A stretch of 64,000 bases of DNA, taken from contig NZ_BKAG01000011.1 of NCBI RefSeq assembly GCF_007992435.1, positions 1-64,000 on the forward strand, given 5' to 3'. The DNA comes from Prosthecobacter gellanilyticus. GTDB lineage: Bacteria > Verrucomicrobiota > Verrucomicrobiia > Verrucomicrobiales > Verrucomicrobiaceae. The notes beneath the pieces are model-generated. The model made no database searches, was not told where the DNA came from, and saw nothing but the letters and a program-made list of their open reading frames with translations. The position numbers and the translations under genes are program-made. Positions 1-64,000 of the stretch are shown in pieces. Each line of letters begins with the position of its first letter. Position 1 is the first letter of the stretch.

Positions 1-53
1 CCGTGAACCGTGAACCGTGAACAGCGAACCGTGAACAGCGAACCGAGAACCGG
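1..53 (+). repeat. Tandem array of degenerate 7-bp repeats (GAACCGA family)
   Basis: Seven consecutive 7-bp units can be read from base 1: CCGTGAA three times, then CAGCGAA, CCGTGAA, CAGCGAA and CCGAGAA, ending in CCGG. The consensus is C-[CA]-G-N-G-A-A. The array begins at the window edge, so it probably continues to the left. It ends 2-3 bases beyond the trxB stop codon. The same unit family recurs at 33984-34039 and on both sides of the four-helix-bundle gene at 60096-60524. No gene is seen inside this copy. Confidence 0.85.
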
Positions 54-55
54 CC

Positions 56-988
56 TTAGTGCACCCCGATATCGGCAAGGTAACGCTCAGCCTCAAGCGC
101 CGCCGCACAACCCTGGCCCGCAGCCGTGATCGCCTGGCGATACACATGATCCGCCACATCACCGGCAGCAAAGAGGCCCGTCGTCTTCGTGCGCGTGCCT
201 TCTGTCTGCAGAATGTAACCGTTCTCATCCTTATCCACGAGTTCGCCCAGGAAGCCTGCGTTTGGCACGTGGCCGATCGCCACAAACACGCACTTCAATT
301 CCAGTTCGTTCTTCTCGCCCGTGACCAGATTTTCCAGTGTCACAGCACGCACCTCACCTTTTTCATCGGTCAGGTATTCGGACACCGTGCTGTTCCAGAT
401 TGGCTTGATCTTCGGATTCGCCAGCGCGCGGTCCGCCATGATCTTCGAGGCACGCAGCGTGTCGCGACGATGAATCAGATACACCGTGCTGGCAAACTTC
501 GTCAGGAAGCTGGCCTCTTCACAAGCACTGTCACCACCACCGATCACGCACACCGGCACATTACGATAGAAAGCGCCGTCACAAGTCGCGCAACTCGTCA
601 GACCATGACCAATGAGTCCCTTCTCATTCGGCAGACCTAGGTGACGCGGACTCGCACCCGTGGCGATGATCACTGAGCGGGCCTGATACACCGTCCCGTC
701 TTCGGTTTTGATGTCGAAGTGGCCTTCCGCCGTCTTTTCCACGGAGCTCACCAGCGTGTACTCAATGCGCGCGCCAAATTTCTCCGCCTGCTGCTGCATG
801 TTCATCATCAGCTCAGGACCCATGATGCCGTTCGGGAAGCCCGGGAAGTTCTCCACCTCAGTCGTCGTCGTGAGCTGGCCGCCGGGCTGGTTGCCGGAAA
901 GAATGAGCGGATTCAGGTTCGCGCGTCCAGTGTAGATCGCTGCCGTGAAGCCTGCGCAGCCTGTGCCGATGATGATGACGTTTTCCAT
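56..988 (-). CDS. trxB: Thioredoxin-disulfide reductase TrxB
   Basis: Cytoplasmic flavoenzyme that passes electrons from NADPH through FAD to thioredoxin. The 310-residue length is normal for the low-molecular-weight bacterial family. Visible are the N-terminal FAD-binding glycine motif (IIGTGCAGFTAA), the redox-active CATC centre within SCATCDG near residue 135, a second dinucleotide motif for NADPH (VIGGGDSACEEA) near 150, and the C-terminal FAD motif AAGDVAD. The ATG is preceded by a C/T-rich tract (CACCCCTCC) rather than a Shine-Dalgarno sequence. It appears monocistronic: its stop abuts the heptamer array at the window start, and its 5' side faces a repeat-containing intergenic region. 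Confidence 0.96.
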   Translation of the reverse strand: MENVIIIGTGCAGFTAAIYTGRANLNPLILSGNQPGGQLTTTTEVENFPGFPNGIMGPELMMNMQQQAEKFGARIEYTLVSSVEKTAEGHFDIKTEDGTVYQARSVIIATGASPRHLGLPNEKGLIGHGLTSCATCDGAFYRNVPVCVIGGGDSACEEASFLTKFASTVYLIHRRDTLRASKIMADRALANPKIKPIWNSTVSEYLTDEKGEVRAVTLENLVTGEKNELELKCVFVAIGHVPNAGFLGELVDKDENGYILQTEGTRTKTTGLFAAGDVADHVYRQAITAAGQGCAAALEAERYLADIGVH

Positions 989-1330
989 GGGAGGGGTGAT
1001 CGAATGGGGGTGGGAAAAGGAGGGCCGAAGATGGGAAGCTAAAATCGTTACGCAACAACAGCTTCCTCAGAGTCATCTCCTCCCTCAAATATTCCCCGCA
1101 GCAACCTCTGTGCCCCTCCGTGCCCTCTGTGGTGGACCTGCTGTGTCCTGCCAGTTGCACTCTCAGACCATCTGTGCCCTCTGCGCTATCTGCGGTTAAA
1201 AATCCGGCGGCCCCACCCATGCCGCCCCCGCCATCTCCCAAGGCCAAAACCCCGTCTCCCTCGTATCTTTTTGCAAAATCCATCTGAACATCTCTTCCGA
1301 GCCCCTCGTCAGAGTGGCGTCTCCCTAGCC
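989..1330. other. 342-bp intergenic region between trxB and the DUF6600 lipoprotein gene
   Basis: Divergent upstream region that must hold the promoters of both trxB (minus) and the lipoprotein gene (plus). No convincing ORF is seen. The part at 1105-1204 is a degenerate repeat of the 'CTCTGTGCCCTCTGTGG...CTGCGGTTAAAAATC' type, described separately. No sigma-70 -35/-10 pair stands out. Confidence 0.6.
1105..1204 (-). repeat. Degenerate short repeat of the CACAGAGG/AACCGCAGAT type
   Basis: On the minus strand this reads as irregular 8-10-bp units of the kind AACCGCAGAT, GCGCAGAGGG, CACAGATGG, then after a gap CACAGAGGG, CACGGAGGGG and CACAGAGG, ending in a TTTTTAACCGCAGAT-like edge. From general knowledge, arrays of this composition occur in intergenic regions of planctomycete and verrucomicrobial genomes, often next to small GxxExxY or four-helix-bundle genes. 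No such gene is present here, so it looks like a solitary or decayed copy. The unit differs from the heptamer at 1-53. Confidence 0.55.
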
Positions 1331-4111
1331 ATGAAAACCTCAAATCTTCTGTCCCTCGGTGGTCTGATTGCCCTCTCCCTCACCGGCTGCAAACCACCGG
1401 ACAACTCCGCTGCCGACGAAGCCCGCCGCCAGATGGAGCAAAACCAGGCCACCTACGCCCAGCAGGCCGCCGAGATGCAGCAGCGCAGCGAAGCCCTGCA
1501 AAAGCAGCTCGCCGACCTCCAGCGCGCCATGCAGGACAAGGAAAACGCAGACCTGAAGGCCCGCCTCGAAGGCCTCCAGCAGGAAAACGACCGCCTCCTG
1601 GCCGATGCCGAGGCCGCCCGGAAAAAGAGCGACCAGCTTCGCGACGAACTCGCCCGCACACCAGTCAACGTGCCCGTCGCCGCCCCCTACGTTCCAGAAC
1701 CCGTCGTCGACCAGCCATGGGTCGATCCCGATGCGGACTACTCCATGTTCTACGATTCGCTGAATCCCCACGGCCGCTGGCTGGACGTGGACGGTTACGG
1801 CTATGCCTTCCGCCCGGACTATGCGGATCGCTCCACCTGGCGTCCCTACACTGATGGCCGCTGGGCTTGGACAGATCAAGGCTGGGCCTGGGACTCCAAC
1901 GAACCTTTTGGTTGGGCCACCTATCACTATGGCCGCTGGGTCAAAGTCAACCGCCACGGCTGGCTTTGGGTCCCTGGCCGCCAGTGGGCACCGGCCTGGG
2001 TTTCCTGGCGTTCCGGCAGCGACTACGTCGGCTGGGCACCTCTGCCACCTAGTGCCGGCTACGGCAGCATTGGCCATGATTGTGATACCCGCTACGGCCT
2101 CTCCCCGAGCAGCTACACCTTCATCAATGCCTCCAACTTTGGCCGTGGCAGCTACGTGAATGTCAGCCTCTCCATCACCAACATCACCAGCTTCTTCTCG
2201 CAGACCATCAACGTGACCAACATCGTCCAGGTGCCGCAGCGTGACATCTGCATCCAGCGCGGTGGTCCGCAGCTTGACTGGCTGGAAAAACGCATCGGTG
2301 GCCGCGTCGTCCGTGCCCCCGTGCAGGTCGTGCGTAACCTCGAACGTCCCGTCGACTTCCGTCAGGATCGCGACCGCCCGAACTTCATCGCCGCCCCCAT
2401 GCCTTCCGGCCGCGCCGATCGTGGCCGTGGTGACCAAGGTAAAGGCCGCGGCCCCGCTCCTCGCGTGGTGAGCGAGCGTGTCAGCAAGCCGGTCATCGTG
2501 GATGCATGGAAAGACGTGCCTGATAATAAGCGCGATGATCTCCGCCGCACCGTTGATCGTCAGTCGAAACAGCCGCAGCCCAAGCCTGTGATCGCGGACG
2601 TGCCCAAGCTTCCGGACCCTCTTCCTGAGCAGCCTCGCCAGCCCGGCACTCCAGGTCGTCCCGGCCGTCGCCCGGGTGAGAACGAGCCCGAAGTGCGCCC
2701 CGGCATCCCTGTGCCGAACGTTCCAAACCTGCCCAATGCCAACGTCCCCAACATGCCACAGATGCCTGCGGGCATCCCCGGTCGTGATCGTGATCGCGAG
2801 CCCGGCAGAGGTGGCCGCCCAGGCCAAGGCCAGATGCCCGATCTCCAAATCACCCAAGATGCCGCGAACAAGGCCGAGCTCGCTCGCCGTGCCGCTGAAA
2901 CTCGCATGCAGGAAGCCCAGGCCGACCGTGAGAAGCAGATAGCTACGCAGCAGCAGGAACTCGCTCGTCGTCAGGCTGAGACCACAGCCATGCAGCAGCG
3001 CATCGCCGAGCAGCAGCGCCGCGCTCAGGAGGACCTCGCGAAGAAAGCCGCTGACATGAGCGCCAAGGAAGCCGCCGCCCTGAAGGAAAAGCAGGCCGCA
3101 GAAATGGCTGCCCAGCAGCAGGAGCTTGCCCGCAAGCAGGCCGAAGCCGTCGCCATGCAGCAGCAGATCACCGAGCAGGAAAAAAAAGCCGGGGAAGCCC
3201 GCGCTCAGCAGGAAGCCCTCATGAAGCAGCGCCAGGAGGAGGCTAAGAAAGCTCGTGAAGCCGCCATGGCCGCTCAAGCTGAAGCTAAGGAAGTCGAGAC
3301 ACGCCGCCAGCGTGAAGGTGAGGAAGCCGCCAAAGCCCAGCAGATGGCCAGTCAGCAGGCCCAACAAGAAGCATTGCAACAGCGCCAGGCCGCCATGGCT
3401 GCCCAGGAGGAGCAGGCCCGCCGCCAGCAGGCCGCCATGCGCGATCAGCAGGAACAGCAGCAGCAAGCCGCCATGAAGGCTGCTCAGGAGGAGGCCCTTC
3501 GTCGTCAGCAGGAAGCCGCTGGCATGAAGCAGCAGCAGGAAGCCGCCGCCCAGCGTGAAGCCCTGATGCAGCAGCAGCGCGAAGCCGCCCAGATGGAAGC
3601 AGCTCAAAGAGAGGCCGCTCACCGCGAGGCTGCCCAGCGTGCCGCTCAAGAAGCCGCCATGAAACAGCAGCAGGAGATGGCCGAGCGTCAGCGCCAGGCC
3701 GAACTTCAGCGCCAGCAGCAGGAAGCAGCACAGCGCGCCGCTCAAGAGGCCGCGATGAAACAGGCTCAAGAGCAGGCCGAACGTCAACGCCAAGCCGAGC
3801 TTCAACGTCAGCAGCAAGAAGCCGCCATGCGTCAACAACAGGAAGCTGCCGAACGCCAGCGCGAAGCCATGCAGCAAGCCCAGCGTGAAGCCGCCGAACG
3901 CGCCCAGCGCGAGGCCATGGAGCGTGCCCGTGAGGAAGGTGCACGTCGTCAGCAGGAGGAAGGCAATCGCCAGCGCGAGAACATGCGTCGCCAGCAGGAA
4001 GATGGCGAACGTCAGCGTGACGAGAGCATGCGTCGTCAGCAAGAAGACGCCTCACGCCGCGCCGCCGAAGATTCCCGCCGCCGCGCGGATGAAAACTCCC
4101 GCAGGCGCTAG
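1331..4111 (+). CDS. Large DUF6600-type lipoprotein with Gln/Ala-rich coiled-coil tail
   Basis: A 926-residue predicted lipoprotein. The ATG at 1331 gives a short signal peptide ending in the lipobox LTGC (Cys20). Residues about 35-105 are a charged Gln/Ala-rich coiled coil. Residues about 135-250 are a Trp/Tyr/Gly-rich region with repeated W-W-G-R-W-like segments (YHYGRWVKV, GWLWVPG, WAPAWVSW, YVGWAPLPP), matching the DUF6600 pattern. A Pro/Arg/Gly-rich linker (about 370-510) follows, then about 400 residues of Gln/Ala/Glu/Arg coiled coil with many short imperfect repeats, ending in an Arg-rich tail. The molecular role is unknown; an envelope structural or anchoring role is inferred. An apparent earlier in-frame start at 1271 would destroy the lipoprotein signal. 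A strong terminator follows. Confidence 0.85.
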   Translation: MKTSNLLSLGGLIALSLTGCKPPDNSAADEARRQMEQNQATYAQQAAEMQQRSEALQKQLADLQRAMQDKENADLKARLEGLQQENDRLLADAEAARKKSDQLRDELARTPVNVPVAAPYVPEPVVDQPWVDPDADYSMFYDSLNPHGRWLDVDGYGYAFRPDYADRSTWRPYTDGRWAWTDQGWAWDSNEPFGWATYHYGRWVKVNRHGWLWVPGRQWAPAWVSWRSGSDYVGWAPLPPSAGYGSIGHDCDTRYGLSPSSYTFINASNFGRGSYVNVSLSITNITSFFSQTINVTNIVQVPQRDICIQRGGPQLDWLEKRIGGRVVRAPVQVVRNLERPVDFRQDRDRPNFIAAPMPSGRADRGRGDQGKGRGPAPRVVSERVSKPVIVDAWKDVPDNKRDDLRRTVDRQSKQPQPKPVIADVPKLPDPLPEQPRQPGTPGRPGRRPGENEPEVRPGIPVPNVPNLPNANVPNMPQMPAGIPGRDRDREPGRGGRPGQGQMPDLQITQDAANKAELARRAAETRMQEAQADREKQIATQQQELARRQAETTAMQQRIAEQQRRAQEDLAKKAADMSAKEAAALKEKQAAEMAAQQQELARKQAEAVAMQQQITEQEKKAGEARAQQEALMKQRQEEAKKAREAAMAAQAEAKEVETRRQREGEEAAKAQQMASQQAQQEALQQRQAAMAAQEEQARRQQAAMRDQQEQQQQAAMKAAQEEALRRQQEAAGMKQQQEAAAQREALMQQQREAAQMEAAQREAAHREAAQRAAQEAAMKQQQEMAERQRQAELQRQQQEAAQRAAQEAAMKQAQEQAERQRQAELQRQQQEAAMRQQQEAAERQREAMQQAQREAAERAQREAMERAREEGARRQQEEGNRQRENMRRQQEDGERQRDESMRRQQEDASRRAAEDSRRRADENSRRR

Positions 4112-4117
4112 CAAAGT

Positions 4118-4143
4118 AGTCCTCTCGCTCCGTCGAGAGGACT
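4118..4143 (+). other. Inverted repeat just downstream of the lipoprotein gene
   Basis: Perfect 10-bp arms, AGTCCTCTCG and CGAGAGGACT, with a 6-base loop, starting 6 bases after the lipoprotein stop codon. No T-tract follows, so it is not a canonical intrinsic terminator. It may stabilise the mRNA 3' end or act together with the terminator at 4198-4238. Confidence 0.6.
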
Positions 4144-4197
4144 GAGCGCGTGGAATATACGCAGCACCTCCGAGTATCCCAAAGCCACTCCTCTCAA

Positions 4198-4238
4198 CGA
4201 CCTCGACTTCACACTGTGAGTCGAGGTCGCTTTGTTTT
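4198..4238 (+). terminator. Rho-independent terminator of the lipoprotein gene
   Basis: Inverted repeat with 11-bp arms (CGACCTCGACT / AGTCGAGGTCG) and a 10-base loop, followed by CTTTGTTTT on the plus strand. It fits an intrinsic terminator for the lipoprotein gene. The hairpin lies 20 bases past the stop of the convergent minus-strand gene and may also stop that transcript, though no T-tract is present on that side. Confidence 0.85.
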
Positions 4239-4250
4239 ATGAGCCGTCAC

Positions 4251-5831
4251 TCACTTCCCATCCCTCACATAGATTGCACTCAGCCGGATGTCCGTGTTCT
4301 TCTCACCTTCAAACACGACATGCAGCTTCATCCTCTCCGGTAGTGCTTCGGTCGATTTCCACTCCACCGGAGTCTGAAACCCATTCTGGCTGATCACCAC
4401 CGCGTTCTTGCCTGAATAACCGGGCAGGGGACGCTCCACATGATCCAGCAGTTCCACCTTCAGCGTGGCCTTCTCTCCCAGCCCTTCCGCATTGAGGAAG
4501 AACTTCGGCTTCTTCACCGTCAGCGCTGCTGTCACAAACTCGCTCACAATCTCCGGCAGTTGGTAGTCTCCCGGCCCCTTGCCAGCCGTTTCCACCACGA
4601 GATCTCCCAGCCTGTCACGCGGAACTGCCACAATACCTACACCACCACGTGGCGGAGCATCCTGCCAATGGCGCGGATCCCAGGTGCCATAATAGATAAA
4701 CGTCTCCTCTCCGATGTTCTCAAAGCCCTGCGCTTGAATCACACCACCCTGATCCCATTCGCCGTCCTTGCCGCGAGGAATGAAGACCCACTCATGCGCA
4801 GGCTCGCGGAACTGGTTCCCGTCATTGCTGATCATGAAGCCCAGATCGATCGTCAGATCCTTCCACTCCTTCGCTCCATGCCAGATGCCGGACACACCGA
4901 GCAGCACATTGCCACGGTTCCACACACTGATCCCCTCATGCGTCTGCTCGCCCTCGCGACTGCGACCCGGGCCTAACAGCGTATGCTGAAAGTGGCGCAC
5001 AAACCCCAGCGTGTTCGTCTGGGACCAGTTCACAAAATCGGCGCTACGATACATCCGTGTCACCCGTCCATGATACGGCCTCGTCGAGTTCATCGAGTTC
5101 TGCCCCGAGGCATAAAACATCCCGTCCCACTGATAAAGCCCGCCACTGGGTTCGAAGTGGATCGCCGGCAGCAGTACATCCTTCATGAGCAGCTCGGACT
5201 TCACCGACTTCACATCCTTCACCGGCTTCCAGGTCAGCCCGTCCGCGCTCACAAAAGGCAGCAGGTTTCCAAGCCTCGTTTGATGTCTGAAATAGATGTG
5301 CGAGGTCATCTTGTAGCGGCGTGAAGCATCCGGATCTGCATCATCCTTCAGCACCTTCACATTCACAAATCCCCACGGACCACCACCCATGTCCAAAAGA
5401 TTGTTATTCTTGTTCCCTTTGTATTCCACCAGCCCAAGGTTCGGCTTCGTCCAGTTCAGCCCGTCCGTGCTCTCTGCGTAGGCCGCCCGCCAGCGATTCG
5501 AAGCCTCAGAGTTCTCCTTGTCATCATCAAAGGCCACATACCACATCCGATACTTCGCACCTTCCTTGATGATCGATCCATAAAACTGCACCCCCTGCGC
5601 ATCCGGCGTGCCCGGCGCACCACGCTTCACCACCGGATTTGCCGGATGCTTCTTCGGCTGCCGCATCTCAATCCGCAGATTCTGCGTGTGCGGGATCGAG
5701 ACCGTGTCGAAGCCAAACAGCGTCGTCACCTTCGTCTCATCAAAGAGATCCGCCGCATGTGAAACAGGGACATAAAGCAGCGCACTGGCCAGAAGCCAGT
5801 TCCACGCGCGAAAAGAAGTGCGGATAGTCAT
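4251..5831 (-). CDS. Exported GH32/GH43-like beta-propeller protein (paralogue 1 of 7)
   Basis: A 526-residue protein with a signal peptide (basic start, then WLLASALLYVPVSHAA). The body carries the repeated propeller signatures seen in all seven paralogues: YRMWYVAF near residue 95, AAYAESTDGLNWTKPNLGL near 125, and later segments with paired aromatic and Gly/Asp residues. A C-terminal beta-sandwich-like module of about 80 residues holds the conserved core VELLDHVERPLPGY. It is closest to the next gene (paralogue 2); both start with the motif LFGFD/LFPFDD. Five-bladed propellers of this type act on glycosides, but the activity is not known. Its ATG overlaps the stop of the upstream gene as ATGA. 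Last gene of a four-gene block. Confidence 0.75.
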   Translation of the reverse strand: MTIRTSFRAWNWLLASALLYVPVSHAADLFDETKVTTLFGFDTVSIPHTQNLRIEMRQPKKHPANPVVKRGAPGTPDAQGVQFYGSIIKEGAKYRMWYVAFDDDKENSEASNRWRAAYAESTDGLNWTKPNLGLVEYKGNKNNNLLDMGGGPWGFVNVKVLKDDADPDASRRYKMTSHIYFRHQTRLGNLLPFVSADGLTWKPVKDVKSVKSELLMKDVLLPAIHFEPSGGLYQWDGMFYASGQNSMNSTRPYHGRVTRMYRSADFVNWSQTNTLGFVRHFQHTLLGPGRSREGEQTHEGISVWNRGNVLLGVSGIWHGAKEWKDLTIDLGFMISNDGNQFREPAHEWVFIPRGKDGEWDQGGVIQAQGFENIGEETFIYYGTWDPRHWQDAPPRGGVGIVAVPRDRLGDLVVETAGKGPGDYQLPEIVSEFVTAALTVKKPKFFLNAEGLGEKATLKVELLDHVERPLPGYSGKNAVVISQNGFQTPVEWKSTEALPERMKLHVVFEGEKNTDIRLSAIYVRDGK

Positions 5832-7381
5832 TTGGAGGGTGCGGAAGGTTGATCGAGATAGATGGCGAAAAGACGTACATTCTCCTGGTTCTCGCCTGAC
5901 CAGTTCACGCGGATACGGATGGGCTGCTTCACCTGGCCCAGCGTCGCTCCACCACGCCAGGCTACAGGCAGGTGCATTCCTGACTTTGCCGTGATGGGCA
6001 CAAAGTCCGCAGCAGCATATCCCGGCAGCGGACGGAACTGTTCGTCTAAAATCTCCACCGTCATCGCACCTGCATCCGAGAGCCCGGTGACATTAAGACA
6101 GACACGCGACTCATCGGCCACGTTTGAGATGGGACTGGAAATACAGTGCGCCTCTTCCGCGCTGGGCACAGGCGCAAAGTAACCGAGCCGGTCGCGTGGC
6201 CACGTCGCCACACGCACGCCCGTCGGGCTGTTACGATCATTCTCCGTCCAGATGCCATAGTAGACAAAAGTGCGGTCGCCGATGTTATGAAATGCCTGCC
6301 CCTGCGTGATGCGCGGCTCCGCGCGGTCATCTTCTTCGAAGCCTGGAATAATCTTGAAATCGGGCAGCGGTTCTTTGAAGTGAATGCCATCACTGCTCAC
6401 CACAAGACCGATGTCACAACTCGAAGTCCGGCGGTCATTCGTTGGGTTGTGATACTGCCCGTAGAAGCCCAGCAGCACATTGCCGCGATTCCACACGCTC
6501 GCGCCCAGATGCACCTGCTCTCCTCGATGAAACTCAAAGTCCGGGATGCCGCGCGGCGGTAGATCATCACGCCGGAAACTCACATGACCCGCCGCGGTCC
6601 AGTTTTCAAAGTCATAAGACATCAGGGTCACCATCATGCGCTTCTGCGCACGCATGTATCCACGGATCTGGATGGGATGCGGCACAGGTCCGCCATGACC
6701 ATAGATATAGTAGGCACCGTTGAACTTGATCAGTCCACTCGGCTCCATGTTCCCGCCATGGATGATGTCCCGGCCGCCTGCCACACTCTTCCAATGCAGA
6801 CCATCCGCGCTGATCGCAGCGGGTTTGAGCTCCGGATTGATCTCGCGCACCATCTTGAAGCGGCGCTCCGGATCTGGATCCTCAGGATCATGCAGCACCA
6901 GGTTGATCATCCCTTTCATGGCTTCCTGGCCATCAATGCACACGAGGTTGTTCTCCTTGCCACCGTTGTATTCCACCAGACCCAGCTTTGGCTTCTCCCA
7001 GTGCGCGCCATCCTTGGACGTGGCATAACAAACTTGTCGTTTGTGACCATCAAAGCCTGAATACCACATCCGGTACTCACCCTCGACCCGCAGGATCGTG
7101 CCGCAGAAGTAGGCGCGAGGGAAATCTGGATCACCCTTCTTGCCAATCGGCATCACCGGCGTTCCAGGATGCTTGGGATCGATTCCGAGGCTTGGCGAAT
7201 GATCTGACTTGTGCCCAGGGTTGAGGGTGAGGATCAGCCCCTTGCTGAAGGGCAGCCCATGATCATCAAACGGAAACAGCACTGTCTCACGAACGGGCAC
7301 CTTCGTCTTCTCCTGGGCCGCAAGAGGGGAGCCAAGTGCCAGAACACCTAGGAGGGCTGTGATGAGCGACAATGAGTTCAT
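5828..7381 (-). CDS. Exported GH32/GH43-like beta-propeller protein (paralogue 2 of 7)
   Basis: A 517-residue exported protein. The ATG at 7381 gives a clean signal peptide (MNSLSLITALLGVLALG...LAA) and makes an ATGA overlap with the upstream acyltransferase; a start nine codons earlier would put charged residues ahead of the signal and lose this coupling. Propeller signatures include YRMWYSGFDG, VCYATSKDGAHWEKPKLGL and FVYYGIW. The C-terminal domain has the family core VEILDEQFRPLPGY. It ends with an ATGA overlap into paralogue 1. Function is inferred only at the level of carbohydrate-active propeller; no catalytic triad can be assigned by eye. Confidence 0.78.
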   Translation of the reverse strand: MNSLSLITALLGVLALGSPLAAQEKTKVPVRETVLFPFDDHGLPFSKGLILTLNPGHKSDHSPSLGIDPKHPGTPVMPIGKKGDPDFPRAYFCGTILRVEGEYRMWYSGFDGHKRQVCYATSKDGAHWEKPKLGLVEYNGGKENNLVCIDGQEAMKGMINLVLHDPEDPDPERRFKMVREINPELKPAAISADGLHWKSVAGGRDIIHGGNMEPSGLIKFNGAYYIYGHGGPVPHPIQIRGYMRAQKRMMVTLMSYDFENWTAAGHVSFRRDDLPPRGIPDFEFHRGEQVHLGASVWNRGNVLLGFYGQYHNPTNDRRTSSCDIGLVVSSDGIHFKEPLPDFKIIPGFEEDDRAEPRITQGQAFHNIGDRTFVYYGIWTENDRNSPTGVRVATWPRDRLGYFAPVPSAEEAHCISSPISNVADESRVCLNVTGLSDAGAMTVEILDEQFRPLPGYAAADFVPITAKSGMHLPVAWRGGATLGQVKQPIRIRVNWSGENQENVRLFAIYLDQPSAPSK

Positions 7382-8049
7382 GAGTTGAAAGGATAGTCGT
7401 CTTTCCAAGTGTCATCGTGGTGCGCCCCAAACAGGTCCGTTTGCGGCAAAAGTTGTTCGGGGAGGTTTCCTCCCGCCAGTGACTCTGGCATTGGCCGGAA
7501 CTGCACCGGCACGCCAAAAGCCAGCACATTCGGCGGCACATCCTTGTTCACCAGCGTCCCCGCACCAATGAACGAACCCTTCCCAATCGTCACGCCAGGA
7601 CAGATCGTCACACCTCCACCGATGGTCACTCCATCCTCAATCGTCGCTCCTTGCACACCATCCTGCCGCATCGGATACTTCGCATTCAGAAACGTGGTGC
7701 CCGGACCAATGAAGACCATGTCTCCAATCGTGGTCCGGCTCGGCACATACACATGCGCCATGATCTTCACGCCGTTGCCCATGCGCAGCCTGCCTTCCAG
7801 CGTGCACTTGTGATGCACCACACAGCGATGCCCGATGCTGATCTCCCCGCGGATCAACACCTGGTGTCCGCATTGAAAACGATTCCCAATCGTCGTGTTC
7901 GCATAGATGATGCTCCCGCTGCGGATGATCGCATGATCACCGATCTTCGTCGGCTCTGAATCACCGGGATAGCGATACCCGAGTATCACATCCGGATCGA
8001 TCTGCGCATGCCCGCCGATCTCATGAAAAGGTAGAATAGGAAAGCCCAT
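7378..8049 (-). CDS. Left-handed beta-helix (hexapeptide repeat) acyltransferase
   Basis: A 223-residue protein made almost wholly of hexapeptide repeats ([LIV]-G-x4), for example IGDHAI, IGNRFQ, IGHRCV, IGDMVF, IGGGVT, IGKGSF and IGAGTL, then the typical trimer-end segment NVLAFGVP. This is the fold of sugar O- and N-acetyltransferases; the fold and the run VHHKCTLEG suggest a WbbJ/PglD-like enzyme, with acceptor unknown. No signal peptide, so cytoplasmic. The ATG at 8049 leaves a 10-base gap to the ceramidase-like gene upstream; an in-frame TTG at 8070 is less likely. It is translationally coupled to the propeller gene that follows. Confidence 0.85.
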   Translation of the reverse strand: MGFPILPFHEIGGHAQIDPDVILGYRYPGDSEPTKIGDHAIIRSGSIIYANTTIGNRFQCGHQVLIRGEISIGHRCVVHHKCTLEGRLRMGNGVKIMAHVYVPSRTTIGDMVFIGPGTTFLNAKYPMRQDGVQGATIEDGVTIGGGVTICPGVTIGKGSFIGAGTLVNKDVPPNVLAFGVPVQFRPMPESLAGGNLPEQLLPQTDLFGAHHDDTWKDDYPFNS

Positions 8050-8059
8050 GGTCGTGATC

Positions 8060-9592
8060 TTATTTGGCAAAACGTTTCAAAGTCGCCAGACCCTGAGTGG
8101 CGATCACATCTCCCGCTGGCTTCGCATAAGGCGCGCGGAACCGGCTGTAGCGATAGTGCGCGCTCATGTACTCACCATCACCCGGATTTGTGTTGGCCCC
8201 GTCGGTGAGGTAGCCATAGGAGAGATTGGTATAACCACAAGGAATGGAAATGGGCAGCGGTGATCCCTCGCGAATCTGCCGCCCGATGCCCTGGAACGGC
8301 TCAAACGGCATCCCCACAAAACCGACATCTCCCAGCCGGAAGATCTGGATGTCCACCGGTAAAAATTTCTCCACCTGATCCGCCTTGCCCTTCTCATGCT
8401 GCTCCAGCGCCCACTTGCTCCAGGGCAGGATCATCTCCACCAGCTTGCCGCGATAAGCCGGCGTCAGCTCACGCGGGAAATTGTGACCCATGCATGTCAG
8501 CGTGTTCTCATCACCAGCCGTAGCCCGCTTGATGAAGTCTTCCATCACGCGAATTTCTTCCTTCAGGGATTCTACAGAGGGCAGGGGGGCCAGCGGGATC
8601 TTCACCTTCTCCACCGCGAAGTCCATCCCATCCCGCTTCGAAGGCTTCAGATCCTTCAGGGCCGCGATGTAGCTGTCCGCCAGCATGCGCCCATACTTCT
8701 TCGAAAGCTCCACATCACCGCGAAACATCCCCTTGGAGTTCACATCGCCCGCGCAGCCTTGCAGAAAGCTTACCGCAATCTGTTTGTTAGGCGAAAGATG
8801 CGTCGCCATGTGTTCGCAGGCCACCTGCGGCCAGTCGCCGAAGATGATCGGCTTCTCAGGATGGAAGCACGTGCACGGATGCGCGGTGAAATGCGTGATT
8901 GCCGTCACCACCTCGCCCTTCGCGTTCTTCAGCACCACGATCGGCGCCTGCCGGTCCATGTCACCATTGAAGTCTACACCCAGCAGATCGCGGTCCTCTT
9001 CACGAATGAGATAGCTGCTGCCATCGGCCCGACGCCCTTTGCGGTTATAGCTGATCCGGCTTTCCGTGCCCTCCGCCCATGAGACGGTCACCGGTTGCAG
9101 CAGTGCCGGCAGTTGCTTGGCGGTAACCTCGAGCTGTTTAATGAACTCCTCACCCGCAGGCACCAGCTTCGGGGCCGGGATCTCCTCAGGTTTCATGGAG
9201 ACCGTCGAATACGCCTCAATGTGATTGCTCACCAGATTCAGATCTGTGTGATTGTGTGAGAGCATCAGCAGCACATGATCCAGCGGCAGCTTAAGTGCCT
9301 CAGCGGCTGTGCGACGAATGAGCGGGCTGATGTTCGCCCCCTTCGGCGAGTTCATGTGTGAGGCGATGATGCACACGCGAGTCTCGCCCGACTTGAAAAG
9401 AGTCACTGTCGTCTTCAGCGGCCCTTCCACCTTCTGTACCAGGGCCCCCACTTTGCTTGAGGTATGGCCTCCCGTCGTCGGTGTGATGCCAAACTCCAGC
9501 GCCGCAGCCTGGAGCATGGGCTCGGCGGCATTGCTAGCGGCTGGACCACCAAGCGCGATCAGAAAGGCAAAAACGCGGGCGAGAATTTTCAT
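8060..9592 (-). CDS. Neutral/alkaline ceramidase N-terminal-domain-like exported hydrolase
   Basis: A 510-residue protein with a signal peptide (MKILARVFAFLIALGGPAASNAA). It matches the neutral ceramidase N-terminal domain: the early FGITPTT segment, the zinc-binding run LMLSHNHTDL near residue 115, THFTAHPC near 245 and FLQGCAGDVNSKG near 285, the last being the ceramidase-type QGAAGD-like loop. In Planctomycetota and Verrucomicrobiota such proteins are common in sugar-utilisation islands and are probably amidases or esterases of varied specificity, so true ceramidase activity is doubtful. First gene of a four-gene minus block; diverges from an MFS transporter across 137 bases containing an inverted repeat. 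Confidence 0.8.
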   Translation of the reverse strand: MKILARVFAFLIALGGPAASNAAEPMLQAAALEFGITPTTGGHTSSKVGALVQKVEGPLKTTVTLFKSGETRVCIIASHMNSPKGANISPLIRRTAAEALKLPLDHVLLMLSHNHTDLNLVSNHIEAYSTVSMKPEEIPAPKLVPAGEEFIKQLEVTAKQLPALLQPVTVSWAEGTESRISYNRKGRRADGSSYLIREEDRDLLGVDFNGDMDRQAPIVVLKNAKGEVVTAITHFTAHPCTCFHPEKPIIFGDWPQVACEHMATHLSPNKQIAVSFLQGCAGDVNSKGMFRGDVELSKKYGRMLADSYIAALKDLKPSKRDGMDFAVEKVKIPLAPLPSVESLKEEIRVMEDFIKRATAGDENTLTCMGHNFPRELTPAYRGKLVEMILPWSKWALEQHEKGKADQVEKFLPVDIQIFRLGDVGFVGMPFEPFQGIGRQIREGSPLPISIPCGYTNLSYGYLTDGANTNPGDGEYMSAHYRYSRFRAPYAKPAGDVIATQGLATLKRFAK

Positions 9593-9670
9593 GCGTGATG
9601 AACGTGATTGGGCGGCTCAAACGCCGCTGCAAAGGTTACGGGAATCAAAACGTGCGGAACAAGCCAGGCT

Positions 9671-9695
9671 TCCTGGTCCTGTCCGATGACCAGGA
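9671..9695. promoter_or_regulatory. Inverted repeat in the divergent ceramidase-like/MFS promoter region
   Basis: Eight-bp arms TCCTGGTC and GACCAGGA around a 9-base spacer, in the short region between two divergently transcribed catabolic genes. It is a candidate operator for a regulator not encoded in this window. It supports placing the MFS start at 9730, downstream of the repeat. No protein family can be assigned from the sequence. Confidence 0.35.
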
Positions 9696-9729
9696 TATGA
9701 TCAGCCCTCGCAGAGCGTTAACTGTGGCG

Positions 9730-10977
9730 ATGGCCTCCGCTCCCGACACCCTCTCCTATTCTGACGACACGCGTCCTCTTCCAGGGGCATGGCTGGTGGT
9801 CGGGCTCTTATGGGTGATCGGCTGCCTGAACTACCTGGATCGTGTCATGCTGAACACGATGCGGGATTCCATCAAGGCCGCCATCCCCATGGGCGATGAT
9901 GACTTCGGCGCGCTGACCATGGCCTTCCTCATTGTCTACGGCGTCCTCAGTCCGGTGGGTGGTTGGTGCGCGGACCGCTTCAGCCGCAGCCGCGTCATCC
10001 TGCTCAGCCTGATCGTGTGGTCTTCAGTAACCTGGGCCACGGCCTACGTGCAGACTTATCAGCAGCTTCTCGCCACCCGCATCCTCATGGGCGTGAGCGA
10101 GGCCTGCTACATCCCAGCAGCCCTGGCGCTGATTGCTGACTATCATCGCGGCAGCACACGCTCGCTCGCCACCGGCATTCACATGATCGGCATCTATGCG
10201 GGCATGGCGCTTGGCGGCCTCGGCGGCTGGATGGCCTCGGAATACGGCTGGAACTCGAGCTTCATGGTCTTCGGCATCTTCGGTGTCGTCTATGCCTTCG
10301 TCATGATGGCCCTGCTACGTGATGCTCCCGGTGCGCGCCCTGGCAGTGCCGGTGCCGCGCCTCATGCTCACCCCTTGGAAACCTTGTCCATCCTGGCAGG
10401 CAACCGCAGGCTTTGGGTGATCACCTTGCATTGGAGTTTGTTAGGCTTTGCGGGCTGGGCCTTCGTGACCTGGATGCCCACCTTCCTTCAGGAGCGTTTC
10501 CATCTGACGCAAACCAAAGCCGGCTTCACCGCCACCGCCTACATGCAGGTCGCCGCACTGGCGGGTGTGCTCACCGGCGGTGTGTGGGCGGACCGCTGGA
10601 GTCGTGTTAACCTTCGCGGACGCACCCTCGTGCCTGCCATCGCTCTCTCTGTCGCAGCCCCCTTCATCTTCCTCACGTCCAACACAGACACCCTTTGGAT
10701 CGCCGTGGCTGGCATGATCGTCTTCGGCTTCGCTCGTGGCTGCTCGGACTCCAATATGATGCCCATCCTTTGCCAGGTGGTGGAACCACGGCATCGCGCC
10801 ACCGGTTACGGCATCCTGAATTTCCTCGCCTGTCTCATCGGCGGCCTGGCTTCCTACCTCGGCGGCTGGTTCAAGGAGAACAAAGTCGATCTCAGTGTCC
10901 TCCTCGTCACCTCTGCCGTGCTTGTGCTGATCAGCGGTCTGATCCTTTCGTCCGTGCGCCCGGCACGACGGGATTAG
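9730..10977 (+). CDS. MFS transporter (sugar/organic-acid type)
   Basis: A 12-helix major facilitator of about 415 residues. Helix 1 is WLVVGLLWVIGCLNYLDRVML, and the conserved loop 2-3 motif appears as GGWCADRFSRSRVI. Family-typical features are NYLDR in helix 1 and a long central loop rich in Ala/Gly/Pro. It probably imports a mono- or oligosaccharide or sugar acid released by the exported enzymes around it. Start choice is uncertain: earlier in-frame starts exist (for example 9697), but residues before 9730 do not look like protein and overlap the inverted repeat. It is the only plus-strand gene in the island, and its last 47 bases overlap the convergent MFS gene. Confidence 0.85.
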   Translation: MASAPDTLSYSDDTRPLPGAWLVVGLLWVIGCLNYLDRVMLNTMRDSIKAAIPMGDDDFGALTMAFLIVYGVLSPVGGWCADRFSRSRVILLSLIVWSSVTWATAYVQTYQQLLATRILMGVSEACYIPAALALIADYHRGSTRSLATGIHMIGIYAGMALGGLGGWMASEYGWNSSFMVFGIFGVVYAFVMMALLRDAPGARPGSAGAAPHAHPLETLSILAGNRRLWVITLHWSLLGFAGWAFVTWMPTFLQERFHLTQTKAGFTATAYMQVAALAGVLTGGVWADRWSRVNLRGRTLVPAIALSVAAPFIFLTSNTDTLWIAVAGMIVFGFARGCSDSNMMPILCQVVEPRHRATGYGILNFLACLIGGLASYLGGWFKENKVDLSVLLVTSAVLVLISGLILSSVRPARRD

Positions 10978-12286
10978 AGTTCAGCTTGTTTACCAATAAC
11001 ACCAGAAGCGCCGTCATCACGGATGCTCCCGCGAGCACCAGCAGTCCCGCCGTGTAGCCCGTCGTGTGCTGCTTCAGCCAGCCCATCCCATACGGCCCCA
11101 CAAAGCTGCCGAGATTACCGATGCTGTTGATCAATCCGATGGCCGCCGCATTTGCCGAACCTGCAAGGAAACTCGTCGCATAGGCCCAGAAACTCGGAGT
11201 GTAGCCCGTCAGCCCGATCACTCCGATGCACAGAAAGACCAGCGCCAGCACGAGTTGCCCTTGAAGTTGCGACATCGCCGCCAGTCCGAAGGCCCCGATC
11301 ATAAGCAGTCCCGCCGTATGCCATCGCCTCTCTCGCGTGCGATCTGATGACCACCCCGCCGTGAGCTTCGCAATCACACCGAGCGAATAGGGCAGCGATA
11401 CCATCAAGGCCACGGCGAAGTTCGAGAAGCCCGACAGCGACTTCATGATCATTGGCAGCCAGTAACCAAGTCCATTGGAGGCGATGAGCCCAAAGAAATA
11501 CGCTCCCGAGAACAACCACACTCGCGGATCAGCCAAAGCCCGAACAATGGAAGGCGAGCTCGTCAGCCCGGACATCTCACGCTCTAGCTTCTCACGTGCC
11601 AGTTCATGGATCAGCCAGGCCTTCTCATCCTCGGGCAGCCACTTCGCATCCTCCGGCTTTTCCGTGAGGATGAAGAGCACCGAAATGCCTAGAATCACCG
11701 CTGGCAATCCTTCCAAAATAAAAAGCCATCGCCAGCCTTCCAGGCCTAGCCATTTGATCTGCAAAAGCGCCCCCGAGACCGGCCCGCCAAGCACCATCGC
11801 CAGTGAGATCGCTGACATGAACCAAGCCACCGCCTTGCCACGATCTGCTGCGCGAAACCACTGCCCCAGATACACAATCATCGCCGGAAAAAAACCGGCC
11901 TCCGCCGCGCCGATGAAAAAACGCAGCCAGTGAAACTGCGTCGCGCTTTGGATGAATCCCATTATCATCGCCAGGATGCCCCACGAGACCATGATCCTGC
12001 AGATCATCCGCCGCACTCCCCAGCGCGAGGCAAACACGGCTCCCGGTACTTCCAGAAGAAAGTAGCCGATGAAGAAGATGCCCGCTCCCCAGCCATACGT
12101 CTGGTCGGTGAACCCAAGGTCCGCCGTCATCTCCAGTGCCGCATAGCTCACATTCACCCGGTCCAGATACGCTACCACATACAGCAGGATCAGGTACGGC
12201 ATCAGCCTCCACATCACCCGCGAGCGCACCCGCGCCGCCATCTGATGTTCCTGAACCGGCGTTAGCGATGAAGTAGGATCAGACAT
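10931..12286 (-). CDS. MFS transporter, anion:cation symporter (ACS)-like
   Basis: A 451-residue 12-helix transporter. Helix 1 with LYVVAYLDRVNVSYAALEM closely matches the ACS family (hexuronate, glucarate, galactonate, tartrate and related carboxylates), and loop 2-3 reads FASRWGVRRMI. This points to uptake of an acid sugar, which fits the dehydratase, aldolase and 2-hydroxyacid dehydrogenase in the same block. It starts 3 bases after the sialidase-like gene, so it is the last member of the 16-gene block. Its 3' end overlaps the convergent MFS gene by 47 bases. Confidence 0.9.
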   Translation of the reverse strand: MSDPTSSLTPVQEHQMAARVRSRVMWRLMPYLILLYVVAYLDRVNVSYAALEMTADLGFTDQTYGWGAGIFFIGYFLLEVPGAVFASRWGVRRMICRIMVSWGILAMIMGFIQSATQFHWLRFFIGAAEAGFFPAMIVYLGQWFRAADRGKAVAWFMSAISLAMVLGGPVSGALLQIKWLGLEGWRWLFILEGLPAVILGISVLFILTEKPEDAKWLPEDEKAWLIHELAREKLEREMSGLTSSPSIVRALADPRVWLFSGAYFFGLIASNGLGYWLPMIMKSLSGFSNFAVALMVSLPYSLGVIAKLTAGWSSDRTRERRWHTAGLLMIGAFGLAAMSQLQGQLVLALVFLCIGVIGLTGYTPSFWAYATSFLAGSANAAAIGLINSIGNLGSFVGPYGMGWLKQHTTGYTAGLLVLAGASVMTALLVLLVNKLNSNPVVPGARTKGSDR

Positions 12287-12289
12287 GCG

Positions 12290-14056
12290 TCAGGGCTTCC
12301 AGACCGTCCCTCCGATGTAATACTTGTTAAACAGATTGTAGTAATACACCGTCAGTACTCGCCCATCGGGCAGTTCCATGGATTCCGGATACCCAATGTC
12401 CCAGTTGATGAAGTCGTTGCGCAGCTGCACCTCGCTGCTGAGGTCCCAGGTCTTGCCGTCATCTGGGCTGAAGCACGCACGCACACCCCCAGGCCGCGCA
12501 TGCATGGTGCGGATGCTGTAGCTCGCCATCACCCGGCCGTCCGCGAGTTGAATCAAGTCCACCGGATGCCCAATCATAGAAGTCTTCTGCACGGGCGAGA
12601 ACGTCTTGCCATCATCATCGGAGTAGGCCGTCCAGATGGCATTCTCGCCCGCATGATTGCGCATCGCGGCTATGATGCGACCCGACTTCGTCCTCACAAT
12701 ACCAGGCTCCATAAACCCACCCAGCTTATTCCCCGGATCACTGGCAATAGTGGAGTGATGCTTCCATGTCTTCCCCTGGTCCGTGGAGCGCAGCATCACC
12801 GAGGACCGGTTGCCCTGATCTCCTTCATAATTGTAGCCGATGATCGCCATGAGGATGGATCCATCCGGCATCTCGATCGGAGCATCCGTGGGCCCTTCCA
12901 CATTGCGGAAAGACATGCCACTGGTGTCGATATAGTTAGGCTCGGACCACGTGTGTCCGTTGTCCTTGGAAGTGATCACATAAGCCCCCAGCCGGTTTTT
13001 CTCATTCAGTAGAGCTTTGTGCTCATAGTTGTAGATGCCGTCCTCACGGTAAAGGTTGTTGTAAAAGATCCCCAGCACAATGGTGCCGTCACTCAGTTGC
13101 ACACCGCAGCCTTCACGCTCATCGACCTTCTCGATCTTCGCTACCACCTGCTTGTCACCCCACGTCTGGCCGCCATCCTTGGACCGCAGCATGATCACAT
13201 CCCCATCATTGGAGATGTGCTCCGTGCCCTCACGACTGAACAGCAGCAACTCCCCATTCTTCAGCCGAACCAAATCCGCCGGATGGAGATGACGGAAGCC
13301 ATTGTTGTAGATGACCTGATGCTGAAACTTGTCCGCACCGGACAGTTCAGGATAAGCCTTCGTCGCCAGAATATGAGTCTGCTGCTGCAGCATCGCCAGA
13401 TCCTGCCGCAGCGCCTCGATTTCGTTCTTCAGCGAGGCCGTCGAGTTCTTCAGCGTCTCCTTGCGCGCCTTGACCATGAACCAGCCATGCGTCCAGGTCG
13501 GGAACGGCTGCACCTTCACCTGGATCTCCGCCGCCTGCCCTGCCTCCACCATCTCCGCAGGCACGGTCAGTTCATACACGCCGCTGTTGCCATGCAGATC
13601 AAACTCCCGGTGTGAGTTGAAGTAAGGAAACTCCACCCGCTTCGACACATAGCGCAGTTTGCAACCCGACCCGCTCCACACGAAATCCCGATTCATCCCC
13701 AGCGTGAAGGTCAGAACATACTTCCCGTTGAGCGACATCTTGACCTCCGGCCCGATGGAGAACTCCGAAGGCAGCACACTGGTCGCACCCACAAATGAAA
13801 AGGTCGTGATCTGCTTCTCCGGCACCTCCGCCGTCTTCCACGAGAGCATGTTCTTCTTCATCTGCTCCTCAGACCACCATCCTGCCGTCATGTGTCCTCC
13901 AGCCATTCCGAGAAAGTCCCGCGTCGGAATCCCTCGGTTCGCCCCATGATGAAACACCACCTTGTCATACCCCTCCACCTTCTGCGGATCTTCAGCAATA
14001 GCGCCGTTCGCGATCACAAGCAGAGCAAGGAAGATCAGAGAGATGGAATGCTTCAT
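12290..14056 (-). CDS. Exported sialidase-fold (BNR/Asp-box) protein with N-terminal extension
   Basis: A 588-residue protein with signal peptide MKHSISLIFLALLVIANGAIA. Residues about 30-200 form an extra N-terminal beta-rich domain, followed by a short coiled coil (SLKNEIEALRQDLAMLQQQ). The C-terminal two thirds is a six-bladed propeller with five Asp boxes: SKDGGQTW, SKDNGHTW, STDQGKTW, SDDDGKTF and SPDDGKTW. Exo-alpha-sialidase is the family name, but the canonical FRIP arginine motif is not clear, so another glycosidase or a carbohydrate-binding role is possible. It lies 34 bases downstream of a GH32-like propeller gene and 3 bases upstream of the ACS transporter. Confidence 0.82.
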   Translation of the reverse strand: MKHSISLIFLALLVIANGAIAEDPQKVEGYDKVVFHHGANRGIPTRDFLGMAGGHMTAGWWSEEQMKKNMLSWKTAEVPEKQITTFSFVGATSVLPSEFSIGPEVKMSLNGKYVLTFTLGMNRDFVWSGSGCKLRYVSKRVEFPYFNSHREFDLHGNSGVYELTVPAEMVEAGQAAEIQVKVQPFPTWTHGWFMVKARKETLKNSTASLKNEIEALRQDLAMLQQQTHILATKAYPELSGADKFQHQVIYNNGFRHLHPADLVRLKNGELLLFSREGTEHISNDGDVIMLRSKDGGQTWGDKQVVAKIEKVDEREGCGVQLSDGTIVLGIFYNNLYREDGIYNYEHKALLNEKNRLGAYVITSKDNGHTWSEPNYIDTSGMSFRNVEGPTDAPIEMPDGSILMAIIGYNYEGDQGNRSSVMLRSTDQGKTWKHHSTIASDPGNKLGGFMEPGIVRTKSGRIIAAMRNHAGENAIWTAYSDDDGKTFSPVQKTSMIGHPVDLIQLADGRVMASYSIRTMHARPGGVRACFSPDDGKTWDLSSEVQLRNDFINWDIGYPESMELPDGRVLTVYYYNLFNKYYIGGTVWKP

Positions 14057-14091
14057 AGTGGTCTGGATTGGAAAGTGAGCGTGACTGAAGG

Positions 14092-15531
14092 TTAAGGAAA
14101 AAACTGAAGCGCAAACAGATCCGCATCACTCAGCACAAACCGCAGTTGTACCGTCTTGCCAGCAAGCTTCGAGAGATCGCCACCCTTCCAGCTCACCGCT
14201 TGATCGACAAAATCCCCCTTCAAAGGCTGGCAATCCTCGGCCGTGAATCCCGGCACCGGCTTTCCAGCCTCATCCAGAATCTCGACCCGTGACTCACCGC
14301 GACTCACCAGGTTCAAATTCAGCTTCGTCCCTGCAAACGTCAGCGCCTTGGTTAACAGCTCTCCTTGCTTGGCTGTTGCCGAGACGAACCCGTCCACACG
14401 AAAACTGAACCTCCGGATCCTGCTTCCGGGTCCCGCATAGTAAGCCTCGCTGGCATAGACAGAAAGTTCGCTCGGCTTGCCCGGCAGAAAGAGCATTCCG
14501 CAGGTCATGTAGTTGCTTCGGTTGCCATCACGATCCTTCGGCGCGGTGATAGGAATGAGCGCCTCTTCCCACCTCTTAAAGTTCACGCGGTCCCGGCTGC
14601 TCATAAAGACCGGCTCCACCTGCGAATGCTTTGGTTGATAGCGTGTCGGAAAGCCCAGCATCAAATGCGGTGCCCTCGCATAAGGGCGCGTGGCATTCGT
14701 GTAGAGCTGTACCTCCGGCGCATCCTTGCCATAGTCCAGGTTGGCATGGTTCTCCCAAGTCAGAAAGTCCTTCGAGGTCGCCGTGCGGATGGCTCGTACA
14801 CCCTTCGGCTTCCACCCTCGTTCATCGGTATAACCACCCGTGAAGTAGCGCCAGTAAGCCCGATACTCCCCGCGCGCATTATCATAGTGCGCCGTGTTCT
14901 GGGAATCAAACGAGCCCGCGGTGATCACCGGTTTGTCGCGCATGAGCTTCCAGTGCAATCCATCCGCGGACTGATAGGCCTGCAGGGCAGGGTTCTTCTT
15001 GCGCTCCACGTCGTTGCCCATCGTGGCGAGTGCCTTGAAACGTGATTCGGGAGGGCAGTTCGGATTTGAGTCAAGGAAGGGCGCAAAGGTGCCGCAGCCG
15101 TCTCCCATGTGGACAATGTTGTTCTCCTTCGACCCTCTGAACTCAAACAGTCCCAGCTTCGGCTTCGTCCAGGTGATGCCATCACGGCTTTCCGCATAGC
15201 ATGTTACGCCGGAATGACTCGGCTTCCCACCCTCCTCACCGTGATGTGATCCACGGTAGTAACACCGAAACAGATCACCATCCTGGAACAGGCTGAAATA
15301 GCCGGAAGTATTGCCCTCCCACTCAGCATCACACACCAGCGCCACATACTGCGCCTCCGGCCTGTGCAGCTTCAAAGCCGCCCCCTGCATCTTCTCAATC
15401 AGATAGTCATCCAGCATCAGCTCTCGCCGGCCCTCCAACGAAATCGGCTCCGCCGCAGCACTAACTGCGACAAGACTAGTAAATAAAAAAGTGAGTGCCT
15501 TCATGGTTCGGAAAATATTTCTACCCTTCAT
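14092..15531 (-). CDS. Exported GH32/GH43-like beta-propeller protein (paralogue 3 of 7)
   Basis: A 479-residue protein. The start at 15531 is chosen because GGAGGT lies 6 bases upstream; it gives a basic n-region and the hydrophobic core MKALTFLFTSLVAVSA before AAEP. An ATG at 15549 would overlap the upstream stop as ATGA and is the alternative. The mature N-terminus carries the subfamily motif RRELMLDDYLIEKM, then VTCYAESRDGITWTKPKLGL, SFDSQNTAHYDNARGEYRAYWR and SSRDRVNFKRWEEA. The C-terminal beta-sandwich has VEILDEAGKPVPGF and ends in DADLFALQF. It groups with paralogues 6 and 7. Confidence 0.8.
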   Translation of the reverse strand: MKGRNIFRTMKALTFLFTSLVAVSAAAEPISLEGRRELMLDDYLIEKMQGAALKLHRPEAQYVALVCDAEWEGNTSGYFSLFQDGDLFRCYYRGSHHGEEGGKPSHSGVTCYAESRDGITWTKPKLGLFEFRGSKENNIVHMGDGCGTFAPFLDSNPNCPPESRFKALATMGNDVERKKNPALQAYQSADGLHWKLMRDKPVITAGSFDSQNTAHYDNARGEYRAYWRYFTGGYTDERGWKPKGVRAIRTATSKDFLTWENHANLDYGKDAPEVQLYTNATRPYARAPHLMLGFPTRYQPKHSQVEPVFMSSRDRVNFKRWEEALIPITAPKDRDGNRSNYMTCGMLFLPGKPSELSVYASEAYYAGPGSRIRRFSFRVDGFVSATAKQGELLTKALTFAGTKLNLNLVSRGESRVEILDEAGKPVPGFTAEDCQPLKGDFVDQAVSWKGGDLSKLAGKTVQLRFVLSDADLFALQFFP

Positions 15532-15545
15532 CTTTTTACCTCCAC

Positions 15546-16796
15546 TCATGGCTGAAGGATCTTGCCCGTCACCGAGCTGAACTCACCGCTCCCTGGCTCA
15601 AACGGATGCTTGTCCAGAAATCCATCCGGCAACCGCACACCCAGCCCCGGAGTATCCGCCAGCCGGATCCGCCCGTTCTCAATCACCGGCGGCTCAATCC
15701 AAAGATCCGTGAGTAGCGGCGCCACAATGTGTGTGTTCAGCTCAGGCCGTGTCGGATTGTAAGCCGCCATCTCACACACCGCCGTGTTTCGGCACGCAAA
15801 CGCCGCATGCAGATTCGCCGCCACCCCTGGAGTCGATGACCACGCATGCGTGGCGATGGACACGCCTTGCAACTCACACAGTCTCGCGATCTTGATGAAG
15901 TTCATGATGCCGCCCATGAAGGACGCATCGAGCTGCGCCAGCGCAAACGGCTTGTGCTCCAGCCAGTCACGCCACTCCTCCAGGCTCGTCAGCGTCTCAC
16001 CCCCCGCCACTGGAATCGTCGTGGACTTCCGAAGCTCTCCGTAAGCCCGCATGTCCGTATACGGCAGCGCCTCCTCAAAGAAGCCTATAGGATACGTCTC
16101 CAATGCTTTCAGAACAAACTGCGCCGTCGCGAGATTCCACACATGATCTGCCTCACCCAGAAAGTCCATGTGTGCATCCAGATTGAGCTGGAACGAATCC
16201 CCAAAGCGCTGCCGCAAAAACTCAACCTTGCTCACTTCCACATCACGCGCCTCCTGCGGCGTGCGCGAGCCTACAATCGGATGTCCCGGCCCGCGATACG
16301 TCCCCGCACCAAGTTTCACGGCGTGAAATCCCAGACTCAAATACTGCGACACCTTACCCTCAAGCTCCCCCCGGTCATGCGGACTCGTGCCACCCGTGGC
16401 ATAACAAGGAAGTGTGTCATGGCAGCGCCCTCCGAGCAACTCATACACCGGCACCCCAAGTGCCTTACCTTTGAGATCCAATAGCGCCGACTCAATACCG
16501 CTCAGCACTATGGACCCCAGCCCCACACGCGCCCAGAACTTGCCGGAAGTGAACATACGACGACTGAGCACATCCACATCCATCGGCGACTGCCCCACCA
16601 GGATCGGCTCATAGAACTTCACGATCTCCGGCACCATCTCTGGAACAAAGTAGCCGGCATAGGTTTCCCCCAGGCCGACAAGCTCCGTGTCAGTCTCGAT
16701 CAGAATGAACGCAGCGGACCGTCGCACGCGGGACTTCATAAAGATGTCTCGCTGTGGCGCGGTGGAGAGAAGAGTGCGAACTCGGGTGATTTTCAT
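15546..16796 (-). CDS. Mandelate racemase/muconate-lactonizing family dehydratase
   Basis: A 416-residue cytoplasmic enzyme of the enolase superfamily. The capping domain covers about 1-130. In the barrel, metal-binding acids are visible as the Asp of NLDAHMDF (about 217), the Glu of FFEEALP (about 245) and the Glu of AGGETLT (about 270), with a likely catalytic His in ATHAWSS (about 320). Such enzymes abstract the alpha proton of a carboxylate, commonly dehydrating aldonic or uronic acids to 2-keto-3-deoxy acids. The neighbouring aldolase and dehydrogenase fit that reading. Its start forms no overlap with the gene after it (14-base gap holding that gene's ribosome site), but its own ATG overlaps the upstream dehydrogenase stop. 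Confidence 0.9.
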   Translation of the reverse strand: MKITRVRTLLSTAPQRDIFMKSRVRRSAAFILIETDTELVGLGETYAGYFVPEMVPEIVKFYEPILVGQSPMDVDVLSRRMFTSGKFWARVGLGSIVLSGIESALLDLKGKALGVPVYELLGGRCHDTLPCYATGGTSPHDRGELEGKVSQYLSLGFHAVKLGAGTYRGPGHPIVGSRTPQEARDVEVSKVEFLRQRFGDSFQLNLDAHMDFLGEADHVWNLATAQFVLKALETYPIGFFEEALPYTDMRAYGELRKSTTIPVAGGETLTSLEEWRDWLEHKPFALAQLDASFMGGIMNFIKIARLCELQGVSIATHAWSSTPGVAANLHAAFACRNTAVCEMAAYNPTRPELNTHIVAPLLTDLWIEPPVIENGRIRLADTPGLGVRLPDGFLDKHPFEPGSGEFSSVTGKILQP

Positions 16797-17803
16797 TGGA
16801 GGTCAGTGGGTGGGATGATGTTGAGCAGCGGCTCGCCTGCGAGGTAACGGGGCGCATTCAGACGAAAGATGTTCAGCAACCCGGTGCTGAAGTTGGGCGA
16901 AAAGGAGGTGCCCGAGATATGCGGCGTCAGGATCACATGCTGAAAGCTCCACAGCGGATGCTCTGCGGGCAGCGGGTAAGCATAGTGAGTGTCCAGCGCC
17001 GCACCTCCCAGATGCCCGTCACGCAGCACCGCAAGCAGTGCCTGTTCCTGAATCAGCGGGCCGCGTGCCGGATTCAGCACAAACGCACCCTTGGGAAGCA
17101 ACCGCAGATCCGGCTCGCCTAACAAACCATCCGTCTTCTTCGTGAGTGGCAGCGCCAGAATCAGGAAATCGAGTCCTTTGAGAAACTCCTCCTTCTCCTG
17201 CTCGGTGAAATAACGATCCGGCAGTGAGCCATCAGGATCCCCCGAGCCTTCGATGCAGGTCGAGTCCACGCGCGACTTCACTCCCGACCGTGTCAGCACA
17301 TGCACCCGCATGCCCATCACCTTGGCCAGTCGTGCCGTCTCGCGCCCGATGCCTCCATATCCCCAGATGCCGACCGTGCGTCCGCGGATCTCTCCCGTGA
17401 ACTGTGCCGAGCGCTCCCAGATATGCGCATCCTGATGCCGGATCAGCGTGCGCAGATCACGCGCCAGATTGATCATCATCGCGATGTTCCATTCCGCAAT
17501 CGGGCAGTCAAAGATGCCGCGTGCATTCGTCACCGTGATCCTTCCGTCATTCAGTCCAAACGGAAACAGTTGTGAAAACCCCGCCGACTCAATCTGCAGC
17601 CACTGCAGCTTCTTGAACTTCGCCAGATTCGGCGGTGGCGTGGTGCAAAACATGACCTCCACCCTGTCCGCCTCATCTTCCGGCCACGCCTCTCCAGCCT
17701 TCATTCCGCGCAGCACCCGCACATCGAGTCCTTCAATGGCTGGTTCGCTCCCCGGTGCGGACTCGATGAACGGCAGGGCAGTGGTAAGGCAGAGGGGTTT
17801 CAT
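16793..17803 (-). CDS. D-2-hydroxyacid dehydrogenase family protein with altered catalytic loop
   Basis: A 336-residue NAD(P)-dependent dehydrogenase. The nucleotide-binding motif GYGGIGRETARLAKVMGM, the catalytic Arg in LNPARGPLI and the His in LTPHISG are all present. In the stretch normally written LDVFxxEPLP this protein has LDTHYAYPLP, so the usual catalytic Glu appears to be replaced by Tyr. The family reduces 2-keto acids to D-2-hydroxy acids. It may interconvert the keto-acid intermediates of this pathway, or the substitution may mean an altered activity. It is coupled by ATGA overlaps to the esterase gene upstream and the dehydratase gene downstream. Confidence 0.88.
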   Translation of the reverse strand: MKPLCLTTALPFIESAPGSEPAIEGLDVRVLRGMKAGEAWPEDEADRVEVMFCTTPPPNLAKFKKLQWLQIESAGFSQLFPFGLNDGRITVTNARGIFDCPIAEWNIAMMINLARDLRTLIRHQDAHIWERSAQFTGEIRGRTVGIWGYGGIGRETARLAKVMGMRVHVLTRSGVKSRVDSTCIEGSGDPDGSLPDRYFTEQEKEEFLKGLDFLILALPLTKKTDGLLGEPDLRLLPKGAFVLNPARGPLIQEQALLAVLRDGHLGGAALDTHYAYPLPAEHPLWSFQHVILTPHISGTSFSPNFSTGLLNIFRLNAPRYLAGEPLLNIIPPTDLQ

Positions 17804-18696
17804 TTTGCTTTCAAATGGTCGATCAGGAATGACTCTGGATCAGGTGTGGCGTCCGGCTTGTCTTGCAGACGCAGGATGCACTTGGCACCCACGGCATCCG
17901 CCTTCTCCTTCAGCTTCACACCAAAGATCGCATGATGAATGGCGATGCCCTGATTGGCGGCGGGTAGCGGATCCACTCGCGGATTCTGCACCATCACCGG
18001 CGGGTCGTCTGCGGTCACGTGATTGATGGCGGAGAACTCCTTCAGTAGCACCAGCCACTCCGGTTTCGGCTTCTCCATCTCTTCCAGTTTCTTCGCCCCG
18101 ACCGCCCGGGCTATCATCGGATGCTTCAGCACCTCATCTCCCGTCCACTGCCGGATGATCTGTGGCTCAAGACAGGTCTGCGGTGATAGCGCCACCGCCA
18201 CCTGCGGCTTCGTGGAAAGCCGCGCGATGGGGTCAGCACTGTTCTTATCCGCCAGATCATCATGAAAAGCCAGCCAGAGTGATGTCGTGGCACCTGCGGA
18301 GATGCCATAGACTCCGATGTGCTGCGGATCCAGATTCCACTCGGCGCCCTTGCTGCGTAGAAACTGTACTGCACTCGCCGCATCATGCACCGGCGCAGGC
18401 AGGAGAGCCATCTTGGTATAACGATAATTGATCGAGGCCACCGAGATGCCCGCCTTCAGCATGTAAGCCAGCAGCTTTGGTGGCAGATCCGTCTTCTCAC
18501 CTCCAGCCCAGCCTCCTCCATGAATGAAGATCAGGAGTGGAGTTGGTTGGGCCGATTTAGCCTGCCAGAGGTCCAGCACATTTCGTTCGTGCGCACCATA
18601 GCTCACATTCGCAAAAGTCGGCGCGGGCAGCTTCGGGGCTGTTTGAGCCTGAAGTACGCTGCTGATGAGGAGCGGGAGAAGAAACCAAGTTTTCAT
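17800..18696 (-). CDS. Exported alpha/beta-hydrolase esterase (BD-FAE/acetyl-esterase-like)
   Basis: A 298-residue protein with signal peptide MKTWFLLPLLISSVLQAQ. It has the oxyanion motif FIHGGGWAGGEK near residue 58 and the nucleophile elbow GISAG near 135, as in carbohydrate and carboxyl esterases of the HSL-like group. A C-terminal His is likely within FLIDH. It is clearly paralogous to the C-terminal domain of the carboxypeptidase fusion at 22743-25229 (shared EWNLD, SLWLA, DPIAR and ADDPP segments). It probably removes acyl esters from the glycan substrate outside the cytoplasm. Bounded by ATGA overlaps on both sides. Confidence 0.85.
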   Translation of the reverse strand: MKTWFLLPLLISSVLQAQTAPKLPAPTFANVSYGAHERNVLDLWQAKSAQPTPLLIFIHGGGWAGGEKTDLPPKLLAYMLKAGISVASINYRYTKMALLPAPVHDAASAVQFLRSKGAEWNLDPQHIGVYGISAGATTSLWLAFHDDLADKNSADPIARLSTKPQVAVALSPQTCLEPQIIRQWTGDEVLKHPMIARAVGAKKLEEMEKPKPEWLVLLKEFSAINHVTADDPPVMVQNPRVDPLPAANQGIAIHHAIFGVKLKEKADAVGAKCILRLQDKPDATPDPESFLIDHLKAK

Positions 18697-19616
18697 GGCA
18701 GCCAGTCAGGATGGTTTTGTTTCAGAAGCTCCAGGTAGTGTGCGAATGCCGTATCACTGACCCCCGAGTAAGGTGGCAGCAGCCGGAGCGGAAACTCCGG
18801 GTCGTGAACACGGCAGAACATCTTATCAAAAGCTCCGTCGATATGCGCTGAGGTGCCCACAGCATCCTTGAAGGCTGCGATGAGCCCAGGGAAGTCTTTG
18901 GAGATACTTGCCAGCTTAGCCTCATTCTGAGCGCGTCCCGCTTGGTAAAACTCCGTGGCACGCGCAAAGTTCGTCGAGATGTAGGAGATTAAAAATCCAC
19001 ACTCACCCATCATCGCAGCAATCGGAAATCCACCCTCGGTGATGAAATGCTGAAGCTGCGGAGCATCCTTCATTAGGCTGGTCAGTCTCGGCACATCCGC
19101 TGTACTGTTCTTGGTGGCCACGAGATTCGGGTACATCTCCGCCAGCCGTCCATACTCATCGCCTGTGATGATGCGCCCCGTGCGCATGAGATTGTAGTGC
19201 AGGAACTCACAGTCAGCGAAACGTCCGCAGGTTTCGCGGAAAAACACCTCCATCTCCGCATCATTCAGCACACCCCAGCTTGGCAGACTAATTTGAAAAC
19301 AACGTGCTCCCATGTCGCGTGCCCGTTCGATGCGCTCGATCACTGTCGGCAGTGAAATGCTGATGAGGCCCACCATGCTCTGAATGCCGTCCGCGTGAGT
19401 CTCCTCCAAAAAAACTCGGGTGACTTCATCAAACTGCTTGTCAGTCACCGCATAGCCTTCGCCGGCAGTCCCAAAGATATAAAGATCATGAATGCCGCTG
19501 GCGATCTGATGCCTCACCGACCGGCGGAAGATGTCCTCCTCAAAATCAAAAGTCCCGCTCCATGGCACACAGCAGGTGCCCAGGATGCAGGATCGGTAGC
19601 GTTTGGTGGTGCTCAT
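18693..19616 (-). CDS. DapA/NanA-family (dihydrodipicolinate synthase-like) aldolase
   Basis: A 307-residue class I aldolase-family enzyme. The start at 19616 (MSTTKRYRS) gives an ATGA overlap with the upstream propeller gene; an earlier in-frame start adds a Pro-rich non-homologous stretch. The family features are the pyruvate-binding loop GTAGEGYAV near residue 48, the Tyr of LHYNLMRTG near 145, and the Schiff-base Lys of VATKNSTAD near 173. Members cleave N-acetylneuraminate, 2-keto-3-deoxygluconate or similar to pyruvate plus an aldehyde. Specificity cannot be read here, but the adjoining dehydratase makes a 2-keto-3-deoxy acid a good candidate; sialic acid is the alternative because of the sialidase-fold neighbours. 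Confidence 0.88.
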   Translation of the reverse strand: MSTTKRYRSCILGTCCVPWSGTFDFEEDIFRRSVRHQIASGIHDLYIFGTAGEGYAVTDKQFDEVTRVFLEETHADGIQSMVGLISISLPTVIERIERARDMGARCFQISLPSWGVLNDAEMEVFFRETCGRFADCEFLHYNLMRTGRIITGDEYGRLAEMYPNLVATKNSTADVPRLTSLMKDAPQLQHFITEGGFPIAAMMGECGFLISYISTNFARATEFYQAGRAQNEAKLASISKDFPGLIAAFKDAVGTSAHIDGAFDKMFCRVHDPEFPLRLLPPYSGVSDTAFAHYLELLKQNHPDWLP

Positions 19617-21211
19617 TTCAGCGTGAGGGCAAAGAGGTCGGCCTTTTCCAGGTGGATGCGCAGGAGGTAGCGGCCCGGCGGCAGGTCGGTGATCTGCTTC
19701 TCCTTCCAACGTGGAGCATGGGAGAGGCTGTCACCTTTCAGCGGCACGGCCTCATCCTTCGTGAATCCATGGAGACGATAGCCATCCTCGTTCAGCACCT
19801 CCAGGCGCACACGCCCCTTGCTCGCATCCGCGTTGAGCGTGACGCTTTTCACACCGCTCAGATCCAGCGGCTTCAGGGTCACATGCCCGATCGTGTTGAT
19901 GATTTTCGGCTTGTCCTTCTTCTGCGCCTTCACCGGGCTGTCTGGATTGATCGTGATCGCGGCCAGCCTGTCTCGTGGTGTGGTCACTAGGCCGATGCCG
20001 CTGTGGTAGTCCTTGCCTCCCACCTTCTGCTCATTCAGGCCCACTCCACCGATGGCCGTTCCGCGATATCCTCCATAGTAAAAGCGCATCTCTTTCTCCA
20101 GGATGACCGGCGTGCCATTCGTGATGATCGATCCCGCATCAAAGCTCCCGGGCTCACCTCGTGGGATGGCAAAGCTTCCGGCAAGGCTGCGGTCCCAGCG
20201 CTTGCCATCGCGGCTGCTCATCAGCTCCGCATCCATGGATCCCACACTCCGGTCCAGGATCTGGTTCATCGAAAGATACATGCCATTGTAAAAGAACACC
20301 GGCGATGTGTGAAACTCGAGCTGCGGCGCGTCACGATCATTCACCGCGAGAATGAGTTCAGGTTTGCTCCAGTGGATGAAGTCCGTGCTCTCCATGCGCC
20401 CCATCGCGTGTTTGTATCCCAGCGTGCCATCCTGCCAGGGGGTCCACATCTTGCCATACCCCACAAAGCGTTCGAGCCGTGGATCGTAGAACACATCCAG
20501 CGCATCTGACATGCTCATGGGATTTCGCCAGGCCCTGCGCACGCGGCCATCAGGCAGGTGCTCCTCCACATACACACTCTCATCGGCAAAAGGCGCCTCA
20601 CGGCCCTTCGCGCCAAAGGAGCTCTTTGAGACGATCCCCCCATCATGCTTGGTCCAGTGGATGCCATCCGGCGAAAAGGCCACATGCGTGCCGGAGCCGC
20701 CTTTCTCACCCTCCGCAGGCACCCAGTCATAGTAGGCCATCTTGTAGCGCTTCTTCGGATCAGGGTCACGCTCATCCACCACCACAGAGTTACAGTAGCG
20801 TTCGCCATATCCACCACGCTCTCCGATGAGCACGATGTTCGTGTCCTTCTCTTCATAGAAGGGAAACAGCCCGAGGTTCGGCTTCGTCCAGGTGATGCCG
20901 TCCATGGACTCCGCATAGCAGACCACATTCTTCATCACCTTGTCTTCCACGCGGCGTTCCTGATAGGCCTGATACCAGAGTTGATGCCTGCCGGTTTTGG
21001 CATCGCGATGCACGCTCGTCCAGCCCAGCATCGCCTCCCAGGGTTTGTCTGGCGGAATCACCGGATCAGGCGAGCGCCGCTTCAACTGCACCACTTTGCG
21101 AAGGGTGCCGGGCCGATAAAGCACCTCCTCATCATCCACGAGCAGGATTGTCCTTTCCTCGGCTTGAAGAAACATCATGCCGAGCAGCCAGAGTATGCAG
21201 GTGGTTTTCAT
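19613..21211 (-). CDS. Exported GH32/GH43-like beta-propeller protein (paralogue 4 of 7)
   Basis: A 532-residue protein with a short signal peptide (MKTTCILWLLGMMFLQAEE). The mature N-terminus has the subfamily motif LLVDDEEVLYRPGT shared with paralogue 5. Propeller signatures include HQLWYQAYQ, VCYAESMDGITWTKPNLGL, HVAFSPDGIHWTKHDGG and MRFYYGGY. The C-terminal module runs VRLEVLNEDGYRLHGF to HLEKADLFALTLK. It makes ATGA overlaps with paralogue 5 upstream and the aldolase downstream. It looks like a recent tandem duplicate of paralogue 5. The catalytic role is unknown. Confidence 0.8.
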   Translation of the reverse strand: MKTTCILWLLGMMFLQAEERTILLVDDEEVLYRPGTLRKVVQLKRRSPDPVIPPDKPWEAMLGWTSVHRDAKTGRHQLWYQAYQERRVEDKVMKNVVCYAESMDGITWTKPNLGLFPFYEEKDTNIVLIGERGGYGERYCNSVVVDERDPDPKKRYKMAYYDWVPAEGEKGGSGTHVAFSPDGIHWTKHDGGIVSKSSFGAKGREAPFADESVYVEEHLPDGRVRRAWRNPMSMSDALDVFYDPRLERFVGYGKMWTPWQDGTLGYKHAMGRMESTDFIHWSKPELILAVNDRDAPQLEFHTSPVFFYNGMYLSMNQILDRSVGSMDAELMSSRDGKRWDRSLAGSFAIPRGEPGSFDAGSIITNGTPVILEKEMRFYYGGYRGTAIGGVGLNEQKVGGKDYHSGIGLVTTPRDRLAAITINPDSPVKAQKKDKPKIINTIGHVTLKPLDLSGVKSVTLNADASKGRVRLEVLNEDGYRLHGFTKDEAVPLKGDSLSHAPRWKEKQITDLPPGRYLLRIHLEKADLFALTLK

Positions 21212-22746
21212 GAAGGGTCAGAGTTGAGAGTGAGTGCAAAGACCTCGGCGCGGTCGAGATGAATGCGGATCACGACCTCGCCATCGGGCAGCTTGGAAAG
21301 ATTCGCTTCCTTCCAGCTCACAGCATGTCGCAGATGATCTCCCGTGATCGGTGTCGCATCCGTCTTCGCGAAGCCTGGGATGCGGTAGCCTTGAGCATCC
21401 AGCAGCTCCACACGCACCGCTGCTTTCACGGCTGAAGTGTTTACGGTGATGCTCTTCACCCCCTTTAGCGAGCGTGGCTTGAGAGTGATCTGGCCGATCC
21501 TTTCCAGCGGCTTCAGTCCGGCAAATCGATCGAGTGGCAGAGTAGCCAGGCCGATGCCTGTCTTGGGCATCTTCAGCTTGGAGCCCCACTCCTTCTCTCG
21601 TTTGCCAAAGCCCCAGGGATTCTCCGCGCCGCCGAAGTAAAAGCGGATCTCATCCTCAAGCACCACCGGTGTGGCATTGCTCCAGATGCGTGCGGTATCA
21701 AAGGCATCAGGTTTGCCCACGGACAGGAACATCGAGTCGCGAAAAGGCCTCGTCCAGGTGAACCCATGATCACGGCTCAGCGCCAGCTCGATGGGCTGCT
21801 GGCCATGCGTCTCAAAGTCCGCGAGCTGGATGAGCCCCAACCACACTCCTTGGTAGGCAAAGGCCGGTGCGCTATGCAGTTGCACTCCTTGACGAGTTCC
21901 AGGATAGGCACCTGGATTCACTCCGTCATGTTCATCCGGCGTGATGATCTGACGCGCCGGGCTCCAATGAATAAAATCATCACTCTCCGTCCGCACCACA
22001 CTGCGCTTCCAAAACGTGCGGCCATCGGGTCCATCAATCCAACCCTTGGCGATGACAACATACTTTTTTCGCACCGGATCATAGGTGGCATCAATCACAT
22101 CACTGACGGAATTCAGCAGCCCCAGCTGTGTCGTGTCGCCGGAGAATGGCGGATCGGTGATGCGTCCATAGGTGCCGAGTAGCACCGGCCCTTCATGCTT
22201 CGTCCAGTGGATGCCATCCGGCGAAAAGGCCACATACATGCCACCATTGCGGCCACGCGGCTCCTTGGGATCCACCGGCACACCTTCAGGTTCAGGGATC
22301 GACCAATACGCCATCTTATAGCGCCGCGCAGGATCGGCTCCTCCTGGCGCATCCACCACCACAGAGGCATCATAGTGGTCACTGCTCGTCAGCACCACAT
22401 TGCGGTCGGGGATGCCTTTGAAGGTGAGAATGTCCAGCTCCGGCTTGGTCCACGTGATCCCATCCTTGGATTCCGCATAGCACACCACGCAGCCCGCTCC
22501 AGTCATCTGATACCACATCTGATATCGTCCCGTCGCTTCATCGCGATGCACACTGCAATACGCGATCTGATGTTTGATCGATGGGCCGACGATCAGCGGA
22601 TTGGCTTCATGCCGCACAGGCTGATGCAACGTGCGTTTCGTGGATGGGCGATAAAGAATCTCGTGATCATCCACGAAGAGCAGTGTCTCCGCGCTGACCA
22701 GCCAGGGCAATAGATAGAGAGCGGTGAGGATGAGGCTGGATTTCAC
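21208..22746 (-). CDS. Exported GH32/GH43-like beta-propeller protein (paralogue 5 of 7)
   Basis: A 512-residue protein starting with GTG, which overlaps the upstream stop as GTGA. Signal peptide MKSSLILTALYLLPWLVSA is followed by LLFVDDHEILYRPST, as in paralogue 4. Other shared signatures are YQMWYQMTG, VCYAESKDGITWTKPELDI, YVAFSPDGIHWTKHEGP and IRFYFGG, with the C-terminal VRVELLDAQGYRIPGF module. The two genes share long nearly identical DNA stretches, such as around 20641-20690 and 22195-22250. It probably acts outside the cytoplasm on a carbohydrate. Confidence 0.8.
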   Translation of the reverse strand: MKSSLILTALYLLPWLVSAETLLFVDDHEILYRPSTKRTLHQPVRHEANPLIVGPSIKHQIAYCSVHRDEATGRYQMWYQMTGAGCVVCYAESKDGITWTKPELDILTFKGIPDRNVVLTSSDHYDASVVVDAPGGADPARRYKMAYWSIPEPEGVPVDPKEPRGRNGGMYVAFSPDGIHWTKHEGPVLLGTYGRITDPPFSGDTTQLGLLNSVSDVIDATYDPVRKKYVVIAKGWIDGPDGRTFWKRSVVRTESDDFIHWSPARQIITPDEHDGVNPGAYPGTRQGVQLHSAPAFAYQGVWLGLIQLADFETHGQQPIELALSRDHGFTWTRPFRDSMFLSVGKPDAFDTARIWSNATPVVLEDEIRFYFGGAENPWGFGKREKEWGSKLKMPKTGIGLATLPLDRFAGLKPLERIGQITLKPRSLKGVKSITVNTSAVKAAVRVELLDAQGYRIPGFAKTDATPITGDHLRHAVSWKEANLSKLPDGEVVIRIHLDRAEVFALTLNSDPS

Positions 22747-25229
22747 GGAGTGGCAGGGGCTAGGCCTCGAAGCAGAATCTCCTGAATCGTCGTCGTGGGC
22801 TGACCATCAAAGGGATGATGCACTTCACAGGGAACCCCGAGGGCCTTCAGCTTCTCCTGCATCATCATGCCAAGCACAGCGCTATGCGTCGGATCAGTTT
22901 GCGGCTCACCTTTGACCGGCGGCTTGTCATCCTTCGTGCAGACCATGTAGGCCGGTGGATCATCCGCGCTTGCATGGGCCAGCGGAGAGTAGCGTTGAAT
23001 GTCTGGCAGATGCTGCTCACGATTCGTCAGGAATGGCGCAAAGGTCTCCGGACGTTTTTTCCCCACATAGCCAAAGGCATGGCCACCATACTCGCTGTTA
23101 GGTATCCACTCCTTGATCTCTTGAGGATCCAGGGACGGTTGTGAGGCTTTCGTGGCCGTGAAGAGCACCCGCGTGGATGCTCTGGCGATGGGATCAGTGC
23201 TCTTCGGATCGGCCATGTCATCATGCATGGCCAGCCAGAGGGATGAGCATCCGCCCGCGCTCACTCCACTCGCGGCCACGCGGCTCTTGTCTAGATTCCA
23301 CTCGCTCGCTTTGGATCGCACGAACTGCAATGCGCGTGCCGCATCATGCAGCGCCCATTGCAGGGGAGGCTTCACACCTGCGGCATTCGCATCCACAAGG
23401 AAGCGATAGTTGATCGAGACTACGGCGATCCCCTTGTCCAAAAAGTCCTGCACCTTCAGATGCTGGTGGATGTCTCCTTTGTCCTGCGCTCCCCAGCCTC
23501 CGCCATGGATGTAGAAGAGCACCGGCGCCGGCTTCTCCGATTTTGCCAGCCACAGGTCCATGGTCTGGCGGAAGTGCTCGCCATAGTGGAGATCGGTGAA
23601 GGTCGGCGGTGTGGCATCGGCGGTCGCTGTGAAGGAAGCTTTCTGCACCTCAGCGGGCGGCATCCAGCCCGTGGGACGCTTCTCATCAGGCTCATAGGCG
23701 CAGGTGATGAAGAAGAGACCGTTCGTCGGCACCTTCGCCGGAGGCACACTGACCTGAATCTGCGTGAAGCCATCCGCAAACCAGCTTGTGAAACCATCGA
23801 CCGCGTTGTTCTTCAAAGCCGCGCCATTGAGCTGCACCACCAGCCCGCTCGGCGCTTTGTAGGGCAATCTAAGTCGAAAACCGATGCCATGCTCGATCTT
23901 GATGTCAGCTGACTCCTGGGCGCTCAAGAGCTGCTCCTTGGCCAGTTCCATCGCGAGTTTGATCTCAGGCCCCTCTTCGATGAAGCGCTCGACATTGGCC
24001 GCATACTTCCCAAGGGCGGATTTCAGATTGGATCGAAGTGCTGGCAGATCATCGACCGCCAGAAGCTTCTTGGCGGCAGCCGTGGTGGCGACCACGAAGC
24101 TCTCCCGACCGTCCGTCTGCGGATAGAGAAAGCCTAGCGCGAGATCACTCTGCTTGTTCCAGAGTTCGTGACGGCTCGCTCTGCGCTCAGTCGCAGTCTT
24201 GCCATAGGTGGTGACATAATGACCCACGAAGTGCCGCATGCGATTCACCGGATAACCTGGCTCTCGCTCATCCATCCACACTTGATTGCCGATGCTCAGC
24301 AGTCCCTTCATCCTGGCGACCAAACTTTGCTCCCACGCGACCTCCTGGGTCATGATCATCGTGTGATACTTCGCGTAGCTGTAGTGCGCTGAGTAAAAGA
24401 GCGGCATTCCATGCCAGAGCTTGCGCCCCAGCGGCGCCAGCTCTGGTCCCCAGAAGGTGCGCTGCGCATCTGCTTCGAAGCGGTCGGATGGAAAGCCTGC
24501 CTCTTGTCCGGCCTTGATCATCGCCTCCGTCACGCGCCAGTCCCAGGGCCTCAAAGCATAGTTCGAATACGCGCCACCTGTGACCTCCGTCATGATCTGG
24601 CCATGGTACATGCGCCGTGGCCCGAGCTGCTGCGGTGAGTATTCCTGCAAGCCAGTGCCGTGAAGGTCCACATGCACCTCAGGTTGATACTCATCGATCA
24701 CCGAAAGCACGGCATTCAATTCCGGAGCATCCTCAGGCTTGGTGAGCGTGACTGTCTTCACATCCCACAGCTTCCCGAGACGTCCTGTGCCAGTATACGG
24801 ATCGACTCCATGCTCATTGCGAAAACGATCCGTGATGAACATCGCCAGCGGATTCACGCATGGCATGACCAGCACCACTTGCTTCTTCCTCGTTTCCATC
24901 GCCAGCGGATCATCACTGAGACACCATTCAGCAAAAGCCATCGCACCAGTGGTGCCTGTGCGCTCGGGACCGCTGTGCAGCGTGGTCACCAGGCACACTT
25001 GCTTGTCCGTTTCCTTCACCGTCGGATCGCTGATGCGCAGCAGATACACCGGCATGTTCAGGCCGCTGAGACCGCGATTGTATAGCCGGGCCACCTTCGG
25101 ATATTTCTTCGACCAGTGGGCCAGCGTAGCAGCGTACTCTTCCCAGGTCAGCCGATGCATCGGCGGATACTTCTCCTGGGCTGATGCCAGGGAAAGCAGC
25201 GTGAGAAGAATGAACGCGACGTGCCTCAT
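22743..25229 (-). CDS. M14 zinc carboxypeptidase fused to an alpha/beta-hydrolase esterase
   Basis: An 828-residue exported fusion. The ATG at 25229 gives signal peptide MRHVAFILLTLLSLASA and an ATGA overlap; an upstream in-frame start lacks a signal. Residues about 25-440 look like an M14 metallopeptidase domain, with zinc ligands likely His85 and Glu89 in HSGPE and His190 in VDLHGTG. Residues about 455-560 are a beta-rich linker. From about 590 there is an esterase domain with FYIHGGGWGAQDKG and the nucleophile elbow GVSAGG. The second domain is paralogous to the separate esterase at 17800-18696. M14 members here may act on amide-linked substituents or peptidoglycan-type stems rather than dietary peptides. 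Start of the next gene overlaps its stop as GTGA. Confidence 0.85.
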   Translation of the reverse strand: MRHVAFILLTLLSLASAQEKYPPMHRLTWEEYAATLAHWSKKYPKVARLYNRGLSGLNMPVYLLRISDPTVKETDKQVCLVTTLHSGPERTGTTGAMAFAEWCLSDDPLAMETRKKQVVLVMPCVNPLAMFITDRFRNEHGVDPYTGTGRLGKLWDVKTVTLTKPEDAPELNAVLSVIDEYQPEVHVDLHGTGLQEYSPQQLGPRRMYHGQIMTEVTGGAYSNYALRPWDWRVTEAMIKAGQEAGFPSDRFEADAQRTFWGPELAPLGRKLWHGMPLFYSAHYSYAKYHTMIMTQEVAWEQSLVARMKGLLSIGNQVWMDEREPGYPVNRMRHFVGHYVTTYGKTATERRASRHELWNKQSDLALGFLYPQTDGRESFVVATTAAAKKLLAVDDLPALRSNLKSALGKYAANVERFIEEGPEIKLAMELAKEQLLSAQESADIKIEHGIGFRLRLPYKAPSGLVVQLNGAALKNNAVDGFTSWFADGFTQIQVSVPPAKVPTNGLFFITCAYEPDEKRPTGWMPPAEVQKASFTATADATPPTFTDLHYGEHFRQTMDLWLAKSEKPAPVLFYIHGGGWGAQDKGDIHQHLKVQDFLDKGIAVVSINYRFLVDANAAGVKPPLQWALHDAARALQFVRSKASEWNLDKSRVAASGVSAGGCSSLWLAMHDDMADPKSTDPIARASTRVLFTATKASQPSLDPQEIKEWIPNSEYGGHAFGYVGKKRPETFAPFLTNREQHLPDIQRYSPLAHASADDPPAYMVCTKDDKPPVKGEPQTDPTHSAVLGMMMQEKLKALGVPCEVHHPFDGQPTTTIQEILLRGLAPATP

Positions 25230-26365
25230 GGTTCGGTTGGAGGATGGTCCGCATCCCAAATGGCGACCGCCATGTGATAGCGGTTGTGATAGTCCGAGGC
25301 ACCGGCATACCATGCCGTCACCAGCTTGCCATCGGCGCGCTGCACGGTGCTAGGGTAACCACAATCCCAGGTGCTTGTGTGCCCGATGCGGATCGGCTCG
25401 CCCCAGGTCTTGCCTTCGTCTTTGCTGAACTTGGCCAGCACACCGAGTTGGTTGCCCGTCTTGATGCGATTGCCATAAGCCAGCAGAATGCGGCCATCCT
25501 TCAGTCGCAGCAGGTGACCATTGATCTCATTCTTCTGCGTGACGATCTGCGGCTCACCCCAGGTCGCTCCATCGTCTTCGGAGAAGTAGAGTTCCATGCT
25601 CACGTAGCGTGCTGCTGCCATCCAGCGCTTGCCACCCAGATGCAGAATGGTCGTCTCATTGCACTTCTCGCCAATGGTCGCGGTGCGCTTCCAGCTCTTG
25701 CCATCGTCGTCACTGCGGAAGTGCCATGAGCGATAGCTCTTCGTCTTCGTGCTCTTGGACGGATCTGTCCATTCGCCACCATAACAAGAAACGTGGAGAG
25801 CACCGTCTTCACCTTGCTTGATGTCGCCAAACGGAATGTAAGGCGTCCAGCCTTCGTCAGGCGCGGGGAAGTCCTTGATCTGTGACCACGTCTTGCCGCC
25901 ATCACTGCTACGGCAGACCCACGACGAAAGAATGGCATCGCGAAAGATCGGCTGTTTGGGCCGCTCAGGCTGCTTCTCATCCGTCCAGCCGGAGCAGATC
26001 ACCAGCAAGTCGCCGTTTTTGGCCAGGCCGCAGGCGACGTTCATTCGGTTCGTGTTCGCATCATTCGGCGCTGGAATCCCACGCTTTGTCCAGAACTCGC
26101 CATTAGGACTGTTCCAGCACTCGGCAGCCCCGGCCATCTGACCATGACTTGGCTGGCCGAAGATGGTTGTATTGATGCTGCCATCCGGCAGCAGTGTCAG
26201 GTTCGGCCAGGCGCAGACATGATCAATGCCGACAAAGCGTGACACGGCGGGCGGTGGCGGGGCGTTCGGTTGGGGCGGCACCTTGGCCTTGGTCTTTTCG
26301 GCCAAAGCGATGGTGCTGTGACCGACCGTCAAGGCGACCAGTGGAATGAGGACAAACATCTTCAT
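25226..26365 (-). CDS. Exported sialidase-fold (BNR/Asp-box) protein
   Basis: A 379-residue protein with signal peptide MKMFVLIPLVALTVGHSTIALA, then a Lys/Pro-rich spacer. Four Asp boxes are visible: SSDGGKTW, SDDDGKSW, SEDDGATW and SKDEGKTW, giving a six-bladed propeller of sialidase type. The early segment (VCAWPNLTLLPDG) replaces the canonical FRIP arginine motif, so sialidase activity is doubtful; enzymes of this group in Planctomycetota and Verrucomicrobiota are mostly uncharacterised. It lies 16 bases after a second sialidase-fold gene and overlaps the next gene as ATGA. Confidence 0.8.
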   Translation of the reverse strand: MKMFVLIPLVALTVGHSTIALAEKTKAKVPPQPNAPPPPAVSRFVGIDHVCAWPNLTLLPDGSINTTIFGQPSHGQMAGAAECWNSPNGEFWTKRGIPAPNDANTNRMNVACGLAKNGDLLVICSGWTDEKQPERPKQPIFRDAILSSWVCRSSDGGKTWSQIKDFPAPDEGWTPYIPFGDIKQGEDGALHVSCYGGEWTDPSKSTKTKSYRSWHFRSDDDGKSWKRTATIGEKCNETTILHLGGKRWMAAARYVSMELYFSEDDGATWGEPQIVTQKNEINGHLLRLKDGRILLAYGNRIKTGNQLGVLAKFSKDEGKTWGEPIRIGHTSTWDCGYPSTVQRADGKLVTAWYAGASDYHNRYHMAVAIWDADHPPTEP

Positions 26366-26381
26366 GTCAGTGCAAAATAGG

Positions 26382-27515
26382 TTAGGGGTTCAGCTTCCAG
26401 GTGGCCTGACGCAGCACAGCCAGCTTGGGCTCCTTCATGCTTTCATACCAGACGGTGAGCAGTGTCCCGTCAGTCATCTCGACCGTGCTCGGATAGCCGA
26501 GGTCACCGCCCTTGCCGTCACCGGAGATGATGATGGGCTCGCCCCAGGTTTTACCATTGTCCGTGCTGATGCGTGCTTGATTGCCAAAGGGCGCGCGGCG
26601 GTGGCCATACGTCATCACAAGGCGACCATCACGCAGCTTCAGCAGATGTGATGGCAGACCAAAAGTGATCGCATGCGGCTCGCTCCAGGTCTTGCCGCCA
26701 TCTTTGGATTCACTCTGCAGCGTCCCGCCTTTGTCGGCAGTGTTGTGATTGCGGATCTGCGCGATGAGTGTGCCATCCGCCGCCTCGACAGCATGGAGCT
26801 CATGATAGCTCTCACCTGCATCATCACCTTTGCGCGCCGGGATCTCCGCCAGCCATTGCCAGGTGAGTCCATCGTCCTTGGATTCGCACACGCCGATCTT
26901 GCGTTCTTTCGTCCAAAGCTGCTTGCCAGCATAGAGGAGACGTCCGTCCTTGAGCTGGATGGGACCATGCGGGCTGTTCACGATCGTCGGGATCTGGGGT
27001 GACCAGCTCTTGCCACCATCCGTGGAGCGAATGACCCACTGCCCAAGTTCAGCTTTGCGTTCTTCATCATTGAGGCGCGCATGCGCTGCCTGCCAAGCGG
27101 CCAGCTTGCCCTCGGCAATGAAGTGGGATTTCTTCTTGCCTTCAGTCTGCTCCTTCAGAAAGGGCTCATAAGCCAGTGAGGTGAAGGTCGAGACGATCAA
27201 TGTTCCCTTGCTCGTCTCCAGCACACCGGAGTCACGATCATCCGTCGCGCTGTCCAGCAGCACACGTGGCCAGGTCCAGGTCTTACCATCATCGCGCGAG
27301 GTCATCGCATGCACTTGGCCAAAGGGGCATACATGCGCGTCGCGTCCACCCGACCACGTCACCCACAACTCGCCATTCGCACGACGTGCGACCGTGGGCC
27401 AGCCATGATAATATTCGGGCTGCTGGCTGATGACCTTGGTTTCAATGACAGTGCCAGTCTCAGCGGAGAGTGAGGTGCAGAGTGTGAGGAGAAAGAGAGG
27501 AAGAAGTGGCTTCAT
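26382..27515 (-). CDS. Exported sialidase-fold (BNR/Asp-box) protein
   Basis: A 377-residue protein with signal peptide MKPLLPLFLLTLCTSLSAE. It carries five Asp boxes (SRDDGKTW, STDGGKSW, SKDDGLTW, SKDGGKTW, STDNGKTW), spaced as in six-bladed sialidase propellers, and an Asp-rich loop DSATDDRDSG after the first. Bacterial exo-sialidases of this size exist, but the typical FRIP arginine is not obvious (the equivalent region reads YHGWPTVARRANG). The ATG is preceded by CCCCCCCTTTTC with no Shine-Dalgarno. Middle of the 16-gene block. Confidence 0.82.
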   Translation of the reverse strand: MKPLLPLFLLTLCTSLSAETGTVIETKVISQQPEYYHGWPTVARRANGELWVTWSGGRDAHVCPFGQVHAMTSRDDGKTWTWPRVLLDSATDDRDSGVLETSKGTLIVSTFTSLAYEPFLKEQTEGKKKSHFIAEGKLAAWQAAHARLNDEERKAELGQWVIRSTDGGKSWSPQIPTIVNSPHGPIQLKDGRLLYAGKQLWTKERKIGVCESKDDGLTWQWLAEIPARKGDDAGESYHELHAVEAADGTLIAQIRNHNTADKGGTLQSESKDGGKTWSEPHAITFGLPSHLLKLRDGRLVMTYGHRRAPFGNQARISTDNGKTWGEPIIISGDGKGGDLGYPSTVEMTDGTLLTVWYESMKEPKLAVLRQATWKLNP

Positions 27516-27553
27516 GAAAAGGGGGGGATGATCAAAAGTGGTTAGAATAGGGT

Positions 27554-28942
27554 TCAGTCCGCAAAGCGGAGCGCATACAGATCCGCATCCTTCATCTTGA
27601 TGCGGAGGCTGATGGTCTGGTCCTTGAGTTTGGAGACATCCAGGGCCGGCACGTCAAAGTCATCTCCATAGAGCTCAGGCATGGTGGCGAGGACTTTGCC
27701 GGACTCGTCCAGCGCCTCGATCTGGATGCTGCCTGCCGCTGAAGTGGAGTAGTTGATGGCCACTTTGCTGCCACTGCACTTGATCGGGTGGGTTGTAAAC
27801 TCACCGCCCTTGGCGTCGGCATGCATGGAGGCAAAGCCCTGCTTTCTCACGGCAATGCGACGGATGCGATGATCGGCGTGACGATAGTGCTCGCTGATAT
27901 AGAGCGACCACTCACCCTCGCCAGTGACCACGATGCCATTAGCCGTCATGTTATTGCGGTCCGTCCAGTTCTTGAGATCTGGACCAGGGCGCACCCAGGC
28001 CTCGAGGAACGGACGATCCCATTTCACCCCATCCCGGCTGGACATGAAGACCGCGTCACTCACCCCCGGCCCTTCATGCTCCGGCACCTTCTTGCGAGTG
28101 GTGATGAAGCGCTTTGGAAAAGAGAGGAATAAATGCGGCGCCGTGGGGCAGGGCACCGTGGCCGAAGTATAAAAATGCTCCATCGGCACGCCCTCGGCAT
28201 ACTGATGGGGCACACCATCGCTCCATCCGAGGAAGTCATTGGAAGTGCTGCTCTGCACCGCGCGCACTTTGTTGCTGAAGATGCGGCTGAAGCAGACGTA
28301 GCGGCTTCTCAGATTGTCGTAGAAGGCGAGGTTCTGTGAATCGAAGGCGCCCTTCGTCATCACCGGCACATCCTTGATCTTCTTCCACTGAATACCGTCT
28401 GCGGAGGCAAAGGCATACAGGCCGCCGGGTGTCTCGCCCTGATGCCAGTTCTTGCCCGGCTGCTTCACACCACCCAGCGCCTTGTAGCGCTCTTCCGGCT
28501 TCGTGTTGGGATTGGTATCGAGAAACGGCGAGAAGTTATGCGCCTCCACTCCGCGCCAGATCACATTGTTATCCTTCGTGCCACCGGCCTCGATGATGCG
28601 CAGCTTCGGCCGCGTGAAGTGAATGCCATCATCACTCTCGACGACGCAGGTCACCTGATCATCCGAGTGATCAGATCCACCTGATGAACCACGATAATAG
28701 AGACGCACCTTCTTGCCGTCCTGGATGGCGGTGAAGTAGGCGCAGGTCTTGCCTTCCCACGGTTGATCCGTGGCCAGCACGATCTCCTTTTTGATCGGAT
28801 CATGCAGCTTCAGCGCGACTCCGGTTTTCTGGGCGACGAGATACTCATCGACGAAAAGTTCCCAGCGTGAGCCGATGTGCAATGGGTCCGCCGAATAGAG
28901 TGTCGGGGCCACAAAGAGAAGAGGAAGGAAGGTGAGCTTCAT
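27554..28942 (-). CDS. Exported GH32/GH43-like beta-propeller protein (paralogue 6 of 7)
   Basis: A 462-residue protein with signal peptide MKLTFLPLLFVAPTLYSA. The mature N-terminus SRWELFVDEYLVAQKTG marks the same subfamily as paralogues 3 and 7. Propeller segments include KVRLYYRGSSGG, TCVVESDDGIHFTRPKL, AFDSQNLAFYDNLRSRYVCF and SSRDGVKWDRPFLEA. The C-terminal beta-sandwich (IQIEALDESGKVLATM) ends in DADLYALRF. It sits 11 bases downstream of paralogue 7, consistent with tandem duplication. Activity unknown; a glycoside hydrolase-like role outside the cytoplasm is inferred. Confidence 0.8.
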   Translation of the reverse strand: MKLTFLPLLFVAPTLYSADPLHIGSRWELFVDEYLVAQKTGVALKLHDPIKKEIVLATDQPWEGKTCAYFTAIQDGKKVRLYYRGSSGGSDHSDDQVTCVVESDDGIHFTRPKLRIIEAGGTKDNNVIWRGVEAHNFSPFLDTNPNTKPEERYKALGGVKQPGKNWHQGETPGGLYAFASADGIQWKKIKDVPVMTKGAFDSQNLAFYDNLRSRYVCFSRIFSNKVRAVQSSTSNDFLGWSDGVPHQYAEGVPMEHFYTSATVPCPTAPHLFLSFPKRFITTRKKVPEHEGPGVSDAVFMSSRDGVKWDRPFLEAWVRPGPDLKNWTDRNNMTANGIVVTGEGEWSLYISEHYRHADHRIRRIAVRKQGFASMHADAKGGEFTTHPIKCSGSKVAINYSTSAAGSIQIEALDESGKVLATMPELYGDDFDVPALDVSKLKDQTISLRIKMKDADLYALRFAD

Positions 28943-28953
28943 GAAGGGGGAAA

Positions 28954-30489
28954 TCAGTTGTCGGTGAAACGGAAAGAGTAGAGGTCAGCGTCCTTGAGCA
29001 CGAACCGAAGGCGGACAGGCTTGCCGGTCAGAGCACTAACATCAGCGCCGCTCTTCCACGTCACCACGCGCTCGATGGAATCTCCAAACTGAGCTTCGGC
29101 ATCCGTGAGGGTAAATCCAGGGGCGGCCTTACCCTCTGCATCCTGAATCTCGACCTCGATACCGCCCGCGGCTGAACTAGCAAAATTGAGCGTGAGCTTG
29201 CTGCCCTTGAAATGGAAAGGCTTCGTGATGATCTCGCCGCCCTTCATCGGTGCATGAATGGACACGAAGCCATCCAGACGCAGCGTGTAACGGCGCAGCG
29301 CGCTGCTCGTTCCGGTCCAGTAGCTCTCCGTTGCGTAGAGTGAAAGTTCGTTCGGCGCGCCAGGCATGGCTGACTTTGTCTCCACCGGATGCCAGGCGAT
29401 GTATTGGTGCCCGTAGTTCCAGGTGCCTCCACGCTCGATGCCCGGTGGCAGGAAGGCTTCATTCCAGCGCTTGAACTTGACGCCATCACGACTGCTCATG
29501 AAAAGCCCCTCGGTAATGGCATTGCCATAGCGAGGAGTGGTCTTGGTCCGCCATTCGCGGTTCTCGGCTTCTGGCAGGGCCTTCATGGAGGCTCCAGGGG
29601 CACGTTCGACATAGCGGGTCGGAAAGCCGATGAGCACATGCGGCGCACGATGATAGGGCTTCACCTGATTGGTATACAGATGCTCCACCGGCGAGTCCTC
29701 ATAGGTCACATCCGCTTGATTCTCCCAATGCAGAAAGTCCTTCGAGGTCGCCGTGCGAATGGCGCGGAATCCGCTCGGCTTCCAGTTCTTCTCATCGGTC
29801 ACGCCTCCAGTGAAAATTCGCCAGTAGGCACGATACTCTCCACGCTCGGCATCCCAGAAAGCCAGGTTCTGTGAATCAAAGGCACCGGCGGTGATCACCG
29901 GCGTGTCAGACATCGGCGACCAGTGCACCCCATCCGGAGATTTCAGCGCGAGCAGACCCTTTGGGGTATGAGATCGCACCAGCGCTTTGTATTTCGCATC
30001 CGCTGTGGCCGCAGGATTTTCATCTTTGAAGACGGCAGGATGTCCGCCATCCGGCTTTGTCTTTCCCATCATGCCGTCAGGAATGACAATGTTGTTCGCC
30101 TTTGATCCCTTGAACTCATGCAGCCCGAGTTCGGGTTTTCGCCAGTGGATGCCGTCATCACTTTCCGCATAGCAGCAAAACAGCGGATGCTCGTTCGTGC
30201 TCACCTTTCCCGGCGTCACCGTGAGCTGCCAGGCCTTGTAGTACATGCGATACAGGTCCCCGTCTTGAAACATGCTGTGATAGCCGCTGCCACTGCCTTC
30301 CCACGGTGCATCATGCAGCATCACAATCTCCTGCGGCTGCGGATGATGCAGCCTCTGTTCGGCATCCCCGACGAGTTTGTCGATGAGGTAGTCATCCACA
30401 AACAACTCCCGGCGTGAGCCGATCTGCAGAGGATCAGCAGCCACACTGGCCGACAACGAAAGCAGAAGAGCAAGGAGCGTGAGTTTCAT
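28954..30489 (-). CDS. Exported GH32/GH43-like beta-propeller protein (paralogue 7 of 7)
   Basis: A 511-residue protein with signal peptide MKLTLLALLLSLSASVAA. It has SRRELFVDDYLIDKL at the mature N-terminus, YRMYYKAW, CCYAESDDGIHWRKPELGL, AFDSQNLAFWDAERGEYRAY and SSRDGVKFKRWNEA. The C-terminal module runs VEIQDAEGKAAPGF to DADLYSFRF. It closely resembles paralogue 3, including the shared phrase RAIRTATSKDFL. It is the first propeller gene of the 16-gene block, 18 bases after the Gfo/Idh pair. Confidence 0.8.
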   Translation of the reverse strand: MKLTLLALLLSLSASVAADPLQIGSRRELFVDDYLIDKLVGDAEQRLHHPQPQEIVMLHDAPWEGSGSGYHSMFQDGDLYRMYYKAWQLTVTPGKVSTNEHPLFCCYAESDDGIHWRKPELGLHEFKGSKANNIVIPDGMMGKTKPDGGHPAVFKDENPAATADAKYKALVRSHTPKGLLALKSPDGVHWSPMSDTPVITAGAFDSQNLAFWDAERGEYRAYWRIFTGGVTDEKNWKPSGFRAIRTATSKDFLHWENQADVTYEDSPVEHLYTNQVKPYHRAPHVLIGFPTRYVERAPGASMKALPEAENREWRTKTTPRYGNAITEGLFMSSRDGVKFKRWNEAFLPPGIERGGTWNYGHQYIAWHPVETKSAMPGAPNELSLYATESYWTGTSSALRRYTLRLDGFVSIHAPMKGGEIITKPFHFKGSKLTLNFASSAAGGIEVEIQDAEGKAAPGFTLTDAEAQFGDSIERVVTWKSGADVSALTGKPVRLRFVLKDADLYSFRFTDN

Positions 30490-30507
30490 GGCAGCTTCGG
30501 TGGAAGA

Positions 30508-31455
30508 TCAGATCTCGCTGAGAATGTCTGCGACGTTTACGATGGTGCCCCCTTGCTCGCGGCTGCGGATGCCCGCGATAATGACGGCCATGAGTTCCAC
30601 CGTCTCATCAAAGGGTAGGGGAGGTGTGCCGCTGCGCAGCATGTCAATGAAAGCAACCAGCTGGCCACGGAAGGCGTGATAAGTATCCTTGAGCTTCAGC
30701 GGGAGATCACCCTTCGTGCCATACAGATGAACCGCGCCGAAGCTGCCATACGCATCATGTAGCGCGCCGATGGTCAGCTTCACCCCGCTGCGATGAGTGA
30801 TGTGCATCACATCACCACCTGCATCCATATGCGCCTGCACGGTGAGGAAACCTTGGCCTAACAAAGGTTCCACCGCTTCCAGGGCATGGATGCCATAGCG
30901 CTCCCAGGTCTTGCAAGTGAAGCTGGTGATCCAGCGCAGATCGCCGAGATGCGCGCGCTGCTCGTCATTCAAGCGCATCTCCGGCGCATAGCGCATGCCG
31001 CTGGTGGAGAGGATGATGCTGCCATCACGATGCCACTGCACAAACTGGCGCAGCTCTTCCATCGTGGTGGCCATGGGTTTATCGATGAAGACGGGAATCC
31101 CAGCTTCAATGAAGGGCCGTGCACGGCGCACATGATCGGAACCATCATCCGTGGCGATCACGGCTGCATCCACATGACCGATCACATCCTCAGGATTCGC
31201 CACCACCGTCTCGATCAGGCTCGCGGCGGAGACCTTCGGCGCATCCGCTGGATCATCCGTCCAGATGTGCGTCACACGAGCACCGGGAATGCGCACGGAT
31301 TCCAGCGGTTGCTTGCCCATGTAAACCGGGATGCCGGCATACGGGCACTTGGCCATCTCCGCAGGATTGTAGCCATTGATGATGCCGCTCCAGGAATACG
31401 GATGACCGTTTCCTTCGATCATGCCGAGCATGGCGAGACGCAGTTCCTGGCTCAT
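30508..31455 (-). CDS. Gfo/Idh/MocA-family oxidoreductase
   Basis: A 315-residue cytoplasmic NAD(P)-dependent enzyme. The N-terminal Rossmann half ends with FIDKPMA near residue 120, equivalent to the EKP motif whose Lys helps catalysis in glucose-fructose oxidoreductase and inositol dehydrogenase relatives. A glycine motif near the N-terminus (LGMIEGNGHPYSW) is unusual and lacks the classic GxGxxG. It probably oxidises or reduces a sugar-derived intermediate. It is coupled by an ATGA overlap to the second Gfo/Idh gene upstream, suggesting they act in succession or as a pair. Confidence 0.85.
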   Translation of the reverse strand: MSQELRLAMLGMIEGNGHPYSWSGIINGYNPAEMAKCPYAGIPVYMGKQPLESVRIPGARVTHIWTDDPADAPKVSAASLIETVVANPEDVIGHVDAAVIATDDGSDHVRRARPFIEAGIPVFIDKPMATTMEELRQFVQWHRDGSIILSTSGMRYAPEMRLNDEQRAHLGDLRWITSFTCKTWERYGIHALEAVEPLLGQGFLTVQAHMDAGGDVMHITHRSGVKLTIGALHDAYGSFGAVHLYGTKGDLPLKLKDTYHAFRGQLVAFIDMLRSGTPPLPFDETVELMAVIIAGIRSREQGGTIVNVADILSEI

Positions 31456-32441
31456 ACGATCTCCACGGCTGCGCCACTGGCTGCAGACTGCAGCGCGGCT
31501 TGGTTGAACTTCAGTGTCTGCACACCTTCGTCAAAGGTGGCGAGCGATGTGGGCTTGCCTTCGATGCCATTGATGAAGTCATTCGCCTGGGCGATGAAGA
31601 GATCATCCCGCTCCATTGGCGGAGTGGCCTTCCAGGTCCAGTCATCCTCACCATGTCTCATGAAGCCCCAACGCCGCGCATGAAGCTCGATCTTCACACT
31701 GCCACGCTCACAGCCGACATAAAAGGTGGTTTCATTCTGCGCCTGGAACTGGTTCATGGAAAAGCTGGCCAGCACATGACCATGACGCGCGCTGACATTG
31801 ACGGTGTCCTCCACGCTCACACCTTCGAGCATTTGATGCGCGGCATCACAGTAGAGGCGTGTGCACGGCCCGATGATCCATTCCATGGCATTCGCCAGAT
31901 GGGTCAGCGCATCCTGGATCGCCCCGCCGCCGCTCTCATGCCGCGCATAGTAGATTTCGCGATAGGCAGGACGGAAGGACGGGAAGTGCTGTCCGGAGAC
32001 AACGCTCGCCTGCAGGATGCGGCCGAGTTGTGCTTGTTTCAAAAACTCCCGCGCCTCAGCCACCCAGGGGATGGAATGATACACATACGCCACGGCGACA
32101 AAGCGGCCTGATTCAGCGATCGTCGCTTGGGTGTCGGGCACCAGACTCATGTCGATCGCCAGCGGCTTTTCGATGAACACATTCAGTCCGGCGCGCAGCA
32201 GCTTCATGGTCATCGGCAGGTGCAGATGAGCTGGGGTGCAGACGATTGCCGCATCAAACTTTCCTTCCGCCAAAGCCGTGTCCAGCGAGGCAAAGGTGGC
32301 CGCTCCATAGCGCTCCTTCATGTTCGTGAGAAGTGTGGGATTGCTGTCACACGCAGTGACAATACAACGTCCCGTTTTTTGAAAGCAGCGAAGGTGACGT
32401 TCGCCAATGCTGCCGCAGCCGATGATCAATACAGAGTGCAT
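31452..32441 (-). CDS. Gfo/Idh/MocA-family oxidoreductase
   Basis: A 329-residue enzyme with a clear Rossmann motif LIIGCGSIGERHLRCF at the N-terminus and the catalytic motif FIEKPLA near residue 95. The C-terminal alpha/beta domain includes ESGGGAIQDALTH, with the His typical of the family. The ATG at 32441 is preferred to an in-frame TTG at 32459. It is the first gene of the 16-gene block. A long imperfect palindrome lies 17 bases upstream of its start codon, a likely regulatory site. Its substrate is unknown. Confidence 0.88.
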   Translation of the reverse strand: MHSVLIIGCGSIGERHLRCFQKTGRCIVTACDSNPTLLTNMKERYGAATFASLDTALAEGKFDAAIVCTPAHLHLPMTMKLLRAGLNVFIEKPLAIDMSLVPDTQATIAESGRFVAVAYVYHSIPWVAEAREFLKQAQLGRILQASVVSGQHFPSFRPAYREIYYARHESGGGAIQDALTHLANAMEWIIGPCTRLYCDAAHQMLEGVSVEDTVNVSARHGHVLASFSMNQFQAQNETTFYVGCERGSVKIELHARRWGFMRHGEDDWTWKATPPMERDDLFIAQANDFINGIEGKPTSLATFDEGVQTLKFNQAALQSAASGAAVEIV

Positions 32442-32457
32442 GAAGGTTGCGGCATTC

Positions 32458-32490
32458 AAACGTGTTTTGCAGGGCTGCTAAAGCACGTTT
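32458..32490 (-). promoter_or_regulatory. Long imperfect palindrome upstream of the 16-gene block
   Basis: Left arm AAACGTGTTTTGCAG and right arm CTGCTAAAGCACGTTT pair with one mismatch and one bulged base around a 2-base centre. It lies 17 bases upstream of the first Gfo/Idh start codon. No T-tract follows on the minus strand (the sequence continues TTTGAATGCC), so an operator is more likely than a terminator of the upstream MFS gene. No regulator gene is in the window. Confidence 0.4.
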
Positions 32491-32549
32491 CCTTTGGTTA
32501 CAATCCGTGACCAGATGCACCAAGCCACCTTCATGCACGTTTGCGCGGG

Positions 32550-33701
32550 CTATTTTTTCAAGATCATCACGGCTGCAGCCACTCCCAGGAGCACGGTGAT
32601 CATCCAGACCATGTCCGGTGATGCATCGAAGAGATGCAGCGCTCCCACGGCACTGACGATGCCTCCGAGGCCCCAGCACAGGCTGAGAAATCCGGAGTAG
32701 CGACCCCGCATGTCATCCGGCGCCATGCTCGCCGCATAGGCCTGCTGACGTGAGAAGGCAAACATCTCACCCACCGTGAAGACGACCATCATGGCAAAAA
32801 ACATCGGCAACCCCGGCCTGCCCATCAGCAGCAGATAGCTGACCCCCATGAGCAGGTAGCCCAGGGACAGCATCATCCGCACCGGCCATGCCCTCGTCTT
32901 CGAGGCTAGCGGCACCTCCATGAGGCAGATCATCACGCCATTCAGTGCCAGTACCGTGCCCGTCCAGTGGGAGGGCAGACCGCTGTGCTCGAAGTGCAGT
33001 GGAAAGGTGCTGCTCGTCTGGCGAAACACCCACGACATAAAGACGCAGGTCACCGCCAGGATGAGGAAGGGCCTGTTGTGCCGGATGGACTGCCACGCGA
33101 CACTCCAGCCCGTCATCTGGGCAGCGGTGCGTTCACCACGCGGCAGATATCTCCACGCGATGAACCCAAAGACCACTGACGTGACTGCATCCACGACAAA
33201 GAGCCCGAAGAAGGAGGACTCTGCCAGCCAGCCCGCGACCGCTGAGCCAAAGGACCAGCCGAGATTGATGGAGAACCGCAGCACCGCATAGCCCATCACT
33301 CTTTGCGATGGAGGCACAAGATCCTGGACGAGCGCGCTGCTGGCGGGAGAACCTGCTTCGCTCATCAGCCCTGTAACCATCGCGATGACGCTGAGCCACC
33401 GCCAGTCATGGGCCTGGGACAGCGCCATCATGCAGATGGCACCCCCAAAGGCGGAGAGCGCGAGCGTGATGTTTCTGCCCAGTCTGTCCGCCAGCCAGCC
33501 GCCGATGAAAGCCGCGCAAAAACTGCCAGCCGAGTAGCCTGCCACTGCCCAGCTTGCCTCGGAAGCACTGTGTCCGCTGCGCGTGATGTACAGCGTGAGG
33601 AAAGGCCAGACGAAAAGTCCGAACCGGTTCACAAACGTGGCACCCACGAGGATCCAGAAGGCCCGTGGCAGCGTGCGCAGTTCGTTGATGAGGGGAGACA
33701 T
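32550..33701 (-). CDS. MFS transporter
   Basis: A 383-residue, 12-helix major facilitator. Helix 1 reads FWILVGATFVNRFGLFVWPFLTLYI, and loop 2-3 has GGWLADRLGRNITL. This resembles MdtH/YajR-like and other drug/metabolite exporters and importers; the substrate is unclear. It lies 108 bases upstream of the Gfo/Idh pair, separated by the long palindrome, so it may be a separate transcript or the head of the island operon. An intrinsic-terminator-like hairpin with a T-tract ends about 11 bases before its start codon, which implies that transcription starts very close to the ATG or that the leader is attenuated. Confidence 0.88.
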   Translation of the reverse strand: MSPLINELRTLPRAFWILVGATFVNRFGLFVWPFLTLYITRSGHSASEASWAVAGYSAGSFCAAFIGGWLADRLGRNITLALSAFGGAICMMALSQAHDWRWLSVIAMVTGLMSEAGSPASSALVQDLVPPSQRVMGYAVLRFSINLGWSFGSAVAGWLAESSFFGLFVVDAVTSVVFGFIAWRYLPRGERTAAQMTGWSVAWQSIRHNRPFLILAVTCVFMSWVFRQTSSTFPLHFEHSGLPSHWTGTVLALNGVMICLMEVPLASKTRAWPVRMMLSLGYLLMGVSYLLLMGRPGLPMFFAMMVVFTVGEMFAFSRQQAYAASMAPDDMRGRYSGFLSLCWGLGGIVSAVGALHLFDASPDMVWMITVLLGVAAAVMILKK

Positions 33702-33711
33702 GATGGGAAAA

Positions 33712-33745
33712 CAAAAAGGCCGGACTCCTGAAGGAAGCCCGGCCT
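33712..33745 (-). terminator. Rho-independent terminator just ahead of the MFS start codon
   Basis: On the minus strand, AGGCCGG...CCGGCCT arms (33717-33723 and 33739-33745) with an inner TCCT/AGGA stem are followed by TTTTTG. It looks like a complete intrinsic terminator for a short transcript from 33780-33960. Its position 11-16 bases upstream of the MFS ATG also allows an attenuator role. Confidence 0.75.
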
Positions 33746-33777
33746 GCGGTTGGGTGAAAATGAGTGGTCAGTTTGGA

Positions 33778-33909
33778 TCAGATCGAGACCACTCGGAGGC
33801 CTGGGCGGGATGCGCGCTTGGTTCGCTTGCCGAGGAGTACGACCATCGGCCACGCCACAAGCACTCCCTGGTGGGAGTAGTCAGCATAGTTGGCGCAGGG
33901 GTTGGTCAT
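33778..33909 (-). CDS. Possible 43-residue small protein
   Basis: The translation is basic at its C-terminal half, with a short hydrophobic stretch (GVLVAWPMVVLLGKRTKR), so a membrane-associated microprotein is conceivable. Its ATG overlaps the stop of an even shorter upstream ORF (MLFDKYSFAASFAA, 33909-33953), which itself has AGGGGGA 8 bases before its ATG; the arrangement resembles a coupled leader. A terminator follows about 33 bases later. I do not recognise it, and nothing but local context supports it. Confidence 0.25.
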   Translation of the reverse strand: MTNPCANYADYSHQGVLVAWPMVVLLGKRTKRASRPGLRVVSI

Positions 33910-33983
33910 CAGGCCGCGAAACTCGCGGCGAACGAATATTTGTCAAACAGCATCTCGTCTTCCCCCTTGGCTAGCCAAAAGCA

Positions 33984-34039
33984 GGTTCAACTTTCGGTTC
34001 GAGACCCGTAACTGCGAACCGAGAACCGCGAACTGTCAT
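33984..34039. repeat. Solo inverted pair of heptamer arrays (GAACCGA family)
   Basis: The right half reads CTGCGAA, CCGAGAA, CCGCGAA, then CTGTCAT. The left half contains the reverse-oriented GGTTCAACTTTCGGTTCGAG. The two halves can pair through TCGGTTCG and CGAACCGA around a central CCCGTAACTG. No gene lies between them, unlike at 60038-60530. It sits about 40 bases upstream of the plus-strand MFS start codon. Confidence 0.65.
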
Positions 34040-34079
34040 CCAACTCACGGTGTCACTGGCGCTCTGAGGGGCGTATGGC

Positions 34080-35387
34080 ATGGACTCCCGAATGCCTCTC
34101 AATGCCCGTCTCTTCATCTGGTTCCGGCTGCTGTTTAACTGCCGGTTCTACTATCCTATCTTCACGGTCCTGTTTCTCGACCTCGGCCTGAGCATTGGCG
34201 AGTTCGCTGCGCTGAACGTCGTCTGGGCCATCACCATTGTTCTGCTGGAGGTGCCGTCCGGTGCCCTGGCGGACCAGTTTGGCCGCAAACGTCTCATGGT
34301 GGCCGCCGGGGTGCTGATGGTGCTGGAGATGGGCGTGCTCTGCCTCATGCCTGTGGGGAATCACGATGTCGTCCTTTGGCTCTTCGTGCTGAACCGCATC
34401 CTCAGTGGTGCGGCTGAAGCCTGTGCCAGTGGTGCTGATGAGGCGCTGGCCTATGACTCGCTGCCGGAAGAGGATCGCTCCGCCCTTTGGTCGCGGCTGA
34501 TGGCCAGGCTGAGCCGCGCGATGGCGCTCGGTTTCATTGTCTCCTCCATCTCAGGCTCCGTGCTCTATGATCACGGGAATATTTCCTCATTGCTTCATTG
34601 GTTAGGTCTGGGGGACATCCCGCGCGATGTCACCATGAAGCTGCCGCTGGCGCTGAACTTCCTCACCGGCGTGGCCTGTCTGCTGACCTGCTTGCGCATG
34701 ACCGAGGTGTCTCATTTCCAAACGACACAGGCCAGTTTCTCGGAGCGTGTGAGCCAGGCCTGGCAAGGCATCCTGGAAACCGGCCGCTGGATCTGGCGCA
34801 CGCATGCTGCGCTGAAGATCATCGTGCTCGGCGTGGTGTTTGACAGCATCATCCGCCTCTTCCTCACGGTCTCGTCCAACTTCTACCGTCTGGTCGGCAT
34901 CTCGGAAGGCTGGTATGGCGTCATCGGCACCACCGCTTCCATGCTTGGTCTGCTGACCGCAGGACTCATGGAGACCTGCTCCACGCGCTTCTCCATGACG
35001 CGAAACTTCGTGGGGCTCGCTCTGGTCATCTTCGGCAGCCTGCTCTGCGCGGCACATCCGCAGCAAGGATGGTTAGGTGTGGCTCTCATCATGCCGCTGA
35101 TGCTCGGCATGCGCTTCCTGCAGTTCTTCCTCTCCTATTACTTGAATGCGGAGGTGGATTCCGCCCGCCGTGCTACTGCCTTGAGCTTTCGTGGCCTGAC
35201 CTTGAATCTGGCCTACGGCTGCATGACCCTGCTCTTCGGCTGGCAGACTCATTGGTTGGAGGAGCGCATGTACGTTCCCGCCGAGGATCCCAGCGTCTTC
35301 GCCGCCAGCCTCACCTGGTGGCCTTGGTGGTTCGCGGGGACCTTGGTGGTGGCTACGCTGCTTTTGCGTGGACATCGAAAAGGATGA
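34080..35387 (+). CDS. MFS transporter
   Basis: A 435-residue polytopic protein with about 12 helices. It starts at an ATG preceded by GAGGGG, about 9 bases upstream; a second in-frame ATG follows four codons later. Helix 1-2 segments and the loop GALADQFGRKRLM fit the major facilitator motif A. The short Asp/Glu-rich loop ADEALAYDSLPEEDRSAL before helix 5 is typical of a poorly characterised MFS group annotated as antibiotic or H+ antiporters. Substrate unknown. It is convergent with the rpiB-glyA fusion; the terminator between them serves the minus strand. Confidence 0.85.
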   Translation: MDSRMPLNARLFIWFRLLFNCRFYYPIFTVLFLDLGLSIGEFAALNVVWAITIVLLEVPSGALADQFGRKRLMVAAGVLMVLEMGVLCLMPVGNHDVVLWLFVLNRILSGAAEACASGADEALAYDSLPEEDRSALWSRLMARLSRAMALGFIVSSISGSVLYDHGNISSLLHWLGLGDIPRDVTMKLPLALNFLTGVACLLTCLRMTEVSHFQTTQASFSERVSQAWQGILETGRWIWRTHAALKIIVLGVVFDSIIRLFLTVSSNFYRLVGISEGWYGVIGTTASMLGLLTAGLMETCSTRFSMTRNFVGLALVIFGSLLCAAHPQQGWLGVALIMPLMLGMRFLQFFLSYYLNAEVDSARRATALSFRGLTLNLAYGCMTLLFGWQTHWLEERMYVPAEDPSVFAASLTWWPWWFAGTLVVATLLLRGHRKG

Positions 35388-35429
35388 TGAAGCAGAGTGT
35401 CCGCACTCCCATCGATGCCTGTCCTCGGA

Positions 35430-35466
35430 AACAAAAAACCTGCGAAGCCGCGCGGCCTCGCAGGTT
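35430..35466 (-). terminator. Rho-independent terminator of the rpiB-glyA gene
   Basis: Hairpin of AACCTGCGA-GCC and GGC-TCGCAGGTT arms (one mismatch each side, GCGC loop) at 35437-35466, followed on the minus strand by TTTTTTG. It is 31 bases beyond the fusion gene's stop and is also close behind the convergent MFS gene. Confidence 0.9.
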
Positions 35467-35496
35467 TCATGATTCAATTCAGCCTAACCAGAGGTA

Positions 35497-37185
35497 TTAC
35501 GGCACCGGGAAGCGCTCGTTGATCTGGGCCACTTCGGCTTTGATCTGGGCGAGGGCTGCGGCGTCGTCCTTGCCCTGGAGGGCGCGGTCGATCCAGTTGG
35601 CGATCTGCACCATCTCGGCTTCCTTCATGCCACGCGTCGTGACGGCAGGGGTGCCCACGCGGATGCCGCCGCCGAGGGTGATCTTCTCGGTGTCGAAAGG
35701 AATGCCGTTCTTGTTCACGGTGATGCCGGCGTGGTCCAGTGTCTCGCTGGCGATCTTGCCGTTCAGTCCCTTCGGACGCAGGTCCACGAGCATGAGGTGA
35801 TTGTCCGTGCCGCCGCTGACGATGCGGTAGCCGAGCTCGCTGAGACGTGCGGCCAGGGCCTGCGCGTTCTTCACGATCTGGGCGGTGTAGTCCTTGAACT
35901 CAGGCTTCAGGCACTCGCCGAAGCACACGGCTTTGGCGGCGATCACGTGCATGAGCGGGCCGCCCTGCACGCCTGGGAACACCTGGCTGTTGATCTTCTT
36001 GATCAGCTCCTCGCTGTTCGTCAGCACCATGCCGCCACGCGGACCGCGCAGGCTCTTGTGCGTGGTGGTGGTCACGAAGTCAGCATACTCCATCGGGGAT
36101 GGATGCGCGCCACCGGCGACGAGACCGGCGATGTGCGCCATGTCAACGAAGAGGTAAGCGCCCACGCTCTTGGCGATCTCGCTCATCTTGTTGAAGTCGA
36201 TGATGCGTGGATAGGCAGAGGCACCGGCGGTGATCATCTTCGGCTGCTCGCGCTTGGCCACTTCAGCGAGCTCATCGTAGTTGATGAGTTCATCCGTCTG
36301 GCTCACGCCGTACTGGCAGAAGTTGTAGAAGCGGCCGGAGAAGTTCGCCGGATTGCCGTGGGTGAGGTGACCACCGTGGGCCAGGTTCATGCCCAGCACC
36401 TTGTCACCGGGCTGCAGCACGCTGAAATACACGGCGGCGTTCGCCTGGGAGCCGGAGTGCGGCTGCACGTTCGCATACTTGGCGCCGAAGAGCTGGCAGG
36501 CGCGGTCGATGGCCAGCTGCTCCACCTTGTCCACTTCCTCACAGCCACCATACCAGCGCTTGGCCGGATAACCTTCTGCATACTTGTTGGTTAGGCAGCT
36601 TCCCTGGGCGGCCATCACGGCGCGGGAGGTGAAGTTCTCGCTCGCGATGAGCTCGATGTTGTTCTGCTGGCGGTGCTGCTCGGCATCGATGATTTCGGCG
36701 ACGGCAGGATCAGAGGCGGCGAGGATGCTGAGGGGATGGGCGTTTTTGTTCATTTTGGAGACGCGACGGGCATGACGGCCGCCAGCGAAGGGGGTTTTGA
36801 GCCAGGCATCTACGATCTCCTTGGCGGTATCGACCGTGGTGGTCTTGCCAGCCAGGCAGAGAACGTTGGAGGCATTGTGCTCGCGGGTGATGGCGGCTGT
36901 TTCCGCATCATGGACGAGGCTGGCCTGGATGCCGCTGTGGCGGTTGGCCGTGATGCACATGCCGATGCCGGTGGTGCAGACGAGGATGCCGGCGTCAGCG
37001 CGGCCATCCAGCACGCGGGTGGCCACAGGCTCGGCGTAGTCAGGATAGTCCACGGAGTCCGTGTTGTGCACGCCGAGATCATGAACGGTATAACCGCTGG
37101 TCTGGAGATGGGAGACGACAGCATTCTTCAGATCGAGCCCGCCGTGGTCGGAGGCGATGGCGAGAGATTTGGGGAGGTCAGACAT
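35497..37185 (-). CDS. Fused ribose-5-phosphate isomerase B / serine hydroxymethyltransferase
   Basis: A single 562-codon frame joining two normally separate enzymes. Residues 1-144 are RpiB: SDHGG near 13, the likely catalytic Cys70 in [16 protein letters not shown] and the phosphate-binding GGRHARRV at the end. Residues about 145-562 are GlyA: PLP lysine Lys377 in [27 protein letters not shown] near 203, and [13 protein letters not shown]. RpiB interconverts ribose-5-P and ribulose-5-P; GlyA moves a one-carbon unit between serine and tetrahydrofolate. A Met at the junction (codon 145, ATG ending at 36751) could restart translation, but no stop or ribosome site separates the halves. B. subtilis has the same genes in the order ywlE-rpiB(ywlF)-ywlG-glyA. 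The leader is C/T rich. Confidence 0.92.
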
Positions 37186-37278
37186 TGAAGGAAGGAAAGA
37201 AGGATAACTAAAAGGAGAAATGAAAAATGGAAAATGACGGCGGGGAAGCAGGGGACGGCTCTCCTGGAATCTGGAAGC

Positions 37279-37776
37279 TCAATCACCCTGCGTGCTACCT
37301 CGGCCGGCCTCATCTTTCCAAGTTTGGTCAATGTAGGCCAGAAGGCTGGGGAGAGTCTTTTCGAGATGGACCATCACCTCGCGGTAGTCATCCAGGTCGC
37401 CACCAAAGGGATCCATGATGTCACGGCCGCGCAGACTGTCATCCGCGACGAATTCAGTCACCAGGTAGACCTTGTCCTCCGCCTCTGGAAAATCATCCAG
37501 GATCGAGGCGAGATGGCCACGGCTGAGGGCAAAGATATGGGTGGACGTCTCAATCAGGTCGATCGTCACCGCCTTGCTGCGATGTGTGGAGAGGTCCACT
37601 CCGCGTTCCCTGGCCAGGGTCACGCTATGCTTGCTCGCTTGCTGGCCGGAATAGGCTCCAGTCCCGGCACTCGCCACCTTGATGTCATCACGCCCTTTGG
37701 TCAGACCACGAAAAAGCGCCTCAGCCAGAGGGCTGCGGCAAGTGTTTCCAGTGCAGACGAACAAGACGCTTTTCAA
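37279..37776 (-). CDS. YwlE-like low-molecular-weight protein phosphatase (possible arginine phosphatase)
   Basis: A 165-residue LMW phosphatase. The P-loop is VCTGNTCRSP (Cys8 nucleophile, Arg14), and the general-acid loop is DPFGG (Asp122). Thr12 in the P-loop corresponds to the Thr that makes B. subtilis YwlE a protein-arginine phosphatase; tyrosine-specific relatives usually have Ile there. It is 93 bases upstream of the rpiB-glyA fusion, the same order as ywlE-rpiB-glyA in Firmicutes. A role with the exopolysaccharide transferase gene upstream, as for Wzb-type enzymes, is the alternative. Confidence 0.88.
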   Translation of the reverse strand: MKSVLFVCTGNTCRSPLAEALFRGLTKGRDDIKVASAGTGAYSGQQASKHSVTLARERGVDLSTHRSKAVTIDLIETSTHIFALSRGHLASILDDFPEAEDKVYLVTEFVADDSLRGRDIMDPFGGDLDDYREVMVHLEKTLPSLLAYIDQTWKDEAGRGSTQGD

Positions 37777-37934
37777 GGGAACCGCAGTGTGGACAGCCCC
37801 CCTGCTTTGTCAAAGCATCGGACACTATTTTCCATGTTCTGACCCCACATTCATGCCATGAGCAGCCCCTTCATAGGGCTTTCTCCCTGCTTCGCTTTAG
37901 CAAAAAAGAACCCGGTGACCCGAATTTGCCGGTC

Positions 37935-39434
37935 TCAGTAGGCGTTGTCGCGCTTGAAGAAGGTCAGGAACATGATCTGGAGGTCCAGCAGGAGGCTCCA
38001 GTTCTCCAGATACCAGAGGTCGCACTTGATGCGCTCAGACAGGTCGGTGTCGCCACGCAGGCCTTTGACCTGCGCCCAGCCGGTCATGCCCGGCTTAGCC
38101 GCATGACGGGCATTGTAATGTGGGATCTGGTGCTTGAATCCGGCGATGAGTTCCGGCCGCTCCGGACGTGGTCCGACGAGGCTCATCTCACCCTTCAGCA
38201 CGTTCCAGAACTGCGGCACTTCATCGATGTTCCATTTGCGCATGAAGGCACCCACACGCAGGCGGCGCGGGTCATCCTGCACGCACCATTGGGCACCGCC
38301 GGCGGCCTCCGCATTCAGCTTCATGGAGCGGATTTTGATGATCTCAAACGGCACGCCGTTCATGCCCCAGCGGCGCTGACGGTAGAAGATGGGCCCCTTG
38401 GATTCAAAATAGACCATGGCCCCAAAGAAGGCGATGATCGGCGAGCTGATCATCAGGCCAAAGAGCGCTCCAGCCACATCCAGCGCACGCTTGAGCATGA
38501 CATTCAGCGTGCTGTCCAGCGGCAGGCGGTTCACGCCGAGCACCGGGGTGCCGGCGATGGTTTCCAAAGACAGGCCCGAGACAAAGATGCGGAACACGGA
38601 AGGTGCCAGCTTGAACTGGATCATCTCCCGTTCGCAAAGGTTCGCCAGCTCCACCATTTGCTGCCTCGGAAGGTCCGCCACGATGATCATGTCCACCTCA
38701 TGCCGGGCGATCACGCGCTGGATGTCTTCCACATAGCCCACGAAGGGAATGTTTTCGGGCATGGGATTGTCATCCCGCCAGCCGGAGGCATCCACCCAGC
38801 CCACGAGGTCGAAGGCGTGAGCGCGGTCGGCGCTGAGAGTCTGCCAGAGGCGCTGGGCATCGTCATTCCAGCCCACGAAAAGCGTGCGCTGCTGGAGGGT
38901 CGCGATGCGCCCAGGGGAGTGCAAGAAGGCATCAAAAAGCCCTCTCCAGCCCAGCAGCAGAAGAAGAGCACAAGCTCCATTCAGGGCCACATAAACACGG
39001 GAGATGGAGGGTTCCAGCTTCAGCGCCAGGCTGAAGGAAAGGAACACCAGCGTCCAGATCAAGACTGCCTTGGCGATTCGGGAGGCGATCCAGCGGTTTC
39101 TCAGCAGGATGTTACGGTGATAGAGGCCCTGCCAGCCCAGCGCCAGCAGCAGGGAAAGGGAACCCAGGGCCATGTGGCCTGCATACTGGCGAAGTTCCAT
39201 GTTGGACCAGTTGCCATAGTCACGGATGAACGAGTGAAAGCGCAGCCAGTAGGCGAGATGCTCTGCCAGCACGATCATCATCAAATCCCCCATAATCGAG
39301 ACCAGCACCCAGAGGTGGGGCGAGGGTTGATGTCGCTGCCGGTGGGCGCGGCGTTCTTCGAGTTTTTCCAAGAGATTGCCCGAGACCGGCCCTGAAGAGG
39401 CCATCGCTGGTCGTGGAAGATTCGAGGTTGGCAT
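37935..39434 (-). CDS. Exopolysaccharide polyprenyl glycosylphosphotransferase (WbaP/WcaJ type)
   Basis: A 499-residue membrane enzyme. Residues about 40-165 hold four to five transmembrane segments, about 170-290 a Rossmann-like CoA-binding-type domain (FVGWNDDAQRLW), then a membrane re-entrant helix (LDVAGALFGLMISSPIIAFF) and the catalytic cytoplasmic domain with KIRSMK, NIDEVPQFWNVLKGEMSLVGPRPERPE and KPGMTGWAQV. It transfers a sugar phosphate from a nucleotide sugar to undecaprenyl phosphate, the first step of exopolysaccharide or O-unit assembly. No other polysaccharide genes adjoin it. The ATG follows AGGACGAC and an unusually AT-rich leader. Confidence 0.93.
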   Translation of the reverse strand: MPTSNLPRPAMASSGPVSGNLLEKLEERRAHRQRHQPSPHLWVLVSIMGDLMMIVLAEHLAYWLRFHSFIRDYGNWSNMELRQYAGHMALGSLSLLLALGWQGLYHRNILLRNRWIASRIAKAVLIWTLVFLSFSLALKLEPSISRVYVALNGACALLLLLGWRGLFDAFLHSPGRIATLQQRTLFVGWNDDAQRLWQTLSADRAHAFDLVGWVDASGWRDDNPMPENIPFVGYVEDIQRVIARHEVDMIIVADLPRQQMVELANLCEREMIQFKLAPSVFRIFVSGLSLETIAGTPVLGVNRLPLDSTLNVMLKRALDVAGALFGLMISSPIIAFFGAMVYFESKGPIFYRQRRWGMNGVPFEIIKIRSMKLNAEAAGGAQWCVQDDPRRLRVGAFMRKWNIDEVPQFWNVLKGEMSLVGPRPERPELIAGFKHQIPHYNARHAAKPGMTGWAQVKGLRGDTDLSERIKCDLWYLENWSLLLDLQIMFLTFFKRDNAY

Positions 39435-39701
39435 AGTCGTCCTGTATTTGCCTCAAATTATGGAAATTTAATATGGAAGTAAATCAAAATGTCGAAAATT
39501 ATGCTTTATACGTCGCAATAATGATAGGATCCGAAAATGGTAAGGAATCTGTCTTGGTTAGTAAAAATTCTGTGTTCAGTGACGCTGAAATGCTCCAAAT
39601 GACCTTCTTTGACGAGGTTATATATTTCCCAGATTCAGTGAACTTTTGGGCAGGCGCAGCGGTCATTGCTCTTTGCGGAGCATCGAGGGTGAGACCCCAA
39701 T
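39435..39701. other. AT-rich 267-bp intergenic region upstream of the polysaccharide gene
   Basis: Base composition drops sharply compared with the rest of the window (runs such as AAATTATGGAAATTTAATATGG and TTATATATTT). It is the leader and promoter region of the glycosylphosphotransferase gene; on the minus strand TTGATT and CATAAT lie 19 bases apart as a weak sigma-70-like pair. A plus-strand frame from 39473 crosses it but runs into the opposite-strand membrane gene and is not convincing. Confidence 0.45.
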
Positions 39702-40268
39702 TCATTGGGTCTTCGCCATTCGGGTCCGCTTCCTCCACATCCATACCAGCGCTGCAATGAGCCCGATGAGCCCGCCCAGGTAGCTGGCATTGTGAATGTA
39801 GCCCACCTGGGCGAAGGCGACCGTGTCGATCACATCTCGTCCTGCAAACATGCCGTCCCAGTTCTCCATGCGAGGATCGTTTTGATCGGTTGGAGCCCAT
39901 GCGTAGGCCATGATGGCGGCCAGCAATGCGGTTCCCGTCATGACGGCCACTCCTTTCAGGCTGAGTCCGGCCGCCTTTCGCCAGGGCATATGCGGTATCG
40001 TGAGCCTGCCCATGAACCACCCGGCAAAGAAGCCCACCCACCAGGTGGCCAGAAATCCGATCTCAGCCACGATCAAGCGCTCCGGCTGCGTCTTGGGAAG
40101 ATAGAAGAACTGCTGGAACTTAAAGTCCGTGAAATACTCCGGCCCGATCTCGAAGGTGATCTGATCATGCACGATGCCATAGCTGCCCGCGATCACCGCG
40201 CCTCCGCAGCCAAAGAGCAGCATCCAGCCAAACTGGCGCAGCGTGAAACGCGGGTAGAGGAGATTCAT
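39702..40268 (-). CDS. Unassigned membrane protein with four predicted helices
   Basis: A 188-residue protein. Hydrophobic segments occur at about 12-32 (FGWMLLFGCGGAVIAGSYG), 68-88 (IGFLATWWVGFFAGWFMG), 100-123 and 158-178. The ATG at 40268 is preferred to a TTG one codon earlier. A central acidic loop (WAPTDQNDPRMENWDGMFAGRD) lies between helices 3 and 4. I do not recognise a family. It is 81 bases downstream of the coiled-coil membrane protein gene and may share its transcript. Confidence 0.75.
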   Translation of the reverse strand: MNLLYPRFTLRQFGWMLLFGCGGAVIAGSYGIVHDQITFEIGPEYFTDFKFQQFFYLPKTQPERLIVAEIGFLATWWVGFFAGWFMGRLTIPHMPWRKAAGLSLKGVAVMTGTALLAAIMAYAWAPTDQNDPRMENWDGMFAGRDVIDTVAFAQVGYIHNASYLGGLIGLIAALVWMWRKRTRMAKTQ

Positions 40269-40352
40269 CAATCCCGCCTGTCTTACTCAAGTGAAGGGAC
40301 CATCGTCAAGCTCACGGCTTGAGCAAGCGCAAGACGCTGCCACTGCGCTCAG

Positions 40353-41153
40353 TTAGTTCCGTCGGCTCTTTGCCTTGGAGCCGTTGTTCGCACGCTCCTT
40401 GATGCGGGCACGCAGACGCTCGGCGGTCAGCGCTTGTTGCAGGGCCACGTTCTGCTGCCGCAGGCTCTCCATCTCATGAGCTGAACCGCCAGTGGCGATG
40501 GGGGTGGAACTCGTTTGGGGTGCCGCGGTGATGATGGGTTCAGCTGGTGCGCTGGAGCCGCTGCCATTGAGATCGGGCAGGGGAGAGAGATCACCCGACA
40601 AGTCGCCGGTCGGAATCGTGCTCGCGGGCAGGCCTTCACCGGCATCGATGCCGAGCAGGGCTTCGAGCTGCATCAGCCGTGCCTTCGTGGATGGCAGCTC
40701 GGCACACATCTGGCGGGTGATGTCCAGCGTGGTCTGAAGGGCCTGCTCACGCTCGCGTGATTTGACCAGCAGATTGTCAAAGCGCGACTCCTCGACCTTC
40801 AGCTGGTCGCTGGCCAGGTGACGATAGAGATCAAACTGCCGCTGCATCTCGGCGCGCCAGGCATTGGCATCTGAGCGCACGAACTGGAGATCCTTCTGCT
40901 GGGTCAGCACCTGCTTTTCGAGTGCGTCCTTGTTCTTCAGCAGTTTTTCCTCCACCCGCCTCAGCAGCCAGAGACGGACCATGCCAGCAATGAAAAGCAC
41001 CGCCATGAGGGAGGTGCCGAGGACATAAGGGGTGGCTTCCGGATCGCTGATCTTCACAAGCCGGGAAGCAAGCAGTCCGCAGGCCCGGGGCAAGCCCTCG
41101 GCAGGCATGAATGAAAAAATGTGTCGCAGCTTTGAAAGGTTCCAGGTGAACAT
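40353..41153 (-). CDS. Unassigned membrane-anchored coiled-coil protein
   Basis: A 266-residue protein with one transmembrane helix at about 43-65 (YVLGTSLMAVLFIAGMVRLWLL). A charged coiled coil at about 68-165 follows, then a Ser/Pro/Ala-rich linker, a second short coiled coil (MESLRQQNVALQQALTAERL) and a basic tail. Architecture suggests an envelope or division-associated scaffold, but there is no family match I can name. It diverges from the secreted protein gene at 41343 across 189 bases in which I see no clear promoter. Confidence 0.7.
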   Translation of the reverse strand: MFTWNLSKLRHIFSFMPAEGLPRACGLLASRLVKISDPEATPYVLGTSLMAVLFIAGMVRLWLLRRVEEKLLKNKDALEKQVLTQQKDLQFVRSDANAWRAEMQRQFDLYRHLASDQLKVEESRFDNLLVKSREREQALQTTLDITRQMCAELPSTKARLMQLEALLGIDAGEGLPASTIPTGDLSGDLSPLPDLNGSGSSAPAEPIITAAPQTSSTPIATGGSAHEMESLRQQNVALQQALTAERLRARIKERANNGSKAKSRRN

Positions 41154-41342
41154 TCAAGCATGCTGAAGCAGCAAACAGGCATCTGCTAAATGTGGCTTGG
41201 GAAACACCCCGGCTGGTTATTCGCGTTTCTTTCAGGTCGGACCTTCGCCAAACCCAGGGCCTTTCTCCATTTGACGGCGTGAAGGCAGCGGGCTAGAAAC
41301 TCGCCCGAACGTTTTTCTCCCTGCTCGGTCAAATCCAGCTCT

Positions 41343-41954
41343 ATGCATCCTGCCCGTCTTGTTGCCCGTCTTTCCCTGGCCATTGGTTTCCTTGCCTTTG
41401 CCGGTGTTTCTCACAGCGCTCCTCTTCCTGCGGATCATCCCTGTGGTGAGCTGGTGAAAAAATATCTCACCTGCGTGGTGAACCAGGAGTGGAAGACTGC
41501 GGCGAACCTGCTGCAGGCCTCCTCCCTTGAGCGTAAGCAAAAGGAGACCATCGCCATCATCAAGACCGCTCCGACCATGTCCGAGGAGCAGGCCATGCTG
41601 GAGCGTTTCGGCGTCAAAGAAATCCGTGACCTGGAAAAGCTGAGCCCCCAGGAGTTCTACATTCTGGACCGTGAAGCCTGGCACAAGCGCATCAATGCCG
41701 CCGCTGAAGTCACCAAGCGCAAGCAGGAGACCCTCAAGATCGAAGTGCTCGGTCTCGTCGAGGAGAAGGACAAGGGCTACGTGCACGCCACCGTCCGCAC
41801 CTCCCAGGAAACGCTGACCGACCGCATTGAGGAGCTCTTCCTCATCTCCTTCGTCAAGCAGGGTGACTCCTGGACCATCTCCCCTGAGATGAAGGACCGC
41901 CCGATCATCACGCCACTCGATGGCAAGAGCGAGGAGACACCCAAGGCCAAGTAA
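41343..41954 (+). CDS. Unassigned exported protein
   Basis: A 203-residue protein with signal peptide MHPARLVARLSLAIGFLAFAGVSHSAP. The mature part resembles a small cystatin/NTF2-like fold in outline: an amphipathic start (CGELVKKYLTCVVNQEWKTAANLL), then alternating strands (LKIEVLGLVEEKDKGYVHATVRTSQ, FLISFVKQGDSWTISPEM). Two Cys residues near the mature N-terminus may form a disulfide. Function unknown. A strong terminator follows, so the gene is probably monocistronic. Confidence 0.75.
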   Translation: MHPARLVARLSLAIGFLAFAGVSHSAPLPADHPCGELVKKYLTCVVNQEWKTAANLLQASSLERKQKETIAIIKTAPTMSEEQAMLERFGVKEIRDLEKLSPQEFYILDREAWHKRINAAAEVTKRKQETLKIEVLGLVEEKDKGYVHATVRTSQETLTDRIEELFLISFVKQGDSWTISPEMKDRPIITPLDGKSEETPKAK

Positions 41955-41980
41955 GACGGCCCGCTTTCATTTTTTTCCAG

Positions 41981-42015
41981 CAGCGCAGAGCCACAAGCTC
42001 TGCGCTGTTTTTTTT
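41981..42015 (+). terminator. Rho-independent terminator
   Basis: Perfect 11-bp arms CAGCGCAGAGC / GCTCTGCGCTG with a 5-base CACAA loop, followed by eight T. It ends the exported-protein gene and isolates the SOS cassette that follows. Confidence 0.95.
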
Positions 42016-42144
42016 AGGCTGGTGTGAAGTTATGCAAACCTTGTTAGGTGGTCAGGGATTCGTCCTTGGAGAGGAGGGCGAATGTGGCGCCGCATGAATC
42101 CGCACTGAACAGCTAGTTAACGCTTGAGATTTCCGAAGACTCAA

Positions 42145-42166
42145 TAACTGTTCTTTAGAACAGTTA
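42145..42166 (+). promoter_or_regulatory. LexA (SOS) box of the imuA-imuB-dnaE2 cassette
   Basis: A perfect 22-bp palindrome with 10-bp arms (TAACTGTTCT / AGAACAGTTA) around TT. The core at 42149-42162 is TGTTC-TTTA-GAACA, which matches the TGTTC-N4-GAACA LexA motif that I recall being reported for Verrucomicrobia; it also fits CTGT-N8-ACAG of gamma-proteobacteria. Its last base is the A of the imuA ATG, so the repressor would cover the start of the gene and transcription must begin just upstream or within the box. Confidence 0.85.
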
Positions 42167-42810
42167 TGAATGCGCAACTCGCTCAACTTCGCTCCCTGGT
42201 GGCGGCCCGCTTTCCGGCGGCCATGCAGGCATGTTTTCTTGGGGCTTCCACCCCGGTGAATCAGAACGTCGGACTGCTTCCAGGGAAGCTGGTGGAGATT
42301 GTCTCTCCCGATCACGCTGCGGGCGCAGGCCTGCTCATGCTGCATTTGGGCCAGCAGGCTCAAGGCTCGCTGGCCTGGGTGGATGCGGCGGATGGCCTGG
42401 ATCTGACTTCGCTGCCCTTGGAACTGCGGCAGCGCGTGCTCTGGCTGCGCGCCCATGGAGTGAAGGACAGCCTCAAAGCCGCTGACATGCTGCTGCGGGA
42501 TGGGAATCTCCAAACCGTGTTTCTGGATCTGCGGCTCGCGCCTGAGCGGCAGCTCCATGGGCTGCCTTCCAGCATCTGGCATCGCCTGCGCATGCTCGCT
42601 GAGAAGGCGCATGTTTCCGTGGCCGTCTTCACGCCTTTTCAAATGGTGGGCTGTGCCGCTGCACGCTGGGCGGTGAAGGGAGCTTTTGATCTGAACAGCC
42701 TGCAACAGGAGCGCGATGTTTTGCGCAACGCTCTGCACGCGATTCCACAACGCGGTGCGGGTTTGGCAATGCCGGACTCCAAGCCTGAGGAGCTCTCGCT
42801 GCCAAGCTGA
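42166..42810 (+). CDS. imuA: ImuA-type RecA/SulA-like accessory protein of SOS mutagenesis
   Basis: A 214-residue protein with a RecA-like outline: NVGLLPGKLVEIVSPDHAAGAGLLMLHL at about 34-61 replaces the Walker A region, and SLAWVDAADGLDL and TVFLDLRLA correspond to core strands. No intact Walker A lysine motif is seen, as is usual in ImuA. In the translesion mutasome ImuA helps ImuB and DnaE2 reach the replication fork. The first gene of a three-gene plus-strand cassette directly under the LexA palindrome. The start coincides with the box; the next in-frame Met is at codon 20 and would give a leader with a more normal length. Confidence 0.87.
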   Translation: MNAQLAQLRSLVAARFPAAMQACFLGASTPVNQNVGLLPGKLVEIVSPDHAAGAGLLMLHLGQQAQGSLAWVDAADGLDLTSLPLELRQRVLWLRAHGVKDSLKAADMLLRDGNLQTVFLDLRLAPERQLHGLPSSIWHRLRMLAEKAHVSVAVFTPFQMVGCAAARWAVKGAFDLNSLQQERDVLRNALHAIPQRGAGLAMPDSKPEELSLPS

Positions 42811-42833
42811 ACCTCCGTCTTCCTTCACGTGTC

Positions 42834-44318
42834 ATGTATGCTGTCTGGAGACTGCCGCAGTTCATGCTTCAGGCCCTGAAAGTGCCGGCAAAAGCGCGTG
42901 CCGCCGTGCTGGATGGCACACCCTGCCAGGACTCGCACAAGAATGAGGACCACGTGCTTTTGTGTGTGAGCCAGCCTGCGGAGGAGCAGGGGGTGCATGT
43001 CGGCATGCGGTCTTCGCAGGCCCTGGCCAGATGCCCGCAGATCGCGTGCTTGTATCGGGATGAAGCAGCGGAAAAGGAACTGCAGGAACTGCTGCTGCAA
43101 GGCGCCGAAACCTGGACCGCTGATTTCGAATCCACGCATCCCGGTCTCTGCGTGCTGGATCTGCGCCGTGTGCATCGTCTCCAGCAGCCAGGCTGGTTAG
43201 AGCATGGCCGGCACATGCATCAGGACTTCCGTGAGCGTGGCCTGGAGATCTGTGTGGGCATGGCGAAGACACCGGACATGGCGTTGCTGGCCTCGCATGC
43301 GGCCTTTCCGGTGAAAGTCATTCATGACTCGATGACCGACGAAAAGGTGGCCTTTCTCGAACTGCCTCTCTCCGTGCTCTCACCCCCGGTGGAGCTTCAG
43401 CAGACCCTCAGTTTGTGGGGCATTCATACCCTGGGAGAGCTGAAGGCTTTGAGGCGACAAGCCGTGGGTGAGCGGCTCGGTCCCGCAGGACTCGCCCTTT
43501 GGGATCTTGCGGATGGGAGCAGGGAACGCTTGCTGGAGCTGGTTCGCCCTCCTGTTCATTATCGGCAGGAGATCGAACTGGAAAACGGTATCGAGACGCT
43601 GGAGCCTTTGATGCATCTGCTGCGTGATTTCTGCCAGCGCCTCTGCACCCAGCTCAGTCATGCCTGGAAGGCGGCCTCATTTCTGCACTTCAAGTTAGGC
43701 TTTGATGATGGCGCATCTCACACCAAGGACTTGCGCATCGCCGAACCCACCCGTGATGTGGAGGTGCTTCTGCGCATCCTGGAGACGCATCTGGAAAGCC
43801 TCAGCGCCTCCGCTCCGGTCATGCGTGTGTCGCTGGAGATCATGGCGGTCAATCCTTCCGCGGCCCAGGATTTGCTCTTTGATCGCGGACTGCGTGATCC
43901 TGCCAAATTTGCGGAAACCCTGTCCGCTCTCGAAGCCCTGTTAGGCCACGATCACGCAGGCCGGGGCCAGCTTCTGCCCACTCATCAGCCTGATGCATTT
44001 TCGGTCTCTCCTTTCCTGGAGAAGCCAAGCTCAACCGAGCAGCCTGCCGACTCCACCCGAGGTCTGCCGTTGCTCCGCTTTCGTCCTTCATGGACGGCGG
44101 ATGTGAAGTTGCAGGATGCCAGACCCATTGGGCTGCGCAGTGGTGCTCGTGACCTCCAGCTCAGTGACTGTCGCGGCCCCTGGTTCCTGTCAGGTCATTG
44201 GTGGGATGCCCGGCAGGCCTGGTCGCAGGAGGTGTGGGATGTGTATACTCAGGATGGCGGCCTTTACCGGCTGGTGCGTGAAAAGGGAGCCTGGAAGCTG
44301 GAGGGCCGTTATGGCTAA
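42834..44318 (+). CDS. imuB: ImuB, inactive Y-family polymerase-like protein
   Basis: A 494-residue Y-family polymerase homologue. The palm region shows VLDLRRVHRL where active enzymes have catalytic acids in a different arrangement, and the typical SIDE motif is absent, as in known ImuB proteins, which act as non-catalytic hubs binding DnaE2, ImuA and the clamp. The thumb-like LWGIHTLGELKALRRQ (helix-hairpin-helix type) lies at about 195-215, then a little-finger domain and a C-terminal extension. No clear clamp-binding peptide can be fixed by eye. The gene follows imuA by 23 bases, and its stop overlaps the dnaE2 start by 8 bases. Confidence 0.88.
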   Translation: MYAVWRLPQFMLQALKVPAKARAAVLDGTPCQDSHKNEDHVLLCVSQPAEEQGVHVGMRSSQALARCPQIACLYRDEAAEKELQELLLQGAETWTADFESTHPGLCVLDLRRVHRLQQPGWLEHGRHMHQDFRERGLEICVGMAKTPDMALLASHAAFPVKVIHDSMTDEKVAFLELPLSVLSPPVELQQTLSLWGIHTLGELKALRRQAVGERLGPAGLALWDLADGSRERLLELVRPPVHYRQEIELENGIETLEPLMHLLRDFCQRLCTQLSHAWKAASFLHFKLGFDDGASHTKDLRIAEPTRDVEVLLRILETHLESLSASAPVMRVSLEIMAVNPSAAQDLLFDRGLRDPAKFAETLSALEALLGHDHAGRGQLLPTHQPDAFSVSPFLEKPSSTEQPADSTRGLPLLRFRPSWTADVKLQDARPIGLRSGARDLQLSDCRGPWFLSGHWWDARQAWSQEVWDVYTQDGGLYRLVREKGAWKLEGRYG

Positions 44319-47300
44319 GGACTCACCACCTTTTCATGAGCTGCATGCCCGCAGTGCCTTCAGCTTTCTGCGCGGCGCCGCCAGTCCTGAAGTCATGATG
44401 CGGCAGGCGTCGAAGCTTGGCATGAGTCATCTCGTCATCACGGATCGTGACGGTGTTTATGGTTCGGCCAGAGCGCATCACGAAGCCAGGGCGCTTGGCA
44501 TCAGAGCTGTGGTCGGTGCGGAGCTGACTTTGGAATGCGGCGGTGTGCTGCCGGTCATCGTGCGCACGCGGGAGGGGTATCAAAACCTCTGCCGCATGCT
44601 CACCCAGGCAAAGCTGGCCGCTGCCAAAGGCCAAAGCCGCATCACCTGGGATAATCTGACCACTCATGCCCGAGGCTTGAGCGCATTGAGTGGTGATCAT
44701 GAGGGCGTGCTGCATCGTGCACTGGACATGGGGGACAAACAGAAGGTCGTGACCTTGATGCAGCGTCTCTGCCAGACCTTTGGAAGCGAGCATGTGTTTC
44801 TGGAGATTCATCGCCGCAGGCTCCGGCATGAAGACATCCGGCTCAGTGCCATTCGTGATCTCGCCGAGCACCTGAGTCTTCCCCTGGTCGCCTCCAATGC
44901 TCCGCTCTATGCCGCGCAGGAGCAGCGCATTCTTCAAGATGCCTTCACCTGTCTGCGTCACCACACATACCTGGATGCCGCAGGCTTGCATCTGGCGCCC
45001 AATGCCGAGGCCTGTCTTAAATCTGCCGATCAGATGCAAAGTTTGTTCGCGGATATTCCTCAGGCTTTGGCTGAGACGGCGCGGGTGATTGAAAGTGTGG
45101 AGTTCGGCCTGGAGAATCTCGGTTATGAGTTTCCCTCGCATGATGTGCCTGCCGGCCATGATCAAGACAGCTTTCTGCGCGAGCGCACCTTTATCGGTGC
45201 ACGCGAACGCTACCCAGGTAACCAGCTGACTCCCAAAGTTCGAGCTCAGCTAGAGAAAGAGCTGGCGCTCATCTCCAAGCTTGGCTTCAGCGGCTATTTC
45301 CTGGTTGTCTGGGACATTGTCCGCTGGACCAAGGAGAACGGCATCCTGGTGCAGGGCAGGGGCAGTGCGGCCAACAGTGCTGTCTGTTACAGCCTCAACA
45401 TCACCAATGTGGAGCCTGTGGGGAACAGCCTGCTCTTTGAGCGCTTTCTGGCTGAAGGCCGCGAAAGCTGGCCGGACATCGATCTGGATCTGCCCAGCGG
45501 TGATCAGCGTGAACGAGTGATCCAGGAGATGTACCGGCGCTTTGCGCCTTATGGTGCCGCCATGACGGCGAATGTCATCACCTATCGCGGTCGCAGCGCC
45601 ATGCGTGAGATGGGCAAGGTGCTGAACCTGCCGCAGGACGTGATCGAACGCTTCACAGATCTTTATGCGAACGGCGACTTCCCGCACACCTTGAAACTAG
45701 AAGAGCAAGTCAAGCAGGCTGGTCTGCCAAATGAGCATCCGCGCTTGCGGCCGTTCCTCAGCCTTTATTCCATGGTTTACGGCCTGCCCCGGCATCTCGG
45801 CCAGCACAGTGGAGGCATGGTGCTTTGCACCAAAGGTCTGGATGGCATCGTCCCCCTGGAGCCTGCCAGCATGCCGGGCCGCGTCGTCGTGCAGTGGGAC
45901 AAGGATGACTGTGAGGACCTCGGCATCATCAAGGTCGACTTCCTGGGGCTTGGCATGATGGCGGTCATTGAGGAGGCCGTGCATACCAGTGAACGACGCG
46001 GACACCCCGTGCCGCTTCACACTTTCCCGTGTAATGATCCGGCCTGCTATGATCTCATGCAGAAGGCGGACACCATCGGCGTCTTCCAGATCGAGAGCCG
46101 CGCCCAGATGGCCACGCTGCCGCGCATGAAGCCAGAGAACTTTTACGATCTCGTGGTCGAGGTCGCCATCATCCGTCCAGGTCCCATCGTGGGAAAGATG
46201 GTTCATCCATATTTGAGCCGTCGCAAGGATCCCAGCAAGATCGAATACATCGACCCTGAGTTTGAGCCGATTCTTAAAAGAACGTTAGGCGTGCCTTTGT
46301 TTCAGGAGCAGATGCTGAAGATGGCCATGGTCATCGCGGATTTCAGCGGCAGCGAGGCCGAGGAACTGCGCCGCGCCATGAGCTTTCACCGCAGTGAGGA
46401 GAGGATGGACAAGGCCATGGCCAAGCTCACGGCTGCCATGAATCGAAAAAACGTGAAGGAAGAAGTGCAGCAGCGCATCAAGGACAGCATCAAATCCTTT
46501 GCCCTCTATGGCTTCCCGGAGAGTCACGCCATCAGCTTTGCTCAACTGGCCTTCACCAGTGTCTGGCTGAAGGTGCATCGGCCGGCTGAGTTTTACGCTG
46601 CCTTGCTGAACTGCCAGCCCATGGGCTTTTACAGTTGTGCCACCCTTGTTCGCGATGCCAAGCAACATGGGCTGCGCATCTTGCCCGTGTGTGTCTGCCA
46701 GTCTGATGAAACATGCACCGTGGTGGAAGACAAGATACTGAGGCTGGGCTTCCGTCAGCTTCGCGGCTTCTCCAGCGCTGCAGCCCAACATCTTTTGCAT
46801 CAACGCGCCGTCAGGCCATGGCAGGATCTCACAGATCTGCTCAGCCGCTGCCAGCTCAGTCAGCGCGATAAACGGGTGCTGGCCCAGGCAGGCGCCTTCA
46901 ATGCCCTTGGCCACCACCGCCGCAGTGCGCTGTGGGAATCCGCCGTGCCCTTGCATCAGGATCTGGTCGAATCAGCGACCACTTCCGAAGCCTCGCCGCT
47001 GAGCGCCATGTCAGATTATGAGCGTCTGGCCGCTGATTATGCGGTCACGGGTCTCACCGTCGGCAAGCATCCCATGGCCTTGATTCGAGATCAGCTCCGG
47101 CGGGTGGTGAAAGCTTCTGAGCTTTCGTTGCATAAGAACCGCTCGCGTCTCGCCATTGCCGGCATGGTCATCTGTCGTCAGCGTCCCGGCACCGCCAACG
47201 GTCACTGCTTCATCAGCCTGGAGGATGAAAGCGGCATCTCCAATGCCTTCGTGCCTTCCAGGCTTTTCGAGTCCAGCCGCCTCGTCATCACCCAGGAAAA

Positions 47301-47427
47301 ATTCCTCAAGATCCACGGCGAACTGCAGCACCAGGAAGGCGTCATCACCGTGCTCGCCCATCGCATCACCTCACTGCGCTATGATCAACTCAAGCAAGCC
47401 AGGCTGGAGTCGCATGACTTTAGATGA
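44311..47427 (+). CDS. dnaE2: Error-prone DNA polymerase III alpha subunit DnaE2
   Basis: A 1038-residue C-family polymerase, normal for DnaE2 and shorter than DnaE1. The ATG at 44311 follows GGAGGG and overlaps the end of imuB; an open frame upstream is out-of-frame imuB coding sequence. The PHP domain starts with FHELHARSAFSFLRGAASPE. Polymerase palm acids are visible in WPDIDLDLPSGDQRE (about 391-398) and VDFLGLGMMAVIEE. Later come the GFPESHAISFA motif, helix-hairpin-helix-like segments and an OB fold near the C-terminus. It performs translesion synthesis together with ImuA/ImuB after DNA damage. Confidence 0.96.
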   Translation: MAKDSPPFHELHARSAFSFLRGAASPEVMMRQASKLGMSHLVITDRDGVYGSARAHHEARALGIRAVVGAELTLECGGVLPVIVRTREGYQNLCRMLTQAKLAAAKGQSRITWDNLTTHARGLSALSGDHEGVLHRALDMGDKQKVVTLMQRLCQTFGSEHVFLEIHRRRLRHEDIRLSAIRDLAEHLSLPLVASNAPLYAAQEQRILQDAFTCLRHHTYLDAAGLHLAPNAEACLKSADQMQSLFADIPQALAETARVIESVEFGLENLGYEFPSHDVPAGHDQDSFLRERTFIGARERYPGNQLTPKVRAQLEKELALISKLGFSGYFLVVWDIVRWTKENGILVQGRGSAANSAVCYSLNITNVEPVGNSLLFERFLAEGRESWPDIDLDLPSGDQRERVIQEMYRRFAPYGAAMTANVITYRGRSAMREMGKVLNLPQDVIERFTDLYANGDFPHTLKLEEQVKQAGLPNEHPRLRPFLSLYSMVYGLPRHLGQHSGGMVLCTKGLDGIVPLEPASMPGRVVVQWDKDDCEDLGIIKVDFLGLGMMAVIEEAVHTSERRGHPVPLHTFPCNDPACYDLMQKADTIGVFQIESRAQMATLPRMKPENFYDLVVEVAIIRPGPIVGKMVHPYLSRRKDPSKIEYIDPEFEPILKRTLGVPLFQEQMLKMAMVIADFSGSEAEELRRAMSFHRSEERMDKAMAKLTAAMNRKNVKEEVQQRIKDSIKSFALYGFPESHAISFAQLAFTSVWLKVHRPAEFYAALLNCQPMGFYSCATLVRDAKQHGLRILPVCVCQSDETCTVVEDKILRLGFRQLRGFSSAAAQHLLHQRAVRPWQDLTDLLSRCQLSQRDKRVLAQAGAFNALGHHRRSALWESAVPLHQDLVESATTSEASPLSAMSDYERLAADYAVTGLTVGKHPMALIRDQLRRVVKASELSLHKNRSRLAIAGMVICRQRPGTANGHCFISLEDESGISNAFVPSRLFESSRLVITQEKFLKIHGELQHQEGVITVLAHRITSLRYDQLKQARLESHDFR

Positions 47428-47449
47428 GCATGTCTTGTTAGACCTAACT

Positions 47450-48142
47450 TCACTTGGCATCCGCCAGTCCGAAGAACATCATGTGCTGCCAGGGCAGGCC
47501 GTCGAACTCGCGTTCGAGCTTCAATCCATTCGCCTTCATCTCCTTCAGGATCTGCACCTTGCTCATCTTGTGCTCGGGTTTGATGGGCACTTCATCATCC
47601 TCGGCACGGAACTCCACAAGGCAGATCTGGCCACCGGGCTTCAGCGCCTTCTTCATGCCCTCCAGCATCTGTACGGGATGCGAGAACTCATGATACACAT
47701 CCACCAACAGAACGAGGTCACAGGAGTTCGCTGGCAGCTTCGGATCATGATACTCGCCGACGATTGTCTGGATGCTGGTGATGCCTTTCTCGATCGCACG
47801 CTCATTCAGCATCACAATCATCTCCGGCTGCACATCCACCGCATAGACCTTGCCCGTGGCTCCCACAGCCTCGGCCATCGGGATGGTGTGGTAGCCATTG
47901 CCAGCGCCCATGTCACACACGGCCATGCCGGGCTTGAGGTGCAGTTCCTCCCGCATCTTGGCCACACCCTCCTCACGTTCACGCTTGTTGCGGATCAGCC
48001 AGTTTGCCCCCTGCCAGTGCATCGTCTGCGCGATCACGCGGCCTTCGTATTCCTTCAAGGCGGGCGGCGTGGGTGGTGTGGCAGGCTGCTGTGCCACCGC
48101 CAGAAGCGGCAGCAGGAGAGTGAGGAGAACCTGATGACGCAT
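47450..48142 (-). CDS. Exported class I SAM-dependent methyltransferase
   Basis: A 230-residue protein with a signal peptide (MRHQVLLTLLLPLLAVAQQ) ahead of a complete Rossmann methyltransferase domain: VCDMGAGNGYHTIPMAEAVG (SAM loop), VYAVDVQPEMI, and the post-motif VLLVDVYHEF. A Pro-rich linker follows the signal. Export is unusual because SAM is cytosolic; similar signal-bearing methyltransferases are nevertheless common in Planctomycetota, Verrucomicrobiota and Bacteroidota databases. The methyl acceptor is unknown. It is convergent with dnaE2 and 21 bases downstream of the alcohol dehydrogenase gene, so probably the end of that operon. Confidence 0.85.
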   Translation of the reverse strand: MRHQVLLTLLLPLLAVAQQPATPPTPPALKEYEGRVIAQTMHWQGANWLIRNKREREEGVAKMREELHLKPGMAVCDMGAGNGYHTIPMAEAVGATGKVYAVDVQPEMIVMLNERAIEKGITSIQTIVGEYHDPKLPANSCDLVLLVDVYHEFSHPVQMLEGMKKALKPGGQICLVEFRAEDDEVPIKPEHKMSKVQILKEMKANGLKLEREFDGLPWQHMMFFGLADAK

Positions 48143-48163
48143 AAGAAGAGGAGATGAGTTGGG

Positions 48164-49282
48164 TTAAAGAGCTGCGCGATACAGAGCGACGAAATCTTCC
48201 ACCGTCAATGCACGCGGATTGAACTGCGCGGTCCACTGCTTGGCGGCCATTTCGGCCAGGGCAGGGAGGTCGGCTTCGGTGACACCATAGTGGCTGATCT
48301 GGCGTGGCATCTGGGCTTCCCAGAGAAGCTCGCTGACGCGGTCCGCCAGATCACCATCAAAGTAGCTTTCGTAAATGGCGGCGATCTCAGGAAGCGCGCG
48401 GTTGAAGCGAATGATGTGCGGCAGCATCACGCCCACAGCCTCGCCATGCACCACGTGAAATTTCGCCGTCAGCGGATTCGCGCAGGAGTGCGCTCCACCC
48501 AGCATGCTGTTTTCAATGGCAATGCCGGAGTAGGCGGCGCCCAGCAGCATCTGGCCGCGTGCTTCAATGTCCTTTGAATCACGCAGCACGCGGCTGAAGC
48601 CTGCATGGCAAAGCCGGAAACCTTCGCGGGAAAAGACGGTGGAGTAAGCGTTGCGCTTGTTGGTCACCGCTGTTTCGAGCGCGTGTGAAAGCGCATCCAT
48701 GCCCGTGCAGACGGTGACACGATGCGGCTGGGAAACCGTGAGTTCTGGATCCAGGATGGCGATCTTCGCCGCCGCCTTGGTGTCACCGCAGGCCATCTTC
48801 ACATGCGTTTCAGCATCTGAGATGAGCGCATAGCTCTGGCACTCGCTGCCAGTGCCTGCCGTTGTCGGAATGGCGATCAACGGCAGCATGGGTTTCATGG
48901 CCTTGCCGGTGCCCCAGTAGTCCTGCATGCGGCCACCGTTAGTGAGGATGAAGTTGCAGCCCTTCGCGGTGTCCATGCTGCTGCCGCCCCCGAGACCGAT
49001 GATGAGATCCGTCTGGAAATCTGCGGCCACTTTGACACAACGATCCACATCCTCTGTGCTCGGGTTCTCCCGCACCTCGCCATACACCTGCACTGCGAGT
49101 CCGACGGCTTCCAGCGCAGCCTTGGCTTTGTCGACATAGCCAGCTTTGACGATACCAGGATCACTGACAATGAGGGCACGCTTGCCTCCAATGTCAGCGG
49201 CCAGTTCGCCAAGGCGGGAGAGTGTGCCATTGCCATAGATCAGCCGCGTGCGTGGCTGGTGGTCGAAAGGGGGGAGTGACAT
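48164..49282 (-). CDS. Iron-containing (group III) alcohol dehydrogenase
   Basis: A 372-residue cytoplasmic dehydrogenase. The N-terminal dinucleotide domain contains IGLGGGSSMDTAKG near residue 95 and PTTAGTGSE near 139. Metal-binding histidines are expected in the C-terminal half: MDALSHALE near 200 and GGAHSCANPL near 257 plus VVHGEAVGVMLPH. This family reduces aldehydes such as lactaldehyde or oxidises diols, with NAD(P)H and Fe or Zn. It lies in the same direction as the aldehyde dehydrogenase at 50390-51826, with two small membrane-protein genes between, so an aldehyde-handling unit is plausible. Confidence 0.93.
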   Translation of the reverse strand: MSLPPFDHQPRTRLIYGNGTLSRLGELAADIGGKRALIVSDPGIVKAGYVDKAKAALEAVGLAVQVYGEVRENPSTEDVDRCVKVAADFQTDLIIGLGGGSSMDTAKGCNFILTNGGRMQDYWGTGKAMKPMLPLIAIPTTAGTGSECQSYALISDAETHVKMACGDTKAAAKIAILDPELTVSQPHRVTVCTGMDALSHALETAVTNKRNAYSTVFSREGFRLCHAGFSRVLRDSKDIEARGQMLLGAAYSGIAIENSMLGGAHSCANPLTAKFHVVHGEAVGVMLPHIIRFNRALPEIAAIYESYFDGDLADRVSELLWEAQMPRQISHYGVTEADLPALAEMAAKQWTAQFNPRALTVEDFVALYRAAL

Positions 49283-49312
49283 CAGGCGGGGGGAGTCGAA
49301 TATGGTTGGTCT

Positions 49313-49798
49313 CTATATGGCCGTCGGATGCTTTTGGTAAAACAGGCTGCGCTTGCCGTAACCGTTGATCATCATGCAAATGCCGACCCCGGACACAATG
49401 AGCCTGAAGCGACCCTCAATGAACTGGCTGCAAAGAATGACGGCACCCACGATGAGCAGGAGATTGCCACGGCGCAGTAGCGGGCGGTCAGGTTCAGGAT
49501 CTGTCACGGGCTGGATGTCGGGAGCCAAAATCATGGTCTGGCAGTTTTGACAGGGGACTTGTAGCCCCACATCAATCTCGCGTGCATTGGTCATTTCACG
49601 ACAGGTAGGACAGCAAAATTGAAACTCTTTCGCGGAAGTCTCACCCATTAATTCACCCAATGAGTACCAAAAATCCTGCTGCTCCTCACGCACCATGGCA
49701 TTGCTGGTCATGCGCTTCTCTCGATATGCAGACTGGATGCCGTCCAGTGTGTGCTGCTCGGGTGGTGATGTAAGGGTGCTTTTGACCAGGTAGGCCAT
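49313..49798 (-). CDS. GYF-like / zinc-ribbon membrane protein (tandem copy 2)
   Basis: A 161-residue protein. Residues 1-55 look like a GYF_2-type domain ending in DFWYSLGELMG. Residues about 61-90 form a zinc ribbon with CCPTC and CQNC pairs. Residues about 110-146 hold two closely spaced hydrophobic segments (LLLIVGAVILCSQFI, LIVSGVGICMMING). It is a clear paralogue of the next gene upstream and sits between alcohol and aldehyde dehydrogenase genes. Role unknown. Its ATG follows a C/T-rich tract (ACCTCCTCTCTTTTC). Confidence 0.78.
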   Translation of the reverse strand: MAYLVKSTLTSPPEQHTLDGIQSAYREKRMTSNAMVREEQQDFWYSLGELMGETSAKEFQFCCPTCREMTNAREIDVGLQVPCQNCQTMILAPDIQPVTDPEPDRPLLRRGNLLLIVGAVILCSQFIEGRFRLIVSGVGICMMINGYGKRSLFYQKHPTAI

Positions 49799-49825
49799 GA
49801 AAAGAGAGGAGGTGTCTTGTTGTTA

Positions 49826-50362
49826 TCAGTGCTTGCCGCCTTTTGGATACTTCTTGAAATAGAGACGGCGACGACCCTGGCCAGTGATCATCATGCCAGC
49901 GCCAGCGACAGCAAGACCCCAGAAGATGTAGAAAGAGGTGCCACCACGGTCAATGGCATCCATATAGCTAGCGACTGTCGTGCCTGCCCCGACAACAAAG
50001 ACCGCAGCGCCTGCCAGCAATGTCTGGGTGGCTTCCTTGAGCAGGTGACGATCCATCACCGCATTCTGACGTGCCCTGACATCTGGTACCTGGGCCAGAG
50101 TCTGGCAACGAGGACACTTCGTTTCCAGTCCGACATCAATCTGCCGGGCTGGAACCATACCTTTACATTTCGGGCAGACGAAGGAGAAACGAGCAGTGGG
50201 CGCATCGCCCACCAACTCCGCCACGGAATACCAGAAGTCCTGTCTCTCCTCACAAACAAGCGCAGTTCCGGCCAGCAGCTTCTGCTTGTAGTCGGAATGG
50301 ATGTCCTCCAGGGCATACGTCCTGGGCTTGGCGGTGAGGGATTCTTTGACCTGGTAGGCCAT
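49826..50362 (-). CDS. GYF-like / zinc-ribbon membrane protein (tandem copy 1)
   Basis: A 178-residue paralogue of the gene at 49313-49798. It shares MAYQVKESLTAKP, the DFWYSVAELVGD end of a GYF_2-like domain, a zinc ribbon with CPKC and CPRC, and two hydrophobic helices (LLAGAAVFVVGAGTTVASYM, FYIFWGLAVAGAGMMI), ending in a basic tail. The pair probably arose by tandem duplication. No enzymatic motif is seen; a regulatory or membrane-tethering role is only a guess. Confidence 0.78.
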   Translation of the reverse strand: MAYQVKESLTAKPRTYALEDIHSDYKQKLLAGTALVCEERQDFWYSVAELVGDAPTARFSFVCPKCKGMVPARQIDVGLETKCPRCQTLAQVPDVRARQNAVMDRHLLKEATQTLLAGAAVFVVGAGTTVASYMDAIDRGGTSFYIFWGLAVAGAGMMITGQGRRRLYFKKYPKGGKH

Positions 50363-50389
50363 GACGGAAGTCTGTCTGATGACGAGACA

Positions 50390-51826
50390 TCAAGCGACCG
50401 CGCGGTCAATCGAACGGCGCTTGTAGAGGAACTCGAACATGTTGCCCTCATGCGGCTGATCCCAGCTGATCTTCATGGTGCTGAGAGGCCCGAGGTTCAG
50501 GCGGTCGATGGTCTGGCATTCGAGAAGCTGCTCCGTGAAGGCTGGATCTGCGGTGATGGCAGAGACGATCAGGGAATAACCGATTTTGCTCAAAACCTCG
50601 CTCTGCGGCACTTCGACGACGCTGGCGTAAGGGCAAAGGAATTCGCGGTTGGCCAGAGGGTGTGCCCAGGAATCGCAATGAATGATGGTCGGACGCAGGA
50701 AGACACCGCCCTGGAACTCCACTTTGCGCGGGCCATTGCGATACTTCGCGGTGACGTCCTCGGCACCAGGGGTGGCGAGATCACTGTCGATGGCGCTGTC
50801 GATGTATTCCGCCATCTTGGTGTTGGCGAAGCCGGAGAGACGGGCATTCTCGTCATCGGAGGCCAGGGGTTCCACAGGGCCGAGACGCTGGGCGATGGCA
50901 TCGGCGATCTCCTTGCCATATTTCGGCACCAGCACGGCGCTCGCATTGATGCAGGAGCGGCCGCCGTTGTCGCTGATGGAACTGACGATGACGTCGATGT
51001 ACTCTTTCCAGTTCTCGATCTTGTCCTCGCCGATGATGATCTTGCTCCAGCCCGGGCCGTGCACCTGCACGCGCGGATTGTTTTCATACATCTTGGCGAT
51101 GTTCACATCACCGAAGACCAGGCTGCGTCCGCAGATCTTCACCACTTCACCGCTGCCTTCGTGATCGGTCGGATAGAAGCCGAAAGCCTCTGCAGGAGCA
51201 CCTGCGGCAATGAAAGCCTGGATGAGACGGAAAGGAGTCCAGGGTTCATCACGGCCTGGCTTGATCACCACCGGAGTTTTCAGCGCGATGGAAGGCAGCC
51301 AGAGTGAGTTCACTGCTGGCGAGTTGCTCGGCATCACCAGACCGAGTGCATTCGCGGTCGGGAAGTAGGCCACCGGGCAGCCTGCCTGGGTGCCGAAGCC
51401 ATTGTCGATGACACTCATGTCCAGGCCGCGGGAGAGGCCGTTCAGGATCATGGGCATGTTCGTCATGGCGAAGTGGATCTTGGTCATGTTGCGCTTCACC
51501 ATGATGTGCGGCAGACCGCTGGTGCGGGAGAGCGTCGCGATGTATTCCTCCGGGCTCTGCGTGTGGCCCCGGTCACCGAGCGGCAGAGTGCCATTCAAAA
51601 AGAGATCACCAGCCTTCGCGGTGATGTCGATCAACTGCTGGACCGTGAACTTCTTCAGGCTCGCCCGTGCCTCGCCGATGCGGGCCAGATCCTTGCGGAC
51701 GATGCCAGCATTCACCTGGCTGACCTCGGCGCAGACTTCGCCGGTTTTGTGATCTTTGACCTGGACCTTGTCGAGGGACTCGTAAGCGCGGCCTTTGCGG
51801 AGAGCGGGAAGATGGGGGAGGGACAT
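50390..51826 (-). CDS. Aldehyde dehydrogenase family protein
   Basis: A 478-residue NAD(P)-dependent dehydrogenase. The ATG at 51826 is used because the longer frame adds Pro-rich residues without homology. The cofactor-binding segment reads VMPSNSPAVNSLWLPSIAL with VVIKPGRDEPWTP, and the catalytic Cys lies in GGRSCINASAV near residue 285. The sequence is divergent from mainstream groups (no clear ELGGK motif; the region reads HGPGWSKIIIGED). It probably oxidises an aldehyde made or reduced by the nearby alcohol dehydrogenase. Confidence 0.85.
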   Translation of the reverse strand: MSLPHLPALRKGRAYESLDKVQVKDHKTGEVCAEVSQVNAGIVRKDLARIGEARASLKKFTVQQLIDITAKAGDLFLNGTLPLGDRGHTQSPEEYIATLSRTSGLPHIMVKRNMTKIHFAMTNMPMILNGLSRGLDMSVIDNGFGTQAGCPVAYFPTANALGLVMPSNSPAVNSLWLPSIALKTPVVIKPGRDEPWTPFRLIQAFIAAGAPAEAFGFYPTDHEGSGEVVKICGRSLVFGDVNIAKMYENNPRVQVHGPGWSKIIIGEDKIENWKEYIDVIVSSISDNGGRSCINASAVLVPKYGKEIADAIAQRLGPVEPLASDDENARLSGFANTKMAEYIDSAIDSDLATPGAEDVTAKYRNGPRKVEFQGGVFLRPTIIHCDSWAHPLANREFLCPYASVVEVPQSEVLSKIGYSLIVSAITADPAFTEQLLECQTIDRLNLGPLSTMKISWDQPHEGNMFEFLYKRRSIDRAVA

Positions 51827-51921
51827 ACGGGGTGGAACGAAACCGGGTGGGGGAGAGGAAAGGTTTAAACGAGGAGAACGAGGCAAATCCTTCGATGGTT
51901 GTGAGGGACCGGCAAACTGGG

Positions 51922-52491
51922 TTAACTTTCGTAGCTCATCTGGCAAATGATGTTTTGAGCCTGCTGGAAGAGGTCTGGCCACTCAGGCGAGTCTTCGGGG
52001 AGTTTGGCGGCGGCCAGACAGTCGAGCATTTCTCGATGCGTCACGTGATCGTGCTTAATCATCCACTGGATCTCTTCCATGTGGGTGGGGTCGGCACCAC
52101 GCATCATCTTGGTCAGGATTAAATCCAATGTAGATGGGCGGAAAAGAGTGATCTTTTGCAATTCCAAGCGGGTAATGCGGACTCGATGGACTGCCCAGTC
52201 GGGTCGGAGAAAGATCTGTCCTTCCTCAAAGATGTGCGTCAGGTAGAGATCCAATGGCTGCAGTGCTTCATTAGCCTGCCTGAGAGCTTCCCAGAATGCT
52301 GCATCTTGATCGAGCGCCAGTGAGTCGGAGGAAGGCACTACAGCATCGACATCTAGCGTGCTCCCATAATCTTCCGGTGGTGAATCATACCCGAGCCAGA
52401 TGGCAGCTTTACCGATGAGAGTCAGTTCCACTGAATGCGTCAACGTTGCATCCAGAGTGCGCAGGATATGGCTGGGATTGTCACGCGGCAT
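51922..52491 (-). CDS. DUF6036-like nucleotidyltransferase (candidate toxin)
   Basis: A 189-residue protein. IGKAAIWLGYDSPPEDYGSTLDVDAVVP near residues 27-54 has the G-x-AA...TxDVD pattern of minimal nucleotidyltransferases related to AbiEii/DUF6036 proteins, with the DVD acids as likely metal ligands; PSTLDLILTKMMRG near 120 fits the family helix (L-x-KL). Such proteins are often the toxin half of a two-gene unit. Its start overlaps the end of the upstream gene by 11 bases, as expected for a coupled pair. Direct evidence of toxicity is lacking. Confidence 0.72.
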   Translation of the reverse strand: MPRDNPSHILRTLDATLTHSVELTLIGKAAIWLGYDSPPEDYGSTLDVDAVVPSSDSLALDQDAAFWEALRQANEALQPLDLYLTHIFEEGQIFLRPDWAVHRVRITRLELQKITLFRPSTLDLILTKMMRGADPTHMEEIQWMIKHDHVTHREMLDCLAAAKLPEDSPEWPDLFQQAQNIICQMSYES

Positions 52492-53035
52492 ATCCGAGCG
52501 AAGTCACCTTTTTGGGTCGGAGCCAGGCAGGGCTGCCCATTCTCCCTGGCCCGATTTTTCCTGGAATCGAAACGTAACGCGAGTGGTGTGGCAAGACACC
52601 TGCTTGGGGCGACGGAAGCTCTGGCAACAGGCCCAGCAGTTCACTCCAAAAAAGGTTCTCTGGCTCATAGCGCTGGCCAGCCAGGGCGATCTCGCGGATC
52701 ACGGACTCGCTGCGTTCAAGCCGCGTATGTCGGGCGATCTGGCGGACATCGTTGTCGGTATGGCTTAGCAGCATAGCCCCCACGCGGATTAACCAGGGCT
52801 CGTAGCGATTGGCAATGGTCAGCAAGGCGAGCGCGAGCTTTTCGTTGGGGAACTCGGTTTCTGTCACCCGGCTTGCTGGTGGCGTGTCGCTTTGGAGGAA
52901 ATGAAAACAACCTCGGGCGATGGCCTCATCGACCAGATCCTTTTCGGTCCTCAACCCAAACCTCTCAGCCTCGTGTCTCAGGCACGACATATGGGTCGTA
53001 GTGCCGAGCTTTTGAGCCAGAGAAGGTGGATTCAT
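52481..53035 (-). CDS. Unassigned partner of the DUF6036-like gene (candidate antitoxin)
   Basis: A 184-residue protein, mostly helical, without a recognisable DNA-binding motif. Its C-terminal part (FWSELLGLLPELPSPQAG, then a basic GMGSPAWLRPKK-like tail) ends inside the start of the nucleotidyltransferase gene. A start at 52990 (MSCLRHEAERFG) is possible. Position and overlap suggest it is the cognate regulator or antitoxin; the family is not one I can name. It is 24 bases downstream of the FAH-family gene, so it could be cotranscribed with the catabolic pair. Confidence 0.62.
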   Translation of the reverse strand: MNPPSLAQKLGTTTHMSCLRHEAERFGLRTEKDLVDEAIARGCFHFLQSDTPPASRVTETEFPNEKLALALLTIANRYEPWLIRVGAMLLSHTDNDVRQIARHTRLERSESVIREIALAGQRYEPENLFWSELLGLLPELPSPQAGVLPHHSRYVSIPGKIGPGRMGSPAWLRPKKVTSLGYAA

Positions 53036-53059
53036 GATATTGAGATACGGATGAATCGG

Positions 53060-53887
53060 TCATCCCATCGGATTAACGAGTGTGCCAATTCCCTCGATGC
53101 TGATGGCCACTTCGTCGCCGGACTGGAGGGTGAACTCATCACCGGGGACGATGCCGGTGCCCGTCATGAGCAGGGCTCCGGTGGGGAAGGTATTGTCGCG
53201 ATAAAGGAAGCCTGCCAGCTCCTGAACTCCGCGCTTGAGCTGGGAGATGGGTGTTTCACCGCTGAAGACCACGGCTCCACTGCGGCTGATGGCGACGCTG
53301 ATCTTGGTGTCCGGATTGAGCGGCTCGTTGGTGATGTTGAGGCAGGGACCCACGGCGGCGCAGAGCTTGAAGCACTTGGCCTGCGGCAGGTAGAGCGGGT
53401 TCTCGCCCTCGATATCACGGCAGGAAAGATCGTTGCCGATGGTATAACCAATGATCTTGCCATTGGGATTGATCGCCAGGGTGAGCTCGGGCTCGGGCAC
53501 CATCCATTTGGAATCGCCGCGCAGATGCATGGCCTGACCGGGGTGAGCCACACGCTGCGGCGTGGCTTTGAAGAAGATCTCCGGACGCTCGGCCGCATAC
53601 ACGCGATCGTAGAAGCTGCCGCCACCGGCATCCTTGGACTCTTCCATGCGGGCGGTGCGGCTGCGGAAGTAGGTCACCCCTGCGGCCCAAACTTCCTGCG
53701 TGCCGATGGGAGCGAGAAACTGGTCAGGAGGCGGACCTGGGATCGTGGTGAACTCGGTGGCGACCTTGGTCAGGTAACCATGGAGATCTTCATGAGCGAT
53801 CAAGGCATCCCAGTCGGTATCTGGCAGGTGAAACCAGGCGTCCGTTTGATGAAGATAAAAACCGTGGCGGGTGCGGTAAAGGTGCAT
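53060..53887 (-). CDS. FAH-family 2-keto-3-deoxy-pentonate dehydratase (probable)
   Basis: A 275-residue enzyme of the fumarylacetoacetate hydrolase superfamily. Metal ligands are likely Glu in VPEPELTLAI and Asp in GNDLSCRDIEG. The stretch FYDRVYAAERPEIFFKA with HPGQAM closely resembles the 2-keto-3-deoxy-D-arabinonate dehydratase group. It lies 21 bases downstream of an alpha-ketoglutarate-semialdehyde dehydrogenase gene, the enzyme that uses its product, which supports this role. Together they form the end of a Weimberg-type oxidative pathway for pentoses or uronates. The ATG at 53887 is preceded by a C/T-rich tract. Confidence 0.82.
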   Translation of the reverse strand: MHLYRTRHGFYLHQTDAWFHLPDTDWDALIAHEDLHGYLTKVATEFTTIPGPPPDQFLAPIGTQEVWAAGVTYFRSRTARMEESKDAGGGSFYDRVYAAERPEIFFKATPQRVAHPGQAMHLRGDSKWMVPEPELTLAINPNGKIIGYTIGNDLSCRDIEGENPLYLPQAKCFKLCAAVGPCLNITNEPLNPDTKISVAISRSGAVVFSGETPISQLKRGVQELAGFLYRDNTFPTGALLMTGTGIVPGDEFTLQSGDEVAISIEGIGTLVNPMG

Positions 53888-53908
53888 GGCGGGAATCGGC
53901 AAAGGTGG

Positions 53909-55498
53909 TTAGGACGCGTCGCGGGTCAGCTTGTTGTCCACGAGCCGCATAGCGCCGGGGGTATTGGCATTCTGCAGAGGCGTGGGCAGGCAGTCATCCG
54001 GGAAGCCCTGGTAGGACACCGGGCGGACGAAGCGCAGGATGCTGTCCGTGCCGATGCTGGTGAAGAAGCTGTGGCTCGCGGCAGGGTAAGGACCGCCGTG
54101 ATGCATGGAGGCACAGGGCTCGATGCCTGTGCCGAAGCCATTGAAGATGATGCGGCCTGCCTTGCGCTCCAGCACGCGGACGAGCGGTGCGTATTCACGC
54201 AGATCTTCCGGGGTGCCATGGATGGCGGCCGTGAGCTGGCCGTCCAGGCTGCGGGCAAAGCGCAGCATGTCTTCCAGCGTCGAGCACTCGGTGACGATGG
54301 AGCAGGGGCCGAAGACCTCGTGACGCAACTCTTCGTTAGACTCCAGCACGTCCAGCGTGGTGGTGTAAATGCGGCAGGCTGCCTGGGTGGCATCGCTGTT
54401 CGGCTCGGTGGCGGACTGGCCGGCCAGCTTGATGCCGCTGATCGTGCTCCACACCGCAGTGCCGGCTTCATAAGCCTCGCAGATGCCGCGATGCAGCATG
54501 GTCTGCGGGGCGATCTTCTCGGCGTTTTCAGCCGCGCTCTGGACAAAGGTGCCAAGCTCAGGACTCTTCAAACCGAGCACAACAGCCGGGTTCGTGCAGA
54601 ACTGGCCGACCCCCATCGTCACGGAGCCGACGTAGGCTTCACCGATCTTCGCGGCACGCTCTTTCAAAGCGCCTGGAAGCAGGAAGACAGGATTGATGGA
54701 TCCCATTTCCGCATACACCGGAATCGGATTCGGACGGGAAGCCGCGGCATCCATCAGCGCACGACCACCGCGCAGAGAACCCGTGAAGGCCACCGCCTGG
54801 GTGAGCGGATGAGTGACCAAAGCGCGACCAAGTTCATTGCCACGCCCCTGCAGCAGGGAGAAGCTGGCTTCCGGCAGGCCGGTCTTGCGCAGCGCTGCGA
54901 GCACGGCGCGACCGAGCATTTCACAGGTGCCTGGATGTGCTGGATGACCTTTCACCACGACCGGGCAGCCTGCGGCCATGGCACAAACGGTATCCGTGCC
55001 GACCACGCCGATAGCGAAGGGGAAATTACTGGCGCCGAAGACGACCACCGGGCCGATGGGCAGCAGCATTTTGCGCACGTCCGGCTTCGGCACAGGAGCG
55101 CGCTCAGGCTGCGCATGGTCGATATTAAGAGCAGACCAGGAACCTTCACGGATCAGCGCGGCGAACATCTTGCACTGGTTGATGGCGCGGCCGCGCTCGC
55201 CCGTCAGACGGGCCATCGGCAGAGCGGTTTCAGCATGGGCACGCTCCAGAAGAGAGTCGCCGAGAGCCATGATCTCATCGGCCAGGGCTTCCAGGAACTG
55301 AGCCCGGGTCTCCACCGGGGCCAGACGCAGAGCGTCAAAGGCACCGTCAGCGGCCTGCAGGGCTTCATCAGCCTCGGCCAGGGTGGCATCACCAAAGTGC
55401 GGCTCCAGTTTCTGGCTCGTCGTGGGGTTTTCAGCCTGGAAGGGGGAGCAAGAGGCGGCTGCCTCGCGGCCTGCGATGAGGTGTTGTCCGGTGATCAT
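53909..55498 (-). CDS. Alpha-ketoglutaric-semialdehyde dehydrogenase (NADP+)
   Basis: A 529-residue aldehyde dehydrogenase of the KGSADH type. GASNFPFAIGVVGTDT, VVKGHPAHPGTCE, SLLQGRGNELGRALV and the nucleophile GQFCTNPAVV (Cys near residue 295) are characteristic of this family. It oxidises 2-ketoglutarate semialdehyde to 2-ketoglutarate, which enters the TCA cycle. It is the first gene of a two-gene unit with the FAH-family dehydratase. The other pathway steps (aldonate dehydratase, sugar dehydrogenase) may be supplied by the enolase-superfamily and Gfo/Idh genes elsewhere in the window; this is inference. Confidence 0.9.
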   Translation of the reverse strand: MITGQHLIAGREAAASCSPFQAENPTTSQKLEPHFGDATLAEADEALQAADGAFDALRLAPVETRAQFLEALADEIMALGDSLLERAHAETALPMARLTGERGRAINQCKMFAALIREGSWSALNIDHAQPERAPVPKPDVRKMLLPIGPVVVFGASNFPFAIGVVGTDTVCAMAAGCPVVVKGHPAHPGTCEMLGRAVLAALRKTGLPEASFSLLQGRGNELGRALVTHPLTQAVAFTGSLRGGRALMDAAASRPNPIPVYAEMGSINPVFLLPGALKERAAKIGEAYVGSVTMGVGQFCTNPAVVLGLKSPELGTFVQSAAENAEKIAPQTMLHRGICEAYEAGTAVWSTISGIKLAGQSATEPNSDATQAACRIYTTTLDVLESNEELRHEVFGPCSIVTECSTLEDMLRFARSLDGQLTAAIHGTPEDLREYAPLVRVLERKAGRIIFNGFGTGIEPCASMHHGGPYPAASHSFFTSIGTDSILRFVRPVSYQGFPDDCLPTPLQNANTPGAMRLVDNKLTRDAS

Positions 55499-55641
55499 GG
55501 TGGGGTTGAGAAAAGAGATACGCGCAGTCCTAGCGTGAATGTGATTTTGGGAAAGAGAGAAAAGCGTCTGGTGAAAGATGGGCGCGTAAAATGCTACTTC
55601 TCTCGCCGAGAGTTCTCTTTATCTAGTCTGCCTCCCAACCC

Positions 55642-56586
55642 ATGTCCTGGCCGATCCTCCTGCTCGTCACGCTCGCGCTTTCCTTTGCCCTGTCCGGACT
55701 GGAAAGCGCCGTCCTGGCGGTGAGCCGTGTGCGCGTCCGGCATGCCGCGCGGGCAGGGGACAGGCGCGCTGCGCGTCTCCTGCCGCTGCTGGAAGATAGA
55801 GATGCGCTGCTCGGTTCCATCACGGTGGCCAACCATGTGGTGAATCTCTTCGCCTTCGTCATCATTGCTTCGAAGCTGGTGAATGTCACGGGGGGCTGGG
55901 GTTACCTCACGGCGTTTGTCGTGGCGCTGCCCATTTTCTTGATCGGCCTGGAGATCCTTCCGAAGAAGCTCTTCCGCCGTTACCCCTTCCGCTGCATTCG
56001 TTCACTGGCACCCCTGGTGCACTTGGTGGGATTGATGCGGCCTTTCTTCCGCTTCTTTGCCCGTCGTGAGCTGGCGGCAGATGCCCAGTCAAACATTCCG
56101 GATGTGTCCGTGGGCCGTGAAGATCTGCGTCAGCAGGCCCGCTCTCTGCAAAAGATGGGCCAGTTGTCTCCGGGCACCGGCCATCTGATTGAGCAGGTGC
56201 TCAACTACCGCCGCCTGCGCGCGGTGGATCTCATGCGTCCCTTGAAGCGCAGTGTGGCCCTTTCTCCAGATCTGCCTTTGTCAGCCGCGCAGATCATGGC
56301 TCGCGAGCATGACCGCAGCACCCTCCCTGTCATTGGTGAAAAGGGGACCTTTGTCGGAGTGATCGACCTCAGCACGCTTCCGGCCGTGGTTCCTGCTGAC
56401 CGCCTAGTAAGGCAGCACATGCGTACTTTGGACGTCGTCCATGAGACTGATGGGGCCCTGCTCGCTCTCCAAAGATTACGGAAAAGAGGCCGTTCTCTAT
56501 GTCTGGTCGTAGATTCTAGGTCGGAACCCTCCGGCCTCCTCCATGAGGAAGACCTCCTCAGGCATCTGATGGGTATGGCTAACTGA
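55642..56586 (+). CDS. CNNM (DUF21) / CBS-pair membrane protein
   Basis: A 314-residue membrane protein. The N-terminal DUF21 domain has three to four helices at about 2-25, 60-105 and 118-140, with the family segment ALSFALSGLESAVLAVSRVRVRH. A cytoplasmic CBS pair (about 195-314) follows, with RPLKRSVALSPDLPLSAAQIM and HDRSTLPVIGEKGTFVGVIDL. CorC/HlyC-type proteins are magnesium or cation transporters or sensors. The usual C-terminal CorC_HlyC transporter-associated domain is missing, and the protein ends right after CBS2. Confidence 0.85.
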   Translation: MSWPILLLVTLALSFALSGLESAVLAVSRVRVRHAARAGDRRAARLLPLLEDRDALLGSITVANHVVNLFAFVIIASKLVNVTGGWGYLTAFVVALPIFLIGLEILPKKLFRRYPFRCIRSLAPLVHLVGLMRPFFRFFARRELAADAQSNIPDVSVGREDLRQQARSLQKMGQLSPGTGHLIEQVLNYRRLRAVDLMRPLKRSVALSPDLPLSAAQIMAREHDRSTLPVIGEKGTFVGVIDLSTLPAVVPADRLVRQHMRTLDVVHETDGALLALQRLRKRGRSLCLVVDSRSEPSGLLHEEDLLRHLMGMAN

Positions 56587-56686
56587 CAATCGAATTACAA
56601 AAATTATAAAAAACTGAGAAACCTTGCTTGTCGAACTCATCTAATTGAGCGATTTTAAACGACAGTTAAGCATTTTCACCCTCCCC

Positions 56687-58861
56687 ATGAACCCAGAGGT
56701 CATCCAGTTTGCATGCGGCAGTTGCCAGCATGTGCTCACGGTCCCGGCGCACTTGGCCGGGATCAGCGGCCCCTGTCCCGTTTGTGGGAATACGGTGACG
56801 TCTCCTGCGCCTACGGTTTCGGCACCGCCAGCCTTTGCACCGCCTGCTTTTGGTCCGGCAGCGCCGGCCCCTGGGCCTACTCCCATGTCGATGCCTGCTC
56901 CATCCAGCCCGGCACCGCAGGCTTCCCGCCCGTTGGGATCAGGGGCTGGTCCGGTGATGCCCTTGCCAGGCGCTTTCCCAGGTTCTCCTCCTTCTCAGGC
57001 GGGTGGGTTTCTGTCTCCGCCTCCAGCTTCCGCACCTTCGGGTTTTCCGCCGGCCGCGCCAGCCTGGCAAAATCCTGGTTTTGGTCAGACGATGCTGGAG
57101 TCGGTTCCAGCTTCCGCGCTCTCTCCTCAGACGCCTTCTTTGATTCCTCCAGCTCAGGAAGCGGGTGGATTTCTCCCGCCCCGTCGTTCCGAAGGTCAGA
57201 TTCCTTTTGCTGGTAGTCCCGGAGGTGGCCTGATGGGCGGTGGTCCTGGCGGCCCACCTCCTATCCCGCAGCCTGCCTGGGGATCCAGCCCCGCTCCATC
57301 GCTCGCTCCCGCAGAATCGGCGCATCCCTCACTTCCTACACGTCCGAGTGGTCACGGGCATAGTGCCTTGATCCCTGGAGCTCCGACCCTGCCCATGATG
57401 GGCTCTTCAGAGAGGTCCCCTTCAGCAGGCTTGCTCTCTCGTGGCATCCCGTCGGCTCCACAGGCCAGTTCCAGCTCAGCCCCCGAGGGCAATGCCGGCC
57501 TCTCTTTGCCGTCTTCTCCTGGGGCCAGTGCCTCTCGCTCCCGTCCTGTGAACAAGCCCAAGCGGGCCTCGAACGTGTTCATGATCGGTTTGGCGCTGCT
57601 GTTCCTGGGAGGTTTCCTGGTGGCTGCCGGCTGGTTGTTCCGTGAGCCCATCATGCAGGCCGTGGCAACGGTGAAGGCCATGATCCCAGGTGCTGTAGCC
57701 TCTGCCGAAGTGGCGGATGTCCCATCACCTGCGCCTTCCACGGAGAAGCCATCGCCCAAGGCTGCCAAGTCACCTGCGGGTGAGCCAGCCCAAGGCACCC
57801 TTCCAAAACTAGCAGACGCGGCTCCTGCCAAGTCTCCGGCCACCTTTGATCCTGACGAGGCTCCGCCGCAGGGTTTGTCTGCCGTTGTGCCACCTCCCGC
57901 CACCGCAACAGCACCTCTGGATAACCCGACCATCCTCAAGGCTGAGCCCGTGGTGTCTGCCTCGACCCCGCCGACTCTGGACGTTCCGAAGGGCGGACTG
58001 GCGGATATGCAGACCGCACTGACAGCTCCGAAGGGGAAGAATGGCATGAGTCCTTTGGATGCTCCTGCTCCCCCGTCAGGTGAGATGTCCGCCGGTTCTG
58101 GCGTGCGTTTGGACGACATCACCAAGGAAGCTCTTCCGGCTGCTGAGGCGCTGCAAAAGTTCCTCCTGGCCGCCAATCTGAAGGAGCGCCTGGAGTTCAC
58201 TCTCGGTGCGGATGTCATGCGCCCGATCATGGAGCGCTACTATTCATCGAATCCCGATGGTCCGATCACCGTCGATTCCATCGGATTGGTGCGTTTCGAT
58301 CCGAAGCCGCAGATGGGTGGCGGTCCCCACGCTGTCTTTGGTCTGGAAAGCAAAACCTGGGAATTTCCTGTGCCTGTGATGCTGGAGATGAGCCAGGGCC
58401 GCTTCAAGGTCGACTGGCTCAGCTTCGTAGAGTTCAAAGACCGCCTCCTGGAAAAATTCCTCGCGGGTTACCAGGAAGGTCCTGCGCGTTTCCATGTGGG
58501 CATCACCCGCACGCATTACTTTGAGGACAAGGTGCCGAATGTCTCCAACAAGGATGTGTTCCGCATCAGCCCGGCTCCGCCGAACCCTTTCGCCAGCGTG
58601 ATCTTCATCGACAAGGACTCTGATCTTGGCCGCGAACTGCGTGACAAGATTCCATGGGGCTCACAGGTCTGGGCCATCGTCGAGCTTGAGTGGATGAAGC
58701 TCGGCTCACAGAACTGGGTCCAGCTTTCCGCAGTGCCGCAGCTCAACTGGTACTCCGTGCCCTCGGCTCCCAAAGCCCAGCGCGCCACGCCGGGATCCCC
58801 GGTCGCGGATGATGCTCAGGTGCCCACGGAGACCCAAAAGGCCGTGCCTGTCGGGCGCTAA
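56687..58861 (+). CDS. Zinc-ribbon, Pro-rich membrane protein of unknown function
   Basis: A 724-residue protein. The start at 56687 is preferred over a TTG at 56645. Residues 8-35 form a zinc ribbon (CGSC...CPVC). A long Pro/Ala/Gly/Ser-rich disordered region (about 35-290) follows, then one transmembrane helix at about 295-318 (VFMIGLALLFLGGFLVAAGWLF), another Pro/Ala-rich linker and a structured C-terminal domain (about 480-715) that starts GVRLDDITKEALPAAEALQKF. Its layout suggests a cytoplasmic zinc-ribbon sensor linked to an extracytoplasmic effector domain. The same broad layout (zinc ribbon, linker, helix) is seen in the GYF-like pair at 49313-50362. Confidence 0.75.
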   Translation: MNPEVIQFACGSCQHVLTVPAHLAGISGPCPVCGNTVTSPAPTVSAPPAFAPPAFGPAAPAPGPTPMSMPAPSSPAPQASRPLGSGAGPVMPLPGAFPGSPPSQAGGFLSPPPASAPSGFPPAAPAWQNPGFGQTMLESVPASALSPQTPSLIPPAQEAGGFLPPRRSEGQIPFAGSPGGGLMGGGPGGPPPIPQPAWGSSPAPSLAPAESAHPSLPTRPSGHGHSALIPGAPTLPMMGSSERSPSAGLLSRGIPSAPQASSSSAPEGNAGLSLPSSPGASASRSRPVNKPKRASNVFMIGLALLFLGGFLVAAGWLFREPIMQAVATVKAMIPGAVASAEVADVPSPAPSTEKPSPKAAKSPAGEPAQGTLPKLADAAPAKSPATFDPDEAPPQGLSAVVPPPATATAPLDNPTILKAEPVVSASTPPTLDVPKGGLADMQTALTAPKGKNGMSPLDAPAPPSGEMSAGSGVRLDDITKEALPAAEALQKFLLAANLKERLEFTLGADVMRPIMERYYSSNPDGPITVDSIGLVRFDPKPQMGGGPHAVFGLESKTWEFPVPVMLEMSQGRFKVDWLSFVEFKDRLLEKFLAGYQEGPARFHVGITRTHYFEDKVPNVSNKDVFRISPAPPNPFASVIFIDKDSDLGRELRDKIPWGSQVWAIVELEWMKLGSQNWVQLSAVPQLNWYSVPSAPKAQRATPGSPVADDAQVPTETQKAVPVGR

Positions 58862-59024
58862 AACGTCCCAGTCTTCATTCCTATCTAGACAGCTAGGCTG
58901 ATTTCTTGTGGAAGTTGCCTCGCAAAGGCCGCGTTGAGGATCAAAAATATCCCTCCGGCAACGTTTTGAACATGAGTCTCCTGCCTTGACTCTGAACCAG
59001 CCCCCATTGACCGTTTACGCTCGC
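58862..59024. other. Intergenic region upstream of moxR
   Basis: A 163-base region that must hold the promoter of the moxR-bat operon. A short inverted repeat, CTAG-ACA-GCTAG, lies near 58887-58898. No terminator with a T-tract is clear for the gene upstream, and no strong -35/-10 pair is seen. Confidence 0.4.
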
Positions 59025-60035
59025 ATGTCTGACACGACCGCCTCCTCACCTGCCGCTTCGATCCCTGATCAGGAAACCATCGCCAAATCTGCCTCGTGGG
59101 TGCCGCCGTTGCGTGCGGAGATTGCCCGGGTGCTTATTGGCCAGACACATCTGGTGGACCGCCTCCTCGTCGCCCTGCTGACCAATGGTCACGTGCTGCT
59201 CGAAGGTGTGCCCGGTTTGGCCAAGACTCTCGCCGTGCGCACTCTGTCCAGCGCTCTGCACACGACCTTCAAGCGCATCCAGTTCACGCCTGACCTTCTG
59301 CCAGCAGACGTGGTCGGCACCATGGTCTATCATCCGAAGGACGGCACCTTCTCGCCACGTCTCGGGCCGATCTTTGCGAACCTCGTGCTCGCGGACGAAA
59401 TCAACCGTGCTCCTGCGAAGGTGCAGAGCGCGCTGCTGGAAGCCATGCAGGAGCGTCAGGTCACCATCGGTGAATCCAGCTACAAGCTGCCGGATCCCTT
59501 CATGGTGCTCGCCACGCAGAACCCGATCGACCAGGAAGGTACTTACACGCTGCCTGAAGCGCAGCTTGACCGTTTCCTTCTCAAAGTGCGCGTGGTGTAT
59601 CCGACTCCTGCTGAAGAACGCCAGGTGCTGGATGCCATGGCTACCAGTGCTCCCAAGCTGGATGTGAACCAGATCATCGAGGCCAAGGACATCGTGGCCA
59701 GCCGTACCATCGTGAACAGCCTCTACGTGGACGAGAAGATCCGTGACTATATCGTCTCCATCATCCATGCCACACGCGATCCAGGCTCCGTGGCCCCGCA
59801 TCTGAAGCTGCTCATCCGCTGCGGTGCCTCTCCGCGTGGCACCATCAACCTCGCCCTCGCCGCGAAGGCCCTCGCCTTCCTCGCCGGACGTAACTACGTC
59901 ACTCCGCAGGACATCAAGGACCTCGCCCCGGACATCCTCCGCCATCGTATTCTCCTGAGCTACGAAGCCGAGGCCGAGGGCGTGACCGCCGAAGATGTGA
60001 TCAAGCAACTGCTCGATAAACTTCCCGTCCCCTAA
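59025..60035 (+). CDS. MoxR-family AAA+ ATPase
   Basis: A 336-residue AAA+ protein. Walker A is GVPGLAKT near residue 60, Walker B is LVLADEINRAP near 120, followed by KVQSALLEAMQERQVT, the arginine-finger region DRFLLKVRVVYP, and the lid domain with YVTPQDIKDLAPDILRHRI. The ATG at 59025 is used; a TTG 13 codons upstream lacks homology. MoxR chaperones activate von Willebrand-type proteins such as BatA/BatB. The downstream DUF58 and VWA genes support this role, but a repeat-flanked insertion of about 490 bases separates it from them. Confidence 0.93.
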   Translation: MSDTTASSPAASIPDQETIAKSASWVPPLRAEIARVLIGQTHLVDRLLVALLTNGHVLLEGVPGLAKTLAVRTLSSALHTTFKRIQFTPDLLPADVVGTMVYHPKDGTFSPRLGPIFANLVLADEINRAPAKVQSALLEAMQERQVTIGESSYKLPDPFMVLATQNPIDQEGTYTLPEAQLDRFLLKVRVVYPTPAEERQVLDAMATSAPKLDVNQIIEAKDIVASRTIVNSLYVDEKIRDYIVSIIHATRDPGSVAPHLKLLIRCGASPRGTINLALAAKALAFLAGRNYVTPQDIKDLAPDILRHRILLSYEAEAEGVTAEDVIKQLLDKLPVP

Positions 60036-60037
60036 AA

Positions 60038-60074
60038 GTTCTCAGTTCGCTGTTCTCGGTTCACAGTTGGCTGT
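60038..60074 (-). repeat. Left heptamer array of the four-helix-bundle unit
   Basis: Read on the plus strand as AGTTCTC, AGTTCGC, TGTTCTC, GGTTCAC and AGTTGGC; on the minus strand these are the same C-N-G-N-G-A-A units as in the other arrays. It begins two bases after the moxR stop codon and ends about 22 bases before the start codon of the four-helix-bundle gene. Confidence 0.85.
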
Positions 60075-60095
60075 GAAAGGCGCATCCTCGCGACT

Positions 60096-60524
60096 ATGAC
60101 AATAAAGAGATTTGAAGACATCGAAGGCTGGCAGATGGCACGAAACCTGTGCCAGGAGATCTTTCGTATCTCGTCCCAAACGACTTTGGATCGTGATTAT
60201 GGTCTGAAAGATCAGATGTCTGGTTCGTCGGGTTCCATCATGGACAATATTGCAGAAGGTTTTGATTCGGGCACCAACCCTGAGTTTATCCGTTTTCTTC
60301 AATACTCGAAACGCTCATGCTCCGAACTTCAAAGCCAACTCTATCGCTGCCTTGATCGCGGACATATTACGGTAGAGACCTTTGATCCCTTGTATGCTTC
60401 AGCAGCTTCCACGCGTGGTAAGATTGGAGCATTTATCCAATATCTTTCCAGCAATCCCCGGCCTGTGAGCACTATGAAAGCGCGTCATGCTCAGAAACCG
60501 AGAACCGAGAACCGAGAACTGTGA
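60096..60524 (+). CDS. Four-helix-bundle (S23/Avd-like) protein
   Basis: A 142-residue protein of the 23S-rRNA-intervening-sequence / four-helix-bundle family (TIGR02436-like). The start FEDIEGWQMARNL, the segment YGLKDQMSGSSGSIMDNIAEGF and FLQYSKRSCSELQSQLYRCLDRG are characteristic. Members form pentameric rings and include the Avd accessory protein of diversity-generating retroelements; the biological role of stand-alone copies is unknown, and it is not a ribosomal protein. The last ~10 residues (QKPRTENREL) are encoded by the heptamer array itself. Its TGA overlaps the putative GTG of the DUF58 gene. Base composition is more AT-rich than its neighbours, supporting insertion. Confidence 0.88.
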   Translation: MTIKRFEDIEGWQMARNLCQEIFRISSQTTLDRDYGLKDQMSGSSGSIMDNIAEGFDSGTNPEFIRFLQYSKRSCSELQSQLYRCLDRGHITVETFDPLYASAASTRGKIGAFIQYLSSNPRPVSTMKARHAQKPRTENREL

Positions 60525-60530
60525 ACCGCG
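60498..60530 (+). repeat. Right heptamer array, overlapping two reading frames
   Basis: CCGAGAA three times, then CTGTGAA and CCGCGCG. It encodes the C-terminus of the four-helix-bundle protein and contains the GTG used as the apparent start of the DUF58 gene. Confidence 0.85.
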
Positions 60531-61435
60531 CGAAACCTGAAACGGAAGACGAACGCCTCACGCGCATTTTAAAGCGTGTGAGGAAGATCGAGCTCATCAC
60601 ACGAGGAATCGTGAAGGAGACCCTCGGGGGTGCCTATCACTCCCGGTTCAAAGGGCAGGGGATCGAGTTTGATGACTTCCGCGAGTACCAGCCTGGCGAT
60701 GATGTGCGTTTTCTCGACTGGAACGTCACGGCGCGCATGAACGAACCTTTTGTTAGGAAGTACATCGAGGAGCGTGAGCTGACCGTCATGCTGGTCGTCG
60801 ATGTCAGCGGTTCCGGTGACTATGGCAGCGGCGAGGATAGCAAGCGTGAGCGGGCCGCCGAGGTGGCCGCAGTCTTTGCCTTCAGTGCCGTCCAGAATCA
60901 GGACAAGGTCGGCCTCATTCTCGTCTCAGATCAGATCGAGCACTATCTGCCAGCCCAGAAGGGGAGTTCGCACGCTCTTCGCTGCCTTCGCGATATTCTG
61001 AATCTCACACCCAAGAGCCGGCGCACCAATCTCACACCCGCGCTTGATCTGGCCATGGAGCGCATTCCGCACCGGGCCCTGGTCCTGGTGGTGTCTGACT
61101 TCCTCACGCAGGATCAGGCCTGGGAGCACAGCCTCCGCTCTGTTGCGGCGAAGCATGATGTCGTGGCCGCGCAGATCACCGATCCCCATGAATGGGAACT
61201 TCCCAAGGCAGGCCGTGTCTGTCTTCAGGATCCTGAAACCGGGGAGCAGTATGTGGTGAACACCTCCAATCCTGCCGTCCGCCGACTGTATGCAGAGCGT
61301 GTCGGTGAGCGGCAGGAAAGTCTCTCCCGCACTCTGCGCAAATATGGCGTGGAGAAGCTCCATGTGCGTCTGGACGAGGACTATGTCCCGGCGCTCAAAT
61401 CCTATTTCCGTTCACGCAAAAGGAGGAAACGCTGA
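60521..61435 (+). CDS. DUF58-domain protein of the MoxR/Bat complex
   Basis: A 304-residue cytoplasmic protein. The typical start region (RILKRVRKIELITRGIVKETLGGAYHS) is followed by FKGQGIEFDDFREYQPGDDVRFLDWNVTARM and a VWA-like fold with a DVSGS metal-binding motif near residue 94. DUF58 proteins work with MoxR and VWA partners in protein folding or envelope stress functions (aerotolerance locus). The start is a GTG inside the heptamer array, so the native start may have been replaced by the inserted unit; a GTG at codon 20 is the next option. Its stop overlaps the next ATG (TGATG). Confidence 0.9.
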   Translation: MNRAKPETEDERLTRILKRVRKIELITRGIVKETLGGAYHSRFKGQGIEFDDFREYQPGDDVRFLDWNVTARMNEPFVRKYIEERELTVMLVVDVSGSGDYGSGEDSKRERAAEVAAVFAFSAVQNQDKVGLILVSDQIEHYLPAQKGSSHALRCLRDILNLTPKSRRTNLTPALDLAMERIPHRALVLVVSDFLTQDQAWEHSLRSVAAKHDVVAAQITDPHEWELPKAGRVCLQDPETGEQYVVNTSNPAVRRLYAERVGERQESLSRTLRKYGVEKLHVRLDEDYVPALKSYFRSRKRRKR

Positions 61436-61974
61436 TGCTGGCCTTCATTTACGCTTTCCTCGCGCAGCAGGCCCAGCAGGCACCGCCGCTGCAGCCACTG
61501 CCTCATCCGAAACTGCCGGACCCGAGCCTGGTCAAACCAGGGCCTGAATGGTGGGTCTATGCGGCGGGAGCGGCTCTAGTGCTCATCATGCTGGCGCTGG
61601 TGGTCTTCTTGCTGGTGCGTCCGGCGAAGATGAAGCCCATCCCTCTGAAGCGCCCCTGGAGCGTGGCCATGAACCGGCTGCGTGAGATCCTGGGGCAGAG
61701 CTCCTCGCAACCGCCGGCCAAGACCGCGGCAGATGTCTCGGAGACTTTGCGTGTCTACTTCCTGGATCGCTACAAGATCCCGGCACCATTCCGGACCACG
61801 CATGAGTTGTTTGAGACGAAGAGTGCTCCCAACACCACGTCACGTTTGCAGAAGTATGCCTCTCTCGCCGAGCTGTGGGACCACCTGGCCTTCGCCCCGG
61901 TGCCTGCGGATGTAGATGAAGCCAGCTCGCTTGTGCAAAAAGCCATCGCTCACCTGGAGGAGGATCGCTCATGA
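61435..61974 (+). CDS. DUF4381-like membrane protein of the bat operon
   Basis: A 179-residue protein. A Pro/Gln-rich periplasmic N-terminus is followed by one helix at about 40-62 (VYAAGAALVLIMLALVVFLLV) and a cytoplasmic helical domain containing DVSETLRVYFLDRYKIPAPFRTTHELFE, as in DUF4381-type proteins between DUF58 and BatA genes. AGGAGG lies 7 bases before its ATG. It ends with an ATGA overlap into batA. Confidence 0.82.
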   Translation: MLAFIYAFLAQQAQQAPPLQPLPHPKLPDPSLVKPGPEWWVYAAGAALVLIMLALVVFLLVRPAKMKPIPLKRPWSVAMNRLREILGQSSSQPPAKTAADVSETLRVYFLDRYKIPAPFRTTHELFETKSAPNTTSRLQKYASLAELWDHLAFAPVPADVDEASSLVQKAIAHLEEDRS

Positions 61975-62996
61975 GCATCCCGTTTCTGCCTAACACGATC
62001 TTTGGCCGTCCTGAGTGGCTGCTGCTGCTCCTTCTGCTGCCTCTCATGGCCTGGTGGCGCGGCCGCACGGGCAAGGCGCCGACCATCGCCTTCTCCACCG
62101 CCTTTGTTTTGCGAGAGATGGGCGTCAGGACACGCAGCGCACGTGGTGGTTTCACTTTTGGTTTGGTGCTGATCAGCCTGACTGCGGCCATCATCGCCCT
62201 GGCTCGCCCGCAGAAAGTGATCTCCCATGATGAGGAAAACACGGAAGGCATCGCCATCTGTCTCACGGTGGACGTTTCGCTCTCCATGCTCATCGAGGAC
62301 TTCTACATCGGCGGCAGCCCGGTGAACCGCCTCACCGCGGCCAAGCGCGTGATGCGTGACTTCATCCGTGGTCGCAAATCTGACCGCATCGGCATCGTCG
62401 CCTTTGCTGGAGCGCCCTACTATCCATGTCCGATGACTCTCGATCGCGAGTGGCTGGAGTCGAACCTCGACCGCGTGCAAACCGGCATCATGGAGGATGG
62501 CACGGCCATCGGCTCAGGTCTCGCGGCGGCGGCTCGTCGTCTGGATAAAGAGACCATTCCGAGCAAAGTCATCATCCTCCTTACGGACGGCGCGAACAAC
62601 AGCGGCAAGCTCAGTCCTCAGGATGCGGCCAAGCTCGCGGCCACGCTGGGCGTCAAGATCTACACCATCGCCATCGGCACACCGGGCGTGCACATGATCC
62701 CGCTGCCAAACGGCCGCGTCATCACCAGTGGTCGTCAGGAGTTTGACGAGGCCACTCTTCAGGCTGTGGCGAACATCGGCGGCGGCAGCTTCTACATGGC
62801 CCAGGATCTCGGTGCCCTGCAGGACATCTTCGACACCATCGACAAGCTCGAGAAGAAGGAGATCAAGAAGCGCACCGTTTCTGAGACGGAGGAGCTGTTC
62901 TTCTATCCCCTGACACTCGCCGCTGCGCTGCTGGCTCTCGCGCTGCTGCTGCGCCTGACCTTCCTGAACGCCGCGCCGATGACGGTCACCACGTGA
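61971..62996 (+). CDS. VWA-domain membrane protein BatA-like
   Basis: A 341-residue membrane protein: an N-terminal helix (PEWLLLLLLLPLMAW), a second at about 55-70, a periplasmic or cytoplasmic VWA domain with MIDAS motif DVSLSM near residue 97 and the later FAGAPYYPCPMT and LTDGANNSGKLS segments, and a C-terminal helix (FFYPLTLAAALLALALLL). BatA-type proteins act with MoxR, DUF58 and BatB. The stop TGA overlaps an in-frame GTG that could start the next gene. Confidence 0.92.
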   Translation: MSIPFLPNTIFGRPEWLLLLLLLPLMAWWRGRTGKAPTIAFSTAFVLREMGVRTRSARGGFTFGLVLISLTAAIIALARPQKVISHDEENTEGIAICLTVDVSLSMLIEDFYIGGSPVNRLTAAKRVMRDFIRGRKSDRIGIVAFAGAPYYPCPMTLDREWLESNLDRVQTGIMEDGTAIGSGLAAAARRLDKETIPSKVIILLTDGANNSGKLSPQDAAKLAATLGVKIYTIAIGTPGVHMIPLPNGRVITSGRQEFDEATLQAVANIGGGSFYMAQDLGALQDIFDTIDKLEKKEIKKRTVSETEELFFYPLTLAAALLALALLLRLTFLNAAPMTVTT

Positions 62997-63031
62997 GTCG
63001 CCATCCTGTTCGTTTTCCTGCCTCGTTTTTC

Positions 63032-64000
63032 ATGTCCTTTCTCGCCATCAAGTTTCTCTACTTTCTCCTGCTGCTGCCCGCTCTTGTGGCGCTGAAGCTG
63101 TGGGCAGACTGGCGTGCCCGCCGGGTGCAGGAGATGTTTGCCGCGCCGCGACTCCGCGCTGAGTTGATCACGGGTGTGTCCAGTGGCAGGACCTGGTTCA
63201 TCTTCGCGCTTCAGCTTCTCTCCCTGGCGGCCTTCATCGTGGCCCTGGCGCGGCCTGTTTGGGGCGAGGACAAGGTGGTCCAGCAGGAGTCCGGCAGGAA
63301 CATCATCATCGCCATCGACACTTCCCGCTCCATGCTGGCGAACGATGTGGTGCCTGACCGCCTGACTCGCGCCAAGCTGGCCATCCAGGACCTGCTTCCC
63401 GCTTTGAAGAACGATCGCGTGGGTTTGATCGCTTTCGCTGGCAATGCCTACCTCCAGGCGCCGCTGACCACGGATCATGACGCCGTCATTGAAGCGGTGC
63501 AATCTCTGGACTTCACCTCCGTGCCACGTGGGGGCAGCGAGCTTGGCCGTGCTCTCAAACTGGCCATCGACACCTTTGAGAAAAGCCCGGCCCGCAATCA
63601 CGGCCTCATTCTCTTCAGCGATGGTGGCGAGCCTGATGCCGAGATTGCTGCTTACGCCCAGATGGCCGCCAAGAAGAACATCCTGGTGCTGACCGTCGGC
63701 GTGGGCACGGAGGGAGGAGCCTTGATTCCTGACCCTGATCCCGAGCGCACAGGGGATTTCGTCCGCGATAACGAGGGAAATGTGGTCAAGACCAAGCTCG
63801 AACCCGGCGCGCTCCAGGAGATCGCCACGGTCACTCGCGGACGGTATCTGAAGCTGGGTTCCCAGCCCCTGGCCGAGGGGGTGGTGCGTGATCTGGTGAC
63901 CTCTCTCCAGGCGCAGACCAATGCCGCCCGTGAATTGGTTAAACCGATTGAGCGTTTTTACTGGCCGTTGTCTATTGGTGTATTGTTACTTCTCCTCGCC
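63032..64000 (+). CDS. VWA-domain membrane protein BatB-like (cut by the window end)
   Basis: At least 323 residues, open to the last base of the window. The start at 63032 gives MSFLAIKFLYFLLLLPALVAL; an in-frame GTG at 62993 overlapping the batA stop (GTGA) would add 13 residues and is an alternative. Two N-terminal helices, then a VWA domain with MIDAS motif DTSRSM near residue 92, TSVPRGGSELGRAL near 163 and LFSDGGEPD near 187. A C-terminal helix begins at the edge (FYWPLSIGVLLLLLA). BatB proteins often carry tetratricopeptide repeats after this helix, which would lie outside the window. Confidence 0.9.
   Translation, partial: MSFLAIKFLYFLLLLPALVALKLWADWRARRVQEMFAAPRLRAELITGVSSGRTWFIFALQLLSLAAFIVALARPVWGEDKVVQQESGRNIIIAIDTSRSMLANDVVPDRLTRAKLAIQDLLPALKNDRVGLIAFAGNAYLQAPLTTDHDAVIEAVQSLDFTSVPRGGSELGRALKLAIDTFEKSPARNHGLILFSDGGEPDAEIAAYAQMAAKKNILVLTVGVGTEGGALIPDPDPERTGDFVRDNEGNVVKTKLEPGALQEIATVTRGRYLKLGSQPLAEGVVRDLVTSLQAQTNAARELVKPIERFYWPLSIGVLLLLLA

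Follow-up and report, generated by a model that had tools for sequence, protein, structure and literature searches.

The window, a stretch of 64,000 nucleotides from Prosthecobacter gellanilyticus (contig NZ_BKAG01000011.1), contains a moxR gene encoding an AAA+ ATPase (59025–60035, + strand) followed by a second host gene (60521–61435, + strand) that we take to be DUF58, the name given by a preceding sequence-only reading; a search with NCBIfam profiles returned no match. Between the two lies a four-helix-bundle gene (60096–60524, + strand, 142 aa), bracketed by a left array of tandem repeats (60038–60068, − strand) and an inverted right array (60496–60526, + strand). Each array has five AAC cores (GTT on the + strand in the left arm) spaced at exactly 7 nt, with the unit AAC-N-G-N-G, and together they form a 31-nt inverted pair that is 84% complementary; the arrangement is thus as the sequence-only reading had described it in the moxR–DUF58 junction. 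Its count of five heptamers on the left and four to five on the right stands if the terminal core is included, whereas strict matching to its consensus, CNGNGAA, gives four heptamers in each arm. Two bases separate the moxR stop codon from the left array. The right array encodes the C-terminal residues of the four-helix protein, as had been recognized; what had been missed is that its last unit also provides the GTG with which the DUF58 gene begins (60521), in a GTGA overlap with the four-helix stop codon. In the predicted RNA of the element the two arms pair as a closing stem (z −2.66; 2 of 100 shuffles fold as well).

Two gene-less CNGNGAA arrays lie elsewhere in the window, one of four cores (34010–34033, + strand) and one of seven exact units (1–52, + strand) that is cut by the contig end and sits next to a gene we presume to be thioredoxin-reductase-like. 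The contig begins within this seven-unit array, and the assembly may therefore have broken at a repeat. Throughout the 7.65 Mb genome a tandem run of three exact CNGNGAA units gives 85 + 66 matches, against 0 for a reversed control pattern; the window arrays are therefore not a product of chance.

The encoded protein matches PF05635 (E = 7.3e-28, above the cut-off) and TIGR02436, 'four helix bundle protein' (91.8 bits, cut-off 24), the family of the 23S rRNA 'intervening sequence protein' (23S_rRNA_IVP), whose four-helix fold is reproduced in an AlphaFold2 model (pLDDT 93.8). Four-helix 'S23' proteins are widespread, and stand-alone copies have hitherto been without a known role. The sole PDB sequence match at E up to 1 is 2gsc (XCC0516 from Xanthomonas campestris, five chains). 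Foldseek with the model returns 2gsc (E = 1e-5) and 2rld, also of the S23 family (chains A–E listed), followed by the matches Avd (4dwl, E = 0.07) and a diversity-generating retroelement (DGR) ribonucleoprotein (8ub7), both weak by E-value. The X. campestris S23p is described in an excerpt of PMC4990558 as a homopentameric toroid. The window protein belongs to this pentamer-forming family, and a five-membered ring is predicted for it by relatedness to the solved, five-chain relatives 2gsc and 2rld. Estimates of dN/dS, in which many dS values are near or above 1, fall at 0.05–0.28 in 13 of 17 protein pairs (the others comprising one of 0.92 with very few changes, one of zero for an identical protein and two undefined), indicating purifying selection on the four-helix protein.

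Across the genus, the DUF58 gene is present in 35 other genomes. Of 29 moxR–DUF58 junctions compared 28 were readable, and the four-helix gene is absent from all 28, so that a check capable of overturning the sequence-only reading left it standing, though only at empty sites whose DUF58 proteins are distant (77–87% identity). Exactly two CNGNGAA units occur at the DUF58 start in 12 of these junctions, a diverged form in one (L087), no two-unit run in 13 and another insert in two. The DUF58 start codon of the 12 relatives lies within the two units, and the array there seems to have been taken into the coding region. The two junctions with another insert (L079 and L091) hold small ORFs with the Walker-A motif AGPNGAGKTT, zeta-toxin-like by eye; the moxR–DUF58 junction may be an insertion hotspot. 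In the genus as a whole, the subfamily of the window gene is found at four or more different junctions, with flanks judged by reading.

Arrays that lack a gene are commoner where the cognate element is present. Across 39 genus genomes, three-unit CNGNGAA matches range from 0 to 151, with the reversed control matching once each in G014 and G033. After subtraction of a gene's own arms, the median is 28.5 in the eight genomes with an armed gene or its remnant, a class assigned by eye from flanks, and 1 in the 31 others (Mann–Whitney p = 0.003), which supports an association, across genomes, between dispersed heptamer arrays and the cognate gene. The difference remains when own arms are included (medians 32 and 1, p = 5e-4), when the six intact carriers are taken with own arms subtracted (median 44, p = 2e-4) and when the P. 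gellanilyticus genome is removed (p = 0.008). Gene-less arrays follow their cognate gene, with exceptions: six genomes (G014, G028, G057, G025, G004 and G026) have 15 to 65 matches and no CNGNGAA-armed gene found, and G005 has an armed gene and 0 matches beyond its own arm. G003 carries the subfamily with another unit and has no matches; in G014, too, the subfamily has another unit. One locus (L025, G000:C7:26015-26796) consists of ~720 bp between inverted CNGNGAA arrays, with no four-helix match and a six-core period-10 array inside.

The arrangement extends well beyond one unit. The P. gellanilyticus genome has six PF05635 genes, all six between inverted short-period arrays and with six different units, including AGTTTCA, CGGTNRR, a GTTTGC unit (period 10), CNGNGAA and AATGACCAAGG. 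The consensus proposed from the window accordingly holds for its own subfamily and fails as a general unit, other four-helix genes having units of period 7, 8, 9, 10 or 11; a search for CNGNGAA alone therefore finds only a slice. The family itself is found in 51 of 56 relatives' genomes. We scored left against inverted right flanks in a cross-phylum set (the best 80 of 530 relatives, in 17 phylum-level groups assigned by record titles), revealing a median of 21.5 for a locus's own pair compared with 10 for mismatched pairs (95th percentile 20, 99th 27), a null that is inflated because unrelated loci have units such as AGGAGTC in common. Above its 95th percentile are 44 of the 80 loci and above its 99th are 19, a level reached by 3 of 80 direct-orientation controls and by 0 of 72 far-flank pairs; the 36 loci below the 95% threshold include many with weak arrays. 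Of 160 near flanks, 44% reached a fixed score for short-period arrays; of 152 far flanks, 5% did so.

Protein and repeat also vary together. A clear inverted repeat is present in 124 of 175 elements (121 once three duplicates are removed), and among the 121 the similarity of proteins correlates with the similarity of arms, both over all pairs (Spearman 0.33; 0 of 500 permutations as high) and over the 4,451 pairs from different phyla (Spearman 0.30; again 0 of 500). By this measure each four-helix subfamily has its own unit, and the unit tracks the protein across phyla. The genes lie mostly in sense: 55 of 73 loci with both neighbours called are in sense to both and 2 are antisense to both (binomial p = 2e-14), compared with plain-ORF triplets that lie on the same strand as both sides in 32 of 63 cases (Fisher p = 0.004).

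Two further loci types are recorded here for their arms. Ten loci (L003, L045, L049, L051, L052, L055, L056, L061, L064 and L065) represent one apparently orthologous insertion, and in some species nearly all units of both arms are GTTTAC-type in place of GTTTGC-type, a concerted change. L062 has inverted ends of ~87 nt in which a palindrome common to both, GGTCGCTTCGCGACG, precedes the 7-nt units; these ends are possibly a hybrid with a REP-like end.

Counting the repeats reveals a preference for five. With three duplicate loci removed, 237 of 342 flanks tested pass as arrays (against 20 of 160 far flanks in a separate count), and five is the mode of cores per passing arm (95, or 40%), with four in 43, six in 29 and 10 to 24 in some. 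It is the mode at period 7 (61 of 161), period 8 (16 of 36) and period 10 (15 of 21), from which it follows that number, and not length, is kept. Gene-less arrays are similar: among the matches listed, exactly five cores are found in 35 of 62 CNGNGAA-type arrays of this genome, followed by four (10), six (8), three (5), seven (3) and eight (1), counting arrays of at least three cores at 47 loci from the listed part of the 151 matches, with the two own arms in and window 1–52 out. In the period-10 array family of this genome five cores occur in 11 of 17 arrays, a set that includes the own arms of L003 and omits one array (C110). Within the CNGNGAA-type unit, whose AAC core is fixed by the design of the search, positions 4 and 6 take all four bases and positions 5 and 7 are nearly fixed, a pattern that looks like repeated protein contacts and not like slippage.

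Cyanobacterial plasmids provided five sites that are found both filled and empty, in flanks that are about 90–97% identical. Site A is filled in Trichormus and Scytonema (L332, L339) and empty in Nostoc carneum and Tolypothrix (L337, L338), at ~97% identity. Site B is filled in L334 and L343 and empty in L341 and L342 (~90% identity), with a phage-integrase gene as neighbour in filled and empty alike. Site C is filled in L333, L351 and a broken copy, L346, and empty in L344, L345, L347 and L350; site D is filled in L345 and empty in L344, L347, L350 and L333; site E is filled in L336 and empty in L348 and L349. The added DNA at all five measures ~410–520 bp and is made up of arm, gene and inverted arm, extended at one end by up to ~35 nt. 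It lies in sense between genes that run in one direction. Proteins from sites A, C and E are 79–84% identical and have one common unit at three different sites. No transposase lies inside the five plasmid inserts or the window element, as the sequence-only reading had observed for the latter, and its proposal that gene and arrays insert as one unit next to stop codons finds direct support at the five sites. That array, gene and array constitute a mobile unit entering whole between operon genes is well supported by these sequence comparisons.

No target duplication of fixed length was found across the five plasmid sites: three have short repeats (site A, 5 bp exact or 8 bp with one mismatch; site C, 5 bp or ambiguous by partner; site D, 3 bp) and two have lost target sequence (11 nt at site B, 13–16 nt at site E). 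Nostoc C052 retains at site A a short relic (L340) of one array and a broken gene start, which would be one way to a gene-less array. On a Riemerella plasmid (L331) the four-helix gene lies in sense within an operon, between an iron-sulfur assembly gene and sufB. One query protein gave no match among 50,697 phage records, which lends no support to carriage by phages.

We consider it probable that the window harbours a transposase-less mobile element whose protein, of a pentameric family, reads the element's own five-unit ends through putative binding, and we strongly infer that the predicted pentamer reads five units. The protein ring would bind its own arms as a single strand of RNA or ssDNA, each repeat being taken by one subunit; a single strand is likelier than duplex DNA because a spacing of 7 to 11 nt is tolerated and five nonetheless remains the commonest number. 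Once bound, the ends, closed as a hairpin, would form the substrate for insertion, with nicking and joining falling either to the ring or to the host's enzymes of replication and repair. As the element encodes no transposase, recombinase or reverse transcriptase, the ring may do or recruit strand transfer. Gene-less arrays and short inverted pairs would represent miniature copies or relics.

Movement might instead be supplied in trans by Y1 (HUH, RAYT-like) transposases encoded elsewhere, as with REPINs, leaving the four-helix gene a passenger or helper. Such help is possible, with Y1 genes in 39 of 39 genus genomes and 19 in this genome, and inverted array pairs could fold into REPIN-like hairpins. 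We nonetheless regard this explanation as unlikely: a two-unit CNGNGAA run occurs at 0 of the 19 Y1 loci of this genome (up to ~1.5 kb each side), Y1 number is unrelated to array number (rho 0.04, p = 0.82) and 0 of 5 filled plasmid inserts contain a Y1 gene. On the first two of these results we reject Y1 transposases as owners of the arrays. Most of the 19 loci (L096–L114) carry inverted repeats different from these arrays, which resemble REP hairpins and fall into several families.

An explanation at the level of RNA has similarly slender prospects. It holds that the arms pair in the transcript as in a 23S rRNA intervening sequence (IVS), that RNase III excises the element from the operon mRNA and that mobility is incidental. 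The protein family, inverted ends and sense orientation are those of the 23S rRNA elements, the closing stem predicted for the window RNA fits, and tandem heptamers precede the ORF of the Coxiella rRNA element (PMC4990558, in part). Taken alone, however, excision would leave the number five, the dispersed gene-less arrays and the covariation of unit and protein unexplained, and it is compatible with a mobile element and not exclusive of one. A location in rRNA itself can be set aside: the window gene sits between moxR and DUF58, and none of five exact 23S motif strings occurs in any four-helix locus searched.

The commonest number of five, the free positions within units, the apparent placement of arrays between genes and the purifying selection would also suit a host regulator that, like TRAP, binds dispersed five-unit arrays in mRNA, its own arms being autoregulatory sites; a regulatory role has been proposed for TAACTGA arrays (PMC4679880). 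We rate this lower again: a mobile element is the better fit to inverted arms on both sides, to patchy presence, to a unit that is there or missing in one piece at five plasmid sites, and to genomes that hold several different units. Ordinary heptamer microsatellites, arising by polymerase slippage and lying near these genes by chance or through a common intergenic setting, are very improbable. Bacterial heptamers are indeed common, and a study cited in PMC4679880 reported that in most of the genomes it surveyed no other class of long simple repeat was as abundant; slippage has been proposed for them (excerpts of PMC4692102 and PMC4679880), and some arms are long and homogeneous. Simple slippage is nevertheless contradicted by the contrast between near (44%) and far (5%) flanks, by the inverted arrangement, by the filled and empty sites, and by a unit in which two free positions vary while the rest is kept and the commonest number is five. 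Retro-mobility, an Avd-like action with a reverse transcriptase in trans, is scarcely credible despite the weak Foldseek matches to 4dwl and 8ub7, because PF00078 has no match in the whole genome (99.93% complete) while 3 of 14 control genomes are positive, which rules out such a partner here unless the enzyme falls outside PF00078. The idea that the variable positions are DGR-mutated template adenines was also given up, since adenines are kept in other families, the GACAATNA unit being one example.

The preferred reading, a mobile element with a ring that reads its ends, has a broader form that we hold to be evenly poised between right and wrong. It proposes pan-bacterial one-gene mobile elements in which a five-membered ring recognizes single-stranded ends of five tandem units, one for each subunit, with a lineage-specific unit as 'address'; they would be the source of many unexplained bacterial heptamers, and 23S rRNA intervening sequences would be members settled in rRNA. 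The link between four-helix protein and repeat gives these proteins a testable activity and at least some repeats a source, and it brings in a mobile element with ends that are, it seems, counted to five and not simply matched. The spread of rRNA intervening sequences, an old question, can now be tested directly. Should every protein read a unit of its own, the family would form a natural collection of repeat-binding rings that differ in address.

Several known systems share parts of this design. REPIN/RAYT systems (RAYT, REP-associated tyrosine transposase) combine dispersed short repeats, some in inverted pairs, with a linked gene. The same features are seen here; the element differs in having no Y1 transposase and in ends built of tandem 7–11 nt units, not single REP hairpins. 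With insertion sequences and MITEs the comparison covered transposases inside the inserts, of which there are none, and ends shared with transposases of the genome, where the class examined was Y1. Avd of diversity-generating retroelements has the fold of the window protein, with chains up to E listed, and this genome differs from such a system in having no PF00078 reverse transcriptase. TRAP (trp RNA-binding attenuation protein) is a ring of 11 subunits. The likeness to TRAP is one of proposed logic only, a ring in which each subunit takes one repeat of a single strand; the protein is unrelated and the binding here is putative.

STRR of cyanobacteria is one of several orphan heptamer repeats, mostly intergenic, which resemble the CNGNGAA arrays in being dispersed and tandem (151 three-unit matches here, control 0). 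Others of no known source, according to excerpts of the papers concerned, are TAACTGA in Beggiatoaceae (PMC4679880), GGGGA(C/T)T in Nostoc and GGGAATC in Xanthomonas, the last often in inverted pairs (PMC4692102). No source gene is named in those reports, neither S23 nor four-helix (or four helix) occurring as a word in the two papers searched, and we found no literature linking four-helix proteins with heptamer repeats among open-licence PMC papers. A Nostoc locus (L311) has TAACTGA-type arrays on both sides of its four-helix gene, and its genome, with 21 exact TAACTGA matches counting the own arm (control pattern 5), ranks first among the eight searched. In Sphaerospermopsis (L146) a four-helix gene is preceded by a GGGGACT array that has no inverted partner. 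The elements described here are a possible source of the orphan heptamer repeats scattered in bacterial genomes.

The closest comparison is with the 23S rRNA intervening sequences of Leptospira, Coxiella and others, which agree with the window element in protein family, in an ORF between terminal inverted repeats and in sense orientation to the host transcript. PMC4990558 describes two to three heptamers in tandem ahead of the Coxiella ORF; the same text repeats an older idea (citing a 1993 paper) that the ORF aids mobility, but its own argument is that the Coxiella gene is decaying and that no protein is made from it. The window element differs in lying between the moxR and DUF58 protein genes and not within 23S rRNA, in having arrays at both ends, mostly of five units, and in belonging with dispersed gene-less arrays and with filled and empty plasmid sites. 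On this combination of shared and distinct features, rRNA intervening sequences look like relatives of these elements.
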